From positions 310,001-374,000 of the forward strand of contig NZ_LVYD01000041.1 in assembly GCF_002077945.1 (NCBI RefSeq): a stretch of 64,000 nt of DNA. Direction: 5' to 3'. Every line of letters begins with the position of its first letter. The first letter of the stretch is position 1. This DNA is from Niastella vici (GTDB taxonomy: Bacteria > Bacteroidota > Bacteroidia > Chitinophagales > Chitinophagaceae). The translations under genes and the position numbers were made by a program. The notes beneath the pieces are model-generated. The model searched no databases and was not told where the DNA came from. It saw only the letters and a program-made list of their open reading frames with translations. Below, piece after piece: positions 1 to 64,000 of this stretch.

Positions 1-1013
1 AATGCCCGGGTGGCCAGGGCCTGGGTAACCGCACTGTCGATTCCACCCGAACTGCCCAGTATGGCCTTTGTAAAACCCATTTTGCGGAAATAATCCCTGA
101 TGCCCAGAATAAGCGCTTCTTTTATTTGCCCGATATTTTCATCAGAAGTGAGGTATTCAATGATCTTTTCGGGGTCTTCCACTTTACCCACGCGCATATC
201 TTTATCAAATTCCGGAACGGCCTTCAACGGTTTGCGTTTTGCCTTTTGCACCTCAATTTCGTCGAGGTTCACGATGGCAAAATCCTCTTCAAAATATTTC
301 ATCTCCTTTACGATCTGTCCGTTGGCATCCATCACCAGGCTGCCGCCATCAAATACCAGCTCGGTTTGTGAACCAATGGCATTGCAATAGAACATGGGCA
401 GCCCATATTTCAGCACGTTAGCCCGCACGATCTCTTCCCGGTCCTGGTCATGATCGTAATCGAAAGGAGATGCCGAGATGTTGATCATTAAATCGGGTTG
501 TTGCGTAATGAGCACATCCATGGGACATTGCCGGTACAATGGATTATCGCCGAGGTTCCAGATATCTTCACAAACGGTCAATGCTATTTTCTTTCCTTTA
601 AACTCCAGCACATTCCATTCAAACCCTGGTTCAAAATAGCGGTATTCATCAAACACATCATAATTCGGTAACAGTGTCTTATGTGCAACGCCCACTATTT
701 TCTTATCGTACAGCAGCCAGGCTGCATTAAACAGGTCTTTCCCTTCTTTTTGCGGGTTCCGTTGCGGACTGCCGATAATTACCCCAATGGTATCGGCCTG
801 TTCTTTTATGATGTCAATGGCCTTATAGCATTCGTTGATAAAATCGTCAAATTCCAGGAAATCGCGTGGCGGATAACCACAAATACTTAATTCGGAAAAG
901 ATCACCAGGTCGGCCTTCCGGCTTTTGGCATATTGAATTGCCCCCATGATCTTCCGGGTATTATCTTCAAAATTCCCTATATGATAATTTTGTTGCGCAA
1001 TGGCAATTTTCAT
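1..1013 (-). CDS. nadE: Glutamine-dependent NAD+ synthetase (partial)
   Basis: Makes NAD+ from deamido-NAD+ using ammonia released from glutamine, in the cytosol. The gene runs off the left edge, so only about 337 residues are visible. Residues 1-250 are a nitrilase-fold glutaminase with the Glu of FSELSICGYP, the Lys of HKTLLPNYDVF and the Cys of LTVCEDIWN. The synthetase domain starts near the edge with the PP-loop motif GSSGGIDSAV. The start ATG at 1013 gives MKIAIAQQNYH, typical for the family. A TAAATTTG box lies upstream on the same strand. It is divergent from gldB. Confidence 0.95.
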   Translation of the reverse strand, partial: MKIAIAQQNYHIGNFEDNTRKIMGAIQYAKSRKADLVIFSELSICGYPPRDFLEFDDFINECYKAIDIIKEQADTIGVIIGSPQRNPQKEGKDLFNAAWLLYDKKIVGVAHKTLLPNYDVFDEYRYFEPGFEWNVLEFKGKKIALTVCEDIWNLGDNPLYRQCPMDVLITQQPDLMINISASPFDYDHDQDREEIVRANVLKYGLPMFYCNAIGSQTELVFDGGSLVMDANGQIVKEMKYFEEDFAIVNLDEIEVQKAKRKPLKAVPEFDKDMRVGKVEDPEKIIEYLTSDENIGQIKEALILGIRDYFRKMGFTKAILGSSGGIDSAVTQALATRA

Positions 1014-1055
1014 TTTTGAATTTTAGGTTAAAAAAGCATCCCCTATTTGTAAGCG

Positions 1056-1086
1056 CAAATTTACGCCAATGTGCCAAGCTATACAA
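1056..1086 (-). promoter_or_regulatory. Predicted nadE promoter
   Basis: On the minus strand a TAAATTTG box (1056..1063) fits the Bacteroidetes -7 consensus TAnnTTTG. A TTG at 1084..1086 lies 20 bases upstream as a possible -33 element. The implied transcription start is about 35 bases ahead of the nadE ATG. Confidence 0.5.
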
Positions 1087-1185
1087 GCTTGGCCCGATAT
1101 GCCCTATATTGCAGGCCGTTACAACAAAAACCGGGTGGTTTGCGTTCCTTGAAACCCCATCAGATCAAACTATAAATATTGTCCA

Positions 1186-2202
1186 ATGAAACGAACAGGT
1201 TTGGTATTATTGATCGTTGCCGGATTATTTTCCTGTAAAGACAAAAACGCTCCCGACGTGTCGGATATCAAGATCGACCTTACAGTAAAACGGTTCGAAC
1301 AGGATTTTTTTGCCATTGATACCAACCATATAATGCCCGCCCTGAATCAGGTTGGGCAAAAGTATCCCCTGTTCCTGGGCGATTTTTTATACAACATCAT
1401 GGAACTGCCCGGTATAAGCGATACCAGTATGCAGGAACAGGCCCTGCTGAAAAAATTCATTGGCGATTACAAGCCGGTCAAGGATTCGGCCGATCAGGTA
1501 TTCCGAAATTTCGGTTCCATTGAAAAGGATATAAAAAAGGGATTACAGTATGTGAAATACTATTTTCCGAACTATAAAACACCGGCGCAACTGATCACCT
1601 ATATCGGGCCCATGGAAGGGTATAGTGATGTAATTACCCGCGATGCGCTGGCAGTAGGTTTGCAACTGCACATGGGCAATCAATATTCATTATACAGCAG
1701 CAGTATTGGTCAGTCGGTATTTCCCGATTACATCTCACGCCGGTTCACGCCCGATTATATTGCAGTGAATTGCATGAAGAATATTATCAATGATATAGCC
1801 CCTGAAAAAAGCGGCAGCAGTCCGCTGGTTGAGCAAATGGTTGAAAAGGGGAAGCGTTTATATGTGTTGGATAAGATCATGCCTTATACCGAGGATACAC
1901 TGAAAACAGGTTATACCGCTTTACAATTGAAAGGTTGTTATGAAAATGAGGGCAGAATTTGGAATTATTTTCTCACACAAAACCTGTTGTTCAATATTGA
2001 GCCCGTGAATATAAAAGCGTATATGGAAGAAGCGCCCAATACGCCTGAACTGGGCGACAAATCACCCGGCGCCATCGGGATATTTGTTGGCTGGCAGATC
2101 GTAAAGAAATATATGACCAAACACAGTGATCTTTCTTTAAACGAGTTGTTACATACCGATCCGAAAAAGATATTTGAAGAAAGTAAATACAGACCAGGAT
2201 AA
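1186..2202 (+). CDS. gldB: Gliding motility lipoprotein GldB-like
   Basis: Predicted lipoprotein of 338 residues. The N-terminus has a short hydrophobic signal and a lipobox (LFSC, Cys17), so the mature protein should be lipid-anchored and face the periplasm. The body matches the GldB family, including the early KRFEQDFFAID segment, the central YIGPMEGYSDVITRDALAVGLQ segment shown here only in part, and SPGAIGIFVGWQIV near the C-terminus. In flavobacteria GldB is needed for gliding and for type IX secretion; in Chitinophagaceae the role is assumed by homology. No gldC-like gene follows; the next gene is convergent, 8 bases away. Confidence 0.85.
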   Translation: MKRTGLVLLIVAGLFSCKDKNAPDVSDIKIDLTVKRFEQDFFAIDTNHIMPALNQVGQKYPLFLGDFLYNIMELPGISDTSMQEQALLKKFIGDYKPVKDSADQVFRNFGSIEKDIKKGLQYVKYYFPNYKTPAQLITYIGPMEGYSDVITRDALAVGLQLHMGNQYSLYSSSIGQSVFPDYISRRFTPDYIAVNCMKNIINDIAPEKSGSSPLVEQMVEKGKRLYVLDKIMPYTEDTLKTGYTALQLKGCYENEGRIWNYFLTQNLLFNIEPVNIKAYMEEAPNTPELGDKSPGAIGIFVGWQIVKKYMTKHSDLSLNELLHTDPKKIFEESKYRPG

Positions 2203-2210
2203 CCTGGAAA

Positions 2211-2690
2211 TTACTTCTTCCCAATCTTCGTCCTCAGCATTTCCCGGGCATTCTGCAGGTCGGTGATTGATTTAAACGAATCTTTAGGCACCAGGAAAAA
2301 GGAACGGGCATCGAAATACAGGTGAAAAAAATAAGGGCTTTCTACAAAATAGCTGAATTTTTTCCAGGGCCAGCCTTTTGATCCTTTTTCGGTTTCCAGC
2401 ACCACATTCTCCTCTTCAAAATGCATGATAAAATGGTCCTTAAAGGTGAGCGACCGGCGATAAATGCTGCCCGGCAAAATGCGCCAGATGACCAGCATCA
2501 GCATAAACCACAAAAAGGAAAATATTAAAAACGAAATGGCCTGAATTTTCTTCAGGTAAAACAATACCGCCGAGGTAATTGCAAATACATTGATGAGTAC
2601 CAGTAGGACCTTTATTTCCGGACGCATTAAAAAGTGATAGCGTAAAGCCTGTATCACCTGCTTTTTATCATAGCCAAATTGAACTGTCAT
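2211..2690 (-). CDS. YcxB-like membrane protein
   Basis: A 159-residue protein with two hydrophobic segments (about residues 28-47 and 51-72) followed by a soluble C-terminal domain of about 85 residues. The layout and the GWPWKKFSYFVESPYFFHLYF segment resemble proteins with a YcxB-like C-terminal domain, whose function is unknown. It probably sits in the inner membrane with the C-terminal domain in the cytosol. It is convergent with gldB. A promoter-like site and a terminator hairpin lie in its 220-base upstream region, so its transcript may be attenuated. Confidence 0.6.
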   Translation of the reverse strand: MTVQFGYDKKQVIQALRYHFLMRPEIKVLLVLINVFAITSAVLFYLKKIQAISFLIFSFLWFMLMLVIWRILPGSIYRRSLTFKDHFIMHFEEENVVLETEKGSKGWPWKKFSYFVESPYFFHLYFDARSFFLVPKDSFKSITDLQNAREMLRTKIGKK

Positions 2691-2748
2691 TCAGTTTTCC
2701 CCTATTAAGGCCGTAAAAGTAAGAATTCCCGGTAAAGTGGGGTTAAAA

Positions 2749-2774
2749 ACAGGGTTCAAATTAATGAACCCTGT
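2749..2774 (-). terminator. Terminator-like hairpin upstream of YcxB-like gene
   Basis: A perfect 10-bp inverted repeat (ACAGGGTTCA / TGAACCCTGT) with a 6-base AT loop. On the minus strand it is followed by five T, which fits an intrinsic terminator for leftward transcription. It lies 59 bases before the ATG of the YcxB-like gene and about 140 bases after a minus-strand promoter-like site. Confidence 0.6.
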
Positions 2775-3196
2775 CCAGCAGTGCACATGAAACAATCCCG
2801 CAAAGCGGGAAAGTCCTGTTTTCAGGGCAAAATTGTTCTTAATGGCTATACTTAAGGTTTAGTAATACGTCTCTCGAAATATGTTGAAGTGCGGGGCAAT
2901 TATTTCTTCTGCAAACGTACTTCGCCGAATGGGCGGAAACAATACCACTTTGTGGTGCTATTTTTATGGAGATTTTTCCTTAATGGGCTGTATAACAATT
3001 ATTTAATATTATTTCGTATACCGTGTTGCCCATGGGGTAAGCGGGTATTTTTTATTCATGTTTAAACATAAAAAGCCCTGGTAGCCAGTCCAGCTCATGC
3101 GGGCATACCACCAGGGGTAATATTTTAATGATTTTAAAAATGGGGGCAAATAAAAGCTGGCACAATAGCGCCTGCTTCGCCCAGTGAGGCAATACC
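2775..3196. other. Gene-poor intergenic stretch
   Basis: No convincing coding region. It contains a small hairpin (CCCGCAAAGCGGG near 2800), the minus-strand promoter-like site and AT-rich sequence. A 69-codon minus-strand ORF (3009..3218) overlaps the end of the small lipoprotein gene in another frame and lacks supporting evidence. Confidence 0.5.
2912..2945 (-). promoter_or_regulatory. Predicted minus-strand promoter
   Basis: On the minus strand, TACGTTTG (2912..2919) matches TAnnTTTG exactly. A TTG lies about 20 bases upstream. The transcript would start near 2905 and run through two hairpins toward the YcxB-like gene. Confidence 0.5.
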
Positions 3197-3319
3197 TCAG
3201 CGTATCATTCTGCCACATTTCGCCTTGCCATTGGCGGCTTCGAAAGGCGTAATATAGCGGCTGCAGGAAGCCAACGAGGCAAATCCAATTGTCAGTAAGA
3301 GCAATGTTTTAAATCTCAT
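3197..3319 (-). CDS. Small lipoprotein, 40 residues
   Basis: A short ORF encoding a typical lipoprotein signal: a basic start (MRFK), a hydrophobic run and a lipobox (LASC) with Cys19. The mature part would be only 22 residues and ends in CGRMIR. I recall similar very short lipoproteins ending in an ITPFEAANGK-like motif in other Bacteroidetes, but this was not checked. The ATG at 3319 was chosen because the longer upstream extension adds an unlikely hydrophilic stretch before the signal. Function is unknown. Confidence 0.5.
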   Translation of the reverse strand: MRFKTLLLLTIGFASLASCSRYITPFEAANGKAKCGRMIR

Positions 3320-3591
3320 GCGTGCAAAGGTGGTTTTATATAAGGGTAAAACGTGCTGATCTTTCAAATCAATACAAAAGAATATATAAAGAAATGTCAA
3401 AATAAGTAGATGAACCGGCGGGTTGTACGGGTAAATGGATAACTATTGCGATTTAGGGTTTTGAACGATCCATTGGGGCAGAAGCCTGCGCCAACCTGGT
3501 TTTGACAGCTCCGGCCGGGTAAAGGTTTCGGAAAATTGGGTGGAAGCCTCAGCCAACCCATAATTTGAAATTCCCGGCGGCCAACAAAAAA
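3320..3591. other. Intergenic region downstream of nrdJ
   Basis: No gene recognised. It holds two imperfect copies of a roughly 26-base segment (around 3471-3498 and 3537-3562, both containing GAAGCCT then GCCAACC). Open frames here look non-coding. Confidence 0.4.
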
Positions 3592-3617
3592 AATCCGCCC
3601 ATAAAAATGAGCGGATT
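3584..3617 (-). terminator. nrdJ terminator
   Basis: The inverted repeat AATCCGC / GCGGATT (3592..3617) has a 12-base loop and is followed on the minus strand by eight T (3591 down to 3584). It lies about 140 bases after the nrdJ stop and fits an intrinsic terminator for that gene. Confidence 0.7.
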
Positions 3618-3758
3618 GAAGTTTATAAATATAACCGTCCAAAAATTAGCATTTAATGTTCCTGATAACAGGCAATCATACCTTGCTTTGTTTCAGGTAC
3701 CGGCTACTGCTGCAACCGGCCAGGATATTGGAACGGGTACTTGTGATCGGGAACCCCA

Positions 3759-6700
3759 TTAACTACAGCCCATACTATTTCCGCAGTTGAGACATTTATA
3801 ACAGGTACCGCTGCGAATAGTTATATGTCCGCAGGTATTACAGGCCGGCGCATCGCTCTGCATGCTTTTAGCGGCTGCATTGATGGCATCCATGCCTGCT
3901 TCTGCTTTTTTAACAGTGGCTTTTACTGGTTTTAATGGTTCTACATCCGGTGCTTTCGCTGGTTTACCGGGCACAATGCGTACATCACTTAATGGAGGCG
4001 TTTTTTTTTCGTACTCCAGTGATGTGGGAATTTCATCCCAGTCATCGGTGCCGGTATTCATTACTTCGGGGCGGTCGAGTACATGCACCAGATCGGTTCT
4101 TCCCAGATACTCATAAGCCAGGGCACGGAATATAAAGTCAACAATAGATGTAGTGCTCTTGATATTCGGGTGGTCTACCATGCCCGCAGGATCAAAGCGG
4201 GTGAACACGAACTTCTCAACAAACTCTTCCAATGGTACGCCGTACTGCAAACCAATTGAAATTGAAATGGCAAAACAGTTCAGCATACTACGCATGGTAG
4301 CGCCTTCCTTGGCCATATCAATGAAGATCTCGCCTACGGTTCCGTCACCATATTCGCCGGTGCGTAAGAAAATAGCCTGTCCGTTTATCTTGGCTTTCTG
4401 GGTATAGCCACGGCGTTTTGCGGGTAATGTTCTGCGTTCTACAATGCGTGCCAGTTCGCGTTTCAGCCTGGTGTCGGGTGAGGCCTGTACGCGTTTTTGT
4501 ACTTCGCCCAGCAATTCGGTAATAGTCAATTTTCCTAAATCAACAATGTTCGATTCCTGTGGTTCAGCGGCAGGTGTCTTATCTGTGGTTTCTTCTTCCA
4601 CTTTCTTCTTCTTATCGCTCTTGTTGCTGAGCGGCTGGCTGAGCTTGGAGCCATCGCGGTATAACGCGCAGGCTTTTAAACCCAATTGCCAGCTCATCAT
4701 GTAAGCATCTGCAATTTCATCTACTGTGGCTTCATTAGGGAGGTTAATGGTTTTTGAAATAGCACCACTCAAAAATGGTTGTGCGGCGGCCATCATACGA
4801 ATATGGCCATGGGCATGAATGTAACGTTGTCCCTTTTTACCGCATTTGTTGGCACAGTCAAAAACGGGCAAGTGTTCGGCCTTCAGGAAAGGAGCACCTT
4901 CAATGGTCATGGTGCCGCAGATGTAATCATTGGCTGCTTCAACCTGTTCATCAGTAAATCCTAATGCTTCGAGCAGGCTCCATTCAAAATTAAAATATTG
5001 CTCAGGTTTGAATCCCAGGCGCTGCAGGCACTCTTCCCCGAGCGTGTAAACATTGAATACGAATCCGATCTCAAAGGCGGAAGCTACTGCGGCATCTAAT
5101 TTCCTTATCTCTTCGGCGATAAATCCTTTTTCACTTAGGGTCTGGTGATTGATGTGCGGAGCGCCAACAAAAGTGCCGGCTCCAACCGCGTACTTAACAA
5201 TGGATTCAATTTCACGGGTCTGGTATCCGAGATTTTTCAAAGCTGTGGGTACGCTCTGGTTAATGATCTTGAAATAACCGCCGCCACTGAGCTTCTTAAA
5301 TTTAACAAGGGCAAAATCCGGTTCTACGCCGGTTGTATCGCAATCCATTACCAAACCAATAGTACCGGTTGGTGCTATAACGGTAACCTGGGCATTGCGG
5401 TAACCATATTTCTCGCCTAATTGTACTGCTTCATCCCATGCTTTGGTAGCGGCTTTCAGCAGGTAATCGGGACAATATCTTGCTTTTATACCCTGGGGCT
5501 TAATGTGCAGTTTCTCATACTCATCTGCATCATAAGCTGCCAGGCGGTGATTGCGCATTACACGCAGCATATCTTCCCTGTTCTCTTCATACCGGGCAAA
5601 GGGTCCTAAAATAGAAGCCAGCTCGGCAGAAGTTTTATAAGCTACACCGGTCATAATAGCGGTGAGCGCGCCGGCAATGCCGCGGGCTTCTTCACTATCG
5701 TACGGTATGCCCATTACCATCAACATAGAACCCAGGTTGGCATAACCCAAACCCAGCGTGCGGTAATCGTAACTCAGCTGGGCCACTTCTTTTGAAGGGA
5801 ACTGCGCCATCAGCACAGATACTTCCAGCACAACGGTCCACAAACGGCACACATATTCAAAACCTTCTACGTCGAAAGTATTGTTAGTCTCATTGTAAAA
5901 ACGGCGCAGGTTGGCTGATGCCAGGTTACAGGCCGTATTATCGAGGAACATATATTCACTGCAGGGGTTGGAAGCATTGATGCGGCCACCCTTGGGGCTG
6001 GTATGCCATTCATTGATGGTGGTATCATATTGCGTTCCGGGGTCGGCACAACGCCAGGCAGCATAGGCAACCTGGTTCCATACTTCGCGGGCGGGAATGC
6101 GCTTCATCACTTTACCATCGGTTCTGGCCTTTAATTCCCAATCTTCATTATTATTGAGCTTGTTAAAGAATTCGTTGGGAATACGAATGGAGTTGTTTGA
6201 GTTTTGTCCGCTTACTGTTTTGTATGCTTCACCTTCATAATCACTGGGATAACCGGCAGCAATGAGGGCGCCTACTTTCTTTTCTTCTTCTACCTTCCAG
6301 TTAATGAACTCCATAATTTCGGGGTGGTCGAGGTCGAGGCAAACCATTTTGGCTGCCCGGCGGGTAGTGCCACCACTTTTGATGGCGCCGGCTGCGCGGT
6401 CACCGATCTTCAAAAAGCTCATTAAACCACTTGAGGTACCGCCACCGCTTAATTTCTCCCCTTCACCCCTGATATGTGAGAAGTTGGTTCCAACGCCACT
6501 GCCATATTTGAAGATGCGGGCTTCGCGCATCCACAGGTCCATAATACCTCCATCATTCACCAGGTCATCTTCTACGCTTAATATAAAGCAGGCATGCGGT
6601 TGTGGACGCTCATATGCTGAAGTAGATTTTTTCAATTGACCGTCAACGGCGTCTACATAGTAGTGGCCCTGCGGTTTTCCCTTGATGCCATAGCTTTCGA

Positions 6701-7124
6701 ACAAACCGGTATTGAACCATTGCGGGCTATTGGGTGTGCACGACTGGTTAAGGATACAATGTACCAGCTCTTCATAAAAAATAGTGGCATCCTGTTCTGA
6801 AGCAAAATAACCATACTTTTCACCCCAAACCTTCCAGCAGTTGGCCAGGCGGTGCGCCACCTGTTTTACCGAAGTTTCACGGCCCATTGAACCATCTGCC
6901 TGGGGAACACCTGCCTTGCGGAAATATTTCTGGGCAAGAATATCGGTGGCAATCTGACTCCAGTGCTTGGGCACCTCTACATTATTCATTTCAAACACTA
7001 CTTCACCAGTTGGATTGCGGATCACACTCGTTCGGTAATCATATTCAAATTGATCAAATACGGAGATTCCGTCCTTGGTGAACCGGCGATTGAACTGTAA
7101 GCCTTTCGATTTCTTGCTGGGCAT
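3759..7124 (-). CDS. nrdJ: Adenosylcobalamin-dependent ribonucleotide reductase (class II)
   Basis: Reduces ribonucleotides to deoxyribonucleotides with a B12-generated thiyl radical, so no oxygen is needed. At 1121 residues it is a long NrdJ type. An N-terminal region is followed by the barrel with the active-site segment NPCSEYMFLDNTACNLAS and the phosphate-binding APTGTIGLVMDCDTTG. The C-terminal part (from about residue 880) resembles the TSCPD domain. The last 25 residues carry a CxxC...CxxCxxC cluster (CNTCG, CYKCLNCG) that could bind zinc or act as a redox thiol. No cobalamin riboswitch was found upstream. The start ATG at 7124 gives MPSKKSKGLQFNRRF. Confidence 0.95.
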   Translation of the reverse strand: MPSKKSKGLQFNRRFTKDGISVFDQFEYDYRTSVIRNPTGEVVFEMNNVEVPKHWSQIATDILAQKYFRKAGVPQADGSMGRETSVKQVAHRLANCWKVWGEKYGYFASEQDATIFYEELVHCILNQSCTPNSPQWFNTGLFESYGIKGKPQGHYYVDAVDGQLKKSTSAYERPQPHACFILSVEDDLVNDGGIMDLWMREARIFKYGSGVGTNFSHIRGEGEKLSGGGTSSGLMSFLKIGDRAAGAIKSGGTTRRAAKMVCLDLDHPEIMEFINWKVEEEKKVGALIAAGYPSDYEGEAYKTVSGQNSNNSIRIPNEFFNKLNNNEDWELKARTDGKVMKRIPAREVWNQVAYAAWRCADPGTQYDTTINEWHTSPKGGRINASNPCSEYMFLDNTACNLASANLRRFYNETNNTFDVEGFEYVCRLWTVVLEVSVLMAQFPSKEVAQLSYDYRTLGLGYANLGSMLMVMGIPYDSEEARGIAGALTAIMTGVAYKTSAELASILGPFARYEENREDMLRVMRNHRLAAYDADEYEKLHIKPQGIKARYCPDYLLKAATKAWDEAVQLGEKYGYRNAQVTVIAPTGTIGLVMDCDTTGVEPDFALVKFKKLSGGGYFKIINQSVPTALKNLGYQTREIESIVKYAVGAGTFVGAPHINHQTLSEKGFIAEEIRKLDAAVASAFEIGFVFNVYTLGEECLQRLGFKPEQYFNFEWSLLEALGFTDEQVEAANDYICGTMTIEGAPFLKAEHLPVFDCANKCGKKGQRYIHAHGHIRMMAAAQPFLSGAISKTINLPNEATVDEIADAYMMSWQLGLKACALYRDGSKLSQPLSNKSDKKKKVEEETTDKTPAAEPQESNIVDLGKLTITELLGEVQKRVQASPDTRLKRELARIVERRTLPAKRRGYTQKAKINGQAIFLRTGEYGDGTVGEIFIDMAKEGATMRSMLNCFAISISIGLQYGVPLEEFVEKFVFTRFDPAGMVDHPNIKSTTSIVDFIFRALAYEYLGRTDLVHVLDRPEVMNTGTDDWDEIPTSLEYEKKTPPLSDVRIVPGKPAKAPDVEPLKPVKATVKKAEAGMDAINAAAKSMQSDAPACNTCGHITIRSGTCYKCLNCGNSMGCS

Positions 7125-7551
7125 AGGTTACTTAGTTTTTAACATGAATAAATCAGGGTAGAGGGAAAACGAAAATATCCAGTCAGGGCCAAAATTCCCA
7201 GCTTTTAATATGCACACCTGTGGAAAAAGCATGTTGAAAATACTATACCTCAAGCTGGGTGTGACTTACTCGATTTTTGCACAGAATACGGCCCTATGTT
7301 AATTAATTTATTTAGGCTGTTATCAAAAAAAAACGTATCTATTAAGCTGCTGTGCTACATTCCATTTTAGATGAAATTATGCTTTATAAACAACTGTTGC
7401 CAGTTACCGGTTTCCTGTTACCGGGCCCTTAATGCCGAACGCCTGCCGATAATCAAACTGCACTTAATTTGAGCCCAGGTTACCGGTATCTTGTAACCGG
7501 TAACTACTTACAAACGACCATTAGAGAATTGTTCTTTTTCTTTGCGCACGT
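7125..7551. other. Divergent intergenic region with repeat element
   Basis: Separates nrdJ from the DUF2490 gene. It holds AT-rich sequence, a TGTGGAAAA (DnaA-box-like) 9-mer near 7210, and a GTTACC-type repeat element at 7396..7506. No coding region is supported. Confidence 0.6.
7396..7506. repeat. GTTACC-type palindromic repeat element (copy 1)
   Basis: The left arm has GTTGCC-AGTTACC-GGTTTCC-TGTTACC units with 7-bp spacing. The right arm is its approximate reverse complement (GGTTACCGGTATC, then GTAACCGGTAAC). The core is about 50 bases. The same motif recurs at four other places in the window. Confidence 0.75.
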
Positions 7552-8307
7552 ATGTCTTTTTATAAACAATTAATGGTAATGATAGTTGGAATGGTTGCCG
7601 GTAATGAATCCCACTCGCAACTGTCATTATCGGCCTGGGCTACCACCAACAACCAGATTGCGATCTCGCATAAGGTCATTTACCAGTTGGAAGCCAGTTT
7701 CAGAAGCGATACCAAAAGAGAATACCTACAAACATTCTTACTTAGAACGGGCGCCTTTGTGCAATTGAACAGCCAATGGAGCCTGGGGGCCGGGTATTGC
7801 CTTACCGATAACCGGCGCACCATTAGCGGTGTTACGGGCTATGCCGCTGAACATCAGGCCCTTGAACAGGTATGGTTTACGCACCCGGTTTATTTTGGTT
7901 CGGGCCCGCAACACCATAAAACCATTATGCGCCACCGATTACGGCTCGAGAACCGGTTCCTGCCCCAAATGGTGGCCGAAAATGACCACCTCACACGCAC
8001 CGGCTCTTCCTTTAGCAACCGGCTGCGGTACCAGCTCAGGGAGCAAATACCGCTGGTTCGCACCCAGGCCGATTTTACAAAGGGAATGTACCTTTTGCTG
8101 CAAAATGAGTTCTTTTTTAACATAAGCGGGCAGCAGTATGTAAATGGAAAGCTATTTGATCAGAATCGCAGCTTAATGGCCACGGGATACCGGTTCAACC
8201 GGGCCCTTGACCTGGAGTTATCGTATATGTTACGGACCATCAAAGACGCCGGGAATGGGTGGTCGCACGAAAACCTGGTTCAGGTGACTGCTTTTACGAG
8301 ATTGTAA
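7552..8307 (+). CDS. DUF2490 family protein
   Basis: A 251-residue protein with an N-terminal hydrophobic signal (about residues 1-22). It has repeated amphipathic strands with aromatic ends, such as LLRTGAFVQLNSQWSLGAGY and RLRYQLREQIPL. This pattern and the terminal phenylalanine-containing VTAFTRL fit a small outer-membrane beta-barrel of the DUF2490 family, function unknown. It lies divergently from nrdJ and 91 bases ahead of the GGGP synthase gene. Confidence 0.75.
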   Translation: MSFYKQLMVMIVGMVAGNESHSQLSLSAWATTNNQIAISHKVIYQLEASFRSDTKREYLQTFLLRTGAFVQLNSQWSLGAGYCLTDNRRTISGVTGYAAEHQALEQVWFTHPVYFGSGPQHHKTIMRHRLRLENRFLPQMVAENDHLTRTGSSFSNRLRYQLREQIPLVRTQADFTKGMYLLLQNEFFFNISGQQYVNGKLFDQNRSLMATGYRFNRALDLELSYMLRTIKDAGNGWSHENLVQVTAFTRL

Positions 8308-8347
8308 TGGCCTGAAAAACAATAATTGGTAAAAGTTTGGGTACCTT

Positions 8348-8379
8348 TTGGCCCCTTTCGAAAAGTTTTTGCATTTTTG
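8348..8379 (+). promoter_or_regulatory. Possible promoter of GGGP synthase gene
   Basis: TTG (8348..8350) followed after 21 bases by CATTTTTG (8372..8379), seven of eight matches to TAnnTTTG. The ATG is 20 bases downstream. Confidence 0.35.
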
Positions 8380-8398
8380 TAGTCACCAATAGCCCAGC

Positions 8399-9163
8399 AT
8401 GACGAATCGCATTTATCAATCTTTACTGCAGCATAAGGAGAAAGGACAGAAGTCATTTGCAGTACTGATTGACCCAGACAAGGTTACAGTAGAAAAAATT
8501 GATGAATTAACAGCATTGGCCATCGAAGCAAGGGTTGATTACCTGCTGGTGGGTGGCAGCCTTGTTGTCACTAACCGGCTTGATGAGGTGGTACAACAGA
8601 TCAAAAAGAACTGCAACATTCCGGTGATCCTGTTCCCGGGCAGTCCCTCCCAGATAACGCCTTATGCCGATGCATTGCTCTATCTCTCCCTTATTTCGGG
8701 CCGCAATGCCGAATTGCTGATCGGCCAGCACGTGATTTCGGCCCCATTCGTAAAACAAAGCCGGCTCGAGATCATTTCTACGGGTTACATGGTCATTGAC
8801 GGCGGCGCCCCCACTACCGTTTCCTACATCAGTAATGCAGCACCTGTTCCTGCCGACAAAAATGAGATCGCTATGTGCACGGCCATGGCGGGTGAAATGC
8901 TGGGCATGAAACTCATTTATATGGATGCCGGCAGCGGCGCCAAACGCCCTATCACCGAAAGCATGATCGAGAAAGTGGCGCAGATCATTGAAGTACCACT
9001 GGTGATTGGTGGCGGCATTACCGATCCTGAAAAAGCTTACCGTAATTGTAAAGCAGGCGCCGATATGATCGTGATTGGCAATGCCATTGAGAAAGACGCT
9101 TCGCTGATCAGGGAAATGAGCGCTGCTATACACTCTGTACCGAAAGTTTCCCGAACTATTTGA
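8399..9163 (+). CDS. Geranylgeranylglyceryl/heptaprenylglyceryl phosphate synthase family protein
   Basis: A 254-residue TIM-barrel prenyltransferase that would join a polyprenyl diphosphate to glycerol-1-phosphate, the first step of archaeal-type ether lipids. Motifs seen: FAVLIDPDKV, LLVGGSL, ILFPGSPSQI, ISTGYMVIDGG, YMDAGSGA and the phosphate-binding VIGGGITDPEKA. The family (GGGPS/PcrB) is present in many Bacteroidetes, where the physiological product is not settled. The prenyl length cannot be read from sequence alone. A roughly 500-base leader region separates it from the arginine operon. Confidence 0.9.
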   Translation: MTNRIYQSLLQHKEKGQKSFAVLIDPDKVTVEKIDELTALAIEARVDYLLVGGSLVVTNRLDEVVQQIKKNCNIPVILFPGSPSQITPYADALLYLSLISGRNAELLIGQHVISAPFVKQSRLEIISTGYMVIDGGAPTTVSYISNAAPVPADKNEIAMCTAMAGEMLGMKLIYMDAGSGAKRPITESMIEKVAQIIEVPLVIGGGITDPEKAYRNCKAGADMIVIGNAIEKDASLIREMSAAIHSVPKVSRTI

Positions 9164-9429
9164 TCGCGCTGTTGTTTATTGTTCTATAGTCTGATAGCAC
9201 TATGGCGATGCTTACAAACAGGCATTAGTTTCGACCGGCACCAACAGAACCACGAAACCATAAGGCCATCAGGCCCAGCCCGGATGAACGTCGTTAGGGC
9301 CGGCATTGGGGAGTTTAGGGTATTTAAAGATTTACACAAAATTTTACACTAAAAATCCCCAATGATATAAAAAAAGTGTTTTTCTTTGCGGTGACAAATT
9401 CTATATACTCAAAAGCATACCCGTTTAAA
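9164..9429. other. Intergenic region before the arginine leader
   Basis: No coding region recognised. It is AT-rich toward the end (TTTACACAAAATTTTACAC), which could carry a promoter or operator for the arginine leader; no exact TAnnTTTG box is present. Confidence 0.4.
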
Positions 9430-9564
9430 ATGCAAAAAAATCTCACCATAATACTCGCTGATGTACTCGCGCAAGCCGTGAGCACTATAGTGCGTGGGGT
9501 TTTTCCTGTACGGCTTCGTACAGTTTTTTACTTCCAACCTATCCCCGTAAGGGTGCGACGTTGA
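9430..9564 (+). CDS. Candidate arginine leader peptide
   Basis: A 44-codon ORF upstream of the arginine operon. Six of its last 23 residues are arginine (positions 22, 28, 30, 41, 43, 44). A terminator-like hairpin lies inside it, and two Arg codons (CGG and CGT) sit in the hairpin itself. This fits a leader peptide whose translation senses charged tRNA-Arg, but no Shine-Dalgarno or exact promoter supports it. It could be a chance ORF over an untranslated leader. Its start could also be earlier, at 9376. Confidence 0.4.
   Translation: MQKNLTIILADVLAQAVSTIVRGVFPVRLRTVFYFQPIPVRVRR
9473..9529 (+). promoter_or_regulatory. Candidate arginine-operon attenuator
   Basis: A perfect 7-bp stem with a 4-base loop (CTGTACG-GCTT-CGTACAG, 9506..9523) is followed by six T (9524..9529), the form of an intrinsic terminator. 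Upstream AAGCCGT (9473..9479) is complementary to ACGGCTT (9510..9516) inside the terminator, so an alternative antiterminator fold is possible. A 12-base palindrome GCACTATAGTGC (9482..9493) lies between them. The first operon gene starts 157 bases further on. Confidence 0.5.
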
Positions 9565-9685
9565 TACTTTCTGTACCATACAGTGTGTTCTATGGTGACG
9601 GGAATGGCTTCATTTCCTGCAAGCCCTCATCCCCGGCACAATGTTTTAAGCCGTTGCATTTTTCACATTTAGCCTTGTTTCAAAA

Positions 9686-10414
9686 ATGGAAACCCAACAA
9701 CAATTTCAGGTTATTGTAGCTAACGAATCGCACCTCAGCTTTGCCCAGATCATTTGCGATGAAATGGCCTCGAGTGCCAAAGCCCGTGGAACCGGTATAG
9801 CTAAACGTTCGCCCGAATATATACAACAGAAAATGCGCGAAGGGAAAGCCGTTATTGCCTTTAACCAGGACGGTATTTGGGCTGGCTTTTGTTATATTGA
9901 AACATGGAGCCATGGAGAGTATGTGGCCAATTCAGGATTGATTGTATCGCCCAACTTTCGCAAAGGCGGACTGGCAAAGGCCATTAAGAAAAAGATATTC
10001 GAGCTGAGCCGGCAAACATATCCCGAAGCAAAAATATTCGGTTTAACTACCGGACTGGCGGTGATGAAGATCAACAGCGACCTGGGGTATGAACCCGTTA
10101 CTTATTCAGAGCTTACGCAGGACGAAGCATTCTGGGCCGGCTGTAAAAGCTGTGTGAACTATGACATTCTCATGAGCAAGGAAAGAAAGAACTGTTTGTG
10201 TACCGCCATGCTGTATGATCCAAAAGATCACTATGAGCCTGAAGAAACCAAAGAGTTCTTCGAAGAGAAGAAGAGTGTGTTTGAAAGAATGTTACGCATA
10301 AAACAATGGAAATTGCTGAAGCCCTTCTTTAAGGAGGATAAAGACACCAATAGCGGATCGGGTGGCGGTGGCGCTGCCAAACTCAAATCTTTTTTTCATT
10401 TTTTTAATTTCTAA
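9686..10414 (+). CDS. GNAT family N-acetyltransferase, first gene of the arginine operon
   Basis: A 242-residue protein with a GNAT fold in residues 1-150. The acetyl-CoA loop is NFRKGGLAKAIKKKIF (about residue 90). A Cys-rich segment follows (CKSC ... CLCTAM), then a charged helix and a Gly-rich tail. It is 17 bases ahead of argG and in the same direction as all arg genes. No other N-acetylglutamate synthase or ArgJ is in the operon, so it is a good candidate for making N-acylglutamate. This role is inferred from position only. Confidence 0.75.
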   Translation: METQQQFQVIVANESHLSFAQIICDEMASSAKARGTGIAKRSPEYIQQKMREGKAVIAFNQDGIWAGFCYIETWSHGEYVANSGLIVSPNFRKGGLAKAIKKKIFELSRQTYPEAKIFGLTTGLAVMKINSDLGYEPVTYSELTQDEAFWAGCKSCVNYDILMSKERKNCLCTAMLYDPKDHYEPEETKEFFEEKKSVFERMLRIKQWKLLKPFFKEDKDTNSGSGGGGAAKLKSFFHFFNF

Positions 10415-10431
10415 AAACAATTTCTGGGAAG

Positions 10432-11634
10432 ATGGCAAAGAAAGTCGTACTCGGTTTTAGCGGTGGATTAGACACTACATTTTGTGTAAAATACCTGGGC
10501 GAAGACCAGGGTTACGAAGTGCACAGCATTATTGTAAATACCGGTGGTTTCAGCGATGAAGAACTGAAGAAGATCGAAGAGCACGCATACAAACTGGGCG
10601 TAAAAACACATACCACAGTTAATGCAGTTAAAGGATATTACGACCGCATCATAAAATACCTCATTTACGGCAACGTGTTAAAGAACAACACCTACCCGTT
10701 AAGTGTGAGTGCCGAACGCCTTAGCCAGGCCCTGCACATTGCCGAACATGCGCAAAAACTGAAAGCCGATGCAGTAGCACACGGCAGCACCGGCGCCGGT
10801 AACGACCAGGTTCGGTTCGATATGATCTTCCACATCCTGATACCCGGTGTTGAGATCATTACCCCCATCCGCGATCTGAAACTGAGCCGCGAAGCAGAAA
10901 TTGAATACCTGAAAGGCAAAGGCGTGAACATGAACTTTGCCAAAGCCGTATACTCTATCAATAAAGGATTATGGGGAACCAGCGTTGGCGGTAAAGAAAC
11001 CCTTTCATCAAAAGGCATGCTGCCCGAAGAAGCATGGCCGACCCAGGTTACCAAAACCGGCAGCGAAGAAGTAAAGCTGCACTTTGAAAAAGGTGAACTG
11101 AAAAAAGTTAACGATAAAACATTTGATCATCCCAGCGAAGCCATTCAATACCTGCAAACCATTGCCGGCGCCTATGGCGTGGGAAGAGATATTCACGTAG
11201 GCGATACCATTATCGGCATCAAAGGCCGGGTTGGTTTTGAAGCCGCTGCCCCCATGGTGATCCTGAAAGCGCACCATGCCCTTGAAAAGCATGTGCTCAC
11301 CAAATGGCAGCTGAACTGGAAAGACCAGCTGGCACAGTTCTACGGTAACTGGTTGCATGAAGGCCAGATCATGGACCCCGTAATGCGCGATATTGAAGCC
11401 TACCTCGAAAACTCGCAGGCGCATGTAACCGGCGATGTATTTGTAAACCTGCAACCCTACCGCTTCCAGATCATCGGTATTGAATCTACCTACGACCTCA
11501 TGAGCAGCAAGTTTGGCAAATACGGTGAAATGAATACCGGCTGGAGCGGCGAAGATGTGCGCGGGTTCAGCAAGATCTTCGGAAACCAGACTTCCATCTG
11601 GAACTCGGTGAAAGAAGACAACGAGAAGAAGTAA
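10432..11634 (+). CDS. argG: Argininosuccinate synthase
   Basis: Joins citrulline and aspartate with ATP to form argininosuccinate, the step before ArgH. The 400-residue protein starts MAKKVVLGFSGGLDTTFCVKYL, with the PP-loop ATP-binding motif SGGLDT. Other family segments are AHGSTGAGNDQVRFD and the substrate loop near GTSVGGKETLSSKG. Length is normal. It is second in the operon, 17 bases after the GNAT gene and 81 bases before argC. Confidence 0.96.
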   Translation: MAKKVVLGFSGGLDTTFCVKYLGEDQGYEVHSIIVNTGGFSDEELKKIEEHAYKLGVKTHTTVNAVKGYYDRIIKYLIYGNVLKNNTYPLSVSAERLSQALHIAEHAQKLKADAVAHGSTGAGNDQVRFDMIFHILIPGVEIITPIRDLKLSREAEIEYLKGKGVNMNFAKAVYSINKGLWGTSVGGKETLSSKGMLPEEAWPTQVTKTGSEEVKLHFEKGELKKVNDKTFDHPSEAIQYLQTIAGAYGVGRDIHVGDTIIGIKGRVGFEAAAPMVILKAHHALEKHVLTKWQLNWKDQLAQFYGNWLHEGQIMDPVMRDIEAYLENSQAHVTGDVFVNLQPYRFQIIGIESTYDLMSSKFGKYGEMNTGWSGEDVRGFSKIFGNQTSIWNSVKEDNEKK

Positions 11635-11715
11635 GTGGTAGCGTTGGCCCATTTGCAATTACCCCACCGGTAGGGGCGGGTGAGGCCAGGTTGAAAAGAT
11701 AAAAGAACGTTTTGT

Positions 11716-12732
11716 ATGAGTAAGAAAATATCAGTTGGCATTATTGGTGGCGCCGGGTATACCGGCGGGGAATTGCTCAGGTTACTGATCAATCACCCCA
11801 ATGTGGAGATTGGCTTTGTGAACAGTAAAAGCAATGCAGGCAATCCCATTCACCAGGTACATGCCGATCTTATTGGTGAAACCAACCTTCAGTTCTCAGA
11901 TGACCTGAGCGCCCTGGCCAATGGCAGCATCGATGTATTGTTCCTGTGTGTAGGCCATGGCGATGCCCGCAAGTTTTTAACTGAGTACACAGTAAATGAT
12001 AAAATAAAGATCATCGATCTTTCTCAGGACTTCAGGCTGAACGCCAAATCATCAATTGCCAATCGCCAGTTTGTTTATGGATTGCCTGAGCTGAACAAAG
12101 ACCAGATCAAAACCGCGCAAAACATTGCCAACCCGGGTTGTTTTGCTACCGGTATACAATTAGGCCTGTTGCCGCTGGCAAAGGCCGGCCTGCTCGATTC
12201 GGTGTACACCACCGGTATTACCGGTTCAACGGGGGCGGGACAAAGCCTGTCGGCCACTTCCCATTTCTCATGGCGGGCCAATAACATTCAGGCATATAAA
12301 ACCTTAACGCACCAGCATTTGAAGGAGATCACACAGTCGTTGCAACAATTGCAGCCATCCTTCTCGCCCACTTCTTCCGAAGGAGTTGATGCGCTGAGCT
12401 TCATTCCCTGGCGCGGCGATTTTACCCGGGGCATTTTCATTAGCTCACTGGTTGATTGCGACTGGAAGATTGAACAGCTTACTGAACTGTATGCTGATTT
12501 TTACCAGAACGCCCCCTTCACGGTGATGAGCAAGGGTGAGATCTTTTTAAAGCAGGTAGTGAATACCAACAAATGCATTATTCAGTTGGAAAAAGTGGGC
12601 AGCAAACTCGTGGTGCACAGCGCCATCGATAACCTGACCAAGGGCGCCTCGGGCCAGGCAGTTCAGAACATGAACCTCCTCTTTGGTATTGATGAGGGTG
12701 CCGGCCTGAAATTGAAAGCGAATTATTTTTAA
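11716..12732 (+). CDS. argC: N-acetyl-gamma-glutamyl-phosphate reductase
   Basis: Reduces N-acylglutamyl phosphate to the semialdehyde with NADPH. The 338-residue protein starts with the Rossmann motif GIIGGAGYTGGELLRLL. The catalytic cysteine lies in NPGCFATGIQLGLLPL, and GSTGAGQSLSATSHFSWRANN is present further on in the substrate domain. It is separated from argG by 81 bases and from argD by 42 bases, in one operon. Confidence 0.95.
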   Translation: MSKKISVGIIGGAGYTGGELLRLLINHPNVEIGFVNSKSNAGNPIHQVHADLIGETNLQFSDDLSALANGSIDVLFLCVGHGDARKFLTEYTVNDKIKIIDLSQDFRLNAKSSIANRQFVYGLPELNKDQIKTAQNIANPGCFATGIQLGLLPLAKAGLLDSVYTTGITGSTGAGQSLSATSHFSWRANNIQAYKTLTHQHLKEITQSLQQLQPSFSPTSSEGVDALSFIPWRGDFTRGIFISSLVDCDWKIEQLTELYADFYQNAPFTVMSKGEIFLKQVVNTNKCIIQLEKVGSKLVVHSAIDNLTKGASGQAVQNMNLLFGIDEGAGLKLKANYF

Positions 12733-12774
12733 TCATATGCGGAGCGGGAAACCGCCACTTAAACCTTTAGTACA

Positions 12775-13920
12775 ATGAAACTCTTTGACGTTTATCCGAT
12801 CAATAACATCATCATCGAAAAAGCCAAAGGCTCTTACGTATGGGATGACAAAGGGGAACAATACCTTGACCTGTATGGCGGTCATGCGGTAATTAGTATT
12901 GGCCATACCCATCCGCATTATGTAGAGCGATTAACCTCCCAATTAAATAAAGTCGGCTTCTATTCCAATTCGGTTAAAATGCCGTTGCAGGAAGAGCTTG
13001 CCGAAAAGCTGGGCAAATTATCGGGCAAACCCGACTATCAGTTATTCCTGATAAGCTCAGGGGCCGAAGCCAACGAAAATGCACTCAAGCTGGCCTCCTT
13101 CCACAATGGCCGCAAGAAGATCGTTGCATTTAAAAAATCTTTCCACGGACGTACCTCCCTGGCTGTTGCTGCCACCGACAACCCTTCTATTGTAGCCCCG
13201 GTGAACCAAACGCCGAATGTGATCTTTCTTCCCTTCAATGATGTAGCAGCGCTTGAAGCCTGCTTCGCAGCGCAGGGTAATGAAATTTCATCGGTGATCA
13301 TCGAAGGCATTCAGGGCGTGGGCGGCATCAATGTAGCCAGCGAGTTATTTTTACAGGCCATCAGGCGTTTGTGCAGGGAATACAATGCCGTATTCATTGC
13401 CGACAGCGTACAATGCGGCTACGGCAGAAGCGGTAAGTTCTTTTCACAGGATTATGCCGGTGTAGATGCAGATATTTATACCATGGCCAAAGGCATGGGC
13501 AATGGCTTTCCTATTGGCGGCATCATCATTGCCCCGCATCTGCAACCCAAACACGGTATGCTGGGCACTACCTTCGGCGGCAATCACCTCGCCTGCGCAG
13601 CCGCACTGGCCGTGGTTGAAGTGATGGAAAAAGAGAACCTCATTCAAAACGCTGCCGAAGTAGGACAATACCTGATAGATGAACTCACGAAGATCCCACA
13701 ATTACAAAATGTACGGGGCCGTGGCCTCATGATCGGCTTTGACGTTCCTGAAGCCTTCAAAGACCTGCGCAAGAACCTGCTGTGGAAACACAAGATCTTC
13801 ACCGGCGAAGCCAAACCCAATGTGATCAGGCTGCTGCCCTCACTGGCCCTGCGTAAAAAAGATGCAGACCAGTTACTCGAAGCAATAAGAGAAGAAGTAC
13901 AGGTAGGCGCCGAAGCGTAA
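12775..13920 (+). CDS. argD: Acetylornithine/succinylornithine aminotransferase family protein
   Basis: A class III PLP aminotransferase of 381 residues. In this operon it would convert N-acylglutamate semialdehyde to N-acylornithine using glutamate. Seen: the substrate-site start MKLFDVYPINNIIIEKAKGSYVWD in part, the ISSGAEANENALKLA loop, the FHGRT motif, and the PLP lysine in TMAKGMGNGFPIGG. Two strong hairpins lie right after its stop, before argF'. Confidence 0.93.
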   Translation: MKLFDVYPINNIIIEKAKGSYVWDDKGEQYLDLYGGHAVISIGHTHPHYVERLTSQLNKVGFYSNSVKMPLQEELAEKLGKLSGKPDYQLFLISSGAEANENALKLASFHNGRKKIVAFKKSFHGRTSLAVAATDNPSIVAPVNQTPNVIFLPFNDVAALEACFAAQGNEISSVIIEGIQGVGGINVASELFLQAIRRLCREYNAVFIADSVQCGYGRSGKFFSQDYAGVDADIYTMAKGMGNGFPIGGIIIAPHLQPKHGMLGTTFGGNHLACAAALAVVEVMEKENLIQNAAEVGQYLIDELTKIPQLQNVRGRGLMIGFDVPEAFKDLRKNLLWKHKIFTGEAKPNVIRLLPSLALRKKDADQLLEAIREEVQVGAEA

Positions 13921-13932
13921 TTAAACTTATAA

Positions 13933-13961
13933 GGGTGAGCTCCCCTGCAAGGGGCTCACCC
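13933..13961 (+). repeat. Stem-loop 1 between argD and argF'
   Basis: An inverted repeat GGGTGAGC ... GCTCACCC closed by CCCCT-GCA-AGGGG, with a two-base bulge. It shares its outer arm with the next stem-loop. No U-tract follows, so it is not a classical terminator; it may protect or process the polycistronic mRNA. Confidence 0.7.
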
Positions 13962-13973
13962 AACAAATAAACC

Positions 13974-14009
13974 GGGGGTGAGCCGCCCTCCAAAAGGCGG
14001 CTCACCCCC
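13974..14009 (+). repeat. Stem-loop 2 between argD and argF'
   Basis: A perfect 14-bp stem (GGGGGTGAGCCGCC and its complement) with an 8-base loop. It ends 40 bases before the argF' ATG. Its outer arm can also pair with arms of the first stem-loop, so alternative folds are possible. Confidence 0.75.
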
Positions 14010-14049
14010 ATTATATCTTTCATCATTTAAAATTCCTTCCTGCTAAGGC

Positions 14050-15021
14050 ATGAAAAATTTTACAAGTGTATATGATGTGCAGCAGCTTGATGCACTGGTA
14101 AAAAAAGCGCTGGCATACAAGGCCGCTCCGTTTAAAGATAAAACTTTGGGAGCCGGCAAGCGCATTGGTTTGTTGTTCCTTAACCCCAGTATGCGCACCC
14201 GCCTCAGCACCCAGATCGCTGCACAGAACCTTGGCATGGAACCCATCGTGTTCAACGTTGGGCAGGAAGGCTGGGCCCTGGAATTTGAAGAAGAAGCCAT
14301 CATGAGCGGCAGCACTGTTGAACACGTGAAAGATGCAGCCCCCATCATGGGTAACTATTTTGACATTCTGGCCATTCGTACTTTCCCTTCCTTAAAGAAC
14401 CGGGAAGACGATTACAGCGAACTGTATATAAAACAATTCATCAAATACGCCGGCATTCCGGTAGTAAGTCTCGAAAGCGCTACCCTGCATCCCCTGCAAA
14501 GCCTTACAGACATTATTACCATCAACGAATGCCTGAACGCTTCTCCCCTGCCTGCAGGTAAAAAACCGAAGATCGTATTAACCTGGGCCCCGCACGTAAA
14601 ACCGTTGCCGCAATGTGTGGCCAACAGTTTTTCGCAATGGGTGAACGCCTGGGGAAAAGCCGATTTCGTGATCACGCATCCCGAAGATTACGAACTGGAT
14701 GAACAATTCACCAAAGGCGCCACCATTACCCACGATCAGGACGAAGCATTAAAAGATGCCGATTTTGTATACGTGAAGAACTGGAGCACATTCAAAGATT
14801 ATGGTAAGATCTATAACAATGACCCCGAATGGATGCTTACCAACGAAAAGCTGTCTGTTACCAATAATGCCAAAGTAATGCATTGTTTACCCGTACGGCG
14901 TAATGTGGAACTGAGCGATGAAATACTCGACGGGCCCAACAGCATCGTTACCCAGGAAGCCAGTAACCGGGTATGGGCGGCGCAGGCTGTGCTTAGTGAA
15001 ATACTTGAATCGAAAAAATAA
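14050..15021 (+). CDS. argF': N-acyl-ornithine (acetyl- or succinyl-) carbamoyltransferase
   Basis: Transfers a carbamoyl group to N-acylornithine, giving N-acylcitrulline; this is the route known in Xanthomonas (acetyl) and Bacteroides fragilis (succinyl). The 323-residue protein has the carbamoyl-phosphate motif SMRTRLS (about residue 47), the HPLQSLTD motif, VLTWAPHVKPLPQ and HCLPVRRN. It resembles the B. fragilis enzyme more than ordinary ornithine carbamoyltransferases. At the position reported to choose the substrate (Pro90 in B. fragilis, Glu92 in Xanthomonas) it has Val90, so the acyl group is uncertain. Confidence 0.92.
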   Translation: MKNFTSVYDVQQLDALVKKALAYKAAPFKDKTLGAGKRIGLLFLNPSMRTRLSTQIAAQNLGMEPIVFNVGQEGWALEFEEEAIMSGSTVEHVKDAAPIMGNYFDILAIRTFPSLKNREDDYSELYIKQFIKYAGIPVVSLESATLHPLQSLTDIITINECLNASPLPAGKKPKIVLTWAPHVKPLPQCVANSFSQWVNAWGKADFVITHPEDYELDEQFTKGATITHDQDEALKDADFVYVKNWSTFKDYGKIYNNDPEWMLTNEKLSVTNNAKVMHCLPVRRNVELSDEILDGPNSIVTQEASNRVWAAQAVLSEILESKK

Positions 15022-15032
15022 AGTAGTATCCA

Positions 15033-15818
15033 GTGTCAACATTATATGTCGTTAAGATAGGCGGTAACATTATTGATGATGAAAAGAAGTTATCGTCTTT
15101 CCTGAAAGATTTTGCAGCAGTAAAAGGCCATAAGATACTCATACACGGCGGCGGTAAACTGGCCACCAAACTGGCCGAACAAATGAACATACCGCAGCGG
15201 ATGATCGATGGCCGCCGTATCACCGATGCCGAGACCCTGAAGATAGTGACCATGGTGTACGCCGGTTATATCAATAAAAATATCGTGGCGCAATTGCAGG
15301 CAAACAACTGCAACGCCATTGGCTTAAGCGGCGCCGACGGCAATGTGATACTGGCGCATAAAAGAAATCACCCTACCATTGATTATGGCTTTGCCGGTGA
15401 TGTGGATGCCATCAATACCTCCCTGTTAAAAAGCATTCTCGATCAGCAGGTGGCCGTAGTAATGGCGCCCATTACCCACGATCAAAAAGGGCAATTGCTG
15501 AACACCAATGCCGATACCATTGCCCAGGAAGTAGCCAATGCATTGAGCCCCCTGTATGATGTGCAGCTGATCTATTCGTTCGAAAAAAGCGGTGTATTGC
15601 TCGATGCCAATGACGACAGTACGGTAATTTCATCCATTAACCCTTCCTATTACCAGCAACTAAAATCAGAACAAAAAATATTCGCCGGCATGATCCCTAA
15701 ACTGGACAATGCCTTTGCCGCCCTGAACCGGGGTGTAAAAAAAGTGATCATAGGCAAAGCTGAACAGTTAAGCGATCTTCTTACCGGTAATGCCGGAACA
15801 AGCATTGTACATGAGTAA
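15033..15818 (+). CDS. argB: N-acetylglutamate kinase
   Basis: Phosphorylates N-acylglutamate with ATP, the second step of the pathway. The 261-residue protein starts at a GTG (15033) with MSTLYVVKIGGNIIDD, placing the nucleotide-binding KIGGN at residue 8. Other amino-acid-kinase segments are ILIHGGGKLATKLAEQ and GLSGADGNVI. No in-frame ATG would keep the KIGGN strand, so GTG is the supported start. It lies 11 bases after argF' and overlaps the argE' start by 8 bases. Confidence 0.93.
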   Translation: MSTLYVVKIGGNIIDDEKKLSSFLKDFAAVKGHKILIHGGGKLATKLAEQMNIPQRMIDGRRITDAETLKIVTMVYAGYINKNIVAQLQANNCNAIGLSGADGNVILAHKRNHPTIDYGFAGDVDAINTSLLKSILDQQVAVVMAPITHDQKGQLLNTNADTIAQEVANALSPLYDVQLIYSFEKSGVLLDANDDSTVISSINPSYYQQLKSEQKIFAGMIPKLDNAFAALNRGVKKVIIGKAEQLSDLLTGNAGTSIVHE

Positions 15819-16884
15819 CTTAACATTACATACACTGCAGCAGCGTGCTATTGAATTACTGAAGCAGTTGATCAGTACGCCTTCTTTCAGCAAAGAAGAA
15901 GATAAAACTGCTGAGATCCTGAAGACCTTCCTTGAAAAACATGGTGTGCCGGTAAAAAGCGTTCAACACAATGTGTACGCACGCAACGCACATTTCGATG
16001 ACAGCAAGCCAACCATCCTGCTCAATTCGCACCACGATACGGTAAAACCCAATAAGAACTATACCCTCGATCCGTTCACCCCAACTGAAAAAGACGGGAA
16101 GCTGTACGGTTTGGGCAGCAACGATGCGGGCGGTCCGCTGGTTGCGCTGATCGCTACATTCCTGTATTTTAATCAGGAGCCTGATCTTAAATACAACCTG
16201 GTACTCGCAGCTTCTGCCGAAGAAGAGATCAGCGGAAAGGGCGGCATTGAACTGGTATTGCCACACATCGGTAATATTGATTGCGCTATCGTAGGTGAAC
16301 CCACCCAAATGCAAATGGCGGTGGCCGAAAGAGGATTGATGGTACTGGATTGCATAGCTCACGGCAGGGCCGGGCATGCTGCCCGAAATGAAGGGGAGAA
16401 TTCCATCTACAAAGCCATAAAAGACATAGAGTGGTTCCAAAGCTACCAGTTCCCCAAAGTCTCTGACCTGCTGGGGCCGGTAAAGATGAGCGTAACGGTC
16501 ATTGAAACCGATAACAAAGCGCACAACGTAGTGCCGGCTCAAACAAAGTTTGTAGTTGATACCCGGGTAAATGAGCTGTATACGTTTGAAGAGGTGCTGG
16601 AAACCATTCATAAAAGCGTGCAGTGCGAAGTATTGCCCCGCAGTACGCGGTTGCGATCTACCTCCATTGCACTGGACCACCCATTGGTTAAAAGTGGTAT
16701 TGAGTTGGGCAGAACCTATTACGGCTCCCCCACTACATCAGACAAAGCGCTGATGCCCTTTCAGGCATTAAAAATGGGCCCTGGCGATTCAGCACGGAGT
16801 CATACCGCAGATGAATATATTTACATAAATGAGATTACTGAAGGAATAGAATTATACGTGCAGTTGCTTAAAAAAATCCTGTAA
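15811..16884 (+). CDS. argE': M20 family N-acyl-citrulline/ornithine deacylase
   Basis: A dinuclear-zinc amidohydrolase of 357 residues that would remove the acyl group from N-acylcitrulline to free citrulline for ArgG. Metal motifs seen: NSHHDTVKP (about residue 70), LGSNDAGGP, and the catalytic AEEEISGKGG. I chose the ATG at 15811, which overlaps the argB stop (ATGAGTAA) and suits translational coupling; an ATG 21 bases upstream is also in frame. Substrate assignment rests on the operon partner ArgF'. Confidence 0.9.
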   Translation: MSNLTLHTLQQRAIELLKQLISTPSFSKEEDKTAEILKTFLEKHGVPVKSVQHNVYARNAHFDDSKPTILLNSHHDTVKPNKNYTLDPFTPTEKDGKLYGLGSNDAGGPLVALIATFLYFNQEPDLKYNLVLAASAEEEISGKGGIELVLPHIGNIDCAIVGEPTQMQMAVAERGLMVLDCIAHGRAGHAARNEGENSIYKAIKDIEWFQSYQFPKVSDLLGPVKMSVTVIETDNKAHNVVPAQTKFVVDTRVNELYTFEEVLETIHKSVQCEVLPRSTRLRSTSIALDHPLVKSGIELGRTYYGSPTTSDKALMPFQALKMGPGDSARSHTADEYIYINEITEGIELYVQLLKKIL

Positions 16885-16902
16885 TCACAGAAACGAATTC
16901 AC

Positions 16903-18204
16903 ATGAAACTTTGGAGTAAAGAATCAACCAATACATCGCAGCTTGTTGAAACCTTCACAGTAGGCAGAGACAAAGAGTTCGACATTCTGCTTGCCAAATA
17001 CGACGTGCAGGGTTCTATAGCACATGTGCGCATGCTGGGCGAAGTTGGTTTAATGACGAAAGAAGAAGCTGATACCGCTGTTAAAGGACTTGAAGAAATT
17101 GCCGCAGACATTGAACATGGCCGGTTCGCCATAGAAGAAGGTATTGAAGATGTACACTCCCAGGTTGAATTCATACTTACCCAACGCATTGGCGATGCCG
17201 GTAAAAAGATCCATAGCGGCCGCAGCCGCAACGACCAGGTGGCTGTTGATATAAAATTATACCTGCGGGCAGAGGTGCTGGCTGTAAAGGAAGAAGTAAA
17301 ACAATCTTTCGACCTGCTGATCGCCCAAAGCGAAAAATTCAAAGACCATTTATTACCGGGCTATACCCATTTGCAGATCGCCATGCCTTCTTCATTTGGT
17401 TTATGGCTGGGCGCTTATGCCGAAAGCCTCACCGATGATATGGAACTGCTGGCAGCTGCTTACCAGGTAGCCAACAAAAATCCATTGGGCAGCGGCGCCG
17501 GTTATGGTTCTTCATTTCCCCTGAACAGAAAACGCACCACTGAGTTATTAGGATTTAAAACCCTTAACTGGAATTCGGTATATGCACAAATGAGCCGCGG
17601 CAAAACCGAGAAAGTGATTGCCACCGCACTGGCCGGTATTGCCGGCACCATTGGCCGCCTGGCGATGGATGCCTGTTTATACATCAACCAGAATTTCGGG
17701 TTTATTTCTTTCCCGAACGAATTAACAACGGGTAGCAGCATTATGCCGCATAAAAAGAACCCCGATGTGTTTGAGCTCATCCGCGCCAAATGCAACCGCA
17801 TACAATCAGTTCCCAACGAGCTGACGCTGTTGCTGGCCAATCTGCCTTCAGGCTATCACCGCGACCTGCAGCTCACCAAGGAAATATTGTTCCCTGCTAT
17901 TGAGGAATTAAAAGCCTGTTTGCAAATGACCCGGTTAATGCTCGACAACCTGTCGGTTAAAAGCAATATCCTGGACGATGAAAAATATAAGTACCTGTTC
18001 AGCGTGGAAGCCGTTAATGAACTGGTGAATAAAGGCGTTCCTTTCCGCGAAGCCTATAAACAGGTAGGCAACCAGATCGAAAAAGGCGAGTTCTCATTCG
18101 ACTATAAAAAGCAACTGGTACACGTGCACGAAGGCAGCATTGGCAATTTATGCAACCGCGAAATTACCGGTGTTATGGACCGGGTGTTGGAGAAGTTTAG
18201 TTAG
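16903..18204 (+). CDS. argH: Argininosuccinate lyase
   Basis: Splits argininosuccinate into arginine and fumarate, the last step of the pathway. The 433-residue protein has the fumarase/aspartase signature GSSIMPHKKNPD (about residue 280) and the early HSGRSRNDQVAVD motif, here IHSGRSRNDQVAVD. Length is slightly short of the usual 450-470 but all motifs are present. It is last in the operon and converges on the M28 peptidase gene 5 bases away, with no clear terminator. Confidence 0.95.
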   Translation: MKLWSKESTNTSQLVETFTVGRDKEFDILLAKYDVQGSIAHVRMLGEVGLMTKEEADTAVKGLEEIAADIEHGRFAIEEGIEDVHSQVEFILTQRIGDAGKKIHSGRSRNDQVAVDIKLYLRAEVLAVKEEVKQSFDLLIAQSEKFKDHLLPGYTHLQIAMPSSFGLWLGAYAESLTDDMELLAAAYQVANKNPLGSGAGYGSSFPLNRKRTTELLGFKTLNWNSVYAQMSRGKTEKVIATALAGIAGTIGRLAMDACLYINQNFGFISFPNELTTGSSIMPHKKNPDVFELIRAKCNRIQSVPNELTLLLANLPSGYHRDLQLTKEILFPAIEELKACLQMTRLMLDNLSVKSNILDDEKYKYLFSVEAVNELVNKGVPFREAYKQVGNQIEKGEFSFDYKKQLVHVHEGSIGNLCNREITGVMDRVLEKFS

Positions 18205-18209
18205 TTATA

Positions 18210-19499
18210 CTACCGCTTCAAAGCATCTTCAGTCACCCGCGAAGGAGTATCCTTTCCTGCAACAATAGAAGTTGAACTTATGGCAATAGCTTTTATGATA
18301 GCCGCCATATTGTTCATATCGAGGGTTTCTATCTCATCTTCCTGGGTATGATAATACTTTTCGCTGTCCATTTTTGATGTGGAGATCGTATGCGCCGGTA
18401 CGCCCAGCCTGGCCAGCGTGGCATTATCACTTCTGTAAAAAAGTTGTTGCGTGGGGTAAGGGTCGGGATAGAACTTAAAATTGGTTCCTTCCAGGTTCTT
18501 CTCCAGTATTGTTCCCATATCAGTTTTTTCGTACCCGGTTATAAAGGCTGAGTTAGTGCCCCATTTACTTTCGGTACCTATCATTTCAATATTGAACATG
18601 GCCATTACCTGGTCGGGACTGAACTGTTGTGAAAAGTATCTTGAGCCATACCCACCACTCTCTTCACCGGTAAAGGCGGCAAAGATGATGGTACGTTCAT
18701 TATTCTTAAGCTTCGCAAAATAATGGGCCAGCATCATCACAGCAGTGGTGCCCGCAGCATCGTCATTGGCGCCATTGTAAATACTATCGCCCGCTTCATT
18801 TGCCCGGCCCACACCTAAATGATCATAGTGGCCCGAAAAGATCACATATTCATTCTTCTTTGATTTGCCCGGCAATATGCCCACCACATTTTTCAACGGC
18901 ATGCTGGTTACTGTTTGGCGGTATTCAATGGAGTACTCGCCCGCCTCCTCACTGGCCAGCACCATTACGATATTACCCTTAGGTGCAAACTGGTTCTGCA
19001 TACCTCTTCTGTATACATCAAACCACTTGCGATGCGCCGTATCAACCATCAGTAAATAATCACCACCGCTTTTTTGCAGGCGGCTTACCAATACGTTCAA
19101 GGTATCTGTACCATGTACAATAACCTGCTTATAACCCGAGGCCTGGGTAACCGTCAAAGTTTCTTTGGCAGTGATGGCCGCCACGCTTTTTTCATCGAGC
19201 ACCCGCCCATTCATTTTACCACCAGCCATCACCACTTTTGTTCGCAGCATGACAAATTCCTGTAAATAGGTGTTGCCATTTACTGGTTGAAGACCCGCCT
19301 TTTTAAATTCTGAAGCAATAAAATCAGCCGCCTTGTCTATCTCGGGCGAGAATATTTTACGGCCGCGCATGCCGTCGGCCGATAACGTTCTTTCGATACG
19401 TTCAACTTCCTTTGCGTTAATGACTTTGTCAATGGATTGGCAAAAAGCGGTTTGCTTTGCTAACAAGATCAGGATAAAGTAGGAATAACGCTTAACCAT
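18210..19499 (-). CDS. M28 family zinc aminopeptidase-like protein
   Basis: A secreted metallopeptidase of 429 residues with an N-terminal signal peptide (about residues 1-20, ending AFCQS). Zinc ligands are visible in the M28 order: FSGHYDHLGVG, YNGANDDAAGTTA, FTGEESGGYGSRYF and, near the C-terminus, the SKMDSEKYYHTQEDEIET segment with the last His. A protease-associated-like insert may lie in residues 100-190. It likely cleaves peptides in the periplasm. It converges with argH. Confidence 0.9.
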   Translation of the reverse strand: MVKRYSYFILILLAKQTAFCQSIDKVINAKEVERIERTLSADGMRGRKIFSPEIDKAADFIASEFKKAGLQPVNGNTYLQEFVMLRTKVVMAGGKMNGRVLDEKSVAAITAKETLTVTQASGYKQVIVHGTDTLNVLVSRLQKSGGDYLLMVDTAHRKWFDVYRRGMQNQFAPKGNIVMVLASEEAGEYSIEYRQTVTSMPLKNVVGILPGKSKKNEYVIFSGHYDHLGVGRANEAGDSIYNGANDDAAGTTAVMMLAHYFAKLKNNERTIIFAAFTGEESGGYGSRYFSQQFSPDQVMAMFNIEMIGTESKWGTNSAFITGYEKTDMGTILEKNLEGTNFKFYPDPYPTQQLFYRSDNATLARLGVPAHTISTSKMDSEKYYHTQEDEIETLDMNNMAAIIKAIAISSTSIVAGKDTPSRVTEDALKR

Positions 19500-19535
19500 G
19501 AATTATTTTTATAAGGTAGTATAAAAGCTCACCAT

Positions 19536-20270
19536 TTAAAGGCTCATCATTTCTTTGAACTTCACTGTTTGGCGGCGGCTCACTTCTATTTTTTCGCCTC
19601 CTTTCAGTTCAAGCAACAGTCCGCCATTGAAATACGGCTCAATTTTATCGATCAACCGCAGGTTCACAATATGTTTACGATTGGCCCTGAAAAAGGTCTT
19701 TTCATCGAGCCTTTCTTCCAGTGCATTCAGTGATTTTAAGATCAGTGGCTTATTAGGGCCAAAATACACTTTAGCATAGTTGCCCACGCTTTCAAACAAA
19801 CGAATATCCGACAGCTTTACAAACCAGCAGCGCTCGCCGTCTTTCACAAACACCTGGTCATTCTCGCTCAGGATGCTTCGGTTAAAATTCACCGGCACCA
19901 TAGGTCCCTGTTCGCGTTCTTCCTGCAGGTGCAGCTTTTGAATGGCATCTGCCAGCCGTTTGGGTTCTACAGGCTTTAACAGGTAATCGAGGGCATTTAC
20001 CTCAAATGCCTTTAATGCATATTCGTCATAAGCCGTGGTAAAAATAACAAGCGGGGCTTTATCCAGTTCCGACAACATATCGAAACCGGTTTTACCCGGC
20101 ATTTGTATATCAAGAAAGATGAGATCGGGATTGATGTTCTCAATTTTTTCTACCCCTTCCCCGGCATTGCTTGCTTCAGCAACCACTTCAATTTCAGGAA
20201 AGTCCATAAGCAGTTTACGCAGCTCACTTCTGGCCAGCCGTTCGTCGTCGATAATAATGGCTTTGATCAT
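19536..20270 (-). CDS. LytTR family response regulator
   Basis: A 244-residue transcription regulator. The N-terminal receiver domain (1-120) has the acidic pair DDERLAR and the phospho-acceptor Asp in LIFLDIQMPGKTG. The C-terminal LytTR DNA-binding domain (about 140-244) includes FFRANRKHIVNLRLIDKI and GEKIEVSRRQTVKFKEM. It lies 7 bases after the sensor kinase gene and would be its partner. No target is evident in the window. Confidence 0.94.
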   Translation of the reverse strand: MIKAIIIDDERLARSELRKLLMDFPEIEVVAEASNAGEGVEKIENINPDLIFLDIQMPGKTGFDMLSELDKAPLVIFTTAYDEYALKAFEVNALDYLLKPVEPKRLADAIQKLHLQEEREQGPMVPVNFNRSILSENDQVFVKDGERCWFVKLSDIRLFESVGNYAKVYFGPNKPLILKSLNALEERLDEKTFFRANRKHIVNLRLIDKIEPYFNGGLLLELKGGEKIEVSRRQTVKFKEMMSL

Positions 20271-20277
20271 AACTGGT

Positions 20278-21333
20278 TTATTTTATTTCAACAGGGATCA
20301 ATATGCGTGCTTCCACCAGGTCAGACCCCACTTGCTTTATTTCAAAATTAGCCTTTTCGCCAAATAATAACTGCAACCGGTTTTTGGTGCTGAACAATCC
20401 AAACCCATCGCCTTCCTGAATATGTCCGTTCAGGTAACCCGTATTCAACACCACCAGTTCGTGAAAATTCTCTTTGAAATCAGAGACTACCTTTACCACG
20501 CCACCCCCTATTTGTTTGCCAATGCCATGTTTGATGGCATTTTCAACCAGCGTTTGCAACATCATGGGGGGAACCGGTTGATCGAGCGTATCTTCGTCGA
20601 TCTGGTATTCTATCTTCAGCCGGTCTTCAAATCGGATATACTCCAGCGCCAGGTAATCCTTTACAATATCCAGTTCTTTTTCGAAAGGAACTGTTTCCAC
20701 TTTTTCGGCCTGCATGCTGCTGCGCAATATATTGCTGAGCTCGGTGATGGCATTGCGGGCACGGCCGGGGTTTTCATCGATGAGAGCCCTGATGCTGTTA
20801 AGGGCGTTGAAAATAAAATGCGGGTTAATATGCGCCTTGATCGTTTTCAGTTCCAGCTCTTTTACCAGCGATTCTAACCTGATCTTATCCAACTGCGCCT
20901 GCCGCGTTTTTAAAATATAGTGATAGGCAAAGTAGATCATGTTCCAGATAAGAATGAACATGAAACAACCCATGGATGCCCGCATGATCTTGTTCAACAA
21001 ATTAATGGGCTTTTGCCGCGGCGCTTCTATCTCCAGCACCTGTTCCAACGTAGTGCCAATAGCGGCATAAATGAGTGCGAACAGGATAGAAATAAAGAAT
21101 ATATAAAACACCTGCTCATTCACCGGCTTATCAACGATCTTATAGCTTTTTATGAAAAACCGCATTACATGGGTAACAATAAAGCCAATACCCGCCTCCA
21201 GTACCAACACGTGGTAAATAAAAGGGGTTTCCTGGGTGTGCAGGGTAATGTAAAAAAATATGAACAATAAAATAAAGGCGCTCCAGCCTACACACTGACA
21301 TAGCCAGTAATATGAGATTCTCTTCTTTATCAT
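20278..21333 (-). CDS. LytS-type sensor histidine kinase
   Basis: A membrane sensor kinase of 351 residues with four hydrophobic segments in residues 5-150 and a His_kinase domain. The phospho-acceptor His is in the first motif, KAHINPHFIFNALNSIRALI, and the ATPase part has MMLQTLVENAIKHGIG and GDGFGLFSTKNRL. I chose the ATG at 21333 over 21363 because a TAGATTTG promoter box (21351..21358) lies between them. Signal is unknown. Confidence 0.9.
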   Translation of the reverse strand: MIKKRISYYWLCQCVGWSAFILLFIFFYITLHTQETPFIYHVLVLEAGIGFIVTHVMRFFIKSYKIVDKPVNEQVFYIFFISILFALIYAAIGTTLEQVLEIEAPRQKPINLLNKIMRASMGCFMFILIWNMIYFAYHYILKTRQAQLDKIRLESLVKELELKTIKAHINPHFIFNALNSIRALIDENPGRARNAITELSNILRSSMQAEKVETVPFEKELDIVKDYLALEYIRFEDRLKIEYQIDEDTLDQPVPPMMLQTLVENAIKHGIGKQIGGGVVKVVSDFKENFHELVVLNTGYLNGHIQEGDGFGLFSTKNRLQLLFGEKANFEIKQVGSDLVEARILIPVEIK

Positions 21334-21350
21334 ACGCGTTGGAACTGTAA

Positions 21351-21358
21351 CAAATCTA
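21351..21358 (-). promoter_or_regulatory. Predicted -7 box of kinase/regulator operon
   Basis: On the minus strand TAGATTTG matches TAnnTTTG exactly. It sits 18 bases before the chosen ATG (21333) and overlaps the codons of the longer alternative start. No clear -33 TTG was found. Confidence 0.4.
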
Positions 21359-21545
21359 GGCAATTAGCCTACTCTGGTTTCGTATTTTGGATATGTGGCC
21401 GTATAAATAGGTTACCGGCACTACAAAGTAGTGAAATTGTCAATAACTCGGCAGTATTTTCCCACCACTGAAATAATCTTGATCGTGGCCCGTTTTTTTG
21501 TTGTGTTAAAATCGGGCCTTTATTAGGGCTCATGATTTAAAGCTG

Positions 21546-21553
21546 TATTTTTG
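21546..21553 (+). promoter_or_regulatory. Predicted -7 box of dxs
   Basis: TATTTTTG matches TAnnTTTG exactly, 24 bases before the dxs ATG. A GGCCCG ... CGGGCC inverted repeat lies just upstream (around 21488-21519). Confidence 0.45.
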
Positions 21554-21576
21554 TCGATAATAAATTTCATAGTAAA

Positions 21577-23508
21577 ATGGACATCACGCCCGGCCCATTG
21601 TTGAGTACCGTTAATTCCCCCGCCGATCTTAAAAACCTGAGCAGAGAGCAGTTACATCAACTTTGTGACGAATTAAGGCAATACATCATCGATGTAGTGA
21701 GTGTACACGGAGGTCATTTTGCCGCCAGCCTCGGCGTGGTAGAGCTTACCGTAGCCCTGCATTACATTTACAATACCCCATACGATCAACTGGTATGGGA
21801 CGTAGGGCACCAGGCATATGGCCACAAAATACTGACCGGCCGCCGCGATGAATTCCATACCAACCGTAAATACCACGGTATCAGCGGTTTTCCCAAACGC
21901 AGTGAAAGTGAGTACGATACCTTTGGCGTAGGCCATTCTTCCACCTCTATTTCCGCCGCCCTGGGCATGGCCATGGCTGCCAAATACAAGGGTGAGAACC
22001 GTAAATCAGTTGCTGTCATCGGCGATGGCGCCCTAACCGCCGGCCTCGCGTTCGAGGGAATGAACCATGCGGGTGTAGCCGATTCTGACGTGCTGATCAT
22101 CCTGAACGATAACTGCATGAGCATTGACCCCAATGTGGGCGCGCTGAAAGAATATTTGACCGATATCACTACCTCCCATACCTATAACCGCCTAAAAGAT
22201 GATATCTGGAAGGCGCTGGGCAAATTACCCGTTGGTAAGAACTTTACCCGCGAAATGGCCAGCAAGCTCGAGCACAGTATCAAAGGCTTTATCAACAAAA
22301 GCAGTAACCTGTTCGAATCGTTAAAGCTGCGCTACTTTGGTCCTATCGATGGCAATAACATCACCAAGCTGGTTGATACCCTGCAGGACCTGAAAAAGAT
22401 CCCCGGCCCCAAATTACTGCATGTAATTACGGTGAAAGGAAAGGGTTATGCCCTGGCCGAAAAAGAACAAACCCTTTGGCATGCGCCCGGTTTGTTCGAC
22501 AAGATCACCGGTGAAATCTATAAAAAGAAATACGATACCCCACAACCGCCCAAATACCAGGATGTGTTCGGGCATACCATTATTGAGCTGGCCGAAAAGA
22601 ACGACAAGATCTTTGGCGTAACACCGGCCATGCCTTCGGGTTCTTCGCTCAAATTCATGATGGACAAAATGCCCAACCGGGCTTTTGATGTGGGCATTTG
22701 CGAACAGCATGCCGTTACCCTGAGCGCCGGTATGGCTACCCAGGGCATGCGGGTATTCTGTAACATTTACTCTTCGTTTATGCAACGCGCCTACGACCAG
22801 GTGGTGCATGATGTAGCCATTCAAAAACTGCCGGTAGTGCTGGTGCTCGACCGGGCCGGACTGGTTGGTGAAGATGGCCCTACCCATCATGGCGCCTATG
22901 ACATAGCGTATATGCGATGCATCCCCAATTTGGTCATCAGCGCTCCCATGAATGAAAGCGAATTGCGCAACCTGATGTACACCGCGCAGCTCGATACCAT
23001 GGAGTGGCCCTTCGTTATCCGCTATCCCCGCGGTACAGGTGTTATGCCCGAATGGAGAACGCCTTTTGAAGAAATTCAAATTGGCAAAGGCCGAAAGATC
23101 AAAGACGGTCAGGATATTGCCATTCTTACCATTGGCCATCCCGGTAACTTCGCCACCACCGCCATCCGGGAATTAAAGATGGATGGACTGAACCCCGCGC
23201 ATTATGATATGCGTTTCGTGAAGCCGCTCGACGAAGCAATGCTGCACGAGGTGTTCAGCAGGTACGATAAGGTGATCACGGTAGAAGACGGTACCGTTAC
23301 CGGTGGTTTTGGCAGTGCCATTCTCGAGTTCATGGCGCAGCACAACTACAAAGCCGAAGTAAAAATATTAGGTATCCCCGATCGCATAGTGGAGCATGGC
23401 ACCCCGAAAGAATTGTATCACGAATGTCATTACGATGCACCTGCTATTGCAGCAGCAGTGCGTGAGCTGATGAAAGGGAAGGTTACGGTGAACCAGTTAC
23501 TGGGATAA
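21577..23508 (+). CDS. dxs: 1-deoxy-D-xylulose-5-phosphate synthase
   Basis: First enzyme of the MEP isoprenoid pathway: condenses pyruvate and glyceraldehyde-3-phosphate using thiamine diphosphate. The 643-residue protein shows VHGGHFAASLGVVELTVALH (N-terminus), the TPP motif GDGALTAGLAFEGMNHAG and DNCMSIDPNVG, the transketolase-like region with GICEQHAVTLSAGMA, and DRAGLVGEDGPTHHG. Length is normal. It stands alone; isoprenoids made here could feed the GGGP synthase and the undecaprenyl carrier. Confidence 0.96.
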   Translation: MDITPGPLLSTVNSPADLKNLSREQLHQLCDELRQYIIDVVSVHGGHFAASLGVVELTVALHYIYNTPYDQLVWDVGHQAYGHKILTGRRDEFHTNRKYHGISGFPKRSESEYDTFGVGHSSTSISAALGMAMAAKYKGENRKSVAVIGDGALTAGLAFEGMNHAGVADSDVLIILNDNCMSIDPNVGALKEYLTDITTSHTYNRLKDDIWKALGKLPVGKNFTREMASKLEHSIKGFINKSSNLFESLKLRYFGPIDGNNITKLVDTLQDLKKIPGPKLLHVITVKGKGYALAEKEQTLWHAPGLFDKITGEIYKKKYDTPQPPKYQDVFGHTIIELAEKNDKIFGVTPAMPSGSSLKFMMDKMPNRAFDVGICEQHAVTLSAGMATQGMRVFCNIYSSFMQRAYDQVVHDVAIQKLPVVLVLDRAGLVGEDGPTHHGAYDIAYMRCIPNLVISAPMNESELRNLMYTAQLDTMEWPFVIRYPRGTGVMPEWRTPFEEIQIGKGRKIKDGQDIAILTIGHPGNFATTAIRELKMDGLNPAHYDMRFVKPLDEAMLHEVFSRYDKVITVEDGTVTGGFGSAILEFMAQHNYKAEVKILGIPDRIVEHGTPKELYHECHYDAPAIAAAVRELMKGKVTVNQLLG

Positions 23509-23513
23509 GAAGC

Positions 23514-23616
23514 GGTTACCGGTTACCAGTTGCCAGTTACCAGTTGTCTCATGCGGGACGCCCGAAAATAATCGGGAATCCCGTAATTAGAGCCCGGTAA
23601 CCTGTAACCTGTAACT
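23514..23616. repeat. GTTACC-type palindromic repeat element (copy 2)
   Basis: It begins 5 bases after the dxs stop. Left arm: GGTTACC-GGTTACC-AGTTGCC-AGTTACC-AGTTG with exact 7-bp period. Right arm: GGTAACC-TGTAACC-TGTAAC. The core holds a small hairpin with CCCGA / TCGGG arms. Confidence 0.8.
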
Positions 23617-23701
23617 TATTTTTAACATCCCCGGTCATCGTTTTACGTATGGAATAACGTTATGAAAGCGTCTTCGCTTTTATCATAACCACCCTTCCAC
23701 C

Positions 23702-24352
23702 ATGAAACGCGTCATACTCACTACCATCGTTCTGCTGTTCTGTTTTTTACTGGCAGGTGCGGCCTGGTATTATTCAAAACTAAAGACCGGAACACGCACC
23801 ACACATCGCACCGCCAACATAACAGCCTCACCCGCATTAATGGGCAGGCTTAACAGCCGGGCCAATCAGTTGCAACTATATGCGAAACAACATGCTTACA
23901 ATGCAGATCTTTGCTTTTTGATTGATATGAGTATAGAATCGGGGCGGAACCGTTTTTTTATATACGATCTGCAGAAAGATAGCATACTCGATGCAGGGCT
24001 GGTAGCGCATGGTTCCTGCAATAAGAACTGGTTAAGCGGCCGCCAGTACGGGAACGAAACAGGCTGCGGCTGTACGTCGCTGGGGAAATACAAGATCGGA
24101 AATCCGTACAAAGGTAAATTCGGCACCGCCTATAAATTATACGGGCTCGACTCCACCAACAGCAATGCCTTTAAACGGTTTGTTGTATTACATTCATTTT
24201 CCTGTGTGCCCGATGAAGAAGTGCACCCTGCCCCTATTTGCCAAAGCCTGGGCTGCCCCATGGTGTCACCGGCCTTTATGAACAAGCTGGCAAAGATCAT
24301 CGATCAATCAAACAAGCCGGTGCTGTTAACTATTTTCGATCAAAATAAATAA
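23702..24352 (+). CDS. Murein L,D-transpeptidase catalytic domain (YkuD_2-type) protein
   Basis: A 216-residue protein with an N-terminal signal anchor (about residues 2-24), predicted to face the periplasm. The core contains FVVLHSFSCVPDEEVHP and the catalytic segment QSLGCPMVSPAFMNKL, which together give the His and Cys expected for an L,D-transpeptidase-type fold. It may crosslink or trim peptidoglycan; substrate is unknown. It has no close operon partner. Confidence 0.8.
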   Translation: MKRVILTTIVLLFCFLLAGAAWYYSKLKTGTRTTHRTANITASPALMGRLNSRANQLQLYAKQHAYNADLCFLIDMSIESGRNRFFIYDLQKDSILDAGLVAHGSCNKNWLSGRQYGNETGCGCTSLGKYKIGNPYKGKFGTAYKLYGLDSTNSNAFKRFVVLHSFSCVPDEEVHPAPICQSLGCPMVSPAFMNKLAKIIDQSNKPVLLTIFDQNK

Positions 24353-24430
24353 ATCGCTTACCTGCCAGGCCAATTCTTCGAGTTCGGTCTTCTTCTGCTT
24401 CGCTCAATTCTTCGACTTCGCTCAAAACAA

Positions 24431-24459
24431 AACTGCCCCAGCGGGAAGCCAGGGCAGTT
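24431..24459 (-). terminator. scpA terminator
   Basis: An 8-bp stem AACTGCCC / GGGCAGTT with a 13-base loop. On the minus strand it is followed by TTTGTTTTG. It lies 8 bases after the scpA stop. Confidence 0.7.
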
Positions 24460-24466
24460 GAATTAT

Positions 24467-25294
24467 TTATAATACCGATTCCGGTTGCCGGTCGGGATCA
24501 TCATCGGGGTTTAACGGTGGCTGTTCGGGATCAACATCCTGCTCCCAGTTCTCGTTCAATTCAACCATAAAGTTATTACGCCCTTCGCCCACCATAATGG
24601 TCATGTATTTCATTTGAACCAGCTCGAGCATTGAAAGGAAGATAAAAATGGCATGTATGCGGTCCTGACAAACATCGAACAGCTTTTCAAACGACAATAC
24701 CTTTTCCCTCTTCACGGTTTCCAGGGCGTAGTGGCGGCTTTCATCCATGGTGTAGTTGTATTTCACCACGGTATGCACCGGCTTCGTCATATTACGCTGT
24801 TCCACCTTCTTCATTACCCTTTCAAAGGTCTTCATCAGCTTGAAAAGGGTGATGGTTTGAATTTCGGTACCCTCGCCGCTTTCTTCACCAATGTTGGCAA
24901 TTTCCTTGGCCAGGTTACCACGGCGAACCATCAGCATACGAATGGCTTCCATTTCGGCCATCTTGGCCGAGGCTTCCTTAAAGCGTTTGTATTCAAGGAT
25001 CTTGTCAACCAGTTCCTGACGGGGGTCAATCTCATTACCCTGTGCATCCAGCTCTTTACGGGGAAGCAACATCCTGGCCTTGATGCGCATGAGGGTTGAA
25101 ACGAACAGAATGAATTCGCTCGACAGCTCAATATTCAACTGCTCCTGGCCATGGATATATTCAAGAAAATCCTTGATGATACTGCTGATGGGAATATTAT
25201 AAATATCCAGTTCGTCCCGTTCAATAAAGAACAGCAACAGGTCGAACGGACCTTCAAACTGCGGTAACTTGATCTGATACGACGGTTGATTCAC
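24467..25294 (-). CDS. scpA: Segregation and condensation protein A
   Basis: Kleisin subunit that bridges SMC and ScpB in chromosome condensation. The 275-residue protein begins with the family pattern YQIKLPQFEGPFDLLLFFIERDELDIYNIPI, quoted in part, followed by SSEFILFVSTLMRIKARMLLP. The C-terminus has a winged-helix-like region (FEKLFDVCQDRIHAIFIFLSMLELVQM) and an acidic Pro/Asp-rich tail. Length is normal. No scpB or smc gene is in the window. Confidence 0.93.
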   Translation of the reverse strand: MNQPSYQIKLPQFEGPFDLLLFFIERDELDIYNIPISSIIKDFLEYIHGQEQLNIELSSEFILFVSTLMRIKARMLLPRKELDAQGNEIDPRQELVDKILEYKRFKEASAKMAEMEAIRMLMVRRGNLAKEIANIGEESGEGTEIQTITLFKLMKTFERVMKKVEQRNMTKPVHTVVKYNYTMDESRHYALETVKREKVLSFEKLFDVCQDRIHAIFIFLSMLELVQMKYMTIMVGEGRNNFMVELNENWEQDVDPEQPPLNPDDDPDRQPESVL

Positions 25295-25357
25295 TTGCTT
25301 CTTTTTTTAACCTGATCCCCACTGGCCGGTTGTATTGCGACGCGCGCCGGGAGCCAA

Positions 25358-25365
25358 CAAACGTA
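25358..25365 (-). promoter_or_regulatory. Predicted -7 box of scpA
   Basis: On the minus strand TACGTTTG matches TAnnTTTG exactly, about 64 bases before the scpA ATG. Confidence 0.4.
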
Positions 25366-25505
25366 CGCCAAAAAAACAATTGCAGAAAATTACAGGCAGC
25401 CATTGGCTGAGATTGTCTATAAGTTGTGAAAAGTTCCTTTGACACTTCTACTTCGCGCCCTGCAAGCCGCTCAGGGCCCTATAACAAATATTAAAAATCA
25501 ATTAG

Positions 25506-26438
25506 TTAGAACTTTCGCATGTAGCCAATGCCTATGAACTGCCGCACCTGCAGCCGGGGTGCATTTTTGTCGGGGCCAAAGCTCTTTTGATCATCATCAT
25601 AAATAAAATCGGCCCCCAGGCTAAAGGAGAAACCTTTATATACGTTCATGCTGATCAGGTTGCTCATGAACACATCGATGTTCTCTGGGTTGTGCTTGTA
25701 GTTGGAAAACAGATCGAGCTTGGCTTTATACGTTAAATTCTTTATTATTTCCCTATTGCAGGTGGCTGATAAATAAGCACCTATTTCATTACGCACTGTT
25801 TTACCTGAATCAACACCATAGGCGCCTTTTGCCGACAAAGTATCATCCTTAACAATGACCCAGCGGGTTGTGATGGGTGAAAGGAATAATGAAAAAGTAG
25901 GACTCGGCTTCCAGTCCATACCCAACGCAACGATCACATAAGCCGGGGCCATAAAGTTGGACGTTTTTATTCTGGTAGTATCATTGGGATACGTATACCC
26001 CGCAGTAAACTGTGAACGAAAATTGAACAATCCGGTCAGGAACATATGGTCAAACAACTGGCAGCCATATTTTGACACCACATCAATACGGTCATTGGTT
26101 TTACGGGTGCCCAGGGAAGTGGAATTTATATAGCCCAGCTCGAGGTCAATACTGTTATCCCAGGAATGAATTCCTTTTTTATAAAAAGCAAACAGGTTTA
26201 CCAGGCCATTTGCGTTTAAGGAGAACTGATCGCCACCCGCGGCCCAGTTAGAGAGGGATGTTTGTCCAAATGTACCATTGAACAAACCACCCGTTTTCCA
26301 GGTTTTTACAATGGTATCTTTATCATCTTTTGTAATTGTTTTAGCCGATTCTGTACGTAACTCCTGAACCGTTTTATCCTGTGCAATACTACTGACTGTT
26401 AGGAGTAGAAAGGCTAAAGCCAGGGCAACCTTCTGCAT
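25506..26438 (-). CDS. DUF3078 domain protein
   Basis: A 310-residue protein with a signal peptide (starting MQKVALALAFLLLTVSSIAQ). The family segment TGGLFNGTFGQTSLSNWAAGG is followed by alternating amphipathic strands, which fits an outer-membrane beta-barrel-like protein. The function of the family is unknown. I chose the ATG at 26438; the longer frame adds residues ahead of the signal peptide. It lies downstream of mscL with a terminator between them. Confidence 0.82.
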   Translation of the reverse strand: MQKVALALAFLLLTVSSIAQDKTVQELRTESAKTITKDDKDTIVKTWKTGGLFNGTFGQTSLSNWAAGGDQFSLNANGLVNLFAFYKKGIHSWDNSIDLELGYINSTSLGTRKTNDRIDVVSKYGCQLFDHMFLTGLFNFRSQFTAGYTYPNDTTRIKTSNFMAPAYVIVALGMDWKPSPTFSLFLSPITTRWVIVKDDTLSAKGAYGVDSGKTVRNEIGAYLSATCNREIIKNLTYKAKLDLFSNYKHNPENIDVFMSNLISMNVYKGFSFSLGADFIYDDDQKSFGPDKNAPRLQVRQFIGIGYMRKF

Positions 26439-26460
26439 ACGATTAAAAATGAATAAGATT

Positions 26461-26491
26461 AAAAAAAGGCATTCTGAGTAACTCAAAATGC
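26461..26491 (-). terminator. mscL terminator
   Basis: GGCATT ... AATGCC with an inner TGAG-TAA-CTCA stem. On the minus strand it is followed by a run of six to seven T. It lies about 25 bases after the mscL stop and before the DUF3078 start. Confidence 0.65.
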
Positions 26492-26493
26492 CT

Positions 26494-26501
26494 GCAAATA
26501 T
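26494..26501 (-). promoter_or_regulatory. Possible -7 box of DUF3078 gene
   Basis: On the minus strand TATATTTG matches TAnnTTTG exactly. Transcription from it would begin inside the mscL terminator hairpin, so either may be only partly functional. Confidence 0.35.
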
Positions 26502-26514
26502 AAAACCACGTGGT

Positions 26515-26886
26515 CTATTTCCTTAATGAATCGCGGATCTCGCGTAATAAAATAATTTCTTCGGGGGTAACGGGGGCTGCCACTTCCTCTTTTTTCTTGA
26601 AGCGGTTGATGGCTTTCACGATCAGGAAAAGAATAAATGCAACTATTATGAATTTAAGAATAGCCGCTAAAAACTTTCCTACTTTAACGGTGCCCAATAT
26701 GGTCAGTTTGTCAAGGTCCTGCAGGTTAGCGGCTTCCAGGGCGGGTTTCAATAACAGGGGCGTTATAACATCATCAACAAGCGAACTAACAATACTGCTA
26801 AATGCCGCGCCAATGATTACACCAATGGCCAGGTCAACAACGTTGCCCTTCATGGCAAATTCTCTGAATTCTTTCATCATTCCCAT
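26515..26886 (-). CDS. mscL: Large-conductance mechanosensitive channel
   Basis: Opens a wide pore under membrane tension to release solutes after osmotic downshock. The 123-residue protein has the MscL N-terminus (MKEFREFAMKGNVVDLAIGVIIG, in part), two transmembrane helices and a C-terminal charged helix. ATG codons at 26880 and 26877 are equally plausible starts, giving MMKEF or MKEF. Confidence 0.95.
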   Translation of the reverse strand: MGMMKEFREFAMKGNVVDLAIGVIIGAAFSSIVSSLVDDVITPLLLKPALEAANLQDLDKLTILGTVKVGKFLAAILKFIIVAFILFLIVKAINRFKKKEEVAAPVTPEEIILLREIRDSLRK

Positions 26887-26982
26887 AGTAATAGTTTTAG
26901 TTGTTAATGATATATACTTCTAATATATCGATTTTTTCAATATCACTTTGTTATTAACAGGCTATTAATATTCCCAGGCTGC

Positions 26983-27729
26983 TCACTTCTTTAAGCCGGG
27001 GAATTTCATATCGAGCTTTTCCAGGGCCTTCAGCAGGGTATGCGCAATTATGTATTCTTTATACCAGTTCTGATCGGCCGGTACAATTGTCCAGGGTACA
27101 TCATTACAATTTTCAAAGCAATCTTCATAAGCCTCCATATAATCGTTCCACAGTTTGGCCTCCTCAAAATCCTGCTCATTATACTTCCATTGTTTGGCAG
27201 GGTTACTAATGCGTTCCCTTAACCGTTGCTCCTGTTCTTCAGGGGATATATGCAGGTAGAATTTTAATATAGTGGTACTGTTATGCTCCTGCAGCAATTG
27301 TTCAAAATCGTTGATGGCCTTCATGCGCTTTTTGGCGGTTTTGTCATCTACCCACTTGTGTACGCGGGTTACCAACACATCTTCGTAATGCGAGCGGTTA
27401 AACACCTGGATGGTGCCTTTGTGCGGGGTCACCGAATGTATCCGCCACAAGAAGTCATGACTCAATTCTTCAGCGGTAGGCGCTTTGAAAGATTTTACGT
27501 TTACCCCCTGTGGGTTCATAGATGTAAAAACGTTTCTTATAACACCGTCTTTTCCACTGGCATCCATACCCTGCAATATAACGAGTACAGCATGCTTCGA
27601 TTCGGCAAATAATAAATTCTGCAACTCATCCAGTTTTTCGAGAATGCCGGTTATTTTGGCTTTTGTTTCTTCTTTATCCCAGTCCTTCGGCGCCCGGGTG
27701 CTTATATCCTTCAGTTTGATCGTTGCCAT
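26983..27729 (-). CDS. Polyphosphate kinase 2 family protein
   Basis: A P-loop kinase of 248 residues that transfers phosphate between polyphosphate and nucleotides. Walker A is GMDASGKDG (about residue 55), Walker B-like FNRSHYEDVLVTRVH follows, and the lid region has RERISNPAKQWKYNEQD. The size fits a single-domain PPK2. Sequence alone does not say whether it prefers AMP, ADP or GDP. Stop lies 97 bases upstream of the mscL start, same strand. Confidence 0.9.
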   Translation of the reverse strand: MATIKLKDISTRAPKDWDKEETKAKITGILEKLDELQNLLFAESKHAVLVILQGMDASGKDGVIRNVFTSMNPQGVNVKSFKAPTAEELSHDFLWRIHSVTPHKGTIQVFNRSHYEDVLVTRVHKWVDDKTAKKRMKAINDFEQLLQEHNSTTILKFYLHISPEEQEQRLRERISNPAKQWKYNEQDFEEAKLWNDYMEAYEDCFENCNDVPWTIVPADQNWYKEYIIAHTLLKALEKLDMKFPGLKK

Positions 27730-27795
27730 ACAAATATGTTTATTTCAAATTATTACATTTCAAATGGAATACCTGATTTTTGAACAAATTTTTAC

Positions 27796-28683
27796 ATGCC
27801 GGGCAACAGGGGGATGCTTTTTAACGCGATCGTTTTTATTGCGCTTTGTATCATTTGGGGGAGCTCTTTTATTCTTATGAAAGAAGGGATTGCTCATTTA
27901 AGTGCCTACCAGGTTGCCACCATTCGCATACTCAGCGCGGGCATAGTATTGTTGCCGGTAGCCATACAACAATGGAAGAATATTCCCCGTAACAAGCTGG
28001 GGTATGTTTTTTTATCGGGTTTGTTAGGCAGCTTCTTCCCGGCTTATTTGTTTTGCCTGGCCGAAATAAAGATCGATAGTTCCCTCGCCGGCTTTCTGAA
28101 TTCGCTCACGCCCATCTTCACCATATTTACCGGATTGCTATTTTTTGGACAGGTGTTCCAGTTGCATAAATTAATAGGGGTACTTATTGCCATTGGCGGT
28201 ATGTTGGTATTACTGTTTGCCAAAGGCAGTGTGAATATGCAATATCTCTCTTATGCCTCGTTTGCGCTGGTTGCAACCGTTCTATATGGGTTTAATATAA
28301 ACCTGGTGGGCCGTCATTTGAAAGAAACGTCTTCGCTGGCTGTGGTGGCGGTAAGCTTTGCGTTACTGCTGCCCATTTGCTGTATTATCCTTTGGGCAAC
28401 CGGTTATTTTTCATTGCCGCTTACCCAGAAAAATATGCTTTTTTCAAGCGGCGCCTCCTTCATATTGGGTATTATGGGAACGGCAGTTGCCACCATTCTT
28501 TTTTATATACTTATAAAACGCGCCGGGGGGTTACTGGCTTCTATGGTTACTTACGGTATTCCGTTCATTGCATTAACGTGGGGAAGGCTGGCGGGGGAAT
28601 CGATTGTTGGATGGCAGGTAGTGGGTTTGATTATTATTCTTGCGGGGGTATATGTTACTACGAGATGGAAGGTAAAACCCTGA
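27796..28683 (+). CDS. EamA family (DMT) transporter
   Basis: A membrane protein of 295 residues with about ten hydrophobic helices in two EamA repeats. The first repeat begins ALCIIWGSSFILMKEG, a common DMT start. Substrate is unknown; family members export metabolites or amino acids. An ATG at 27814 is an alternative start. It is divergent from the PPK2 gene. A GATTTTGA-type repeat begins just after the stop. Confidence 0.85.
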   Translation: MPGNRGMLFNAIVFIALCIIWGSSFILMKEGIAHLSAYQVATIRILSAGIVLLPVAIQQWKNIPRNKLGYVFLSGLLGSFFPAYLFCLAEIKIDSSLAGFLNSLTPIFTIFTGLLFFGQVFQLHKLIGVLIAIGGMLVLLFAKGSVNMQYLSYASFALVATVLYGFNINLVGRHLKETSSLAVVAVSFALLLPICCIILWATGYFSLPLTQKNMLFSSGASFILGIMGTAVATILFYILIKRAGGLLASMVTYGIPFIALTWGRLAGESIVGWQVVGLIIILAGVYVTTRWKVKP

Positions 28684-28694
28684 GAAGCTAATTG

Positions 28695-28784
28695 CAGATT
28701 TTGAGATTTGGGGATTTTGAGATCTCAAATAGTTGTAGCTTCTGAAAAATCTCAAAATCCCTAAATCCCGAAATCGCTAAATTT
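28695..28784. repeat. GATTTTGA-type octad repeat element (solo copy 1)
   Basis: Left arm: GATTTTGA-GATTTGGG-GATTTTGA with exact 8-bp period. Right arm: AAAATCTC-AAAATCCC-TAAATCCC-GAAATCGC, its reverse complement pattern. It starts about 12 bases after the EamA stop. It lacks a gene. Confidence 0.8.
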
Positions 28785-28789
28785 CATTT

Positions 28790-29353
28790 TTAAACGGTCA
28801 TGATCTCTTTTTCTTTCGCTGCCAGGTGTTTATCAACCAGCCCAATATAGCGGTCGGTCATTTCCTGTACGTTCTTCTCACCGTCTTTACAAACATCTTC
28901 GCTCAAACCGTTCTTTTGTAATTTCTTTATTTGCTCCATGGCATCGCGGCGGATATTCCGGATGGCCACTTTTGAATGCTCCCCTTCGCTGTGCGATCTT
29001 TTCACCAGGTCCCTGCGCCTTTCTTCGGTCAATGGCGGCATAAATAACCTGATAATATTTCCATCATTCTGTGGGTTAATGCCAATGTTGGCGGCAATGA
29101 TGGCCCTTTCAATGGGTTGAAGCATATTTTTTTCCCAGGGCTGAATAGTCAGGGTGCGCGCATCGGCTACCGAAATATTACCAACCTGGTTAATGGGTGT
29201 TGGTGTTCCATAATAATCAACTACGATACCATCGACCAGGTTTGGATTGGCTTTTCCGGCACGTACTTTCACTAATTCTGTTTCCAGGTGGCTAATGGCC
29301 TTATCCATGTTCTCCTGGGCTAATTCCTGAATAATATTTAATTCATCTGACAT
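28790..29353 (-). CDS. frr: Ribosome recycling factor
   Basis: Works with EF-G to split ribosomes after termination. The 187-residue protein matches the family: MDKAISHLETELVKVRAGKA at the N-terminus, PTPINQVGNISVADARTLTIQPWEKNML quoted in part, and VAIRNIRRDAMEQIKKLQK. It is usually next to pyrH, which is not here. A TAGGTTTG box lies 23 bases upstream of the start. Confidence 0.96.
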   Translation of the reverse strand: MSDELNIIQELAQENMDKAISHLETELVKVRAGKANPNLVDGIVVDYYGTPTPINQVGNISVADARTLTIQPWEKNMLQPIERAIIAANIGINPQNDGNIIRLFMPPLTEERRRDLVKRSHSEGEHSKVAIRNIRRDAMEQIKKLQKNGLSEDVCKDGEKNVQEMTDRYIGLVDKHLAAKEKEIMTV

Positions 29354-29375
29354 AGGAAGAAATATTAAATGCCTG

Positions 29376-29383
29376 CAAACCTA
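29376..29383 (-). promoter_or_regulatory. Predicted -7 box of frr
   Basis: On the minus strand TAGGTTTG matches TAnnTTTG exactly. The implied start is about 16 bases ahead of the ATG. Confidence 0.45.
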
Positions 29384-29415
29384 CTTAAATTTTTTGGATG
29401 GCGGAGAGAGCAAAG

Positions 29416-29530
29416 GGTTACCGGTTTCCAGATTCCGGGTACCGGGTCCTTATTGCAGGTTTAAAATTATTATTCAGCATACCTGTAAATCGGAAATTTT
29501 CCGGTAACTGGTAACTGGCAACTGGAAACT
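29416..29530. repeat. GTTACC-type palindromic repeat element (copy 3)
   Basis: Left arm GGTTACC-GGTTTCC-AGATTCC-GGGTACC. Right arm CGGTAAC-TGGTAAC-TGGCAAC-TGGAAAC, both with 7-bp period. It touches the stop codon of the WecA-like gene on the other strand. Confidence 0.8.
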
Positions 29531-30668
29531 AGTTCTTATGCTCCAGAATAGTATCGGTAGTAAGCGGAACGATCTTGGTGCTTGTACTTGTAAGCTCCCC
29601 TTCCGGCACATCAATGGTTTTGGCCACGAACAGGCGTGTGCGCGGACGGGTATAGTACAATGCCGCAATACCCGAAAAGAACACGATCAGTATAGCCAGG
29701 ATGATCCAGGTGCAACCCAGGTTACGGCCTGCATATGCTGCCAGAATGAATAACACATTAATTGAAACCAGCAGCAGGGTAATATTGCGATGTGAAAAGC
29801 CCCTGTCGAGCAACAGGTGGTGTATATGATTTCTGTCGGGACTAAAAGGCGAACGGCGTTGGAAAGCACGTATCGCAAACACCCGTAATGTATCCATTAA
29901 AGGAATTACCAGTATAGCAATACTGATGGCCGGTGAAGCAATAACCGGGTAAGTAATATCGGCCTGGTTGGCAACACTGATGAATTTTATAACCAGTATG
30001 GCGTTCACCAATCCAATGAGTAGCGACCCCGTATCGCCCATAAATATTTTTGCAGGCTGAAAATTAAATATCAGGAAAGCCATGAGGCTGCCCGCGAGTG
30101 AAAAGGCCAGTATCGAATAGGCCAGCATGTTCACCTGTAAAAAATAAAAACCGAATATAGAAGAAGCCAGCAGGCCCAATGAACCAGCGAGGCCATCGAT
30201 GCCATCAATTAAATTAAAGGAGTTAATGATAACAATTACGGTGAGGTAAGTCAACACCAGGCTGAACATTTCAGGCAGTTCATGAATGCCCATAAAGCCA
30301 TACATGCTTTTTATCTGGATGTTGCCTTTATAAATGATGAGGAAGGCCGCCAATACCTGGCCAATGAATTTTTTAATGGGAGAAATAACAAGGATATCAT
30401 CTTTCAGGCCCAGGAAGAAGATCACAAAGGCTGCTGCAAAATAATATTGGAAGTCGGTTGCCGCCAGGTAGGGAATGGCTATTAAACAGGCCAGCATAAA
30501 CCCTGCAAAGATCCCAAGGCCACCCAATGAGGGTATAGGGCTTTGGTGTACTTTTCTGGCATCAGGTATGTCAAATAATTTTTTCTGTTCTGCTACGGTT
30601 ATAATTACCGGTATAGCTAAGAAGGTAATAGCGAAAGAAATGGCTATAGAAAATAATACATCAAACAT
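29529..30668 (-). CDS. MraY/WecA-family undecaprenyl-phosphate sugar-1-phosphate transferase
   Basis: An integral membrane protein of 379 residues with about eleven helices. It would link a HexNAc-1-phosphate to undecaprenyl phosphate, starting a cell-surface polysaccharide. Seen: the Mg-binding GLKDDILVISP, the catalytic FNLIDGIDGLAG and MGDTGSLLIG motifs, and the cytosolic HIHHLLLDRG. The ATG at 30668 (MFDVLFSIAIS) was chosen because the upstream frame extension is hydrophilic and unlikely. It is divergent from the transketolase gene. Confidence 0.9.
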   Translation of the reverse strand: MFDVLFSIAISFAITFLAIPVIITVAEQKKLFDIPDARKVHQSPIPSLGGLGIFAGFMLACLIAIPYLAATDFQYYFAAAFVIFFLGLKDDILVISPIKKFIGQVLAAFLIIYKGNIQIKSMYGFMGIHELPEMFSLVLTYLTVIVIINSFNLIDGIDGLAGSLGLLASSIFGFYFLQVNMLAYSILAFSLAGSLMAFLIFNFQPAKIFMGDTGSLLIGLVNAILVIKFISVANQADITYPVIASPAISIAILVIPLMDTLRVFAIRAFQRRSPFSPDRNHIHHLLLDRGFSHRNITLLLVSINVLFILAAYAGRNLGCTWIILAILIVFFSGIAALYYTRPRTRLFVAKTIDVPEGELTSTSTKIVPLTTDTILEHKN

Positions 30669-30894
30669 CAGCCTGATTTTGTAAGTATTGTAATAATAAT
30701 GCGTGAATACGAACGTGCTACCAATCGGGCCGGTTGGCTCATGAACACAAAAGCACCGCAAATTACAGCGTATTTTCTAATTTCCAACTATTAATAACAC
30801 TTACTTCAAATACGGGTAATTTTCTATACAACGGCATATGATATAAAAATATTGGGAAAGTTTAATTTGATTTATGTATACAAAACAATTCCTG

Positions 30895-30902
30895 TAGTTT
30901 TG
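30895..30902 (+). promoter_or_regulatory. Predicted -7 box of transketolase N-half
   Basis: TAGTTTTG matches TAnnTTTG exactly, 22 bases before the ATG at 30924. Its position rules out the upstream in-frame ATG at 30852 as the start. Confidence 0.5.
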
Positions 30903-30923
30903 CAGCCAAATTTTAATCTTGCT

Positions 30924-31760
30924 ATGCCACCTTTAAAGGACATTGCTACTCAAATTCGCAGGGATATTGTACGTATGGTTCATGGTTGTGCCAGTGGTCA
31001 CCCCGGGGGGTCACTTGGCTGTACCGAGTATTTTACCGCATTGTACTTCAAAGTAATGAAGCACAATCCGCAATTCACTATGGAAGCGCGCAATGAAGAT
31101 GTTTTCATATTATCAAACGGCCATATTTCACCTGTATTTTACTCGACTTTAGCCCGTGCGGGTTATTTCGACGTAAAAGAACTATCCACATTTCGTAGGA
31201 TTGACTCCCGCTTGCAGGGTCACCCCGCTACCCATGAGCACCTGCCTGGTATTCGCATTGCCAGCGGCTCCCTGGGACAGGGCATGAGCGTTGGCATTGG
31301 GGTTGCTTTATCGAAAAAGCTGAATGGGGAGAATAACACAGTATACACTTTACATGGCGATGGCGAGCTCGATGAAGGTCAGAACTGGGAAGCTATCATG
31401 TTTGCCGCCCACAATAAAGTAGATAACCTTATTTCTACTATTGACTGGAATGGCCAGCAAATTGACGGTCCAACCGATAAAGTAATGTCACTGGGCGACC
31501 TGCCAGCTAAATTCGCGGCTTTTGGCTGGGATGTAATGATCCTTGATAAAGGCAATGAGATTGATGCAGTAGTAGCTGGTCTTGAAGCGGCTAAAGCCCG
31601 TACCGGCAAAGGCAAACCGGTTGCTGTATTAATGAGAACGGTTATGGGCGCCGGCGTTGACTTTATGGAAGGCCACCATGAATGGCATGGTATAGCGCCT
31701 AACGATGAGCAACTGGCCAAAGCACTGGCCCAGTTACCAGAGACGCTTGGAGATTATTAA
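30924..31760 (+). CDS. Transketolase, N-terminal subunit
   Basis: The thiamine-diphosphate-binding half of a split transketolase, 278 residues. It has GCASGHPGGSLGCTEYFTALYF at the start, the TPP motif HGDGELDEGQNWEAIMFAA and the NGQQIDGPTDKVM loop. It needs the C-terminal (pyrimidine-binding) half to act in the pentose phosphate pathway. The partner gene is usually just downstream, but here a terminator follows at once and no partner is in the window. Start 30924 is supported by the promoter box. Confidence 0.92.
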   Translation: MPPLKDIATQIRRDIVRMVHGCASGHPGGSLGCTEYFTALYFKVMKHNPQFTMEARNEDVFILSNGHISPVFYSTLARAGYFDVKELSTFRRIDSRLQGHPATHEHLPGIRIASGSLGQGMSVGIGVALSKKLNGENNTVYTLHGDGELDEGQNWEAIMFAAHNKVDNLISTIDWNGQQIDGPTDKVMSLGDLPAKFAAFGWDVMILDKGNEIDAVVAGLEAAKARTGKGKPVAVLMRTVMGAGVDFMEGHHEWHGIAPNDEQLAKALAQLPETLGDY

Positions 31761-31788
31761 TTTGATGTAAAAGGTCTAAAAATATTGA

Positions 31789-31819
31789 GAACGGAGCTTA
31801 ACAGCTTCGTTCTTTTTTT
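31789..31819 (+). terminator. Transketolase terminator
   Basis: A 10-bp stem GAACGGAGCT / AGCTTCGTTC (one G-T pair) with loop TAAC, followed by seven T. It ends the transketolase transcript 29 bases after the stop. Confidence 0.85.
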
Positions 31820-31936
31820 GTGCCCCACCCTTTCCATAAAACTCAATTTCATTATATTTATAGATAACTAAAATAATTCACATGTTCTGCATACGCAAAT
31901 AAGATGCAGGCATTAATTACCCGGTTAAGTTGTTAA

Positions 31937-31967
31937 GGCTATCAGTATTGCTGATGGTCTTTTTTTA
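31937..31967 (+). terminator. Second terminator-like hairpin
   Basis: A 9-bp stem GGCTATCAG / CTGATGGTC (two G-T pairs) with loop TATTG and seven T. A smaller hairpin (CTGCAT ... ATGCAG) lies about 60 bases upstream. Together they could mark the end of a short RNA starting near 31870. Confidence 0.5.
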
Positions 31968-31997
31968 TTGTTATATCCAAATAAACCTGCTTGTAAA

Positions 31998-32369
31998 ATG
32001 GATCATGGTGTAAGAAGTATCGAAGAAGCATACCTGCGGGCATATGTATCGTTGTCGGGTGGTTGCATTGATTTACATCCATTACATGGGAAAGGTGAAT
32101 TAGTTGAAAATATGGAAGCATGCAAGATCCTGGCCGATCATGGATACCAAATTGAAATGCTCCCTTCGTTACCAGCAAATGAAACTGCATTAAGAAGGAA
32201 ATTATTGCCCGATGTTTTTTTAAATAAAAATCCTGATGTACGTATAAACGGTCTTTTATTGGGAGATATAAAAACACCCGAGAAAAATTCACTGGTCAGG
32301 AAATCTGTAATTAGCAGACAAATAAGTCAGGTATATTCAAATCCCTGGTTATGGCATGCTATAAATTGA
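31998..32369 (+). pseudogene. Possible CdiA-CT/BECR-like nuclease-domain remnant
   Basis: A 123-residue ORF from MDHGVRSIEEAYL. The segment LHGKGELVENMEACKILADHG, quoted in part, then IEMLPSLP and PDVRINGLLLGDIKTP resemble C-terminal nuclease domains of contact-dependent or phage-associated toxins, where a strand-Asp-x-Lys core forms the active site. It stops early after NPWLWHAIN; another frame continues with a hydrophobic LIIIKS stretch, so a frameshift is possible. No immunity gene is seen. Match is from memory and tentative. Confidence 0.4.
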
Positions 32370-32381
32370 TTATAATCAAAT

Positions 32382-33605
32382 CTAACTCCTCAACTCAATC
32401 GGCTGCAACGCTGCCCGGCGCGATGGGAACCAGGAGGCCAGAAAAGCTACAATGGATACCGTTAGCAACACCAGCAGAAAATCTTTTGCTACTAATTGAA
32501 CCGGATAATAATCTATTAAAAAGGTTCCACCCTGAATGGCGATCAATTTATATTTAACCTGGGCCCAACAGAATAATATAGCCAGCAACGCTCCGGTAAC
32601 CGACCCTATACCTGCCAGCAACAATCCTTCGCTCAAAAATATTTTTTGTACCATTTTGTTATTGGCGCCCATCGACTTCAGCACCTGAATATCTTTTTGC
32701 TTTTCAAGCACCAGCATGGTAAGGCTGCCGATCATGGTAAAAGCCGCCACAATAAGCATTAAGGTAAGAATGCCATAAATAGCCCATTTTTCGAGGTTCA
32801 TTACACTGTATAAGCTTTGGTTTTGCTCATACTTTGTTTCAACCTGGTAATTAGCTCCCAACTGTTGCTGAATTTCCCTTTGCACATCCTCTGCATCAAA
32901 ACCGGTATGCAGGGCCAACTCACAACTGCTATATTCATTTGACCCCAACCCCATCATCATTTTCATGAAACCGAGGTTGGTGATGGCGTATTTGTTATCG
33001 ATGTCCTGTTGAATTAAGAATGTACCGGAAGTATTGATATTGGCGGCCGCCAGCGATTGGGAATAATCGGCCATTTCGATGTTCTGGCCCCGCTTAAAGG
33101 CATAAACGGTAAGCGGGTAAATGTATTTGTCGCTTTCAATGCCAACGGCGTTTTCAACACCATTACCCAAAACAAGGGCAGGCTCTTCGGTATTACCGGT
33201 TTGAAAATTACCGCGGATCAGTTTCTGGGCCACCCCAACAACCGATTCATAGGAAGTATCAACCCCTTTCAAAGTAACGGGCACCTGTATATCGCCATTG
33301 ATGAGCAGGGTCTTTTCTTCGGCTATGAGGCTATAAGCCTTTACGCCCTTTATGGCCGTCAGCTTTTGCAACTGCTGCGGCGTAAGCACGATGGTTTTGC
33401 CCGATTTGGCGGCAATTCTCAGATCGGGGTAAAACGAAGAGTACAATGATTTTACCAGCCCCTCAAACCCATTGAACACACTCAATACCACAATAAAAGC
33501 AAACGTAATACCCATGATGGCAATAATGCTCACCCATGCTATCACATTAATGGCATTGGTACTTTTTTTGGCTTTAAAATATCGCCAGGCGAAAAGGAAG
33601 TTCAA
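32382..33605 (-). CDS. LolC/E-type FtsX-domain ABC permease
   Basis: A 407-residue permease with one N-terminal helix (about 18-45), a large periplasmic domain (about 46-270) and three C-terminal helices in an FtsX domain (LTLMLIVAAFTMIGSLTMLV, and GSVTGALLAILFCW). The start NFLFAWRYFKAKKSTNAINVI, in part, is typical of LolC/E-like lipoprotein-release permeases. No ATPase gene is adjacent. It is 38 bases downstream of rbfA, same strand. Confidence 0.85.
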   Translation of the reverse strand: MNFLFAWRYFKAKKSTNAINVIAWVSIIAIMGITFAFIVVLSVFNGFEGLVKSLYSSFYPDLRIAAKSGKTIVLTPQQLQKLTAIKGVKAYSLIAEEKTLLINGDIQVPVTLKGVDTSYESVVGVAQKLIRGNFQTGNTEEPALVLGNGVENAVGIESDKYIYPLTVYAFKRGQNIEMADYSQSLAAANINTSGTFLIQQDIDNKYAITNLGFMKMMMGLGSNEYSSCELALHTGFDAEDVQREIQQQLGANYQVETKYEQNQSLYSVMNLEKWAIYGILTLMLIVAAFTMIGSLTMLVLEKQKDIQVLKSMGANNKMVQKIFLSEGLLLAGIGSVTGALLAILFCWAQVKYKLIAIQGGTFLIDYYPVQLVAKDFLLVLLTVSIVAFLASWFPSRRAALQPIELRS

Positions 33606-33643
33606 GCCGTTGATGGTTTGATTATTTGATTGGTACTTTATTG

Positions 33644-34018
33644 TTACTTGCTGGTATCCTTATCTTCCGATGGATTGATCTTTTTGAACAATTCCTCCAT
33701 CTTAAACACGTGGTCAAGCGTGTCATCATGGTAGAACCGCAGTTCGGGCATCCACCGTAACTGTTTGGCCACCCGGCCCGTTAGTTCGCGTTTTATTTCC
33801 CAGGCCCTTTCTTCAATCTTCTGCAAGGTCGCATTGGCATCCTTTACCTGGAAAAAGCTCAGGTAAATGCGCGCTTCCAGCAGGTCGGGCGTGATCTTTA
33901 CAGAAGAAATAGACACCATGCCTCCATCGATCATTGTTAACCCCAAACGCTGAAAAATTAAATTTAATTCCTCGTTCAATAAACTTCCCACCTGTTTTTG
34001 ACGTTTCCCTTCTTGCAT
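33644..34018 (-). CDS. rbfA: Ribosome-binding factor A
   Basis: Helps 16S rRNA 5'-end maturation and cold adaptation. The 124-residue protein has the RbfA start QEGKRQKQVGSLLNEELNLIF, quoted in part, then VSISSVKITPDLLEARIYLS and MPELRFYHDDTLDHVFKMEEL. It is upstream of the LolC/E-type permease in a probable two-gene operon. Confidence 0.94.
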   Translation of the reverse strand: MQEGKRQKQVGSLLNEELNLIFQRLGLTMIDGGMVSISSVKITPDLLEARIYLSFFQVKDANATLQKIEERAWEIKRELTGRVAKQLRWMPELRFYHDDTLDHVFKMEELFKKINPSEDKDTSK

Positions 34019-34085
34019 TTCCTTAACGGTTTAATACCCGTAAAATTAGTTACTTTGCACCGTTTACTCATTATTTAACTGATTC

Positions 34086-35906
34086 ATGAAGAGATTTTCA
34101 AGGATTTTCTTTTACCTGCGCGATCAGAAGGGAAAAATTGCAGCTTACCTGGTATTCAATTTGTTATCCATTGTTTTCTCCCTGGTTTCGCTGGCCATGC
34201 TGGGCCCCTTTTTTAAATTGTTGTTTACACAGGATGAAACCCCGCTTACAGTAAGACCGCCTTTTGTATTTACCTCCGAAGGGGTAATGACCGAATTAAA
34301 GTACTGGCTTTCGTATATAATTATCCATTACGGTTATCCGAGAGCCCTGATAGCCATATGTGTTACGATCATATTATCAATTCTATTTAAAAATCTATTC
34401 TTATACCTGTCGTTCAGAACACTTATTCCCCTGCGTAACAGTATCATGAGACGTTTCAGGGAAGACCTGTACGATAAAATACTGTTGCTGCCGGTAAGCT
34501 ATTTTACCGAACAACGCAAAGGAGATATTATCTCCCGCATGAGCAACGACATGAACGAAATTGAGTGGAGCATCATTGGCGCCCTGGAAGGATTGATCAA
34601 AGACCCGCTGAACATCATAATAGTACTGGCTTCCCTGATTTTTTTAAGTCCACTGTTGTCACTGATAATGCTGGTATTGTTACCCGTAGCCGGATTTATT
34701 CTTGGCCGGGTAAGCCGCACCTTGAAAAAGGAATCGGGCCAGGCACAGGAACAACAGGGTTTATTGCTGAGCATCCTCGATGAAACCCTGGGTGGTTTGC
34801 GGGTGGTAAAGGCCTTTAATGCCGAAAAGTTGATGAGGACCCGGTTTATTGGTACCAATAACCTGCTGAATCATATCCGCATTAAAATGGCATTCAAGCG
34901 TGACCTGGCCTCGCCCATGTCGGAGTTTTTAGGCGTAATGGTCTTTTGCTGTATCCTGTGGATCGGTGGTCAAATGGTATTTAGCGGAAAGGGCCTGGCG
35001 CCTGAAGCCTTTATCACATATCTTGCTTTGTTTTACCAGATCATTCAACCGGCCAAATCTCTTTCCCAGGCATTTTATAACATGCGCCGCGGCGCCGCCG
35101 CTATTGAAAGGGTTGAAGAAGTGATAGATGCCCCGTTAACCGTTTCGGAAGTGGCTAACCCAAGAACACTGAATACCTTCGAAAACAAGATCGAATTAAA
35201 GAATGTATCGTTTAAATACAATGATGTAACCATTCTCGATAATATCAACCTCACCATTGAAAAGGGTAAAACCATCGCCCTGGTAGGCTCCTCCGGCGCC
35301 GGTAAAAGTACCCTGGCCGATCTGGTGCCCCGCTTTCACGATGTAAGCAGCGGCGAATTACTGATCGACGGCATAAACATCAAGGAATATTCCCTGCTTT
35401 CTCTGCGCGATCAAATGGGTATTGTTACCCAGGAACCCATCCTGTTCAATGATAGCATTGCCGCCAATATTGCACTGGGCAACCCCGTTGCCACCATCGA
35501 TGAAATTGAATCGGCGGCCCGCGTGGCCAATGCGCATAATTTCATCATGCAAAAAGAAGAGAATTATCAAACCAATATAGGCGACCGTGGCAGCAAGCTC
35601 AGCGGGGGCGAACGCCAGCGCCTGACCATTGCCCGGGCTGTTTTAAAGAACCCGCCCATCCTTATTCTCGACGAAGCCACTTCTTCTCTTGATACAGAAA
35701 GCGAACGCCTGGTTCAGGACGCCATCAATAAAATGATGGAGAACCGCACCAGTATCGTTATTGCGCACCGGCTCAGCACCATACGCCATGCCGATGAGAT
35801 CATCGTTTTGCAGAAAGGAAAGATCGTTGAACGTGGTACACACGACACACTGATTGAACAGAACGGGTTTTACCGGAAGCTGGTTGAAATGCAGGAGGTG
35901 AAATAG
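34086..35906 (+). CDS. MsbA-like ABC transporter (fused permease and ATPase)
   Basis: A half-transporter of 606 residues: six helices (about 1-320) followed by an ATPase domain. Walker A is ALVGSSGAGKST, signature LSGGERQR, Walker B ILILDEATSSLD and the His switch IAHRLSTI. It probably flips lipid A or another lipid. It is divergent from rbfA. A GTTACC-type element follows directly after the stop. Confidence 0.92.
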   Translation: MKRFSRIFFYLRDQKGKIAAYLVFNLLSIVFSLVSLAMLGPFFKLLFTQDETPLTVRPPFVFTSEGVMTELKYWLSYIIIHYGYPRALIAICVTIILSILFKNLFLYLSFRTLIPLRNSIMRRFREDLYDKILLLPVSYFTEQRKGDIISRMSNDMNEIEWSIIGALEGLIKDPLNIIIVLASLIFLSPLLSLIMLVLLPVAGFILGRVSRTLKKESGQAQEQQGLLLSILDETLGGLRVVKAFNAEKLMRTRFIGTNNLLNHIRIKMAFKRDLASPMSEFLGVMVFCCILWIGGQMVFSGKGLAPEAFITYLALFYQIIQPAKSLSQAFYNMRRGAAAIERVEEVIDAPLTVSEVANPRTLNTFENKIELKNVSFKYNDVTILDNINLTIEKGKTIALVGSSGAGKSTLADLVPRFHDVSSGELLIDGINIKEYSLLSLRDQMGIVTQEPILFNDSIAANIALGNPVATIDEIESAARVANAHNFIMQKEENYQTNIGDRGSKLSGGERQRLTIARAVLKNPPILILDEATSSLDTESERLVQDAINKMMENRTSIVIAHRLSTIRHADEIIVLQKGKIVERGTHDTLIEQNGFYRKLVEMQEVK

Positions 35907-35960
35907 TTACCGGTTACCGGTTTCCGGGCCCTGGCGACCGGTAACTGGTAACCGGTAACG
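35906..35960. repeat. GTTACC-type palindromic repeat element (copy 4)
   Basis: A compact copy: AGTTACC-GGTTACC-GGTTTCC, a short core, then CGGTAAC-TGGTAAC-CGGTAAC. The left arm starts at the stop codon of the ABC transporter gene. Confidence 0.8.
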
Positions 35961-36079
35961 AATTTATTGCTTGCCTGTCGACTTAGTTGCCCCAACCATC
36001 ACCTCATCCGGCCATTCAGCCATCAATCCGCCGCCAAATTATCTAAATAGCTAATTTTCGATCTAAATAAAAACTCTAC

Positions 36080-38191
36080 ATGAAAAGGGCTGCTGCACCC
36101 GGCATGTTACTACCATGCCTGTTACTTATTGGTATTACCTCCCATGCTCAAAAACAAAACTTCACCTTTGAACAGATCTTCAAAAACGGTGAACCGGGCG
36201 TTGTTCAACAACTGCCGATGGTCAAAGGCTGGGTCGACGATACCCATTATTTACTGACAAAAAAAGAAGCCGACGGAAAAATGGCCACCTATATGGTGGA
36301 TGTAAAGACCGGCACTACCTTACCCCACCCCGATGCGGGCATGTTTACACCGCCCCAGGTAGACGTTCCCGGCGGCATTAATACCACTTATTCGCCCGAT
36401 AGAAAATGGGCTGCCTATACCAAAAAGGACAATAACCTGTATGTAAGGGATTTATCAACCGGCCAGGAAACCCAGCTTACCAAAGACGGTTCTTCCACTA
36501 TTTTGAACGGCTATGCCTCCTGGGTATATTATGAGGAGATCCTGGGCCGGGCCAGCAAGTATAAAGCCTTTTGGTGGAGCCCCGACAGCAAGCACCTCTG
36601 CTTTATGCGTTTCGACGATTCGCAGGTGCCCGTGTTCCCTATTTATGTAGCCGATGGACAGCACGGTTATCTTGAGAACCAGCATTATCCCAAAGCCGGA
36701 GACAAGAACCCCGAAGTAAAGATCGGCATCGTATCGGTTAACCCCGGCGAAACCATTTGGGCCGATTTCAATGCACAGGATGACCAGTATTTCGGTGAGC
36801 CGGCCTGGTCGCCCGATGGACAATTATGGGTGCAATGGATGAACCGCAAACAAAACAACCTGAAGTTCTATAATATCGATCTTGCCAATGGCAGCAAAAA
36901 AGAAGTGTATGATGAAAAGCAGGAAACCTGGATCGATCTCGATGAAAGCGAACGCATTACCTTTCTGTCGGCTGGTAAAGGCTGCATCATTAAAAGCGAT
37001 CGCGATGGCTGGGAGAACCTTTATTACTATGATAACAATGGTCAGTTAAAGAACGCCATTACCGCTGGTAATTTTTGGGGAACCACCATTGTAAAAGTGG
37101 ATGAGAAAGCAGGCACTATCTATTTCAGGGCCCGCAAGGAAAGCTCTACACGCTTTGACCTGTATAAAGCCGGTTTGAACGGAAAGGGATTGACCCGACT
37201 GAGCTTTGGCGATTTCAGCCATGATTTCTGCAGCATTTCGCCCAACGGCAGTTATTTTATCACGGCCTATTCCAATTTAAATACCCCGCCTGTGATGTCG
37301 CTGGTTGATGCCAAAGGAAAGATCATTCGCGAGGTGGCCAACAGCAAAGGAAGTAATTTCAACAACTATAACCTGCCTAAGAACGAACTGGTGCGGGTTC
37401 CCTCTGCCGATGGTTTATTTGAACTGCCGGTGACGATCACCTACCCCATCAATTTTGATCCCACTAAAAAATACCCGGTACTCATCAGCATTTACGGGGG
37501 ACCCAATGCCGGCACCGTATACGACCGGTGGAAGGCGGCTGTATCGCCCACTCAATGGTTTGCGCAGGAAGGCATGATACAGGTGGCTTTTGACAACCGC
37601 AGCAGCGGGCATTTCGGAAAAAAGGGATTGAACTATATCTTCCGCCAGCTGGGTAAATACGAAATTGAAGATTTCATGACCTGCGGCCGCTGGCTTAAAC
37701 GGCAGCCCTGGGTCGACAGCAATAAATTGTGTATCACCGGCGGCAGCTTTGGGGGGTATATGACCTGTATGGCCCTTACTTATGGCGCCGAGGTGTTCCC
37801 CTATGGCATAGCCAATTCATCGGTCACCGACTGGCAGTTTTATGATACCCATTATACCGAAAGGTTCATGAACACCCCACAGGATAACCCCGAGGGCTAT
37901 AAAAACACGTCGGTTTTAACCTATGCCGATAAATACAAGGGACTGTTGCGTATAGTACACGGCACTTCTGACGACAATGTACATATGCAGAACAGCCTGG
38001 TGCTCATCAACAAGCTCGAAGACCTGAAAAAGCATTTTGAGCTAATGGTATATCCGGGCGAGCGGCACGGGATAATGGGGTTGAAGGGCGTGCATAATCG
38101 CTATGAGGCGTATAAGTTCTATTACCAGTACCTGCTCGAAAAACCAATGCCTGCCGCATTCTGGGCGCCGGAATCGCAGAAAGGATTTTGA
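36080..38191 (+). CDS. DPP4-like S9 family peptidase
   Basis: A 703-residue secreted serine peptidase with a signal peptide (about residues 1-24). A beta-propeller covers roughly residues 30-470 and an alpha/beta-hydrolase domain the rest. The catalytic triad is Ser556 in GGSFGGYM, Asp631 or 632 in GTSDDNVH, and His663 in GERHGI. The propeller has the glutamate motif YASWVYYEEI typical of DPP4, which binds the peptide N-terminus, so it likely removes dipeptides after proline. The last codons and stop overlap the GATTTTGA repeat. Confidence 0.94.
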   Translation: MKRAAAPGMLLPCLLLIGITSHAQKQNFTFEQIFKNGEPGVVQQLPMVKGWVDDTHYLLTKKEADGKMATYMVDVKTGTTLPHPDAGMFTPPQVDVPGGINTTYSPDRKWAAYTKKDNNLYVRDLSTGQETQLTKDGSSTILNGYASWVYYEEILGRASKYKAFWWSPDSKHLCFMRFDDSQVPVFPIYVADGQHGYLENQHYPKAGDKNPEVKIGIVSVNPGETIWADFNAQDDQYFGEPAWSPDGQLWVQWMNRKQNNLKFYNIDLANGSKKEVYDEKQETWIDLDESERITFLSAGKGCIIKSDRDGWENLYYYDNNGQLKNAITAGNFWGTTIVKVDEKAGTIYFRARKESSTRFDLYKAGLNGKGLTRLSFGDFSHDFCSISPNGSYFITAYSNLNTPPVMSLVDAKGKIIREVANSKGSNFNNYNLPKNELVRVPSADGLFELPVTITYPINFDPTKKYPVLISIYGGPNAGTVYDRWKAAVSPTQWFAQEGMIQVAFDNRSSGHFGKKGLNYIFRQLGKYEIEDFMTCGRWLKRQPWVDSNKLCITGGSFGGYMTCMALTYGAEVFPYGIANSSVTDWQFYDTHYTERFMNTPQDNPEGYKNTSVLTYADKYKGLLRIVHGTSDDNVHMQNSLVLINKLEDLKKHFELMVYPGERHGIMGLKGVHNRYEAYKFYYQYLLEKPMPAAFWAPESQKGF

Positions 38192-38278
38192 GATTGCTGA
38201 TTTTGAGATTTAGAGATTTTGTGATTTCCCCGGAATTGAATTCTGAAAAATCCCGAAATCTCTAAATCTCAAAATTTC
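38184..38278. repeat. GATTTTGA-type octad repeat element (solo copy 2)
   Basis: Left arm GATTTTGA-GATTTAGA-GATTTTGT-GATTTCCC (8-bp period) preceded by another GATTTTGA that contains the stop codon of the S9 peptidase. Right arm AAATCCCG-AAATCTCT-AAATCTCA-AAATTTC. Confidence 0.8.
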
Positions 38279-38309
38279 TTATTTCTTACTTCATTTCCCT
38301 TAATAGAAA

Positions 38310-38335
38310 AAGCCTCCCGAAGTATCGGGAGGCTT
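38310..38335 (-). terminator. Terminator of ileS-dksA operon
   Basis: A perfect 11-bp stem AAGCCTCCCGA / TCGGGAGGCTT with loop AGTA. The minus strand continues with T5. It lies about 90 bases after the DksA-like stop; it may also act for rightward transcripts. Confidence 0.75.
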
Positions 38336-38422
38336 AATTATTTTGATTAATTATCGGCCGTAGCAATCCACTTCCACATCAAGCAGAATGATAACCAACC
38401 GATTATGTTAAGCAGATAATGC

Positions 38423-39334
38423 TTACTTATTCATCATTTGCTTGGCCTCGATACTCAGGGTAGCGTGCGGAACTGCGCGTAACCTGGCTTTATCGATGAG
38501 CTTTCCTGTAACCCGGCAAATGCCATAGGTTTTGTTTTCGATGCGCATCAGAGCTTTCTCGAGGTGATCAATGTAATTGATCTGGCGGCTGGCCATTTGG
38601 GCCAACTGCTCCCGTTCCATACTCATGCTGCCATCTTCCATTGTCATGTAGCGATTTTCATTTTCATCGCCACCCATTTCGTCTTTGCGGGTAATTAAAC
38701 CCTGTAAATAAGTAAGTTCTTTTTTTGCCTGCTCTGCTTTTTTCAAGATCAGTTCTTTGAACTCGCTTAATTCGGCATCACTATATCTCATGGTTGGTCC
38801 TGTTTGAATGTTTTCTGGTTGATCTAATACTGATTTTGTGAATTCCGGTTCGTATCTGCGTGAAGTTTTTGTTTTTATTTCCGGGATCACCACTTTTACC
38901 GGTTTCGCCGGAGGTTCCGGCTTTTTGGGTGGCGGTGGTGGGGGTGGGGTTGGAGGAACTACCTGTTCCGTTTTTTTAACTTCCACCTTTACTTCCGGTT
39001 TTTCTACTTTAACAGGAGCTTCAACAGTTTTTTTAACGTCTTTAACTTCTTTTATATCAACGTGTTTGGCAACGGGTTTGGCGGCAGCTGCGGTAGGGGA
39101 CTTTACATGGGCATGCGCTTTGGCGGCTTCCTGATGATGAACAACAGGCGGGTGTTTTACCGTCGCCTTCTTATCAATAACAGGTTTGGCCGCCTTTTTT
39201 ACAGCAGGCTTTGAGTCCTTCTTAGCAACTACTTTTTTAGCAGCAGGTTTGGCTGCCCCACCGGCCGGACGGGCTGGTTTTTTGGGGGCAATCGTTTTTT
39301 TTGCTGGCTTGGCCGCCTTTTTCTTGGTTGCCAT
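38423..39334 (-). CDS. TraR/DksA-like protein with long Lys/Ala/Pro-rich N-terminus
   Basis: A 303-residue protein. Residues 1-50 are Lys/Ala-rich (AKKPA-like repeats, histone H1-like), 60-125 are Val/Lys-rich, and 126-145 hold a run of eight-plus prolines. The DksA-like part covers 182-303: a coiled coil, then YGICRVTGKLI, with RAVPHATLSIEAK at the end. Only one of the usual four zinc cysteines remains (Cys273). It likely binds RNA polymerase through the secondary channel; the tail may bind nucleic acid. It is 4 bases downstream of ileS, so co-transcribed. Confidence 0.9.
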   Translation of the reverse strand: MATKKKAAKPAKKTIAPKKPARPAGGAAKPAAKKVVAKKDSKPAVKKAAKPVIDKKATVKHPPVVHHQEAAKAHAHVKSPTAAAAKPVAKHVDIKEVKDVKKTVEAPVKVEKPEVKVEVKKTEQVVPPTPPPPPPPKKPEPPAKPVKVVIPEIKTKTSRRYEPEFTKSVLDQPENIQTGPTMRYSDAELSEFKELILKKAEQAKKELTYLQGLITRKDEMGGDENENRYMTMEDGSMSMEREQLAQMASRQINYIDHLEKALMRIENKTYGICRVTGKLIDKARLRAVPHATLSIEAKQMMNK

Positions 39335-39338
39335 ACTT

Positions 39339-42300
39339 TTACGCTTTTTTTGTAACGAACACTTTTAATGGAATATCGTTCACTTCAATTTCGGTGCCAT
39401 CTGGTAATTCAGGTACTAGTTCAAGTTTATCTGCCAATATCTCAGTACAAATATAATTATTAAATTGGGCGATCGATTGATTCAAATCCTGGTGTTCGGT
39501 TACCTTAACCACTATTCGATCTGTAAGTTCGAAACCACTGTCTTTGCGGATTTTCTGGATACGGTTAACTAATTCGCGGGCATTTCCTTCGCTGACCAGT
39601 TCTGGGGTAACGGTTACATCCAAAGCCACTGTGAGAGTATCTTTATTGGCTACCATCCACCCGGGGATATCTTCACTGGTGATCTCTACTTCATTAGTCT
39701 GTAATATTAAGGGTTCGTTCTCAATATTCAATGAAATACTGCCATCTTTTTCCAATTTCGCTATGTCTTCCTGCGTAAAAGTGCTTAATGCTGCGGCTAC
39801 GGGTTTCATTTTGGCCCCCAGCTTCTTACCTAACACCGTATAATTGGGTTTTATCTTCTTTTTAATAAACCCGTTATCCTCCGTTAGATATTCGATCTCC
39901 TTCACATTCACTTCGCTTTTTATCAGGTCTTCGATCAGTTCTATCTGCTCTTTCATGTGTTTATTCAACACAGGAACCAGTATCTTTTGCAACGGTTGCC
40001 GCACTTTCAGTTTGGCCGTTTTCCGTAACGACAGTATCAGGGAAGAAATATCCTGGGCCAGCTGCATGCGCTCTTCGAGCGAGGCGTCCATGACGGCGGC
40101 GTTACTAACGGGGTAATCTGTATGATGTACCGATTCTACCCTATACCTGCCGGTAACTGCGTTCAGGTTCTGGAACAACGCATCGCTGAAGAAGGGCGAA
40201 ATGGGCGCCATCAGCTTTAAGATGGTTTCCAGGCATTCGTACAGGGTTTGGTAAGCGCATACTTTATCATGCTCATATTCCCCTTTCCAGAACCGGCGGC
40301 GGCACAACCGCACATACCAGTTACTGAGGTGTTCATCCAAAAACTCCTCCATGGCCCTGCCGGCCTGGGTAGGCTCATAATCATCCATGTATTCCGTTAC
40401 CTTTTTCACCAGGGTATTCAGGGAAGAAAGGATCCAGCGGTCGATCTCGGGCCGCTGTTCCAGCGGAATGTACGCTTCTTTAAAGGTAAACCCGTCAACA
40501 TTGGCATACAGTGCAAAGAACTGATAGGTATTGTACAGGGTGCCAAAGAACTTACGTTGTACTTCCTTGATGCCTTCGAGGTCGAATTTCATGTTCTCCC
40601 AGGGTGAGGCATTGGTGATCAGGTACCAGCGGGTAGCATCGGCGCCGTACTGCTCAATGGTTTTGAACGGATCAACCACATTACCGAGGCGCTTACTCAT
40701 TTTATTTCCATTCTTATCAAGAACCAGTCCGTTCGATACGCAGGTCTTATAGGCTACAGAATCAAATAACAGACCAGCTATGGCGTGCAGGGTATAGAAC
40801 CAGCCCCGGGTTTGATCGACCCCTTCGGCGATAAAATCGGCCGGGTAGTTCTTGTTGAAAGGCTGTTTGAAGGGGAAGGGATCACCTGCTTTCAGCTTTT
40901 CATGATCGAGGCCCCATTGGGCGTATGGCATGGCGCCGCTATCGAACCAAACGTCAATAAGGTCGGGTACCCGTTTCATGGGTTTGCCCGAGTCGCTCAC
41001 AAGTATGATGTCATCTACATAAGGTTTATGCAGATCGAGGTCAGCCATGATCTTTGCATTGTTGGTGCCCAGCGCTTTATCGGCTTTTGCCGCTTCTTCT
41101 TTTAACTGGGGAACCGAACCAATGCATTTTTCTTCATTGCCATCTTCGGTTTTCCAGATAGGTAAGGCAGTGCCCCAAAAGCGGCTGCGGCTCAGGTTCC
41201 AGTCAACCATATTCTCGAGCCAGTTGCCAAAGCGGCCTTCACCGGTTGATTTGGGCTTCCAGTTGATGGTCTTGTTCAGGGCCACCAGCCTGTCTTTAAG
41301 CTCAGTGGTTTTTATGAACCAGGCATCTAACGGATAGTATAATACGGGTTTATCGGTGCGCCAGCAGTGGGGATAATTATGCTCATATTTTTCGATCTTG
41401 AAGGCGCGGTTCTCTTTTTTCAGCTTTACGCAGATGTCAACGTTCACATCTACATAGTCTTTCTCGTCTTTATAATTCTTTACGTACCGGTTGCTGAACT
41501 CACCAAGGCCATCTACGAATTTGCCGGTGCGGTCAACGAGAACCAGCTTTTCCAGCTTTCCATATTTATTTATACCAGTAAAGTAACCCAGATTGTATTT
41601 GCTTCCTACCCTAAAGTCATCTGCTCCAAAATCAGGAGCCGTATGTACTATACCGGTACCATCTTCAGTGGTAACAAAATCACCTAACAGTACACGCCAT
41701 GGTTTAGCATCAGGCGTAAGGGCTTTTATTGATTCTATTGAATTGGCTTCAAAAGGCAGCAATTGCTCGTAGCGGCAACCTTCTATTTGCGCCCCTTTGA
41801 ACTCAGTCAATATACGCCAGGGCAGCACTTTATCGCCTTCTTTGTATTCCTCAAATCCGGTATTTTCGGCTTCGGGTTTGAAGTATTTGCCCAACAGGTC
41901 TTTGGCAAGCACCACGTTTATTGGCAAATGTGTATATGGGTTAAAGGTTTGAACCAATACATAGGTGATGCGCGCCCCTACCGTTAAACCGAGGTTCGAA
42001 GGAAGCGTCCAGGGAGTGGTGGTCCAGGCCATGAAGAACAGCTCAGGGGCCTGGTTCTTTGTCGCGTCAAACAGGAAGGCTGATTTTTCATCCTTCACCG
42101 CCTTGAACATGGCAACGGCGCTGGTGTCTTTCACCATTTTGTAGCAACCGGGCTGGTTCAGCTCGTGTGAACTAAGACCGGTACCGGCAGCCGGTGAATA
42201 TGGTTGAATGCTCACGCTTTCGTACAGTAAACCCCTTTCATACATTTTGCTCAACAGGTACCAAAGGGTTTCTATATAATTGTTATCGAAGGTGATATAA

Positions 42301-42746
42301 GGATCGTTCAGGTCGACCCAATAACCCATCTTTTTTGTAAGGTCGTCCCATTTGTCTTTATACCGCATTACGGCCTCGCGGCATTTGCGGTTGTATTCTT
42401 CTACAGAGATCTTTTTGCCGATATCTTCTTTGGTGATCCCCAGTTCTTTTTCAACTCCCAGTTCAATGGGCAGGCCATGGGTATCCCAGCCGGCTTTGCG
42501 GTTTACCTGGTAGCCCTGCATGGTCTTGTACCGGCAAACCAGGTCTTTGAGGGTACGGCTGATCACGTGGTGAATACCGGGCATACCGTTGGCGCTGGGC
42601 GGCCCTTCATAAAACACAAAGGAAGGAGCATCGTTGCGGAGCGACACACTTTTCTCAAATGCCTGGTTTTCATTCCATTTAGCTAACATTTCCTGTTCTA
42701 TAACAGGCAAATTCAATTTCTGGAACTCTCTGTAGTTAACTGCCAT
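39339..42746 (-). CDS. ileS: Isoleucine--tRNA ligase
   Basis: Charges tRNA-Ile. The 1135-residue class Ia synthetase has the HIGH-like GMPGIHH (about residue 55), the editing domain (GTGIVHTAPDFGADDF), the tryptophan-rich WNLSRSRFWGTALPIW and the KMSKS-like KMSKRLGN (about residue 690). The C-terminal 300 residues form the anticodon-binding region. It is first in an operon with the DksA-like gene. Length fits the bacteroidetal form. Confidence 0.96.
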   Translation of the reverse strand: MAVNYREFQKLNLPVIEQEMLAKWNENQAFEKSVSLRNDAPSFVFYEGPPSANGMPGIHHVISRTLKDLVCRYKTMQGYQVNRKAGWDTHGLPIELGVEKELGITKEDIGKKISVEEYNRKCREAVMRYKDKWDDLTKKMGYWVDLNDPYITFDNNYIETLWYLLSKMYERGLLYESVSIQPYSPAAGTGLSSHELNQPGCYKMVKDTSAVAMFKAVKDEKSAFLFDATKNQAPELFFMAWTTTPWTLPSNLGLTVGARITYVLVQTFNPYTHLPINVVLAKDLLGKYFKPEAENTGFEEYKEGDKVLPWRILTEFKGAQIEGCRYEQLLPFEANSIESIKALTPDAKPWRVLLGDFVTTEDGTGIVHTAPDFGADDFRVGSKYNLGYFTGINKYGKLEKLVLVDRTGKFVDGLGEFSNRYVKNYKDEKDYVDVNVDICVKLKKENRAFKIEKYEHNYPHCWRTDKPVLYYPLDAWFIKTTELKDRLVALNKTINWKPKSTGEGRFGNWLENMVDWNLSRSRFWGTALPIWKTEDGNEEKCIGSVPQLKEEAAKADKALGTNNAKIMADLDLHKPYVDDIILVSDSGKPMKRVPDLIDVWFDSGAMPYAQWGLDHEKLKAGDPFPFKQPFNKNYPADFIAEGVDQTRGWFYTLHAIAGLLFDSVAYKTCVSNGLVLDKNGNKMSKRLGNVVDPFKTIEQYGADATRWYLITNASPWENMKFDLEGIKEVQRKFFGTLYNTYQFFALYANVDGFTFKEAYIPLEQRPEIDRWILSSLNTLVKKVTEYMDDYEPTQAGRAMEEFLDEHLSNWYVRLCRRRFWKGEYEHDKVCAYQTLYECLETILKLMAPISPFFSDALFQNLNAVTGRYRVESVHHTDYPVSNAAVMDASLEERMQLAQDISSLILSLRKTAKLKVRQPLQKILVPVLNKHMKEQIELIEDLIKSEVNVKEIEYLTEDNGFIKKKIKPNYTVLGKKLGAKMKPVAAALSTFTQEDIAKLEKDGSISLNIENEPLILQTNEVEITSEDIPGWMVANKDTLTVALDVTVTPELVSEGNARELVNRIQKIRKDSGFELTDRIVVKVTEHQDLNQSIAQFNNYICTEILADKLELVPELPDGTEIEVNDIPLKVFVTKKA

Positions 42747-42825
42747 ATATTCTCCCGTAAATCTGTTTAAACATGTTTGTAATCGATGGCTGTGGGCTAT
42801 AAAATTCCGCAGCCTGAAAAGTGTG

Positions 42826-42833
42826 CAAAGGTA
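42826..42833 (-). promoter_or_regulatory. Predicted -7 box of ileS
   Basis: On the minus strand TACCTTTG matches TAnnTTTG exactly. It implies a leader of about 73 bases. No T-box or other known regulator was recognised in that leader. Confidence 0.45.
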
Positions 42834-42868
42834 CTGAAAAGTTGCCAGCCTGCCCCGGCTCGTGAAGT

Positions 42869-42916
42869 GGTTACCGGTTGACGGGCCCAGTTAGAGATCC
42901 CGGGTTACCAGGGCCT
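42869..42916. repeat. GTTACC-type palindromic repeat element (copy 5, short)
   Basis: GGTTACCGGTTG, then a GGGCCC-containing core and CGGGTTACCAGGGCC. More degraded than the other copies; the right arm is not clearly inverted. Confidence 0.55.
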
Positions 42917-43015
42917 GAATTTCGATCGCTTTATAAATAACCAGGCTCGCCAAATGTTGCCCGGGTTGCTCCATTTCATTGCCCCTGATTACTGCTGAAC
43001 GGGATCAGTCAATTC

Positions 43016-43367
43016 TTTACCTTTTCTTTACCTCCTGGTTACCGCTGCGTTTCATAATTATTTGGTTTACAACATCAGCGAAATCATTTCTTAACCTCTT
43101 AGTTACCTCCTGGTCACCCCAGTGTTTCGCAATTCGTTGATTTACAACATCAACAAAATCATTACTTTACCCCTGGCTACCTCCAGCTTAGGTATTCCTT
43201 ACCTTTCCGTTACCTCTTCTTTACCTCCCGGTTACCCATGCTTCTCCTTTTCATTACCCCCTGGTTGGCTTTTCTTCTCCCTTCTTCAGGTACTCTTTAT
43301 GTTAGGATAATATTGCTTTTACCTTTTCATTTCCTTTTTATTACCTAAGGGGTAAAGAAAAGGTTAA
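43016..43367. repeat. TTTACC-rich element with terminal inverted repeats
   Basis: Ends are inverted copies of a 17-mer (TTTACCTTTTCTTTACC at 43016..43032 and its complement at 43351..43367, 16 of 17 matches). Inside are two copies, 75 bases apart, of a segment starting TTACCTCCTGGT and ending ACAACATCA(G/A)C(G/A)AAATCAT. A third start follows near 43167. No coding capacity. Confidence 0.7.
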
Positions 43368-43414
43368 CCTAACCAAACCACAACCAAGCGACAACCAAAC
43401 CACAACCTAACCGG

Positions 43415-43564
43415 ACTGGGATAATGGGATGCGGGGATATTTGGGATAAAGAGATGGTCCTGGCTTTATTTTTATCTCCTTATCCATCGTCCCAGGTATC
43501 CCAATAAATCCTATGATTCCAACCATCCAATTCCCAGCCATCCCAATAATCCCACTACCCCAGT
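43415..43564. repeat. GGGATAAT-type octad repeat element
   Basis: Left arm GGGATAAT-GGGATGCG-GGGATATTT-GGGATAAA with about 8-bp period. Right arm has the reverse complement type (ATCCCAAT, ATCCCACT) and the ends read ACTGGG / CCCAGT. Same architecture as the other families, different unit sequence. Confidence 0.75.
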
Positions 43565-43763
43565 CAATGTTTCACCCTAATTATTGCCCTATCAATCACT
43601 GTTGCAACACGATATTAAGTGGAAAATAACTCCACCTGAAATCTTAAGAAATTCAGTGGTCTTTTGGTTATACAAAAGATCAGAACCAGCTCTTTTAACT
43701 TATTTGGGTATAATCCGGTTTATTTGAAGGATTTTTAATGAATAGGGGGATTTTGGCAGCGGT

Positions 43764-43772
43764 TTATCCACA
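43764..43772 (+). other. DnaA-box-like 9-mer
   Basis: TTATCCACA, identical to the consensus DnaA box. One related 9-mer (TGTGGAAAA, 44127..44135) lies 355 bases away. Two sites are too few to call a replication origin. Confidence 0.3.
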
Positions 43773-43910
43773 TTTTCTGGCGTTTGGCATAATTTATGGA
43801 ACTATTTCTGTGCTCTTTAACAATACGGATTTTTGAAAATTTGAGTGGAAAACTAAGCTGTGACAAAGTGATTTTTGGTACGATATTTTCTAAGTATTAG
43901 TCCCTGTCAC

Positions 43911-43941
43911 ATTCCTTAGAGGTTGCGCCTCCAGGAATTCG
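43911..43941. repeat. Hairpin in intergenic region
   Basis: ATTCCT ... AGGAAT around GAGG-TTGCG-CCTC. Flanking GTGACA (about 43860) and TGTCAC (about 43906) are complementary, so a larger folded RNA is possible. Confidence 0.4.
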
Positions 43942-44017
43942 CTTAACAACTTGATTTATATACCTCATTATATGAAAAACCTTTTCTACGGTTTAGGGTT
44001 TAGGGGTTAAAAAGGGG

Positions 44018-44043
44018 AGTAGTCCTGCTCCCCTTTCCTTTAA
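44018..44043 (-). terminator. Possible terminator hairpin
   Basis: AAAGGGGAG / CTCCCCTTT with an 8-base loop. T5 follows on the minus strand. No minus-strand gene is known to end here, so a short RNA may. Confidence 0.4.
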
Positions 44044-44205
44044 AATTCTAAAACTAAGGAAAGGTTTTTCTTTTTTACACCTTTTTGTAATCCGCTACCT
44101 TCCCGTTTTTAATCTCTGGTTATGCCTGTGGAAAACCATCCAGGCAATTGTGCATGCCTTAAGAACAACCCGTTTTCGGGAAGCTAAAGACATTGGTGAC
44201 CCCTA

Positions 44206-44236
44206 TTTTAAAACCTCCGCCACGGGAGGTTTTTTT
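44206..44236 (+). terminator. Terminator upstream of hemN
   Basis: AAACCTCC / GGAGGTTT with loop GCCACG and a run of T. It lies about 90 bases before the hemN ATG, so it would end a short upstream transcript rather than hemN. Confidence 0.6.
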
Positions 44237-44302
44237 ATGCCTGCATGACCAAGATCATCCCACCTGCTATAACAAATCAGCATCCCCCTCTTCTTCTCCC
44301 AA

Positions 44303-44310
44303 TAGTTTTG
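44303..44310 (+). promoter_or_regulatory. Predicted -7 box of hemN
   Basis: TAGTTTTG matches TAnnTTTG exactly, 17 bases before the ATG. The transcript would have a leader of about 10 bases. Confidence 0.45.
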
Positions 44311-44326
44311 CATCAATACTTTTAAC

Positions 44327-45766
44327 ATGCTCATCGACCCCATATTACTGCATAAATACAATGTGCCTGTTCCCCGTTATACCAGCTATCCAACAGTACC
44401 TTGCTGGCACGATCATATTGATGCACAACAATGGACAACCACTTTTCAACAACAGTTCAAAGCGCAAAATCATAGCAAAGGCATCAGTCTTTATTTACAC
44501 CTGCCTTTTTGCGAATCATTGTGTACCTACTGTGGTTGCAATAAAAAAATAACGACCAATCACAGTGTTGAAGGTGAATACCTGCAGGCCATTATTACCG
44601 AATGGAAAATATATCGCCAACTAATGGGTGAAGCACCGGTTATCAGGGAAATGCATTTGGGTGGCGGCACGCCTACTTTCTTTTCGCCGCAGCACCTTGA
44701 ACAACTGATCACCGCCATTACAAAAGACGCCATTATTCATCCTGAACATGAGTTCAGTATTGAAGGACATCCGAATAACACTACCAAACAACACATGGAA
44801 ACCCTGTACCAGCTTGGGTTTAGGCGAATCAGTTTCGGTGTACAGGATAATGACCCCAGGGTACAGCGCATCATCAACCGCATTCAACCTTTTGAAAATG
44901 TACAACGGGTAACCGAACAGGCGCGCGCCATTGGGTTCACTGCAGTGAATTTCGATCTCATATATGGATTGCCGTTACAAACGGTTCCCTCCGTACAACA
45001 AAGTATTTTACAATCGCTTCAATTGCGGCCCGACCGCGTGGCGTTTTATAGTTATGCCCATGTACCCTGGACAAGCCGCGGACAACGTTTGTTCGATGAG
45101 AATGATTTACCCGGTGCGGCATTGAAAATGGAATTGTATCAAACCGGCCGGCAATTATTTATGGAGCATGGCTATACTGATATTGGTATGGACCATTTTG
45201 CCTTGCCCGGCGATGCCTTGCATACTGCCTGGCAACAGGGCACCTTACACCGGAATTTTATGGGTTACACCACGCAACACAGCGGGTTATTGGTAGGACT
45301 GGGGGTATCGGCCATCAGCGATCTGGGTGTGGCGTTTGCCCAGAACCATAAAACATTACACGATTATTATCAATGCCTGAAAGCCCATGCCGGTAATGAT
45401 ACCGAAGATGGAAGCGATCCTGCCGCACATGATCTACGCCACCCTGCAAGCGAAAACACTTCCCTGCCGGTAGTGAAAGGATATTTTCTTACCAATGAAG
45501 ACGAAGCTTTCCGCAAATATATTCTGGAAGTGATCTGCCGCGGTTCGGCCCGGTTCCAACCCGAACACCTGCCCCTGCTGCAGCAATATACTTTTCCCGA
45601 ATTGAAATTACTGGAAGCCGATCGGCTGGTTGAATGGAATTCAACAGGCATATGGGTAACCGAACAGGGCCGTCATTTTCTGCGGAATATATGTAAGGCG
45701 TTCGACTTGCATTTACTACGGAAACAGATATCAGCGGAAGATACTTTGTTTAGTAAGGCAATCTAG
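44327..45766 (+). CDS. hemN: Oxygen-independent coproporphyrinogen III oxidase
   Basis: A radical-SAM enzyme that decarboxylates coproporphyrinogen III without oxygen. At 479 residues, it has the start PRYTSYPTVP, the iron-sulfur motif CESLCTYCGC (Cx3Cx2CxC), the HLGGGTPTFF segment and QDNDPRVQRIINRIQP. It is slightly long: an insert of about 25 residues rich in Asp, Ala and His lies around residue 352. It heads the heme gene region, upstream of hemJ and hemH on the opposite strand. Confidence 0.95.
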   Translation: MLIDPILLHKYNVPVPRYTSYPTVPCWHDHIDAQQWTTTFQQQFKAQNHSKGISLYLHLPFCESLCTYCGCNKKITTNHSVEGEYLQAIITEWKIYRQLMGEAPVIREMHLGGGTPTFFSPQHLEQLITAITKDAIIHPEHEFSIEGHPNNTTKQHMETLYQLGFRRISFGVQDNDPRVQRIINRIQPFENVQRVTEQARAIGFTAVNFDLIYGLPLQTVPSVQQSILQSLQLRPDRVAFYSYAHVPWTSRGQRLFDENDLPGAALKMELYQTGRQLFMEHGYTDIGMDHFALPGDALHTAWQQGTLHRNFMGYTTQHSGLLVGLGVSAISDLGVAFAQNHKTLHDYYQCLKAHAGNDTEDGSDPAAHDLRHPASENTSLPVVKGYFLTNEDEAFRKYILEVICRGSARFQPEHLPLLQQYTFPELKLLEADRLVEWNSTGIWVTEQGRHFLRNICKAFDLHLLRKQISAEDTLFSKAI

Positions 45767-45842
45767 CGATTTTGAGATTTCGAGATTTTTAGATTTCGGA
45801 ATTTACTTAAATCTCAAAATCAACAAATCCCAAAATCAGCAA
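45766..45842. repeat. GATTTTGA-type octad repeat element (solo copy 3)
   Basis: Left arm GATTTTGA-GATTTCGA-GATTTTTA-GATTTCGG (8-bp period). Right arm AAATCTCA-AAATCAAC-AAATCCCA-AAATCAGC. It lies between the convergent ends of hemN and hemJ and fills that gap. Confidence 0.8.
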
Positions 45843-46382
45843 TCATTTCTTCTTCTGCCTGATGTTCTTGTAGATCTTGATCGCGCTCATTAACACAACA
45901 ACAAAACCAATAAGACCAACCAGCCCCCACACAACACTCATATTTTCTTTTACTTCGGCCAGCATCACAATGGCAACCAGGAAAATGGTGGCCACTTCGT
46001 TCCAGATGCGTAATTTTTGCGAGCTGTATTTGAATACGCCCTTCATTTGTTGTTTATAAATAGCATGAAGGGTAAAATGATAAGCGTATAACCCGATAAC
46101 AAAAAACAGTTTAATGTTAAGCCAGTCCATCGATGCCCCGCCGAACTTTCCAAACCATAGCCAGGGGCCCAGGATCAGCGTGATAATGGCAGAAGGCCAG
46201 GTAATGCCAAACCACAACCGCCTGATCATAATATTGAACTGATTGCGCAGAATGGTTTTCTCCGGTTCGCTTTTTTCGCCGGCCTCCGTGTTATAAACAA
46301 AAAGCCGTACAATGTAAAACAGGCCGCTGAACCAGGTTACAATAAAAACGATGTGTAATGCAATGATGTAGCTGTAATTCAT
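45843..46382 (-). CDS. hemJ: Protoporphyrinogen IX oxidase HemJ
   Basis: A four-helix membrane protein of 179 residues that oxidises protoporphyrinogen IX to protoporphyrin IX. Seen: HIVFIVTWFSGLFYIVRLFVY with the conserved His10 and Arg, the FLVYNTEA-like turn, and LNIKLFFVIGLYAYH with the conserved Lys and His. It is convergent with hemN and 40 bases downstream of hemH. No HemG or HemY is seen, so HemJ is the sole candidate for this step. Confidence 0.9.
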   Translation of the reverse strand: MNYSYIIALHIVFIVTWFSGLFYIVRLFVYNTEAGEKSEPEKTILRNQFNIMIRRLWFGITWPSAIITLILGPWLWFGKFGGASMDWLNIKLFFVIGLYAYHFTLHAIYKQQMKGVFKYSSQKLRIWNEVATIFLVAIVMLAEVKENMSVVWGLVGLIGFVVVLMSAIKIYKNIRQKKK

Positions 46383-46422
46383 AGTGTAAGGTTGGTCAGT
46401 GATATATTAAAGCGCTTATTGC

Positions 46423-47451
46423 TTATTTTTCATTGTCCTTTACCCAACTTGCAATCGCCTTCACCCACATAGGGTGCACGTTTAAACAGGGTATCATGGT
46501 AAACGATTCACCACCTGCCTGCATAAAAGTTTCCTTGCCCTGTTCTGCAATTTCTTCAAGCGTTTCGAGACAATCGCTCACAAATGCCGGACAAGCCACC
46601 AACAAATTTTTTACTCCTTCTGTGGGCAATTCGGCCAGTCGTTGCGCCGTGTAAGGCTTCAGCCATTCATCCCTGCCGAGGCGCGATTGAAACGAGAAAC
46701 TGTATTTCTGCGCCGGTATCTCTAACAGGGCGGCCACTTTTTTTGTGGTAACCAGGCATTGATGCCGGTAACATTGCTTATGCGCTTCACTGCTCACTTC
46801 ACAACAATTATTCACCTTGAGGCAATGATTGCCGGTAATATCTCCTTTATGAATATGCCGCTCGGGCACACCGTGATAGCTGAACAAAAAATGATCGTAG
46901 GGTTGTTGCAGATAAGGCTTCATACTCGCCGCCAGGGCATCGAGGTATAAAGTATTATCGTAGTAAGGCGGTATAACAGTAAGCTTGAAAGCATACTTTC
47001 CTTTTACATGCGCTTCTTTGGCGTATTCAACCGCTGTTTCATAACTGCTCATGGCATAATGCGGATACAGGGGCACCAGCACCACTTCTTCGAGGCCGGG
47101 CATTTTTTCCAACAGTTCGTCGTAGGCCGTCCACGGTGCGGGGGCGCCATAACGCATGGCCAGGGCAACCGGTTCGGTAACCTGTTGTTGCAAGGCTTCC
47201 TGTAATTGTTTGCTCAATACCATCAGGGGCGAACCGGCCGCGGTCCAGATGGTGGAATAAGCATGCGCCGATTTGGGGGCCCTGAACGGAACGATGATCC
47301 CTTTTACCAGTAATAACCGGCCCAGCCAGGGCATATCGATCACCCGCTCATCCATCAAAAACTCGTTCAGGTAACGACGTACATCCTTTACCCGGGTTGA
47401 ATCGGGTGAGCCCAGGTTCATTAAAACAATACCTCTTTTTGTTGCTGTCAT
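46423..47451 (-). CDS. hemH: Ferrochelatase
   Basis: Inserts iron into protoporphyrin IX to give protoheme. The 342-residue protein has GIVLMNLGSPDS, the catalytic His193 in SYHGVPERH, and the AFVSDCLETLEEI segment. It carries a cysteine cluster at 210, 216, 217, 227 and 232; similar clusters bind a [2Fe-2S] centre in some bacterial ferrochelatases. The ATG at 47451 (MTATKRG) is preferred to 47496 because a promoter box lies between them. HemJ follows 40 bases downstream. Confidence 0.93.
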   Translation of the reverse strand: MTATKRGIVLMNLGSPDSTRVKDVRRYLNEFLMDERVIDMPWLGRLLLVKGIIVPFRAPKSAHAYSTIWTAAGSPLMVLSKQLQEALQQQVTEPVALAMRYGAPAPWTAYDELLEKMPGLEEVVLVPLYPHYAMSSYETAVEYAKEAHVKGKYAFKLTVIPPYYDNTLYLDALAASMKPYLQQPYDHFLFSYHGVPERHIHKGDITGNHCLKVNNCCEVSSEAHKQCYRHQCLVTTKKVAALLEIPAQKYSFSFQSRLGRDEWLKPYTAQRLAELPTEGVKNLLVACPAFVSDCLETLEEIAEQGKETFMQAGGESFTMIPCLNVHPMWVKAIASWVKDNEK

Positions 47452-47463
47452 AATTATTGATTG

Positions 47464-47496
47464 CAAAAATAACCCCGATAACAACTTAAAAATCAA
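47464..47496 (-). promoter_or_regulatory. Predicted hemH promoter
   Basis: On the minus strand TATTTTTG (47464..47471) matches TAnnTTTG exactly, with a TTG 22 bases upstream (47494..47496). It supports the hemH start at 47451. Confidence 0.5.
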
Positions 47497-47880
47497 TTTT
47501 TCTTACCACTCCTCCCATTAATGACAAACCCATGAAGAAGGAGCTTTATATGTTCCGCACCTATAGGGAAACACCTACCAACCCCGGCGAAACCACCGGT
47601 CATGATCCTAAGAACCGGTTGCCCCAACAACTGAACAGCCAACCGCGCCAGCCCGTTTGCCGGAGAATGGATTAGCTCAGCATTAAAAATTCTTCTAACC
47701 TGATTTTATAAAAACCGGCTATGAAAAAGCTCCGGTTCCGCCCAAACCCGCACCCGTATTGTAATACAATTCATCCCTGAAAAGCCTCAATGAATTTCCT
47801 CATATGCTCACATGATGATAATCAGACAGTAAAATGACAAAGCAATGACAGACTTATTAGGACATTGACGAGTCCGAAAG
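47497..47880. other. Divergent region between hemH and hemA
   Basis: About 380 bases without a recognised family. It holds the hemH promoter, a 47-codon ORF (47532..47675) and the hemA promoter region. No regulator-binding palindrome stands out. Confidence 0.5.
47532..47675 (+). CDS. Small ORF, 47 residues, unknown
   Basis: Starts MKKELYMFRTYRETP and ends QPVCRRMD. It is hydrophilic, Pro/Arg/Gln-rich, and has one Cys. No ribosome-binding site or family match was seen. Base use is like coding sequence nearby, but it could be chance. Confidence 0.25.
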   Translation: MKKELYMFRTYRETPTNPGETTGHDPKNRLPQQLNSQPRQPVCRRMD

Positions 47881-47888
47881 TATTTTTG
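47881..47888 (+). promoter_or_regulatory. Predicted -7 box of hemA
   Basis: TATTTTTG matches TAnnTTTG exactly, 29 bases before the hemA ATG. A TTG lies only 13 bases upstream, shorter than usual. Confidence 0.4.
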
Positions 47889-47916
47889 CAGAGTCACTTT
47901 TCAGAATTCGATATTC

Positions 47917-49152
47917 ATGCACGGAAACAGTACCAAGGACATAACGAAATTTTTCATAGCCGGGATCAATTACAAAAAATCCGATGCTGCAATCAGAGGA
48001 CAATTTGCAGTGAGTAATGATCAATACGCTACCCTGCTTACCCAGGCGCCTGAATTTGGTTTGCATGAGTTATTTGTTTTAAGCACCTGCAACCGTACCG
48101 AAATTTACGGCTTTGCCGAAAGTGCCGATCAACTGATCAAACTCCTGTGCACCCAAACCGAAGGAAACGCCACCACATTTTCCCAATTAGCATACATAAA
48201 GAACGGCATGGCCGCCATAGAACACCTGTTCTCGGTTGCTGCCGGTCTCGACTCCCAAATATTAGGTGATTACGAAATTGTAGGGCAAATAAAACAGGCT
48301 GTAAAATTCAGCAAGGAGCATGGCTTTACCGACTCCTTTATGGAACGCCTGGTAAACTGCGTGCTGCAATCTTCAAAAGCTATAAAGAATCAAACCAACC
48401 TGAGTGGCGGAACCGTTTCGGTTTCTTTTGCCGCCGTTCAATATATCAGGGAAAAGGTTACCAATATCGCCAACAAAAAGATCCTGTTGCTGGGTGTTGG
48501 TAAAATTGGCCGCAATACCTGCAAGAACCTGGTCGATTACCTCGATGCCGACCACATCACCCTCATTAACCGCACGCCCGATAAAGCGCTTCAACTGGCC
48601 GAAGAACTGGACCTGCATCATGCGCCACTGAGCGAACTGGCACAGAAAATAGAAGAATCGGATATCATACTGGTAGCCACCAATTCAGTAGAACCTACCA
48701 TTAAACAATCGCACCTCGAAGGCAAAGGAGAAAAATTGATCATCGATCTGTCGGTTCCCTTCAATGTAGAAGAAAGCGCCCAGGAATTGCCGAATGTGCA
48801 CCTGGTGAATGTTGATGAGCTGTCGAAACTGAAAGATGAGACCCTGCAAATGCGGGAAGCAGAAGTGCCCAAAGCCTGGAATATCATTCGTGAACATATT
48901 GACGAATTCCTGGAATGGGTCGAAATGCGCAAGCATGTGCCGGTATTCAAAGCCGTTAAAACAAAACTTAAAGAGATCCAGACCTTTCCATCATATATTC
49001 AACTTTCGCCCGAATTAGCTGCATGCCAAACTATAAATGCCGACGAGAAAATACAACGGGTGATCAATGGCATGGCCTCTAAAATGCGCCAGCGTAACCA
49101 ACGCGGCTGTTATTATATAGAAGCCATCAATGAATTTATTGCGCCCAACTGA
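47917..49152 (+). CDS. hemA: Glutamyl-tRNA reductase
   Basis: Reduces Glu-tRNA to glutamate-1-semialdehyde with NADPH, the committed C5-pathway step. The 411-residue protein has the catalytic Cys in LSTCNRTEIY (about residue 61), the GLDSQILGDYEIVGQIKQA motif, the Rossmann VGKIGRNTCKNL and the C-terminal dimerisation helix. It begins a rightward hem gene set. A TGAATGG-type repeat starts 4 bases after its stop, between it and hemC. Confidence 0.95.
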   Translation: MHGNSTKDITKFFIAGINYKKSDAAIRGQFAVSNDQYATLLTQAPEFGLHELFVLSTCNRTEIYGFAESADQLIKLLCTQTEGNATTFSQLAYIKNGMAAIEHLFSVAAGLDSQILGDYEIVGQIKQAVKFSKEHGFTDSFMERLVNCVLQSSKAIKNQTNLSGGTVSVSFAAVQYIREKVTNIANKKILLLGVGKIGRNTCKNLVDYLDADHITLINRTPDKALQLAEELDLHHAPLSELAQKIEESDIILVATNSVEPTIKQSHLEGKGEKLIIDLSVPFNVEESAQELPNVHLVNVDELSKLKDETLQMREAEVPKAWNIIREHIDEFLEWVEMRKHVPVFKAVKTKLKEIQTFPSYIQLSPELAACQTINADEKIQRVINGMASKMRQRNQRGCYYIEAINEFIAPN

Positions 49153-49155
49153 TTT

Positions 49156-49275
49156 GGTGAATGGTGAATGGTGAATGGTGAATGGTGAATAAGCCTCGCG
49201 AATCAGGAGGCTTGCAGGCAAACAGAAACCTCAAAAATTCGGATTCCATTGACCATTGCCCATTGACCATTCACG
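49156..49275. repeat. TGAATGG-type heptad repeat element (copy 1)
   Basis: Left arm TGAATGG repeated four times with exact 7-bp period (about 49158-49188). Right arm CCATTGA-CCATTGC-CCATTGA-CCATTCA, the reverse complement type. It fills the hemA-hemC gap, and its right end contributes a TTG to the hemC promoter. Confidence 0.8.
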
Positions 49276-49290
49276 AATACATTAGCTTTG
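49263..49290 (+). promoter_or_regulatory. Predicted hemC promoter
   Basis: TTG (49263..49265), 17 bases, then TAGCTTTG (49283..49290): both elements of the Bacteroidetes consensus at accepted spacing. The TTG lies inside the right arm of the repeat element. The ATG is 24 bases downstream of the -7 box. Confidence 0.6.
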
Positions 49291-49313
49291 CAGAAATTTT
49301 TGAATTAGCACTG

Positions 49314-50282
49314 ATGAATAAAGTGATCCGTATAGGCACCAGGGAAAGCCAGTTGGCAGTTTGGCAGGCTACCCAGGTAAAAGACCTGTTAACGAAACAT
49401 GGGTTTTCCGCAGAACTGGTATATATAAAAAGTGAAGGGGATATTGACCTTAAAACCCCATTGTATGAAATGGGTGTACAGGGCATTTTTACCCGCAGTC
49501 TCGATATTGCCCTGCTGAACGAGCGCATCGATATCGCCGTGCACTCCCTGAAAGACGTTCCCACCCAGTTGCCCAATGGCATTGTTACCGCCGCGGTTTT
49601 ACAAAGAGCTTCCTATAAAGACTTACTGGTATATAATAATATGCCCGAAGCCGGCAATCAGCAACCGGCAATCGGCAATGCCCAAACTACGGGTTCCGGA
49701 TTCACCATTGACCATTCACCATTGACCATAGCCACCAGCAGCATTCGCCGCAAGGCCCAATGGCTGAACCGTTACCCCAACCACACTATCGAGAACCTGC
49801 GCGGTAATGTAAATACCCGTTTGCAAAAACTGGCCGACAGTCACTGGAACGGAGCCATTTTTGCCGCAGCCGGATTGGAAAGAATTGGCCTGCGCCCGGC
49901 CGCATCCATTGAACTGGACTGGATGTTGCCTGCACCCGCACAGGGCGCCATCACCGTAGTATGCCGCAGCAATGATCAATTTGCATTTGAAGCCTGTCAG
50001 CTGTTCCACGATGCGAATACCGCCCTTTGTACTTCCATCGAACGCGACTTCCTGCGTGCATTGCTGGGTGGTTGCTCCACCCCTATCAGCGCGCTGGCAG
50101 CCATCACCGGCGACCAGCTTCATTTTCAGGGAAACATTCTGTCGCTTGATGGTACCCAAAAAGCGACCATCGAAAAAACAATCGCTGTTAACAATAGCAA
50201 CAACCTGGGTGTTAATGCCGCCAAAGAACTCTTAGAAAATGGCGGACAGGTTATTGCCGATCAGATAAGAAATGGCAAATAA
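49314..50282 (+). CDS. hemC: Porphobilinogen deaminase (hydroxymethylbilane synthase)
   Basis: Joins four porphobilinogens into hydroxymethylbilane. Starting MNKVIRIGTRESQLAVWQA at 49314, it has 322 residues. Motifs: HSLKDVPTQLP, IATSSIRRKAQWL, LRGNVNTRLQKL and the cofactor-binding Cys254 in LGGCSTPISA. A longer in-frame ORF from 49182 reads through the upstream repeat and is not the start. Residues about 111-137, between LLVYNN and IATSS, look inserted and are encoded by a repeat (49644..49731). It overlaps hemD by 11 bases. Confidence 0.93.
   Translation: MNKVIRIGTRESQLAVWQATQVKDLLTKHGFSAELVYIKSEGDIDLKTPLYEMGVQGIFTRSLDIALLNERIDIAVHSLKDVPTQLPNGIVTAAVLQRASYKDLLVYNNMPEAGNQQPAIGNAQTTGSGFTIDHSPLTIATSSIRRKAQWLNRYPNHTIENLRGNVNTRLQKLADSHWNGAIFAAAGLERIGLRPAASIELDWMLPAPAQGAITVVCRSNDQFAFEACQLFHDANTALCTSIERDFLRALLGGCSTPISALAAITGDQLHFQGNILSLDGTQKATIEKTIAVNNSNNLGVNAAKELLENGGQVIADQIRNGK
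49644..49731 (+). repeat. Heptad repeat inserted in hemC coding sequence
   Basis: Left part GGCAATC-AGCAACC-GGCAATC-GGCAATG, right part TTCACCA-TTGACCA-TTCACCA-TTGACCA, both with 7-bp period. The right arm matches the TGAATGG family. It adds 27 or so codons in frame at a variable loop. Confidence 0.7.
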
Positions 50283-50973
50283 GATCTCCATATTAAGCAC
50301 CCGGCCACTGGAAAAAGCTTTGCTCGAAGCTGCCAAGGCAAAAGATATCCAGATCGATATCGTATCGTTCATTGACACCACGACTATAGAAACAACAGGC
50401 CTCCATGACGAAATTGGCAAACTGTTAAAGCAACCCGCTTCGGTGGTATTCACCAGCATGAATGCCGTGAACAGCGTGGCTGCCCATATAAACGGGCAAA
50501 CGCCCGAGTGGGCCATTTTCTGTATCGGGAACACCACCCGCCAGCTGGCCGCGCGGTATTTTGGCGAACAATGCATTCATACCGTTGGCAATAATGCAAG
50601 CGACCTGGCCGATAAGATCATCAGCGAAAAAACTGTAAAACAGGTTGTTTTTTTCTGTGGCGACCAGCGCCGGGAGGAGTTGCCCGGCAAGCTTCGGCAA
50701 AACGGAATAACCGTGCAGGAAGTGATCGTTTACCATACCATTAGCACGCCCCATAAAGTTGAGAAAGCGTATGATGGTATTTTGTTTTTCAGCCCCAGCG
50801 CCGTACAAAGTTATTTTTACGCCAATGCCATTACCCCTTCAACCATCTTGTTTGCCATTGGCCAAACAACCGCCGATGCCATAAGATCATTTACCGATAA
50901 CCTGGTCATTGAATCGGAACGTCCCGGTAAAGATGAACTGGTAAAAAAAATGTTTCAATTTTTTAAAAAGTAA
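50272..50973 (+). CDS. hemD: Uroporphyrinogen-III synthase
   Basis: Closes hydroxymethylbilane into uroporphyrinogen III with inversion of ring D. The 233-residue protein shows the weakly conserved HemD fold: [25 protein letters not shown], then [12 protein letters not shown] and [13 protein letters not shown]. Its start overlaps the hemC end by 11 bases and hemE follows 14 bases later, which strengthens the call. Confidence 0.85.
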
Positions 50974-50987
50974 CACCACTACATATT

Positions 50988-52028
50988 ATGCTGCAAAATG
51001 ACCTGTTATTAAGAACACTGAAAGGAGAACAAGTAGAACGCCCCCCCGTATGGATGATGCGCCAGGCCGGCCGGTATTTACCTGAATACATGGCCTTACG
51101 CGAGAAATATGGCTTCTTCGAACGGTGCCAGACACCCGAACTGGCCTGCGAAATAACCATTCAACCCGTCGACATCATTGGCGTAGATGCAGCCATCCTG
51201 TTTTCCGACATCCTGGTGGTTCCCCAGGCCATGGGCATGGAAGTACAACTGATAGAAAGCAAAGGGCCGCTGTTACCCGACCCCATTAAAAATATAAACG
51301 ACCTCAACCGCATTCGCGTAGCCGACGTGAACGAAACGCTTCACTACGTTTTTGACGCTATTAAGCTCATCAAACAGGAACTGAACGGCCGCGTTCCCCT
51401 CATTGGTTTTGCCGGCGCCCCCTGGACGCTGCTGTGCTATATGGTACAGGGCAAGGGCTCCAAAACATTCGATGAAGCTAAAATATTCTGTTATACCCAA
51501 CCCGAAACAGCGCATCGCCTGTTGCAAATGATCACCGATACCACCATCGCTTATTTGAAAGGACAGGTAAAAGCCGGTGTGGATGTAATTCAGATCTTCG
51601 ATAGCTGGGGCGGTTTGCTGAGCCCCGATGATTTCGAGAATTTTTCTTTACAATATATTCGCCAGATCGTTGCCGCATTAAAAGAGGAAGTAGCCACGAT
51701 CATTTTTGCCAAAGGCGCCTGGCATTCGCTGCAATCTATGGCAGCTACCGGCGCACATGGCCTGGGAATTGACTGGTGCATTACCCCTGCTATGGCCCGC
51801 CAACTGGCAGGCCCCAATGTAACGCTGCAGGGCAATTTTGACCCCGCCAAATTGCTGGCGCCTATTCCCGTTATTCAAAAAGAAGTGAAGAAGATGCTGC
51901 ATGATTTCGGCGGTCATCGTCATATCGCCAACCTGGGCCATGGTATTTTACCCAATGTACCGGTTGATCATGCAAGGGCATTTGTTGATGCGGTGAAAGA
52001 ATACAAACAACAAGGCATCGAGGCATAA
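50988..52028 (+). CDS. hemE: Uroporphyrinogen decarboxylase
   Basis: Removes four carboxyls from uroporphyrinogen III to give coproporphyrinogen III. The 346-residue protein has the signature [16 protein letters not shown] (about residue 22), then [29 protein letters not shown] and the C-terminal GHGILPNVP. Length is normal. HemF starts 1 base after its stop. Confidence 0.96.
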
Positions 52029-52029
52029 T

Positions 52030-52956
52030 ATGATCATTGACCACATGAACATCAAAGAAAACTGGATAAACTATATATACTCCCTGCAGGACCGTATTTG
52101 TGCAGCGCTTGAAAAAGAAGATGGCAGGGCAACCTTCAGGGAAGACCAGTGGCAACGCCCCGAAGGCGGCGGTGGTAAAACCCGCGTTATTGCCAATGGC
52201 AATGTATTTGAAAAAGGCGGCGTTAACACCTCGGTAGTATTTGGCGAAGTAACCGACCCCATGCGCAACCAGTTAAAGATAAATGGGAAAAGCTGGTTTG
52301 CCTGTGGCCTGTCGCTGGTATTGCATCCTGTGAATCCGTTCGTACCCACCGTGCATTGTAATTATAGAATGTTTGAAGTGTATGGCGATGAAGGCACGGC
52401 TGCCGACCGCTGGTTTGGCGGGGGTACCGATCTTACGCCGTATTATTTGTTCGAAGAAGATGCCCGGCATTTTCATCAAACGTATAAGAATGCCTGCGCT
52501 GCCTTCGATGCCGGCTTTTACCCCACATTCAAAAAAGAATGCGACAACTATTTTGTGAACTGGCATCGCAATAAAGAACGCCGGGGTATTGGCGGTATCT
52601 TTTATGATCACCAGCGCCCTTCGGCAGAAAAAGATGTACAGTTCTGGTTCAATTTTGCACAATCCTGTGGCGATTCGTTTTTAACCGCTTACCTGCCCAT
52701 CGTACAAAAAAGAAAAGAATTACCTTATACCGAACAACACAAACACTGGCAGGAGATCCGCCGCGGCCGGTATGTTGAATTCAACCTGGTTCATGACCGG
52801 GGCACTTTGTTTGGTTTGAAAACAAATGGAAGAACGGAAAGTATTTTAATGAGCCTGCCGCCCACCGTACGTTTTGAATATAATTATCAACCCCAGGCAG
52901 GCAGCGAGGAAGACAAACTGTTACAGGCCTGTTTGAACCCGGTTGACTGGGTGTAA
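52030..52956 (+). CDS. hemF: Coproporphyrinogen III oxidase, aerobic
   Basis: Oxidatively decarboxylates coproporphyrinogen III using O2. The 308-residue protein has GGGKTRVIANGNVFEKGGVN in part, NYRMFEVYG, WFGGGTDLTPYYLFEEDARHFH, quoted in part, and GRYVEFNLVHDRGTLFGLKT. ATG at 52045 (MNIKENW) is an alternative start. With hemN in the same cluster the cell can do this step with or without oxygen. The S23 element begins at the stop codon. Confidence 0.96.
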   Translation: MIIDHMNIKENWINYIYSLQDRICAALEKEDGRATFREDQWQRPEGGGGKTRVIANGNVFEKGGVNTSVVFGEVTDPMRNQLKINGKSWFACGLSLVLHPVNPFVPTVHCNYRMFEVYGDEGTAADRWFGGGTDLTPYYLFEEDARHFHQTYKNACAAFDAGFYPTFKKECDNYFVNWHRNKERRGIGGIFYDHQRPSAEKDVQFWFNFAQSCGDSFLTAYLPIVQKRKELPYTEQHKHWQEIRRGRYVEFNLVHDRGTLFGLKTNGRTESILMSLPPTVRFEYNYQPQAGSEEDKLLQACLNPVDWV

Positions 52957-53009
52957 GGGGATTTTGAGATTTGGGGATTTAGGGATTTTTAGATTTACTG
53001 ATCGGAATG

Positions 53010-53038
53010 CGATTGATCGTTGCAAAACAAATCAATCG
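53010..53038. promoter_or_regulatory. Inverted repeat before the S23 gene
   Basis: CGATTGAT (53010..53017) and ATCAATCG (53031..53038), an 8-bp perfect inverted repeat with a 13-base spacer, ending 2 bases before the ATG. It could be an operator or hairpin over the start codon. Confidence 0.5.
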
Positions 53039-53040
53039 AT

Positions 53041-53421
53041 ATGAACAAGTTTGATTTACAAAAACGAACAAAACAATTTCATGTTGATGTAATAAAGCTG
53101 TGCGGCCGATTTCCCAAAAATGCGGCTGGTTTTGAAACAGCCAGACAATTAATAAGAGCCGCAGGGTCTGTTGGATCGAATTACAGAGCTGGTTGCCGTG
53201 CAAAGTCAAATGCAGATTTCATTTATAAGATAGAAGTTGTATTAGAAGAAGCTGACGAATCACTCTATTGGCTGCAGTTATCGCAAGAAGCAGGTTTGGT
53301 GCAGGGAGAAGATTTGGAAACGTTGATAAAAGAGGCCAATGAACTAGTAAGCATTTTTAATGCAAGTGATAAAACAGCCCAAAAAAACAGAGAGGGCAGC
53401 TTAACTAAAAAAAAGGAATAA
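53041..53421 (+). CDS. Four-helix-bundle protein (S23/IVP family)
   Basis: A 126-residue all-alpha protein. Conserved family core: RQLIRAAGSVGSNYRAGCRAK then SNADFIYKIEVVLEEADESLYWL in part. S23 proteins were first seen in intervening sequences of 23S rRNA; the Avd protein of diversity-generating retroelements has the same fold. The molecular role is unknown. The tail ends in basic KKKE. It lies between hemF and hemB inside repeat arms, so it is probably a recent arrival rather than part of heme synthesis. Confidence 0.9.
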   Translation: MNKFDLQKRTKQFHVDVIKLCGRFPKNAAGFETARQLIRAAGSVGSNYRAGCRAKSNADFIYKIEVVLEEADESLYWLQLSQEAGLVQGEDLETLIKEANELVSIFNASDKTAQKNREGSLTKKKE

Positions 53422-53511
53422 CAAAAAATCACTGACTTTGAGATCTATTATTTTGGGGAACTCAGCCCAATCAAAAAAATCTCAAAATCAAAAAATCTCA
53501 AAATCAGAAAT

Positions 53512-54486
53512 ATGTTTCTTCAACGTCGCAACCGCATATTACGTCAGTCGCCGGCAATCAGAAGCATGGTGGCTGAAACCATTTTAACACCGAATGATTT
53601 TATAGTTCCGCTGTTCATCAATGAAGGCGAGCATTATAAGGAAGAAATAGCAAGCATGCCCGGCTATTATCGCATGAGCCTAGATAACACGGTAAAAGAA
53701 GTAAAAGAATTGTGGAGCATGGGCCTCAAAAGCGTGTTGCTGTTCATAAAATGTAAAGACGAACTGAAAGACAATAAAGGTACCGAAGCATTAAACCCCA
53801 AAGGCCTGATGCAACGCAGCATCAGGGCCATTAAAGAGGCTTGTCCGGATATGCTGGTGATGACCGATATTGCCCTTGACCCATTCTCTTCTTTTGGTCA
53901 TGACGGTATTGTAGAAGGCTCAGCCATCGTGAACGATGCTACGGTAGAAGTGCTGGCGCAAATGAGTGTAAGCCATGCGCAGGCCGGGGCCGATTTTGTG
54001 GCTCCCAGCGACATGATGGATGGCCGCATTGCCGCCATTCGCGAAGCACTGGAAGAGAACGGGCTTAATAATACCGGCATCATGAGCTACAGTGCCAAAT
54101 ATGCTTCCTGCTTTTACGGTCCCTTCCGCGATGCGCTCGATAGCGCCCCTGGGTTTGGGGATAAGAAAACCTACCAAATGGATTACAGCAACCGCCTTGA
54201 AGCCGTTAAGGAAACGTTGATGGATGTAGAGGAAGGCGCCGATATTGTGATGGTAAAACCGGCCCTGGCTTACCTGGATATTATCCGCGAAGTGAAAAAT
54301 GCGGTATCTGTACCCGTTAGCGCCTATAACATCAGCGGGGAATATGCCATGATAAAAGCTGCCGCCAGAATGGGCTGGATAGATGAGAACAAAGCCATTC
54401 TGGAAACGCTGACAGCGATCAAAAGAGCCGGTGCAGATCTCATTGCCACTTACTTTGCAAAGGACGCCGTTAAACTTATTAGCTAA
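53512..54486 (+). CDS. hemB: Delta-aminolevulinic acid dehydratase (porphobilinogen synthase)
   Basis: Joins two 5-aminolevulinates into porphobilinogen. The 324-residue protein shows [16 protein letters not shown], then [16 protein letters not shown]. The usual zinc-binding cysteines (as in DVCLCxYTxHGHCG) are replaced, which fits the metal-site type that uses Mg or K rather than Zn. The active-site lysines lie in [17 protein letters not shown] and [13 protein letters not shown]. It starts 2 bases after the S23 element's right arm. Confidence 0.95.
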
Positions 54487-54502
54487 TACCAGAACTCACC
54501 AT

Positions 54503-55792
54503 ATGTTTGAAAAAAGTATCAATCTCTTCAACCGGGCGCAGCAAAGCATTCCCGGTGGCGTAAACTCTCCCGTACGGGCTTTTAAAAGCGTGGGCGGAAC
54601 GCCGGTATTTATGAGATCGGCCAAAGGCGCCTATATGTTCGATGCCGATGGCAACCGCTTTATTGATTATATCAACTCCTGGGGCCCCATGATATTGGGT
54701 CATGCCTATGAACCGGTGGTAAAGGCCATTCAGGATTATGCACAATATTCTACTTCATTCGGCGCCCCTACCGAACTGGAAATTGAGATGGCTGAGCTCA
54801 TCATCAGCATGACGCCCAATGTTGATCTCATTCGTATGGTGAGCAGCGGAACCGAAGCCTGTATGAGCGCCATCAGGCTGGCCAGGGGTTTTACCAGCCG
54901 CAACAAGATCATCAAGTTCGAAGGCTGCTATCATGGTCATGCCGATTCGTTCCTGGTAAAAGCAGGCAGTGGCGTAGCCACCTTTAATATTCAAACCGTG
55001 CCCGGCGTAACTGCCGGCGTAGCCAACGATACGCTTACCTGCGCATATAACGATTTACCAGCCGTTGAGCAATTGATAGCAGACCACCAGAATGAGATCG
55101 CCGCTATCATTATAGAACCGGTAGCCGGTAATATGGGTTGTATAATACCCCAACCTGGTTTTCTGCAGGGCATACGCTCGCTTTGTGATAAACATGGTAT
55201 TGTGTTCATCATGGATGAAGTAATGACCGGTTTCAGGCTGGCGCCCGGCGGCGCACAGGAAAGGCTGCAAATAAATGCCGACCTGGTTACCTATGGAAAA
55301 GTGATCGGTGGCGGTATGCCTGTAGGCGCCTTTGGTGGTAAGAAAGAGATCATGCAACACATTTCACCACTCGGCAATGTGTACCAGGCAGGAACATTGA
55401 GCGGTAACCCACTGGCCATGATCGCCGGGTATGTGATGTTAAAAACACTGAAAGAAAACCCCGCTATTTATAAACAGCTCGACGAAAACACCAACTATTT
55501 ACGCAATGGGTTAAATGAGGTGTTAAAGGCAAGCGGCACACCGTATGTGATCAACCAGTTGGGGTCAATGATCAGCGTGCATTTCAGCGACCACCCTGTT
55601 ATCAATTTCGCAACTGCCGCATCGGCCAATAATGAGCTGTTCAAGAAATTCTTTCATGCCATGCTGAAACGCGGGGTGTATTTACCACCTTCCGCCTTTG
55701 AAACCTGGTTCCTGTGCAGCGCCCTCACCAATGAAGACCTGGACGCTACCATACAGGCTGCCAAAGAAAGTTTGCACGAGATATTAAATTAG
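54503..55792 (+). CDS. hemL: Glutamate-1-semialdehyde 2,1-aminomutase
   Basis: PLP enzyme that turns glutamate-1-semialdehyde into 5-aminolevulinate, the step between HemA and HemB. The 429-residue protein begins [20 protein letters not shown] in part, has [26 protein letters not shown], and the PLP lysine in [19 protein letters not shown] at 54503 was chosen since the upstream extension overlaps hemB. It follows hemB by 16 bases. Confidence 0.96.
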
Positions 55793-55818
55793 GCACCTAT
55801 ATCTATCATATTTAAATT

Positions 55819-55857
55819 AAGCCGTTGATGGAATAATATTCCGGATACGGCTTTTTT
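55819..55857 (+). terminator. hem operon terminator
   Basis: Stem AAGCCGT / ACGGCTT with an inner GGAAT-AAT-ATTCC stem, followed by T6. It lies 26 bases after the hemL stop. Confidence 0.8.
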
Positions 55858-55961
55858 CATTATTATACAGTACAAATACACTTAAAACCGAACTTTATAG
55901 TATACACCTACCGAAAGTAATGTGGCAATGAGGCATATTTAATTATCAAAACAATGTTACT

Positions 55962-57152
55962 ATGCGCCCATTCACACAACGGCTTGCGTCCATTGATGTT
56001 TTCAGAGCACTCACCATGCTGCTGATGATCTTTGTAAATGACCTGGGAACCTTAACCAATATTCCGCGCTGGCTCGAGCACACCAAGGCCGCCGAAGACG
56101 GAATGGGTTTGGCAGATACCGTATTCCCGGCCTTTCTATTTATTGTTGGGCTCTCTATACCCTTTGCCATTGGCAACCGCTGGGCAAAAGGTGTTTCACA
56201 AAACAATATCCTATGGCATATTCTGGTGCGCTCATTTGCACTGCTGGTAATGGGTTTCTTTCATGTGAATATGGAGAGCTATGATCATGTAGCCGCCCTG
56301 CTGCCAAGAACAGTATGGGAAATATTACTGACGATCAGTTTCTTCCTGATATGGCTCGATTATCCATCTACCTTTTCAAAACAAAAGAAAGGGTTACTGC
56401 AAGGCGCCGGCATAGCCTTACTGATCTTTCTGGCCATTGTATTCAAAGGCGGCGAACATGGCAATACAGTTTGGTTAAAACCTTATTGGTGGGGCATATT
56501 AGGACTCATTGGCTGGTCGTACCTGTTATCAGCAATTGTCTTTCTGTTCGCCAAAGGAAAGCTGCCCTTATTAATAGGCGCCTTTGTATTTTTTACACTA
56601 TTTAACATAGCGCAAAAAGCAGGCTGGCTACATATGCTGCACCCGGTTAGACCTTATATCTGGATCACCGGTGATGGTTCCTTACCTGCGCTCACCATGG
56701 CGGGTATCATTATAGCCGTATTGTATTCTTCACTGGCTGAAAAAGGTAAATACGCCGCCTGCTTTGGTTTACTGTTGCTGCTGGGCGTAGCCATGTTAGC
56801 GGGTGGATTTGCCATAAGGCCACTGGCCGGCATTTCAAAAATACGGGCCACGCCTTCGTGGGTAATGATCTGTACCGGCATCAGTATATTGGTATTTACT
56901 GCTTTAATATGGCTGGTTGACCTAAAGAAAAAACAACAATGGTTTGCCATTATCAAACCGGCCGGTACCAGTACGCTTACCGCTTACCTGCTTCCTTATA
57001 TTATTTATCCGGGGGTTCACATTCTGGGCCTCAGCCTGCCTGCATTCCTCCTGACCGGCGGGGTGGGATTAATTAAATCGGCCCTGTTTGCCTTGCTGGT
57101 CATTATACTGGCCGGACTGCTTGAGAAATGGCGGATACGCTTAAAGGTGTAA
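55962..57152 (+). CDS. DUF5009 / heparan-alpha-glucosaminide N-acetyltransferase-like membrane protein
   Basis: An integral membrane protein of 396 residues with about eleven hydrophobic segments. It starts QRLASIDVFRALTMLLMIFVND, in part, with the N-terminal RxxxxDxxRG-like pattern of the acyltransferase 3/HGSNAT group. Family members acetylate sugars or are of unknown function (DUF5009). It is followed by bidirectional hairpins before the convergent PepSY gene. Confidence 0.82.
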   Translation: MRPFTQRLASIDVFRALTMLLMIFVNDLGTLTNIPRWLEHTKAAEDGMGLADTVFPAFLFIVGLSIPFAIGNRWAKGVSQNNILWHILVRSFALLVMGFFHVNMESYDHVAALLPRTVWEILLTISFFLIWLDYPSTFSKQKKGLLQGAGIALLIFLAIVFKGGEHGNTVWLKPYWWGILGLIGWSYLLSAIVFLFAKGKLPLLIGAFVFFTLFNIAQKAGWLHMLHPVRPYIWITGDGSLPALTMAGIIIAVLYSSLAEKGKYAACFGLLLLLGVAMLAGGFAIRPLAGISKIRATPSWVMICTGISILVFTALIWLVDLKKKQQWFAIIKPAGTSTLTAYLLPYIIYPGVHILGLSLPAFLLTGGVGLIKSALFALLVIILAGLLEKWRIRLKV

Positions 57153-57186
57153 CGAAAACGATTTCTGTTAACAAGTTCAAAATATA

Positions 57187-57234
57187 AAAACACAGAGATA
57201 CATATGAACGAATTTATATGTATCTTTGTGTTTT
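57187..57234. terminator. Long AT-rich hairpin between convergent genes
   Basis: A 19-bp inverted repeat (AAAACACAGAGATACATAT and its complement with one mismatch) with a 10-base loop, ending in runs of T on both strands. It probably acts as a bidirectional terminator for the DUF5009 and PepSY genes. Confidence 0.65.
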
Positions 57235-57275
57235 CATAGGATAAGGTTTAATGGTTAATGGTATTTGATTAGTAC

Positions 57276-57302
57276 AGCCCTTACTTCGGTAGGGGCTTTT
57301 TC
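57276..57302 (+). terminator. Second terminator overlapping PepSY stop
   Basis: AGCCCTTAC / GTAGGGGCT with loop TTCG and a T5 tail on the plus strand. It overlaps the last codons of the convergent PepSY gene. Confidence 0.6.
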
Positions 57303-58402
57303 TTTCTTCTACCCCACCAGATCATAAAGCCGGTAACCGGCAAACTGGCGGCGATGAGTGAGGCGCAAAAAGCCAGGATCTTTCCGGGCAAACCCCAAAT
57401 AGCGCCCACATGGATATCATAATTCATTCGAAGCAATTTATCGGCCCCTTTGGCTTCTTTAAAGCGGCCATAAATATGATCTACAGGTAATTCCTTCATC
57501 GTATACTGATCGAAATAGCGGTAATCTGTTTTCCAGTACGTATCGGCATCTGTGTTTATAGCTACTTCAATAGATGATTTGCCGGTGGCGGGGAAATGCA
57601 TTTCAATGATCTCCGCATCCCGGTGTTCCTGCTGCATGCGCCCCCATAGTTTATCAACCGGTAACAAAGTGGCCTGGGGTATTTTTGTTGTATCGGAAAA
57701 TGGTTCCTGATAGGTCAACGACTTTTTGCCACCGGCGCTTTTGTAAATGGCATTGGCCAGTAATTGCCAGCCGAACACCAACCCGGTAATGGCCATAATG
57801 ATAGCCACCCAGGTCATATAAAACCCCAACACATTGTGCAGGTCATAATTCTTGCGGCGCCAGGCAGCGCTCCATTTTATGCTGAACCGTTGTTTGGCAG
57901 CGGCTTTATTCCGTGGCCACCAAAGTATGAGACCGGTGATCATCATTATCACAAAAATGATGGTAGCATAGATCGTGATCTGCTGACCTGCCTTTTCGGG
58001 TAACCACAGATAAAAATGACCGATCAATACTATTCTGAAAAAATCCCGGTCCATATTCTTCACCTTCAACACCTCGCCAGTATAAGGATTTGCATATACA
58101 GTATAATAATACTCCGGATCAAAGCTGAAAAAGGTAACACATACCGCTTCGTCTTTCGCTCCATACTGTACGCTGTGCACCTGTTTTCCCGGAATTTGTT
58201 TTTCGGCTATTTCCTTAAACCGGGTGGGAGGCAGATAAGCCGCCTGTTGTGGCGCCACCTTTCTGAAAGACGATTGGGTAAGTTTGCTGATCTCGGCCTG
58301 GAAAGCGTATAAACAACCGGTAACGGCAATAATGAAAACAACGATCCCTGAAGTAAATCCCAGCCACAAATGAATTTTTCCGATAGTCTTTTTAATATTC
58401 AT
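57281..58402 (-). CDS. PepSY-associated transmembrane protein
   Basis: A 373-residue inner-membrane protein with four helices and periplasmic PepSY domains. It begins KIHLWLGFTSGIVVFIIAVTGCLYAF in part, and has FYLWLPEKAGQQITIYATIIFVIMMITGLILWWP in part. Such proteins occur near siderophore receptors and iron genes; some act as ferric-siderophore reductases or in iron uptake. The neighbouring AraC regulator (122 bases upstream on the same strand) suggests a regulated pair. Confidence 0.85.
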   Translation of the reverse strand: MNIKKTIGKIHLWLGFTSGIVVFIIAVTGCLYAFQAEISKLTQSSFRKVAPQQAAYLPPTRFKEIAEKQIPGKQVHSVQYGAKDEAVCVTFFSFDPEYYYTVYANPYTGEVLKVKNMDRDFFRIVLIGHFYLWLPEKAGQQITIYATIIFVIMMITGLILWWPRNKAAAKQRFSIKWSAAWRRKNYDLHNVLGFYMTWVAIIMAITGLVFGWQLLANAIYKSAGGKKSLTYQEPFSDTTKIPQATLLPVDKLWGRMQQEHRDAEIIEMHFPATGKSSIEVAINTDADTYWKTDYRYFDQYTMKELPVDHIYGRFKEAKGADKLLRMNYDIHVGAIWGLPGKILAFCASLIAASLPVTGFMIWWGRRKKKPLPK

Positions 58403-58523
58403 ACGATAAGATTGCGCCCGCCACGCCTGTTAAACTGCAAAAATGCCATTGGCGGTCAACTTATCGTTATACAATCGGAAAATTGGTTTACGCAAAAAGA
58501 AAAAATGGACTGATCCTTAGCTA

Positions 58524-59465
58524 TTAATGTAATAACAGCTCACAAGGCTTTAAACCGGTTTGCTTTTTAAAGGCGGTAGAGAAGTGAGAAATAGATGAAT
58601 AGCCCAGCATCATAGATACCTCTGTTACGGTCAATCCTTTTTCATATAATAAATACCGTGCATGCTCCATGCGCTGGCTCTGGTAGAAGTCGAAGATGGT
58701 AGTGCCGTATAATTCTTTAAATCCTTTTTTCAGATAGCATTCATTGATGGCCACTTTACGGCTTAATTCTTTTATGGTAATAGGCTCACCAATATGCTGC
58801 AGTAATATTTCCCGGGCCTTCACGATCTTTTCGCGGTCGCTTTCATTGGCCAGGAACTTGCACTGGAACGCTTCCACTTCCTTATCATCGCCCAGCATAC
58901 ATTCCAGACTGTACAACAACAACATCTGGGTTTGGGCATTAATAAAGATATTCTCGAGGCTATCAGTATAAGTATGGCTCAATAATGCTTCCAGCACCTG
59001 GCGGGTGCGGCCGCATAAAGGCAGGATCTTTGAAAAAGAAGAAGGATGAACAAATTGCAGTACTTCATCGGTAACGGTTTTCAACTTGCCGGGTTTTACA
59101 AACTGCGACAGGTGTACGGCCGAAAACCTGAAACTCATTACATCGATGCATTCAATTCGTTCTGCACAGGTTTTAGATGTGTTCAGTTTGCAATTATCAC
59201 ATTCCACATCTTTCTTATTACAATAAATATTACCCGCAATACAAAAGCGCAGTTCCACAAAGTTCTCCTGGGGTTCAGCTTTTTTGTAATGATATACCAA
59301 CACCCCGGTATCCTCAATATTCCATTGCGCATGTTTCCGGTATCTTTTAATGGCATACTGAACCGAACCAGGCATCTGTTGCTCTTTTTCCTGCAACAGC
59401 TGCAACTGATCGTGCATGATCGGTTGTTTGTAAGCCAGTGAAAGTATATCGGGTGGGTTATACAT
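58524..59465 (-). CDS. AraC family transcriptional regulator with Cys-rich N-terminus
   Basis: A DNA-binding regulator of 313 residues. The C-terminal AraC domain (about 210-313) has two helix-turn-helix motifs: ITIKELSRKVAINECYLKKGF, in part, and LTVTEVSMMLGYSSISHFSTAFKKQTG in part. The N-terminal sensor domain carries a cysteine cluster (about residues 75, 82, 89, 92, 100 and 106 counting from the chosen start), which could bind a metal. The start is uncertain: a promoter box (59475..59482) excludes the ATG at 59477; 59465 or 59417 remain. Confidence 0.85.
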   Translation of the reverse strand: MYNPPDILSLAYKQPIMHDQLQLLQEKEQQMPGSVQYAIKRYRKHAQWNIEDTGVLVYHYKKAEPQENFVELRFCIAGNIYCNKKDVECDNCKLNTSKTCAERIECIDVMSFRFSAVHLSQFVKPGKLKTVTDEVLQFVHPSSFSKILPLCGRTRQVLEALLSHTYTDSLENIFINAQTQMLLLYSLECMLGDDKEVEAFQCKFLANESDREKIVKAREILLQHIGEPITIKELSRKVAINECYLKKGFKELYGTTIFDFYQSQRMEHARYLLYEKGLTVTEVSMMLGYSSISHFSTAFKKQTGLKPCELLLH

Positions 59466-59474
59466 ATTTGGACG

Positions 59475-59506
59475 CAAATTTACATTTACAACGTTAAATT
59501 TCCCAA
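59475..59506 (-). promoter_or_regulatory. Predicted AraC-gene promoter
   Basis: On the minus strand TAAATTTG (59475..59482) matches TAnnTTTG exactly; a TTG (59504..59506) lies 21 bases upstream. Confidence 0.45.
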
Positions 59507-59546
59507 TGGTTTATCGCATTGGCAGTCATGGAAGTGTAAAGATTCA

Positions 59547-59785
59547 AGGTCAATGGTGAATGGTCAATGGTCAATGGTCAATGAAAAAGATGCCACCAGC
59601 TGAAAACCAGTTGCTTATTCGGCCAGCAAACATTCCAGCCTCCAATAACATAGGCTAGGCTATATCAAAATTGTTTGACGAACACTTAAAAAGTGCGAAC
59701 AGGCAGTTAGGCTAAAGAATAGCGAGCTATTCACCCCGCCCGAACGACGTTCAGTCGGGCGGGCATTGACCATTCACCATTCACG
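59547..59785. repeat. TGAATGG-type heptad repeat element (copy 2, long core)
   Basis: Left arm GGTCAAT-GGTGAAT-GGTCAAT-GGTCAAT-GGTCAAT (7-bp period). Right arm CATTGAC-CATTCAC-CATTCAC. The core of about 170 bases has small hairpins (AATAGC/GCTATT, CCCGCCCGA/TCGGGCGGG) but no gene. Its right end is 4 bases from the M23 peptidase stop. Confidence 0.75.
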
Positions 59786-59788
59786 CTT

Positions 59789-60760
59789 CTAGTCAAAGCT
59801 TTGGTTGCTCGAAGAAGACATCTTCAACAGGCGGTCGTATTGTTCGGGCGAAAGGTCGTTGTAGAAGAAGTAAACGGGATCCACGTGACGGCCGTTTTTA
59901 TGTACCTCGTAGTGGCAGTGCGGGCCGGTTGATTTTCCGGTACTGCCTACCCAGCCGATGATCTCGCCACGTTTGATCTTATCACCGGGTTTTACTTTAA
60001 TACGGTACATGTGGCCATAGAGGGTTTCGTAGCCATACCCATGGTTCAGAACTACGTGGTTACCATAGCCATTACCCAGGTTGCCGGCTACTTTTACCGA
60101 TCCATTGGCGGTGGCATAAATAGGTGTTCCCTGCGGAGCGGCAAAGTCGAGCCCGGCATGCATTTTCACCGTTTTATATACGGGGTCAATGCGGTAGCCA
60201 AAACCGGAAGCCAGGCGCTTGAGGTCGCTGTTGCTAACCGGTTGAATGGCCGGTGTACAGGCTAACAGCTGTTCTTTATTCTTGATAAATCCGGTTATTT
60301 CAACATATGACTTTTCCTGGGCCCCCATGCGGTTCTCGAGATTGTGGAGCGAGCTGACTATTGAGTTTTCCAGCTCGTAATTGGTCATGCTGGCCACCAT
60401 TTCCATTTCTTTTTTCTGGGCCAGGTCTTTTGCCCGCATACTGTCGGGAATGGGATTAGCCTCGAAAATGGTGCGGTAAATATCATTATCCCGCTCTTCG
60501 AGCTGGGTCATATGCTGTTGCATTTTGGCAACCTGCTCATCCAGCACCCAGTAGCGTTCCTGCAGCTGTTCATTATACTGCATCAACGCCTTCTCTTTGG
60601 TAGAAGGAAAATAACGATAAGCAATGGAAACGATAATTACAGAGGTGACAATAGCTGCCGATATAAAACCGAGCACCCGCAACAGCTTTACGTGCAGCGG
60701 AGTCTCCAGCTTTTCATATCGGAGAGTATTGGTATTGTAGTAGTACTTGATTTTCTTCAT
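59789..60760 (-). CDS. M23 family peptidase (peptidoglycan hydrolase-like)
   Basis: A 323-residue protein with one N-terminal membrane helix (about 24-46), a coiled coil (about 55-110) and a C-terminal LytM/M23 domain. Zinc ligands are present: HAGLDFAAPQG, and PHCHYEVHKNGRHVDP with the HxH. It probably cleaves peptidoglycan crosslinks or regulates an amidase. ATG at 60760 (MKKIKYYYNTNTLRYEK) was chosen; an ATG 36 bases upstream extends it with an unlikely sequence. It is divergent from alaS. Confidence 0.9.
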   Translation of the reverse strand: MKKIKYYYNTNTLRYEKLETPLHVKLLRVLGFISAAIVTSVIIVSIAYRYFPSTKEKALMQYNEQLQERYWVLDEQVAKMQQHMTQLEERDNDIYRTIFEANPIPDSMRAKDLAQKKEMEMVASMTNYELENSIVSSLHNLENRMGAQEKSYVEITGFIKNKEQLLACTPAIQPVSNSDLKRLASGFGYRIDPVYKTVKMHAGLDFAAPQGTPIYATANGSVKVAGNLGNGYGNHVVLNHGYGYETLYGHMYRIKVKPGDKIKRGEIIGWVGSTGKSTGPHCHYEVHKNGRHVDPVYFFYNDLSPEQYDRLLKMSSSSNQSFD

Positions 60761-60823
60761 GGATACAAGCCGATTACCAAGGTTGCTTTTCAGCAAAACA
60801 GCCCGAATTAAATTACCTTTGCA

Positions 60824-60831
60824 GCCGTTGC
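60824..60831 (+). promoter_or_regulatory. Predicted -7 box of alaS
   Basis: TACCTTTG matches TAnnTTTG exactly. It implies a leader of about 60 bases before the ATG. No -33 TTG at normal spacing was found. Confidence 0.4.
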
Positions 60832-60897
60832 CTAAACGGTAACATTTACAAATATAAAGGCTTAAGTGTCAATTTTGATCAAAGATCGTTCCGTTTT

Positions 60898-63534
60898 ATG
60901 ATGACCAGCGCAGAAATACGACAGCTATTTATGGAATTTTTCCGTAATAAGGGCCATGAAATTGTTCCATCGGCCCCTATTGTAGTGAAAAATGACCCTA
61001 CCCTGCTATTTACCAATGCAGGAATGAACCAATTCAAAGATTATTTCCTTGGCAACAAAAAAGCCCCGTTCCCGCGGGTGGCCGATACCCAGAAGTGCCT
61101 GCGGGTAAGCGGAAAGCATAACGACCTGGAGGAAGTAGGTGTTGATACCTACCACCATACCATGTTCGAGATGCTGGGCAACTGGAGCTTTGGCGACTAT
61201 TTTAAGAAAGAAGCCATTGCCTGGAGCTGGGAATTGCTGACCGAGGTATATAAAATACCCAAAGACCGGTTATATGTAACTTATTTTGAAGGTGATGCCG
61301 CTGAGAACCTGCCAAAGGATGAGGAGGCATTTACTGAATGGGCCAAACGGGTAGCTGCCGAGCGCATTTTGCCAGGTAATAAGAAAGATAATTTCTGGGA
61401 AATGGGCGATACCGGCCCTTGCGGTCCCTGTTCCGAAATACATGTTGACTGCCGCAGCGACGAAGAAAGGAAACAACAAAGCGGGGCCGAACTGGTAAAT
61501 AAAGACCACCCCCAGGTGATTGAGATCTGGAACAACGTGTTCATGCAGTTCAACCGGAAAAAAGATGGCAAGCTGGAACCACTGCCCGCCAAACACGTGG
61601 ATACCGGGATGGGTTTTGAACGGCTGGTGCGCGTACTGCAGGGCAAACAGTCAAATTACGATTCAGATGTTTTCACCGGCACCATTGCCGCCATCGAAAA
61701 TATCACCAAAAAGAAATACGATCCGTTAGCCACCCCCGCTACCATTGCCGACTGGCACCAGGCCGTAGCATTCAGGGTACTGGCCGATCATATTCGCGCC
61801 ATCAGTTTTACCATTGCCGATGCGCAGCTGCCTTCCAATACCGGGGCCGGTTATGTTATCCGCCGTATTTTACGCCGCGCAGTTCGTTATTATTATTCTT
61901 ACCTCGATTATAAACAGCCCCTGCTGCACCAACTGGTGCCGGTGCTGTCGGAACAATTCAAAACCGTTTTCCCCGAACTGTTCCAGCAACAGGATTTTGT
62001 TGCCAAAGTAGTGAAGGAAGAAGAGGAAGCCTTTTTGAGAACACTGGAAAAAGGACTGAAGAAGATCGATGAAATTATTGCTTCTGCCAAAAACAAAACC
62101 ATCAATGGTTCGGCAGCTTTTGAGTTGTACGACACCTATGGTTTCCCCGTAGACCTTACGCGCCTGATAGCCCGGGAAAATAACCTGGATGTAGATGAGG
62201 AAGGTTTCAAAGCAGAAATGCAACAACAAAAAGACCGTAGCCGCGCCGCTACTGCATTAAATGCCGAAGACTGGGTTGTGCTGAACGATGGCGGTACCAG
62301 CTTTGTGGGCTACGATAATACCCGGTCTGAAACCAAGGTGCAGAAATACCGTAAAGTAACAGCCAAAGGAAAAACGTCTTTCCAGCTGGTGCTGGGCAAA
62401 ACACCTTTTTATGCCGAAAGCGGCGGACAGGTGGGCGATACCGGCATGCTTATGTTCGAAGGCGAAGAAGTAGCCGTGGTAGATACCAAAAAAGAAAATG
62501 ACCTCATCATTCATTTTGTTGAAAAGCTACCCGTTAATATTACCGGTATTGTAGATGCGCGCATCAACACCACCCGCCGGGAAAGAACGGCCGTTCACCA
62601 CTCGGCCACGCACCTGCTGCATGCCGCCCTGCGTAAAGTATTGAGCACACACGTAGCACAAAAAGGTTCGCTGGTAAATGATGAATACCTGCGGTTCGAC
62701 TTTTCGCATTTCGCCAAAATGACCGCTGATGAAATAGCCAAAGTTGAAGCGATCGTAAACGAAAAGATCCGCGCCAATATACCCGTTGTAATAAAGGAAA
62801 TGTCGAAAGAAGAAGCCCTGCAACTGGGTGCCATGGCCCTTTTTGGCGAAAAATATGGCGATGTGGTGCGTGTAGTGATCATTGACCCGGCATATTCTGT
62901 AGAACTCTGCGGCGGCACACACGTAGGCGCCACCGGCGAACTGGGTCTCTTTAAATTAAAACATGAATCGGCAGTGGCCGCCGGCGTACGCCGTATTGAA
63001 GCCATATGCGGACTGGCAGCTGAGCAATATATCAATGAACAGCTCACCCAGTTGCATCAGGTAAAAGAAGAGCTGAAAAACCCGGCCGACCTCTTAAAAG
63101 CGGTTCAGAACATGGGTGCAGAAAACAGCGAGCTGAAGAAAAAGCTTGAACACCTGGAAAGCCGCATACTGGTAGACATTCGCAATGAACTGCTGAAAAA
63201 AGGCGAGATCATTAACGGCATTACATTCGTTGGCGAAATTGTTGAAGTGAGCAGCGCCGATGCATTAAAGAAATTGTGCTTCGATCTGAAAAATAATCTC
63301 AATGATCATGCAATAGTTTTGTGCGCCAACATTGGTGGTAAACCATTTGTTGCCGTCGGCATTGCCGATGCCGTAGTCGCAGCTAAAGGGCTCGATGCCG
63401 GAAAGATCATTAAAGAACATATTGCCCCGCTTATTAAAGGTGGCGGGGGTGGACAAAAAACCCTGGCTACTGCCGGCGGGCAGGATGCAGGCAATATGCA
63501 ACAAGTGATTGCCAAAGTGAAAAGCTTATTGTAA
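60898..63534 (+). CDS. alaS: Alanine--tRNA ligase
   Basis: Charges tRNA-Ala. The 878-residue class II synthetase has the N-terminal aminoacylation core (SAEIRQLFMEFFRNKGH in part, TFEMLGNWSFGDYF-like FEMLGNWSFGDYFKKEA), the editing domain with HHSATHLLHAALRKVL and the CGGTHVGATGELG zinc site, and the C-terminal C-Ala domain. The ATG at 60898 is followed at once by a second one (60901). Length is normal. Confidence 0.96.
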   Translation: MMTSAEIRQLFMEFFRNKGHEIVPSAPIVVKNDPTLLFTNAGMNQFKDYFLGNKKAPFPRVADTQKCLRVSGKHNDLEEVGVDTYHHTMFEMLGNWSFGDYFKKEAIAWSWELLTEVYKIPKDRLYVTYFEGDAAENLPKDEEAFTEWAKRVAAERILPGNKKDNFWEMGDTGPCGPCSEIHVDCRSDEERKQQSGAELVNKDHPQVIEIWNNVFMQFNRKKDGKLEPLPAKHVDTGMGFERLVRVLQGKQSNYDSDVFTGTIAAIENITKKKYDPLATPATIADWHQAVAFRVLADHIRAISFTIADAQLPSNTGAGYVIRRILRRAVRYYYSYLDYKQPLLHQLVPVLSEQFKTVFPELFQQQDFVAKVVKEEEEAFLRTLEKGLKKIDEIIASAKNKTINGSAAFELYDTYGFPVDLTRLIARENNLDVDEEGFKAEMQQQKDRSRAATALNAEDWVVLNDGGTSFVGYDNTRSETKVQKYRKVTAKGKTSFQLVLGKTPFYAESGGQVGDTGMLMFEGEEVAVVDTKKENDLIIHFVEKLPVNITGIVDARINTTRRERTAVHHSATHLLHAALRKVLSTHVAQKGSLVNDEYLRFDFSHFAKMTADEIAKVEAIVNEKIRANIPVVIKEMSKEEALQLGAMALFGEKYGDVVRVVIIDPAYSVELCGGTHVGATGELGLFKLKHESAVAAGVRRIEAICGLAAEQYINEQLTQLHQVKEELKNPADLLKAVQNMGAENSELKKKLEHLESRILVDIRNELLKKGEIINGITFVGEIVEVSSADALKKLCFDLKNNLNDHAIVLCANIGGKPFVAVGIADAVVAAKGLDAGKIIKEHIAPLIKGGGGGQKTLATAGGQDAGNMQQVIAKVKSLL

Positions 63535-63542
63535 ATTGGGGC

Positions 63543-64000
63543 ATGCGAAATTGCCATATTAGCTTTATCCTTTGCGTCCTTTTATCCTGGAAAGCCTCTA
63601 TATGTTCAGCCCAGTCAATTACAATTGACTCCATAATAACGCCGTCGTCCCTGAAAGCGCTGGTTCAAACATTGTCAGCCGATAGCTTTCAGGGGCGCCT
63701 TACCGGCACCATGCAGGCAGCACAGGCTGCCACTTTCATCAGTGAACAATTTAAACAGGCAGGTGCGGCACCCATTTCGGGTAACGATGGCTATTTAATG
63801 CCTTTTGAGCTCTCCTATAAGAACAATGCTTTCAGTTTTTCCATTCCCTACAAAGCAAAATCATTGAATGTGGTGGCCGCTTTACCAGGCCATTCAAAAC
63901 CAAAGGAACTGGTGATCTTCAGCGCGCATTTTGATCATATTGGTACCCAGAACTATACCATCAGGACCAAATTGCCCGAAAATGGCAAACCAGAAAGTGG
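63543..64000 (+). CDS. M28 family peptidase (partial)
   Basis: Begins 8 bases after the alaS stop and runs off the right edge; only about 152 residues are visible. It has a signal peptide (about residues 1-24, ending SICSAQ), then LSADSFQGRLTGTMQAA and the first zinc motif FSAHFDHIG. This matches M28 metallopeptidases like the one at 18210..19499 but is a different protein. Confidence 0.82.
   Translation, partial: MRNCHISFILCVLLSWKASICSAQSITIDSIITPSSLKALVQTLSADSFQGRLTGTMQAAQAATFISEQFKQAGAAPISGNDGYLMPFELSYKNNAFSFSIPYKAKSLNVVAALPGHSKPKELVIFSAHFDHIGTQNYTIRTKLPENGKPES

Follow-up and report, generated by a model that had tools for sequence, protein, structure and literature searches.

The gap between hemF and hemB of Niastella vici is filled by a single gene of the S23 family, set between two arrays of short tandem octads. 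What kind of unit this is, and how its protein and its repeats are related, is the question addressed here. The locus lies in a stretch of 64,000 nucleotides of contig NZ_LVYD01000041.1 (the window), whose first letter is position 1 in the coordinates below.

The hemF-hemB unit and its S23 protein

With hemF ending at 52956 and hemB starting at 53512, the gap 52957-53511 consists of an array, the S23 gene and an inverted array. The parts are as follows.

52957..52996, plus strand: left octad array, GATTTNNN unit, about 4.5 copies
53010..53038, plus strand: short inverted repeat before the S23 start codon, CGATTGAT ... ATCAATCG
53041..53421, plus strand: S23 gene (PF05635, TIGR02436, four-helix bundle), 126 aa, from profiles and a model with pLDDT 94
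53434..53446, plus strand: degenerate octad match in the right flank, 2 mismatches
53475..53505, minus strand: right octad array, inverted relative to the left array

The initial annotation described octad arrays of opposite orientation around a lone S23 gene, which we confirmed at 52957-52996 and 53475-53505, and arms that are exact reverse complements over 13 bases, which indeed match at 52960-52972 and 53477-53489. The arm score of 18.5 was equalled or beaten in 3 of 5000 dinucleotide shuffles. S23 is the sole product encoded between the arms; its start was taken as the ATG at 53041, and the ORF listing opens the frame at TTG 53020. The right flank alone can fold as a small hairpin, in which the octad match at 53434-53446 pairs with the right array. 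Nothing in Rfam reached the gathering threshold in 52000-54500. As the S23 gene and the heme genes share a strand, they are probably transcribed together. A stem like that at 53010-53038 is visible by eye in other intact hem S23 copies, and an inverted repeat directly 5' of the S23 start was also seen by eye at three other loci (L041, L043 and L001), its sequence varying by subfamily. This repeat is possibly an operator or a translation-control stem.

The protein tests place the gene in the S23 family. The window protein scored 68.9 bits against PF05635 (cut-off 33.8, E 5.1e-19) and 89.8 bits against TIGR02436, 'four helix bundle protein' (cut-off 24), and the predicted structure revealed four helices. 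The top Foldseek matches of this model were 2rld and 2gsc (E 1e-5 to 2e-3), which the sequence profile likewise retrieves. Both have five chains, and five bundles are given for Xcc0516 by the title of Lin et al. 2006 and by PMC4990558. By homology, the S23 protein may form a ring of five four-helix bundles. The next Foldseek matches, a ribonucleoprotein of diversity-generating retroelements (8ub7) and Avd (4dwl), gave TM values of 0.7-0.8 but weak E values of 0.03-0.1, and no transposase was among the 50 matches listed. Profile searches of the protein returned S23-type families, with Avd weakly for relatives only, and matched no nuclease family. Two relatives scored 23.5 and 22 bits with the Avd profile NF033474, far short of its cut-off of 80, and the window protein was not listed.

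PF05635 matches are found in 75 of the 99 sampled genomes of the window's phylum, with a maximum of 16 per genome, and a section of a paper from 2024 still terms the domain functionally uncharacterised (PMC11270868). For the hem S23 gene, dN/dS is 0.06 in one and 0.08 in the other of the only two computable species pairs (dS 2.8 and 2.0, respectively), pairs with G001 being left out and dS being saturated for G000-G002.

Inverted arrays and S23 subfamilies

Three sets of S23 loci were compared. The Niastella set had 73 S23 matches in 10 genomes, from which 70 loci were taken (the other three were short, two of them inside taken loci); removal of L082 and L083, which overlap L078 and L062, left 68. 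The phylum set consists of 30 of the listed matches, or 29 once L128, which has a stop, was dropped. The named-genome set holds 80 loci of 543 relatives, with flanks adequate in 77 for the self-match means and in 79 for the null test. Six loci that duplicate Niastella places (L129, L130, L132, L134, L204 and L206) were removed for the 170- and 131-locus figures and are still included in the 77-locus means, the 136-locus trend, the spacer control and the control-ORF and wobble counts.

Self-matching inverted arrays above the 95% level of a cross-locus null were found at 144 of 170 distinct S23 loci, where about 8 were expected. By set, these were 63/68 in Niastella, 67/73 in the named genomes and 14/29 in the phylum sample, where the other 15 loci fell below the 95% null. 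At 30 Niastella loci, comparison of each upstream flank with the reverse-complemented downstream flank of its own locus gave a mean score of 21.6, as opposed to 9.5 with the flanks of other loci, and the 77 named-genome loci showed a mean self score of 19.2, the largest permuted mean being 14.2. An arm score of at least 14 was reached by 67 of 77 S23 genes and by 2 of 60 control ORFs of the same loci. Of the 141 loci that have clear arms, 115 show an array period of 7 and 21 a period of 8, and in 91% the coding strand of the upstream array has a positive GC skew. A check of other S23 genes for the hem octad, as the initial annotation proposed, thus found inverted arrays but mostly other units. 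The window genome has two PF05635 matches, and the second (L001) is flanked by inverted heptads of unit GAAGTAA, not by octads. One common octad around all S23 genes was rejected; units vary by subfamily.

Plasmid S23 loci, examined in 16 of 35 records after near-duplicates, short partial matches and Riemerella had been omitted, carry inverted arrays in 11 of 16, mostly cyanobacterial. The plasmid hosts in this survey of array-flanked S23 genes were cyanobacteria, Gemmatirosa and Azospirillum, the positives including Gemmatimonadota and one alphaproteobacterium. One viral-contig scan returned no relative. On cyanobacterial plasmids, three S23 genes with inverted arrays (L285, L286 and L291) were observed within CRISPR-Cas operons, in the orders cas6-S23-cas4 (twice) and cas10-S23-cmr3; S23 in cas loci had been noted before, in a passage of PMC3936711.

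No constant S23 partner gene was found, the commonest neighbour family lying near 20 of the 80 named-genome loci. Relatives within 2.5 kb of these loci were hemB (20), hemL (15), copper-ATPase-like (13) and recQ (10), where the names are our reading of the sequences against the window's own hem proteins and 7 of the 80 loci are Niastella records. The S23 genes near hemB relatives belong to another subfamily than the window's S23. The earlier view of the hem S23 as foreign to heme synthesis stands in that the family has no heme link, and is qualified by the recurrence of that other subfamily beside hemB relatives. A neighbour gene family in common with another locus was found at 67 of the 80 loci, and therefore many were probably inherited at the same site.

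Comparison of arrays with proteins revealed that the two vary together. Array similarity correlates with S23 identity with a Mantel r of 0.635 over 131 loci, the largest of 2000 permutations reaching 0.161, and the correlation is seen within each set (Niastella 0.554; named genomes 0.513; phylum sample 0.576, n=12, p 0.001). Over 136 loci, array similarity climbs with protein identity from about 40% up, in the same orientation only, whereas the 26 nt preceding the gene and the sequence beyond the arrays show no such rise until about 60-70% identity. Pairs below 60% identity give Spearman coefficients of 0.39 for their arms, 0.00 for the 26-nt spacer and 0.09 for outside DNA. The Niastella S23 proteins form 17 clusters, each with mostly one kind of unit; the exceptions include cluster 10, which has both AGTGGCT and GGCAGAC, and cluster 11 with its variants. 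Within clusters, 103 of 113 pairs have the same period (maximum of 5000 permutations, 90). Cluster 11, whose subfamily is that of the named-genome set, is, of the 17, the closest in its arms to 63 non-Niastella loci of its own subfamily, with a mean of 7.6 and the next at 6.3. Unit and period (7 or 8) therefore go with the S23 subfamily rather than with the host.

If concerted evolution is neutral, the consensus unit of an array should drift at roughly the rate of single-copy DNA. The unit persists while the spacer diverges, which indicates constraint. The spacer control also argues against plain linkage, yet drift of arrays together with a linked gene could yield some correlation. A wobble test of the arms revealed no bias (172 versus 165) and hence gave no indication that an RNA stem is under selection, and that explanation of the arms was rejected.

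Gene-less palindromes and the history of the hem unit

The window contains five palindromes of such arrays with no gene inside.

28697..28775, unstranded: gene-less octad palindrome (GATTTNNN unit) between convergent genes
38184..38276, unstranded: gene-less octad palindrome (GATTTNNN unit) between convergent genes, with an 8-base overlap with one gene end
45768..45837, unstranded: gene-less octad palindrome (GATTTNNN unit) between convergent genes, hemN and hemJ in our reading
35906..35959, unstranded: gene-less palindrome, unit GTTACCG (Niastella S23 cluster 14)
49154..49277, unstranded: gene-less palindrome in the hemA-hemC gap, unit GTGAATG (a Niastella S23 cluster 11 unit)

The octads are thus not private to the hem site, three octad palindromes lying elsewhere in the window. 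Over the whole genome of the window the octad palindrome pattern has 215 overlapping matches per strand and its reversed control has none. Unit-pattern counts are overlapping matches rather than distinct palindromes; among the matches listed, 50 forward matches correspond to 23 distinct places.

The abundance of two units depends on the cognate S23 gene. Nine complete genomes were compared, G007 (61% complete) being excluded. Forward octad matches number 215, 141, 151 and 189 where the hem S23 is intact, and 26, 86, 15, 55 and 3 where it is broken or absent. GTTRACNN, counted on both strands, splits the genomes five versus four in the opposite sense, with one inversion of order: 74, 40, 11, 40 and 39 with the cognate S23 present, and 0, 1, 2 and 15 with it absent. 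The exact p values per Mb are 0.008 for the octad and 0.016 for GTTRACNN, with phylogeny ignored in 9 related genomes. GTTACC shows a weaker trend, the window genome having 6 matches without such an S23 and two genomes with one having 6 and 5; its exact p is 0.036 when the partial G002 copy is omitted, phylogeny again ignored. The narrow pattern AAGCTNC has 0-1 gene-less matches per genome despite its S23 being present in five genomes. For two of four Niastella units, palindromes are therefore clearly commoner with an intact S23. The S23 genes of cluster 2 (octad) and cluster 15 (GTTRACNN) show complementary presence, both being intact in none of the 9 complete genomes.

Three octad palindromes have near-identical 22-nt loops in unrelated flanks, and therefore such gene-less palindromes were copied. 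For the S23-bearing copy there is no such sign of copying. A common loop consensus for octad palindromes proved weak, since it was chosen post hoc and only 7 of 19 loops exceed the 95% shuffle level; truly alike loops are confined to a few groups, and the L020/L021 pair, 1.6 kb apart with overlapping flanks, is not independent. At 12 of the 141 clear-arm loci the left array has the motif AATACAG at its inner end (shuffled mean 0.36, maximum 3), and some palindromes that have other units and no gene contain AATACA as well. Randomly drawn 20-kb stretches from 18 genomes contained no array palindrome in 600 kb from genomes with 0-2 S23 genes; in 540 kb from genomes with at least 5, they contained 4 (2 of them Niastella) or 7 (5 Niastella), by thresholds. 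These stretches thus gave no support, outside Niastella, to the idea that genomes rich in S23 generally have more array palindromes.

All 9 Niastella genomes have a gene-less array palindrome at the same place in the hemA-hemC gap (L276-L284), with a unit that varies by species. Both arms thus change jointly while the place stays fixed. In 3 of the 9 genomes, the window's included, this palindrome has a unit for which no S23 of its cluster is resident. In the hemN-hemJ gap of G005 (L269), 8 copies of TATTTGTATTC were observed, each beside an AAGCTGC-type array, as a higher-order tandem repeat.

The hem site itself was compared in the nine Niastella genomes with a hemB match. Four retain an intact S23 core, two a decayed gene and three are empty, so that the comparison of related genomes put forward in the initial annotation gave a mixed picture, in which all six occupied sites keep octad arms around S23. 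In G001 the core is intact and the open frame extends to 204 aa, with a changed C-terminus. The gene is frameshifted in G005 and internally deleted in G006, where the last third remains. The three empty hemF-hemB gaps measure 30-31 bp, and an octad-like trace persists in two. A hemF+hemB tree, unrooted and without an outgroup, with support of 37-63 at three of six nodes, places the empty genomes in two groups, each adjoining a genome with a decayed S23, a pattern consistent with an old insertion and two or more losses. The hem element thus looks like an old resident, kept in some Niastella species and decaying in others; judging by the tree, its function was probably lost independently about twice. 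Recent insertion at hemF-hemB was disfavoured by the same tree, with its three nodes of low support. The picture of a repeat-bounded S23 unit accordingly holds, and extends far beyond this locus, but a mobile unit is not supported in the sense of a recent move into the hem site.

Interpretation and comparison with known systems

Based on the inverted arrays, their covariation with the protein and the gene-less palindromes, we propose that S23 outside rRNA is the protein-coding member of a palindromic repeat family, which binds its own unit and maintains and spreads the palindromes; we regard this as moderately probable. The element would have the order 7-8-nt repeat array, S23 gene, inverted array. 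S23 would bind its own unit, and a single array would offer several sites in register. Binding would maintain and spread the palindromes; on the gene-less copies S23 would act in trans, as has been proposed for RAYT transposases and REPs. Since S23 matches no nuclease family, cutting or copying would be the work of the host or of a separate enzyme. From the sequence comparisons, S23 likely recognises its own repeat family; that it drives the spread of the palindromes is plausible but less sure.

The unit can also be read with nothing mobile involved. S23 could be a host regulator or RNA-processing factor, the arrays sites of self-control, and the palindromes a regulon, serving as terminators, as stability elements or as sites for RNase III. 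Such a role would agree with the low dN/dS of both computed pairs, with the position of the window's three gene-less octad palindromes between convergent genes and with the hemA-hemC palindrome present in all 9 Niastella genomes, as well as with the cutting of the rRNA-borne S23 stem of Coxiella by RNase III, reported in part of PMC4990558. Near-identical palindromes at unrelated places are harder to reconcile with it, as are orthologous sites that lack S23 and any replacement, genomes with as many as 16 S23 matches, and arms without the wobble bias expected of an RNA stem, and we judge this explanation rather unlikely.

The arrays might instead be unstable inverted repeats that tolerate insertions, with S23 an unrelated passenger and the likeness of arrays due to shared descent only. 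Such passive hitch-hiking agrees with the probable same-site inheritance of many of the named-genome loci and with the turnover of units at fixed sites such as hemA-hemC. It is improbable, as the arms are still alike where the similarity of spacer and outer DNA is gone, the non-Niastella arms of the cluster 11 subfamily are closer to cluster 11 than to the other clusters, and control genes lack arms. A conventional mobile element (a MITE or IS remnant), in which S23 is the cargo of an unrelated transposase, would explain terminal inverted repeats and dispersed gene-less copies; its ends would hardly be short tandem arrays of locus-specific units that follow the S23 protein, S23 alone is encoded between the arms, and we give this origin very little credence. 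Binding and maintenance of the repeats by S23 is thus the reading that we carry forward. The covarying product and flanking repeat are a first lead to the function of a widespread gene. If true, this reading would account for a class of bacterial repeats without a known maker and would add a second, unrelated arrangement of the REP/RAYT type. A search of listings of open-licence PubMed Central papers found none on the link between S23 and array repeats.

Several known systems resemble the hem unit in part. A section of PMC4990558 describes the 23S rRNA intervening sequence (IVS) of Coxiella as an S23p ORF with a 28-bp stem; 2-3 tandem copies of the heptamer GACAGAT immediately precede the ORF and vary between strains. 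Similar to this IVS, the hem unit has an S23-family ORF within the loop of terminal inverted repeats. Unlike it, the unit lies between protein genes (hemF and hemB) and not in an rRNA gene; its arms consist of arrays, their repeat goes with the S23 subfamily, and copies lacking the gene are dispersed. The likeness to Avd of diversity-generating retroelements lies in the predicted fold (4dwl and 8ub7, at the weak E values of 0.03-0.1), and Avd-S23 homology was already noted in a passage of PMC10053308. A general survey of window ORFs of at least 150 aa noticed no reverse transcriptase or template/variable repeat.

Short heptad-type arrays like those of S23 are described in portions of PMC4692102 and PMC4679880 for Xanthomonas, Nostoc and Beggiatoaceae. 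The Xanthomonas (GGGAATC) heptads form mostly intergenic arrays, often as inverted pairs (70 and 75 cases), and Nostoc has heptads as well; the TAACTGA repeats of Beggiatoaceae and some Bacteroidetes are likewise heptad arrays, for the most part intergenic. S23 does not occur in the main text of either paper. A wider extension would be a pan-bacterial S23 code, in which each subfamily recognises a 7- or 8-nt unit, builds or keeps its own arrays and spreads palindromes without a transposase of its own, the cyanobacterial and Xanthomonas heptads and the 23S IVS being outposts; we offer this only tentatively.

The RAYT/REP system, as part of PMC2817692 presents it, has a gene flanked by inverted repeats, covariation of protein and repeat, and a presence of the gene that goes with the abundance of the cognate palindrome. 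Similar to these elements (TnpAREP, BIMEs), S23 is flanked by inverted repeats that covary with the protein. A link to abundance is seen in Niastella for two units, weakly for a third and not for a fourth, with phylogeny ignored. S23 differs from RAYT in being an all-helical four-helix bundle and not a tyrosine transposase related to IS200/IS605, and its repeats differ from REPs in being 7-8-nt tandem arrays. The hem unit therefore has the layout of an rRNA IVS without being one, and behaves most like RAYT/REP with a different protein.
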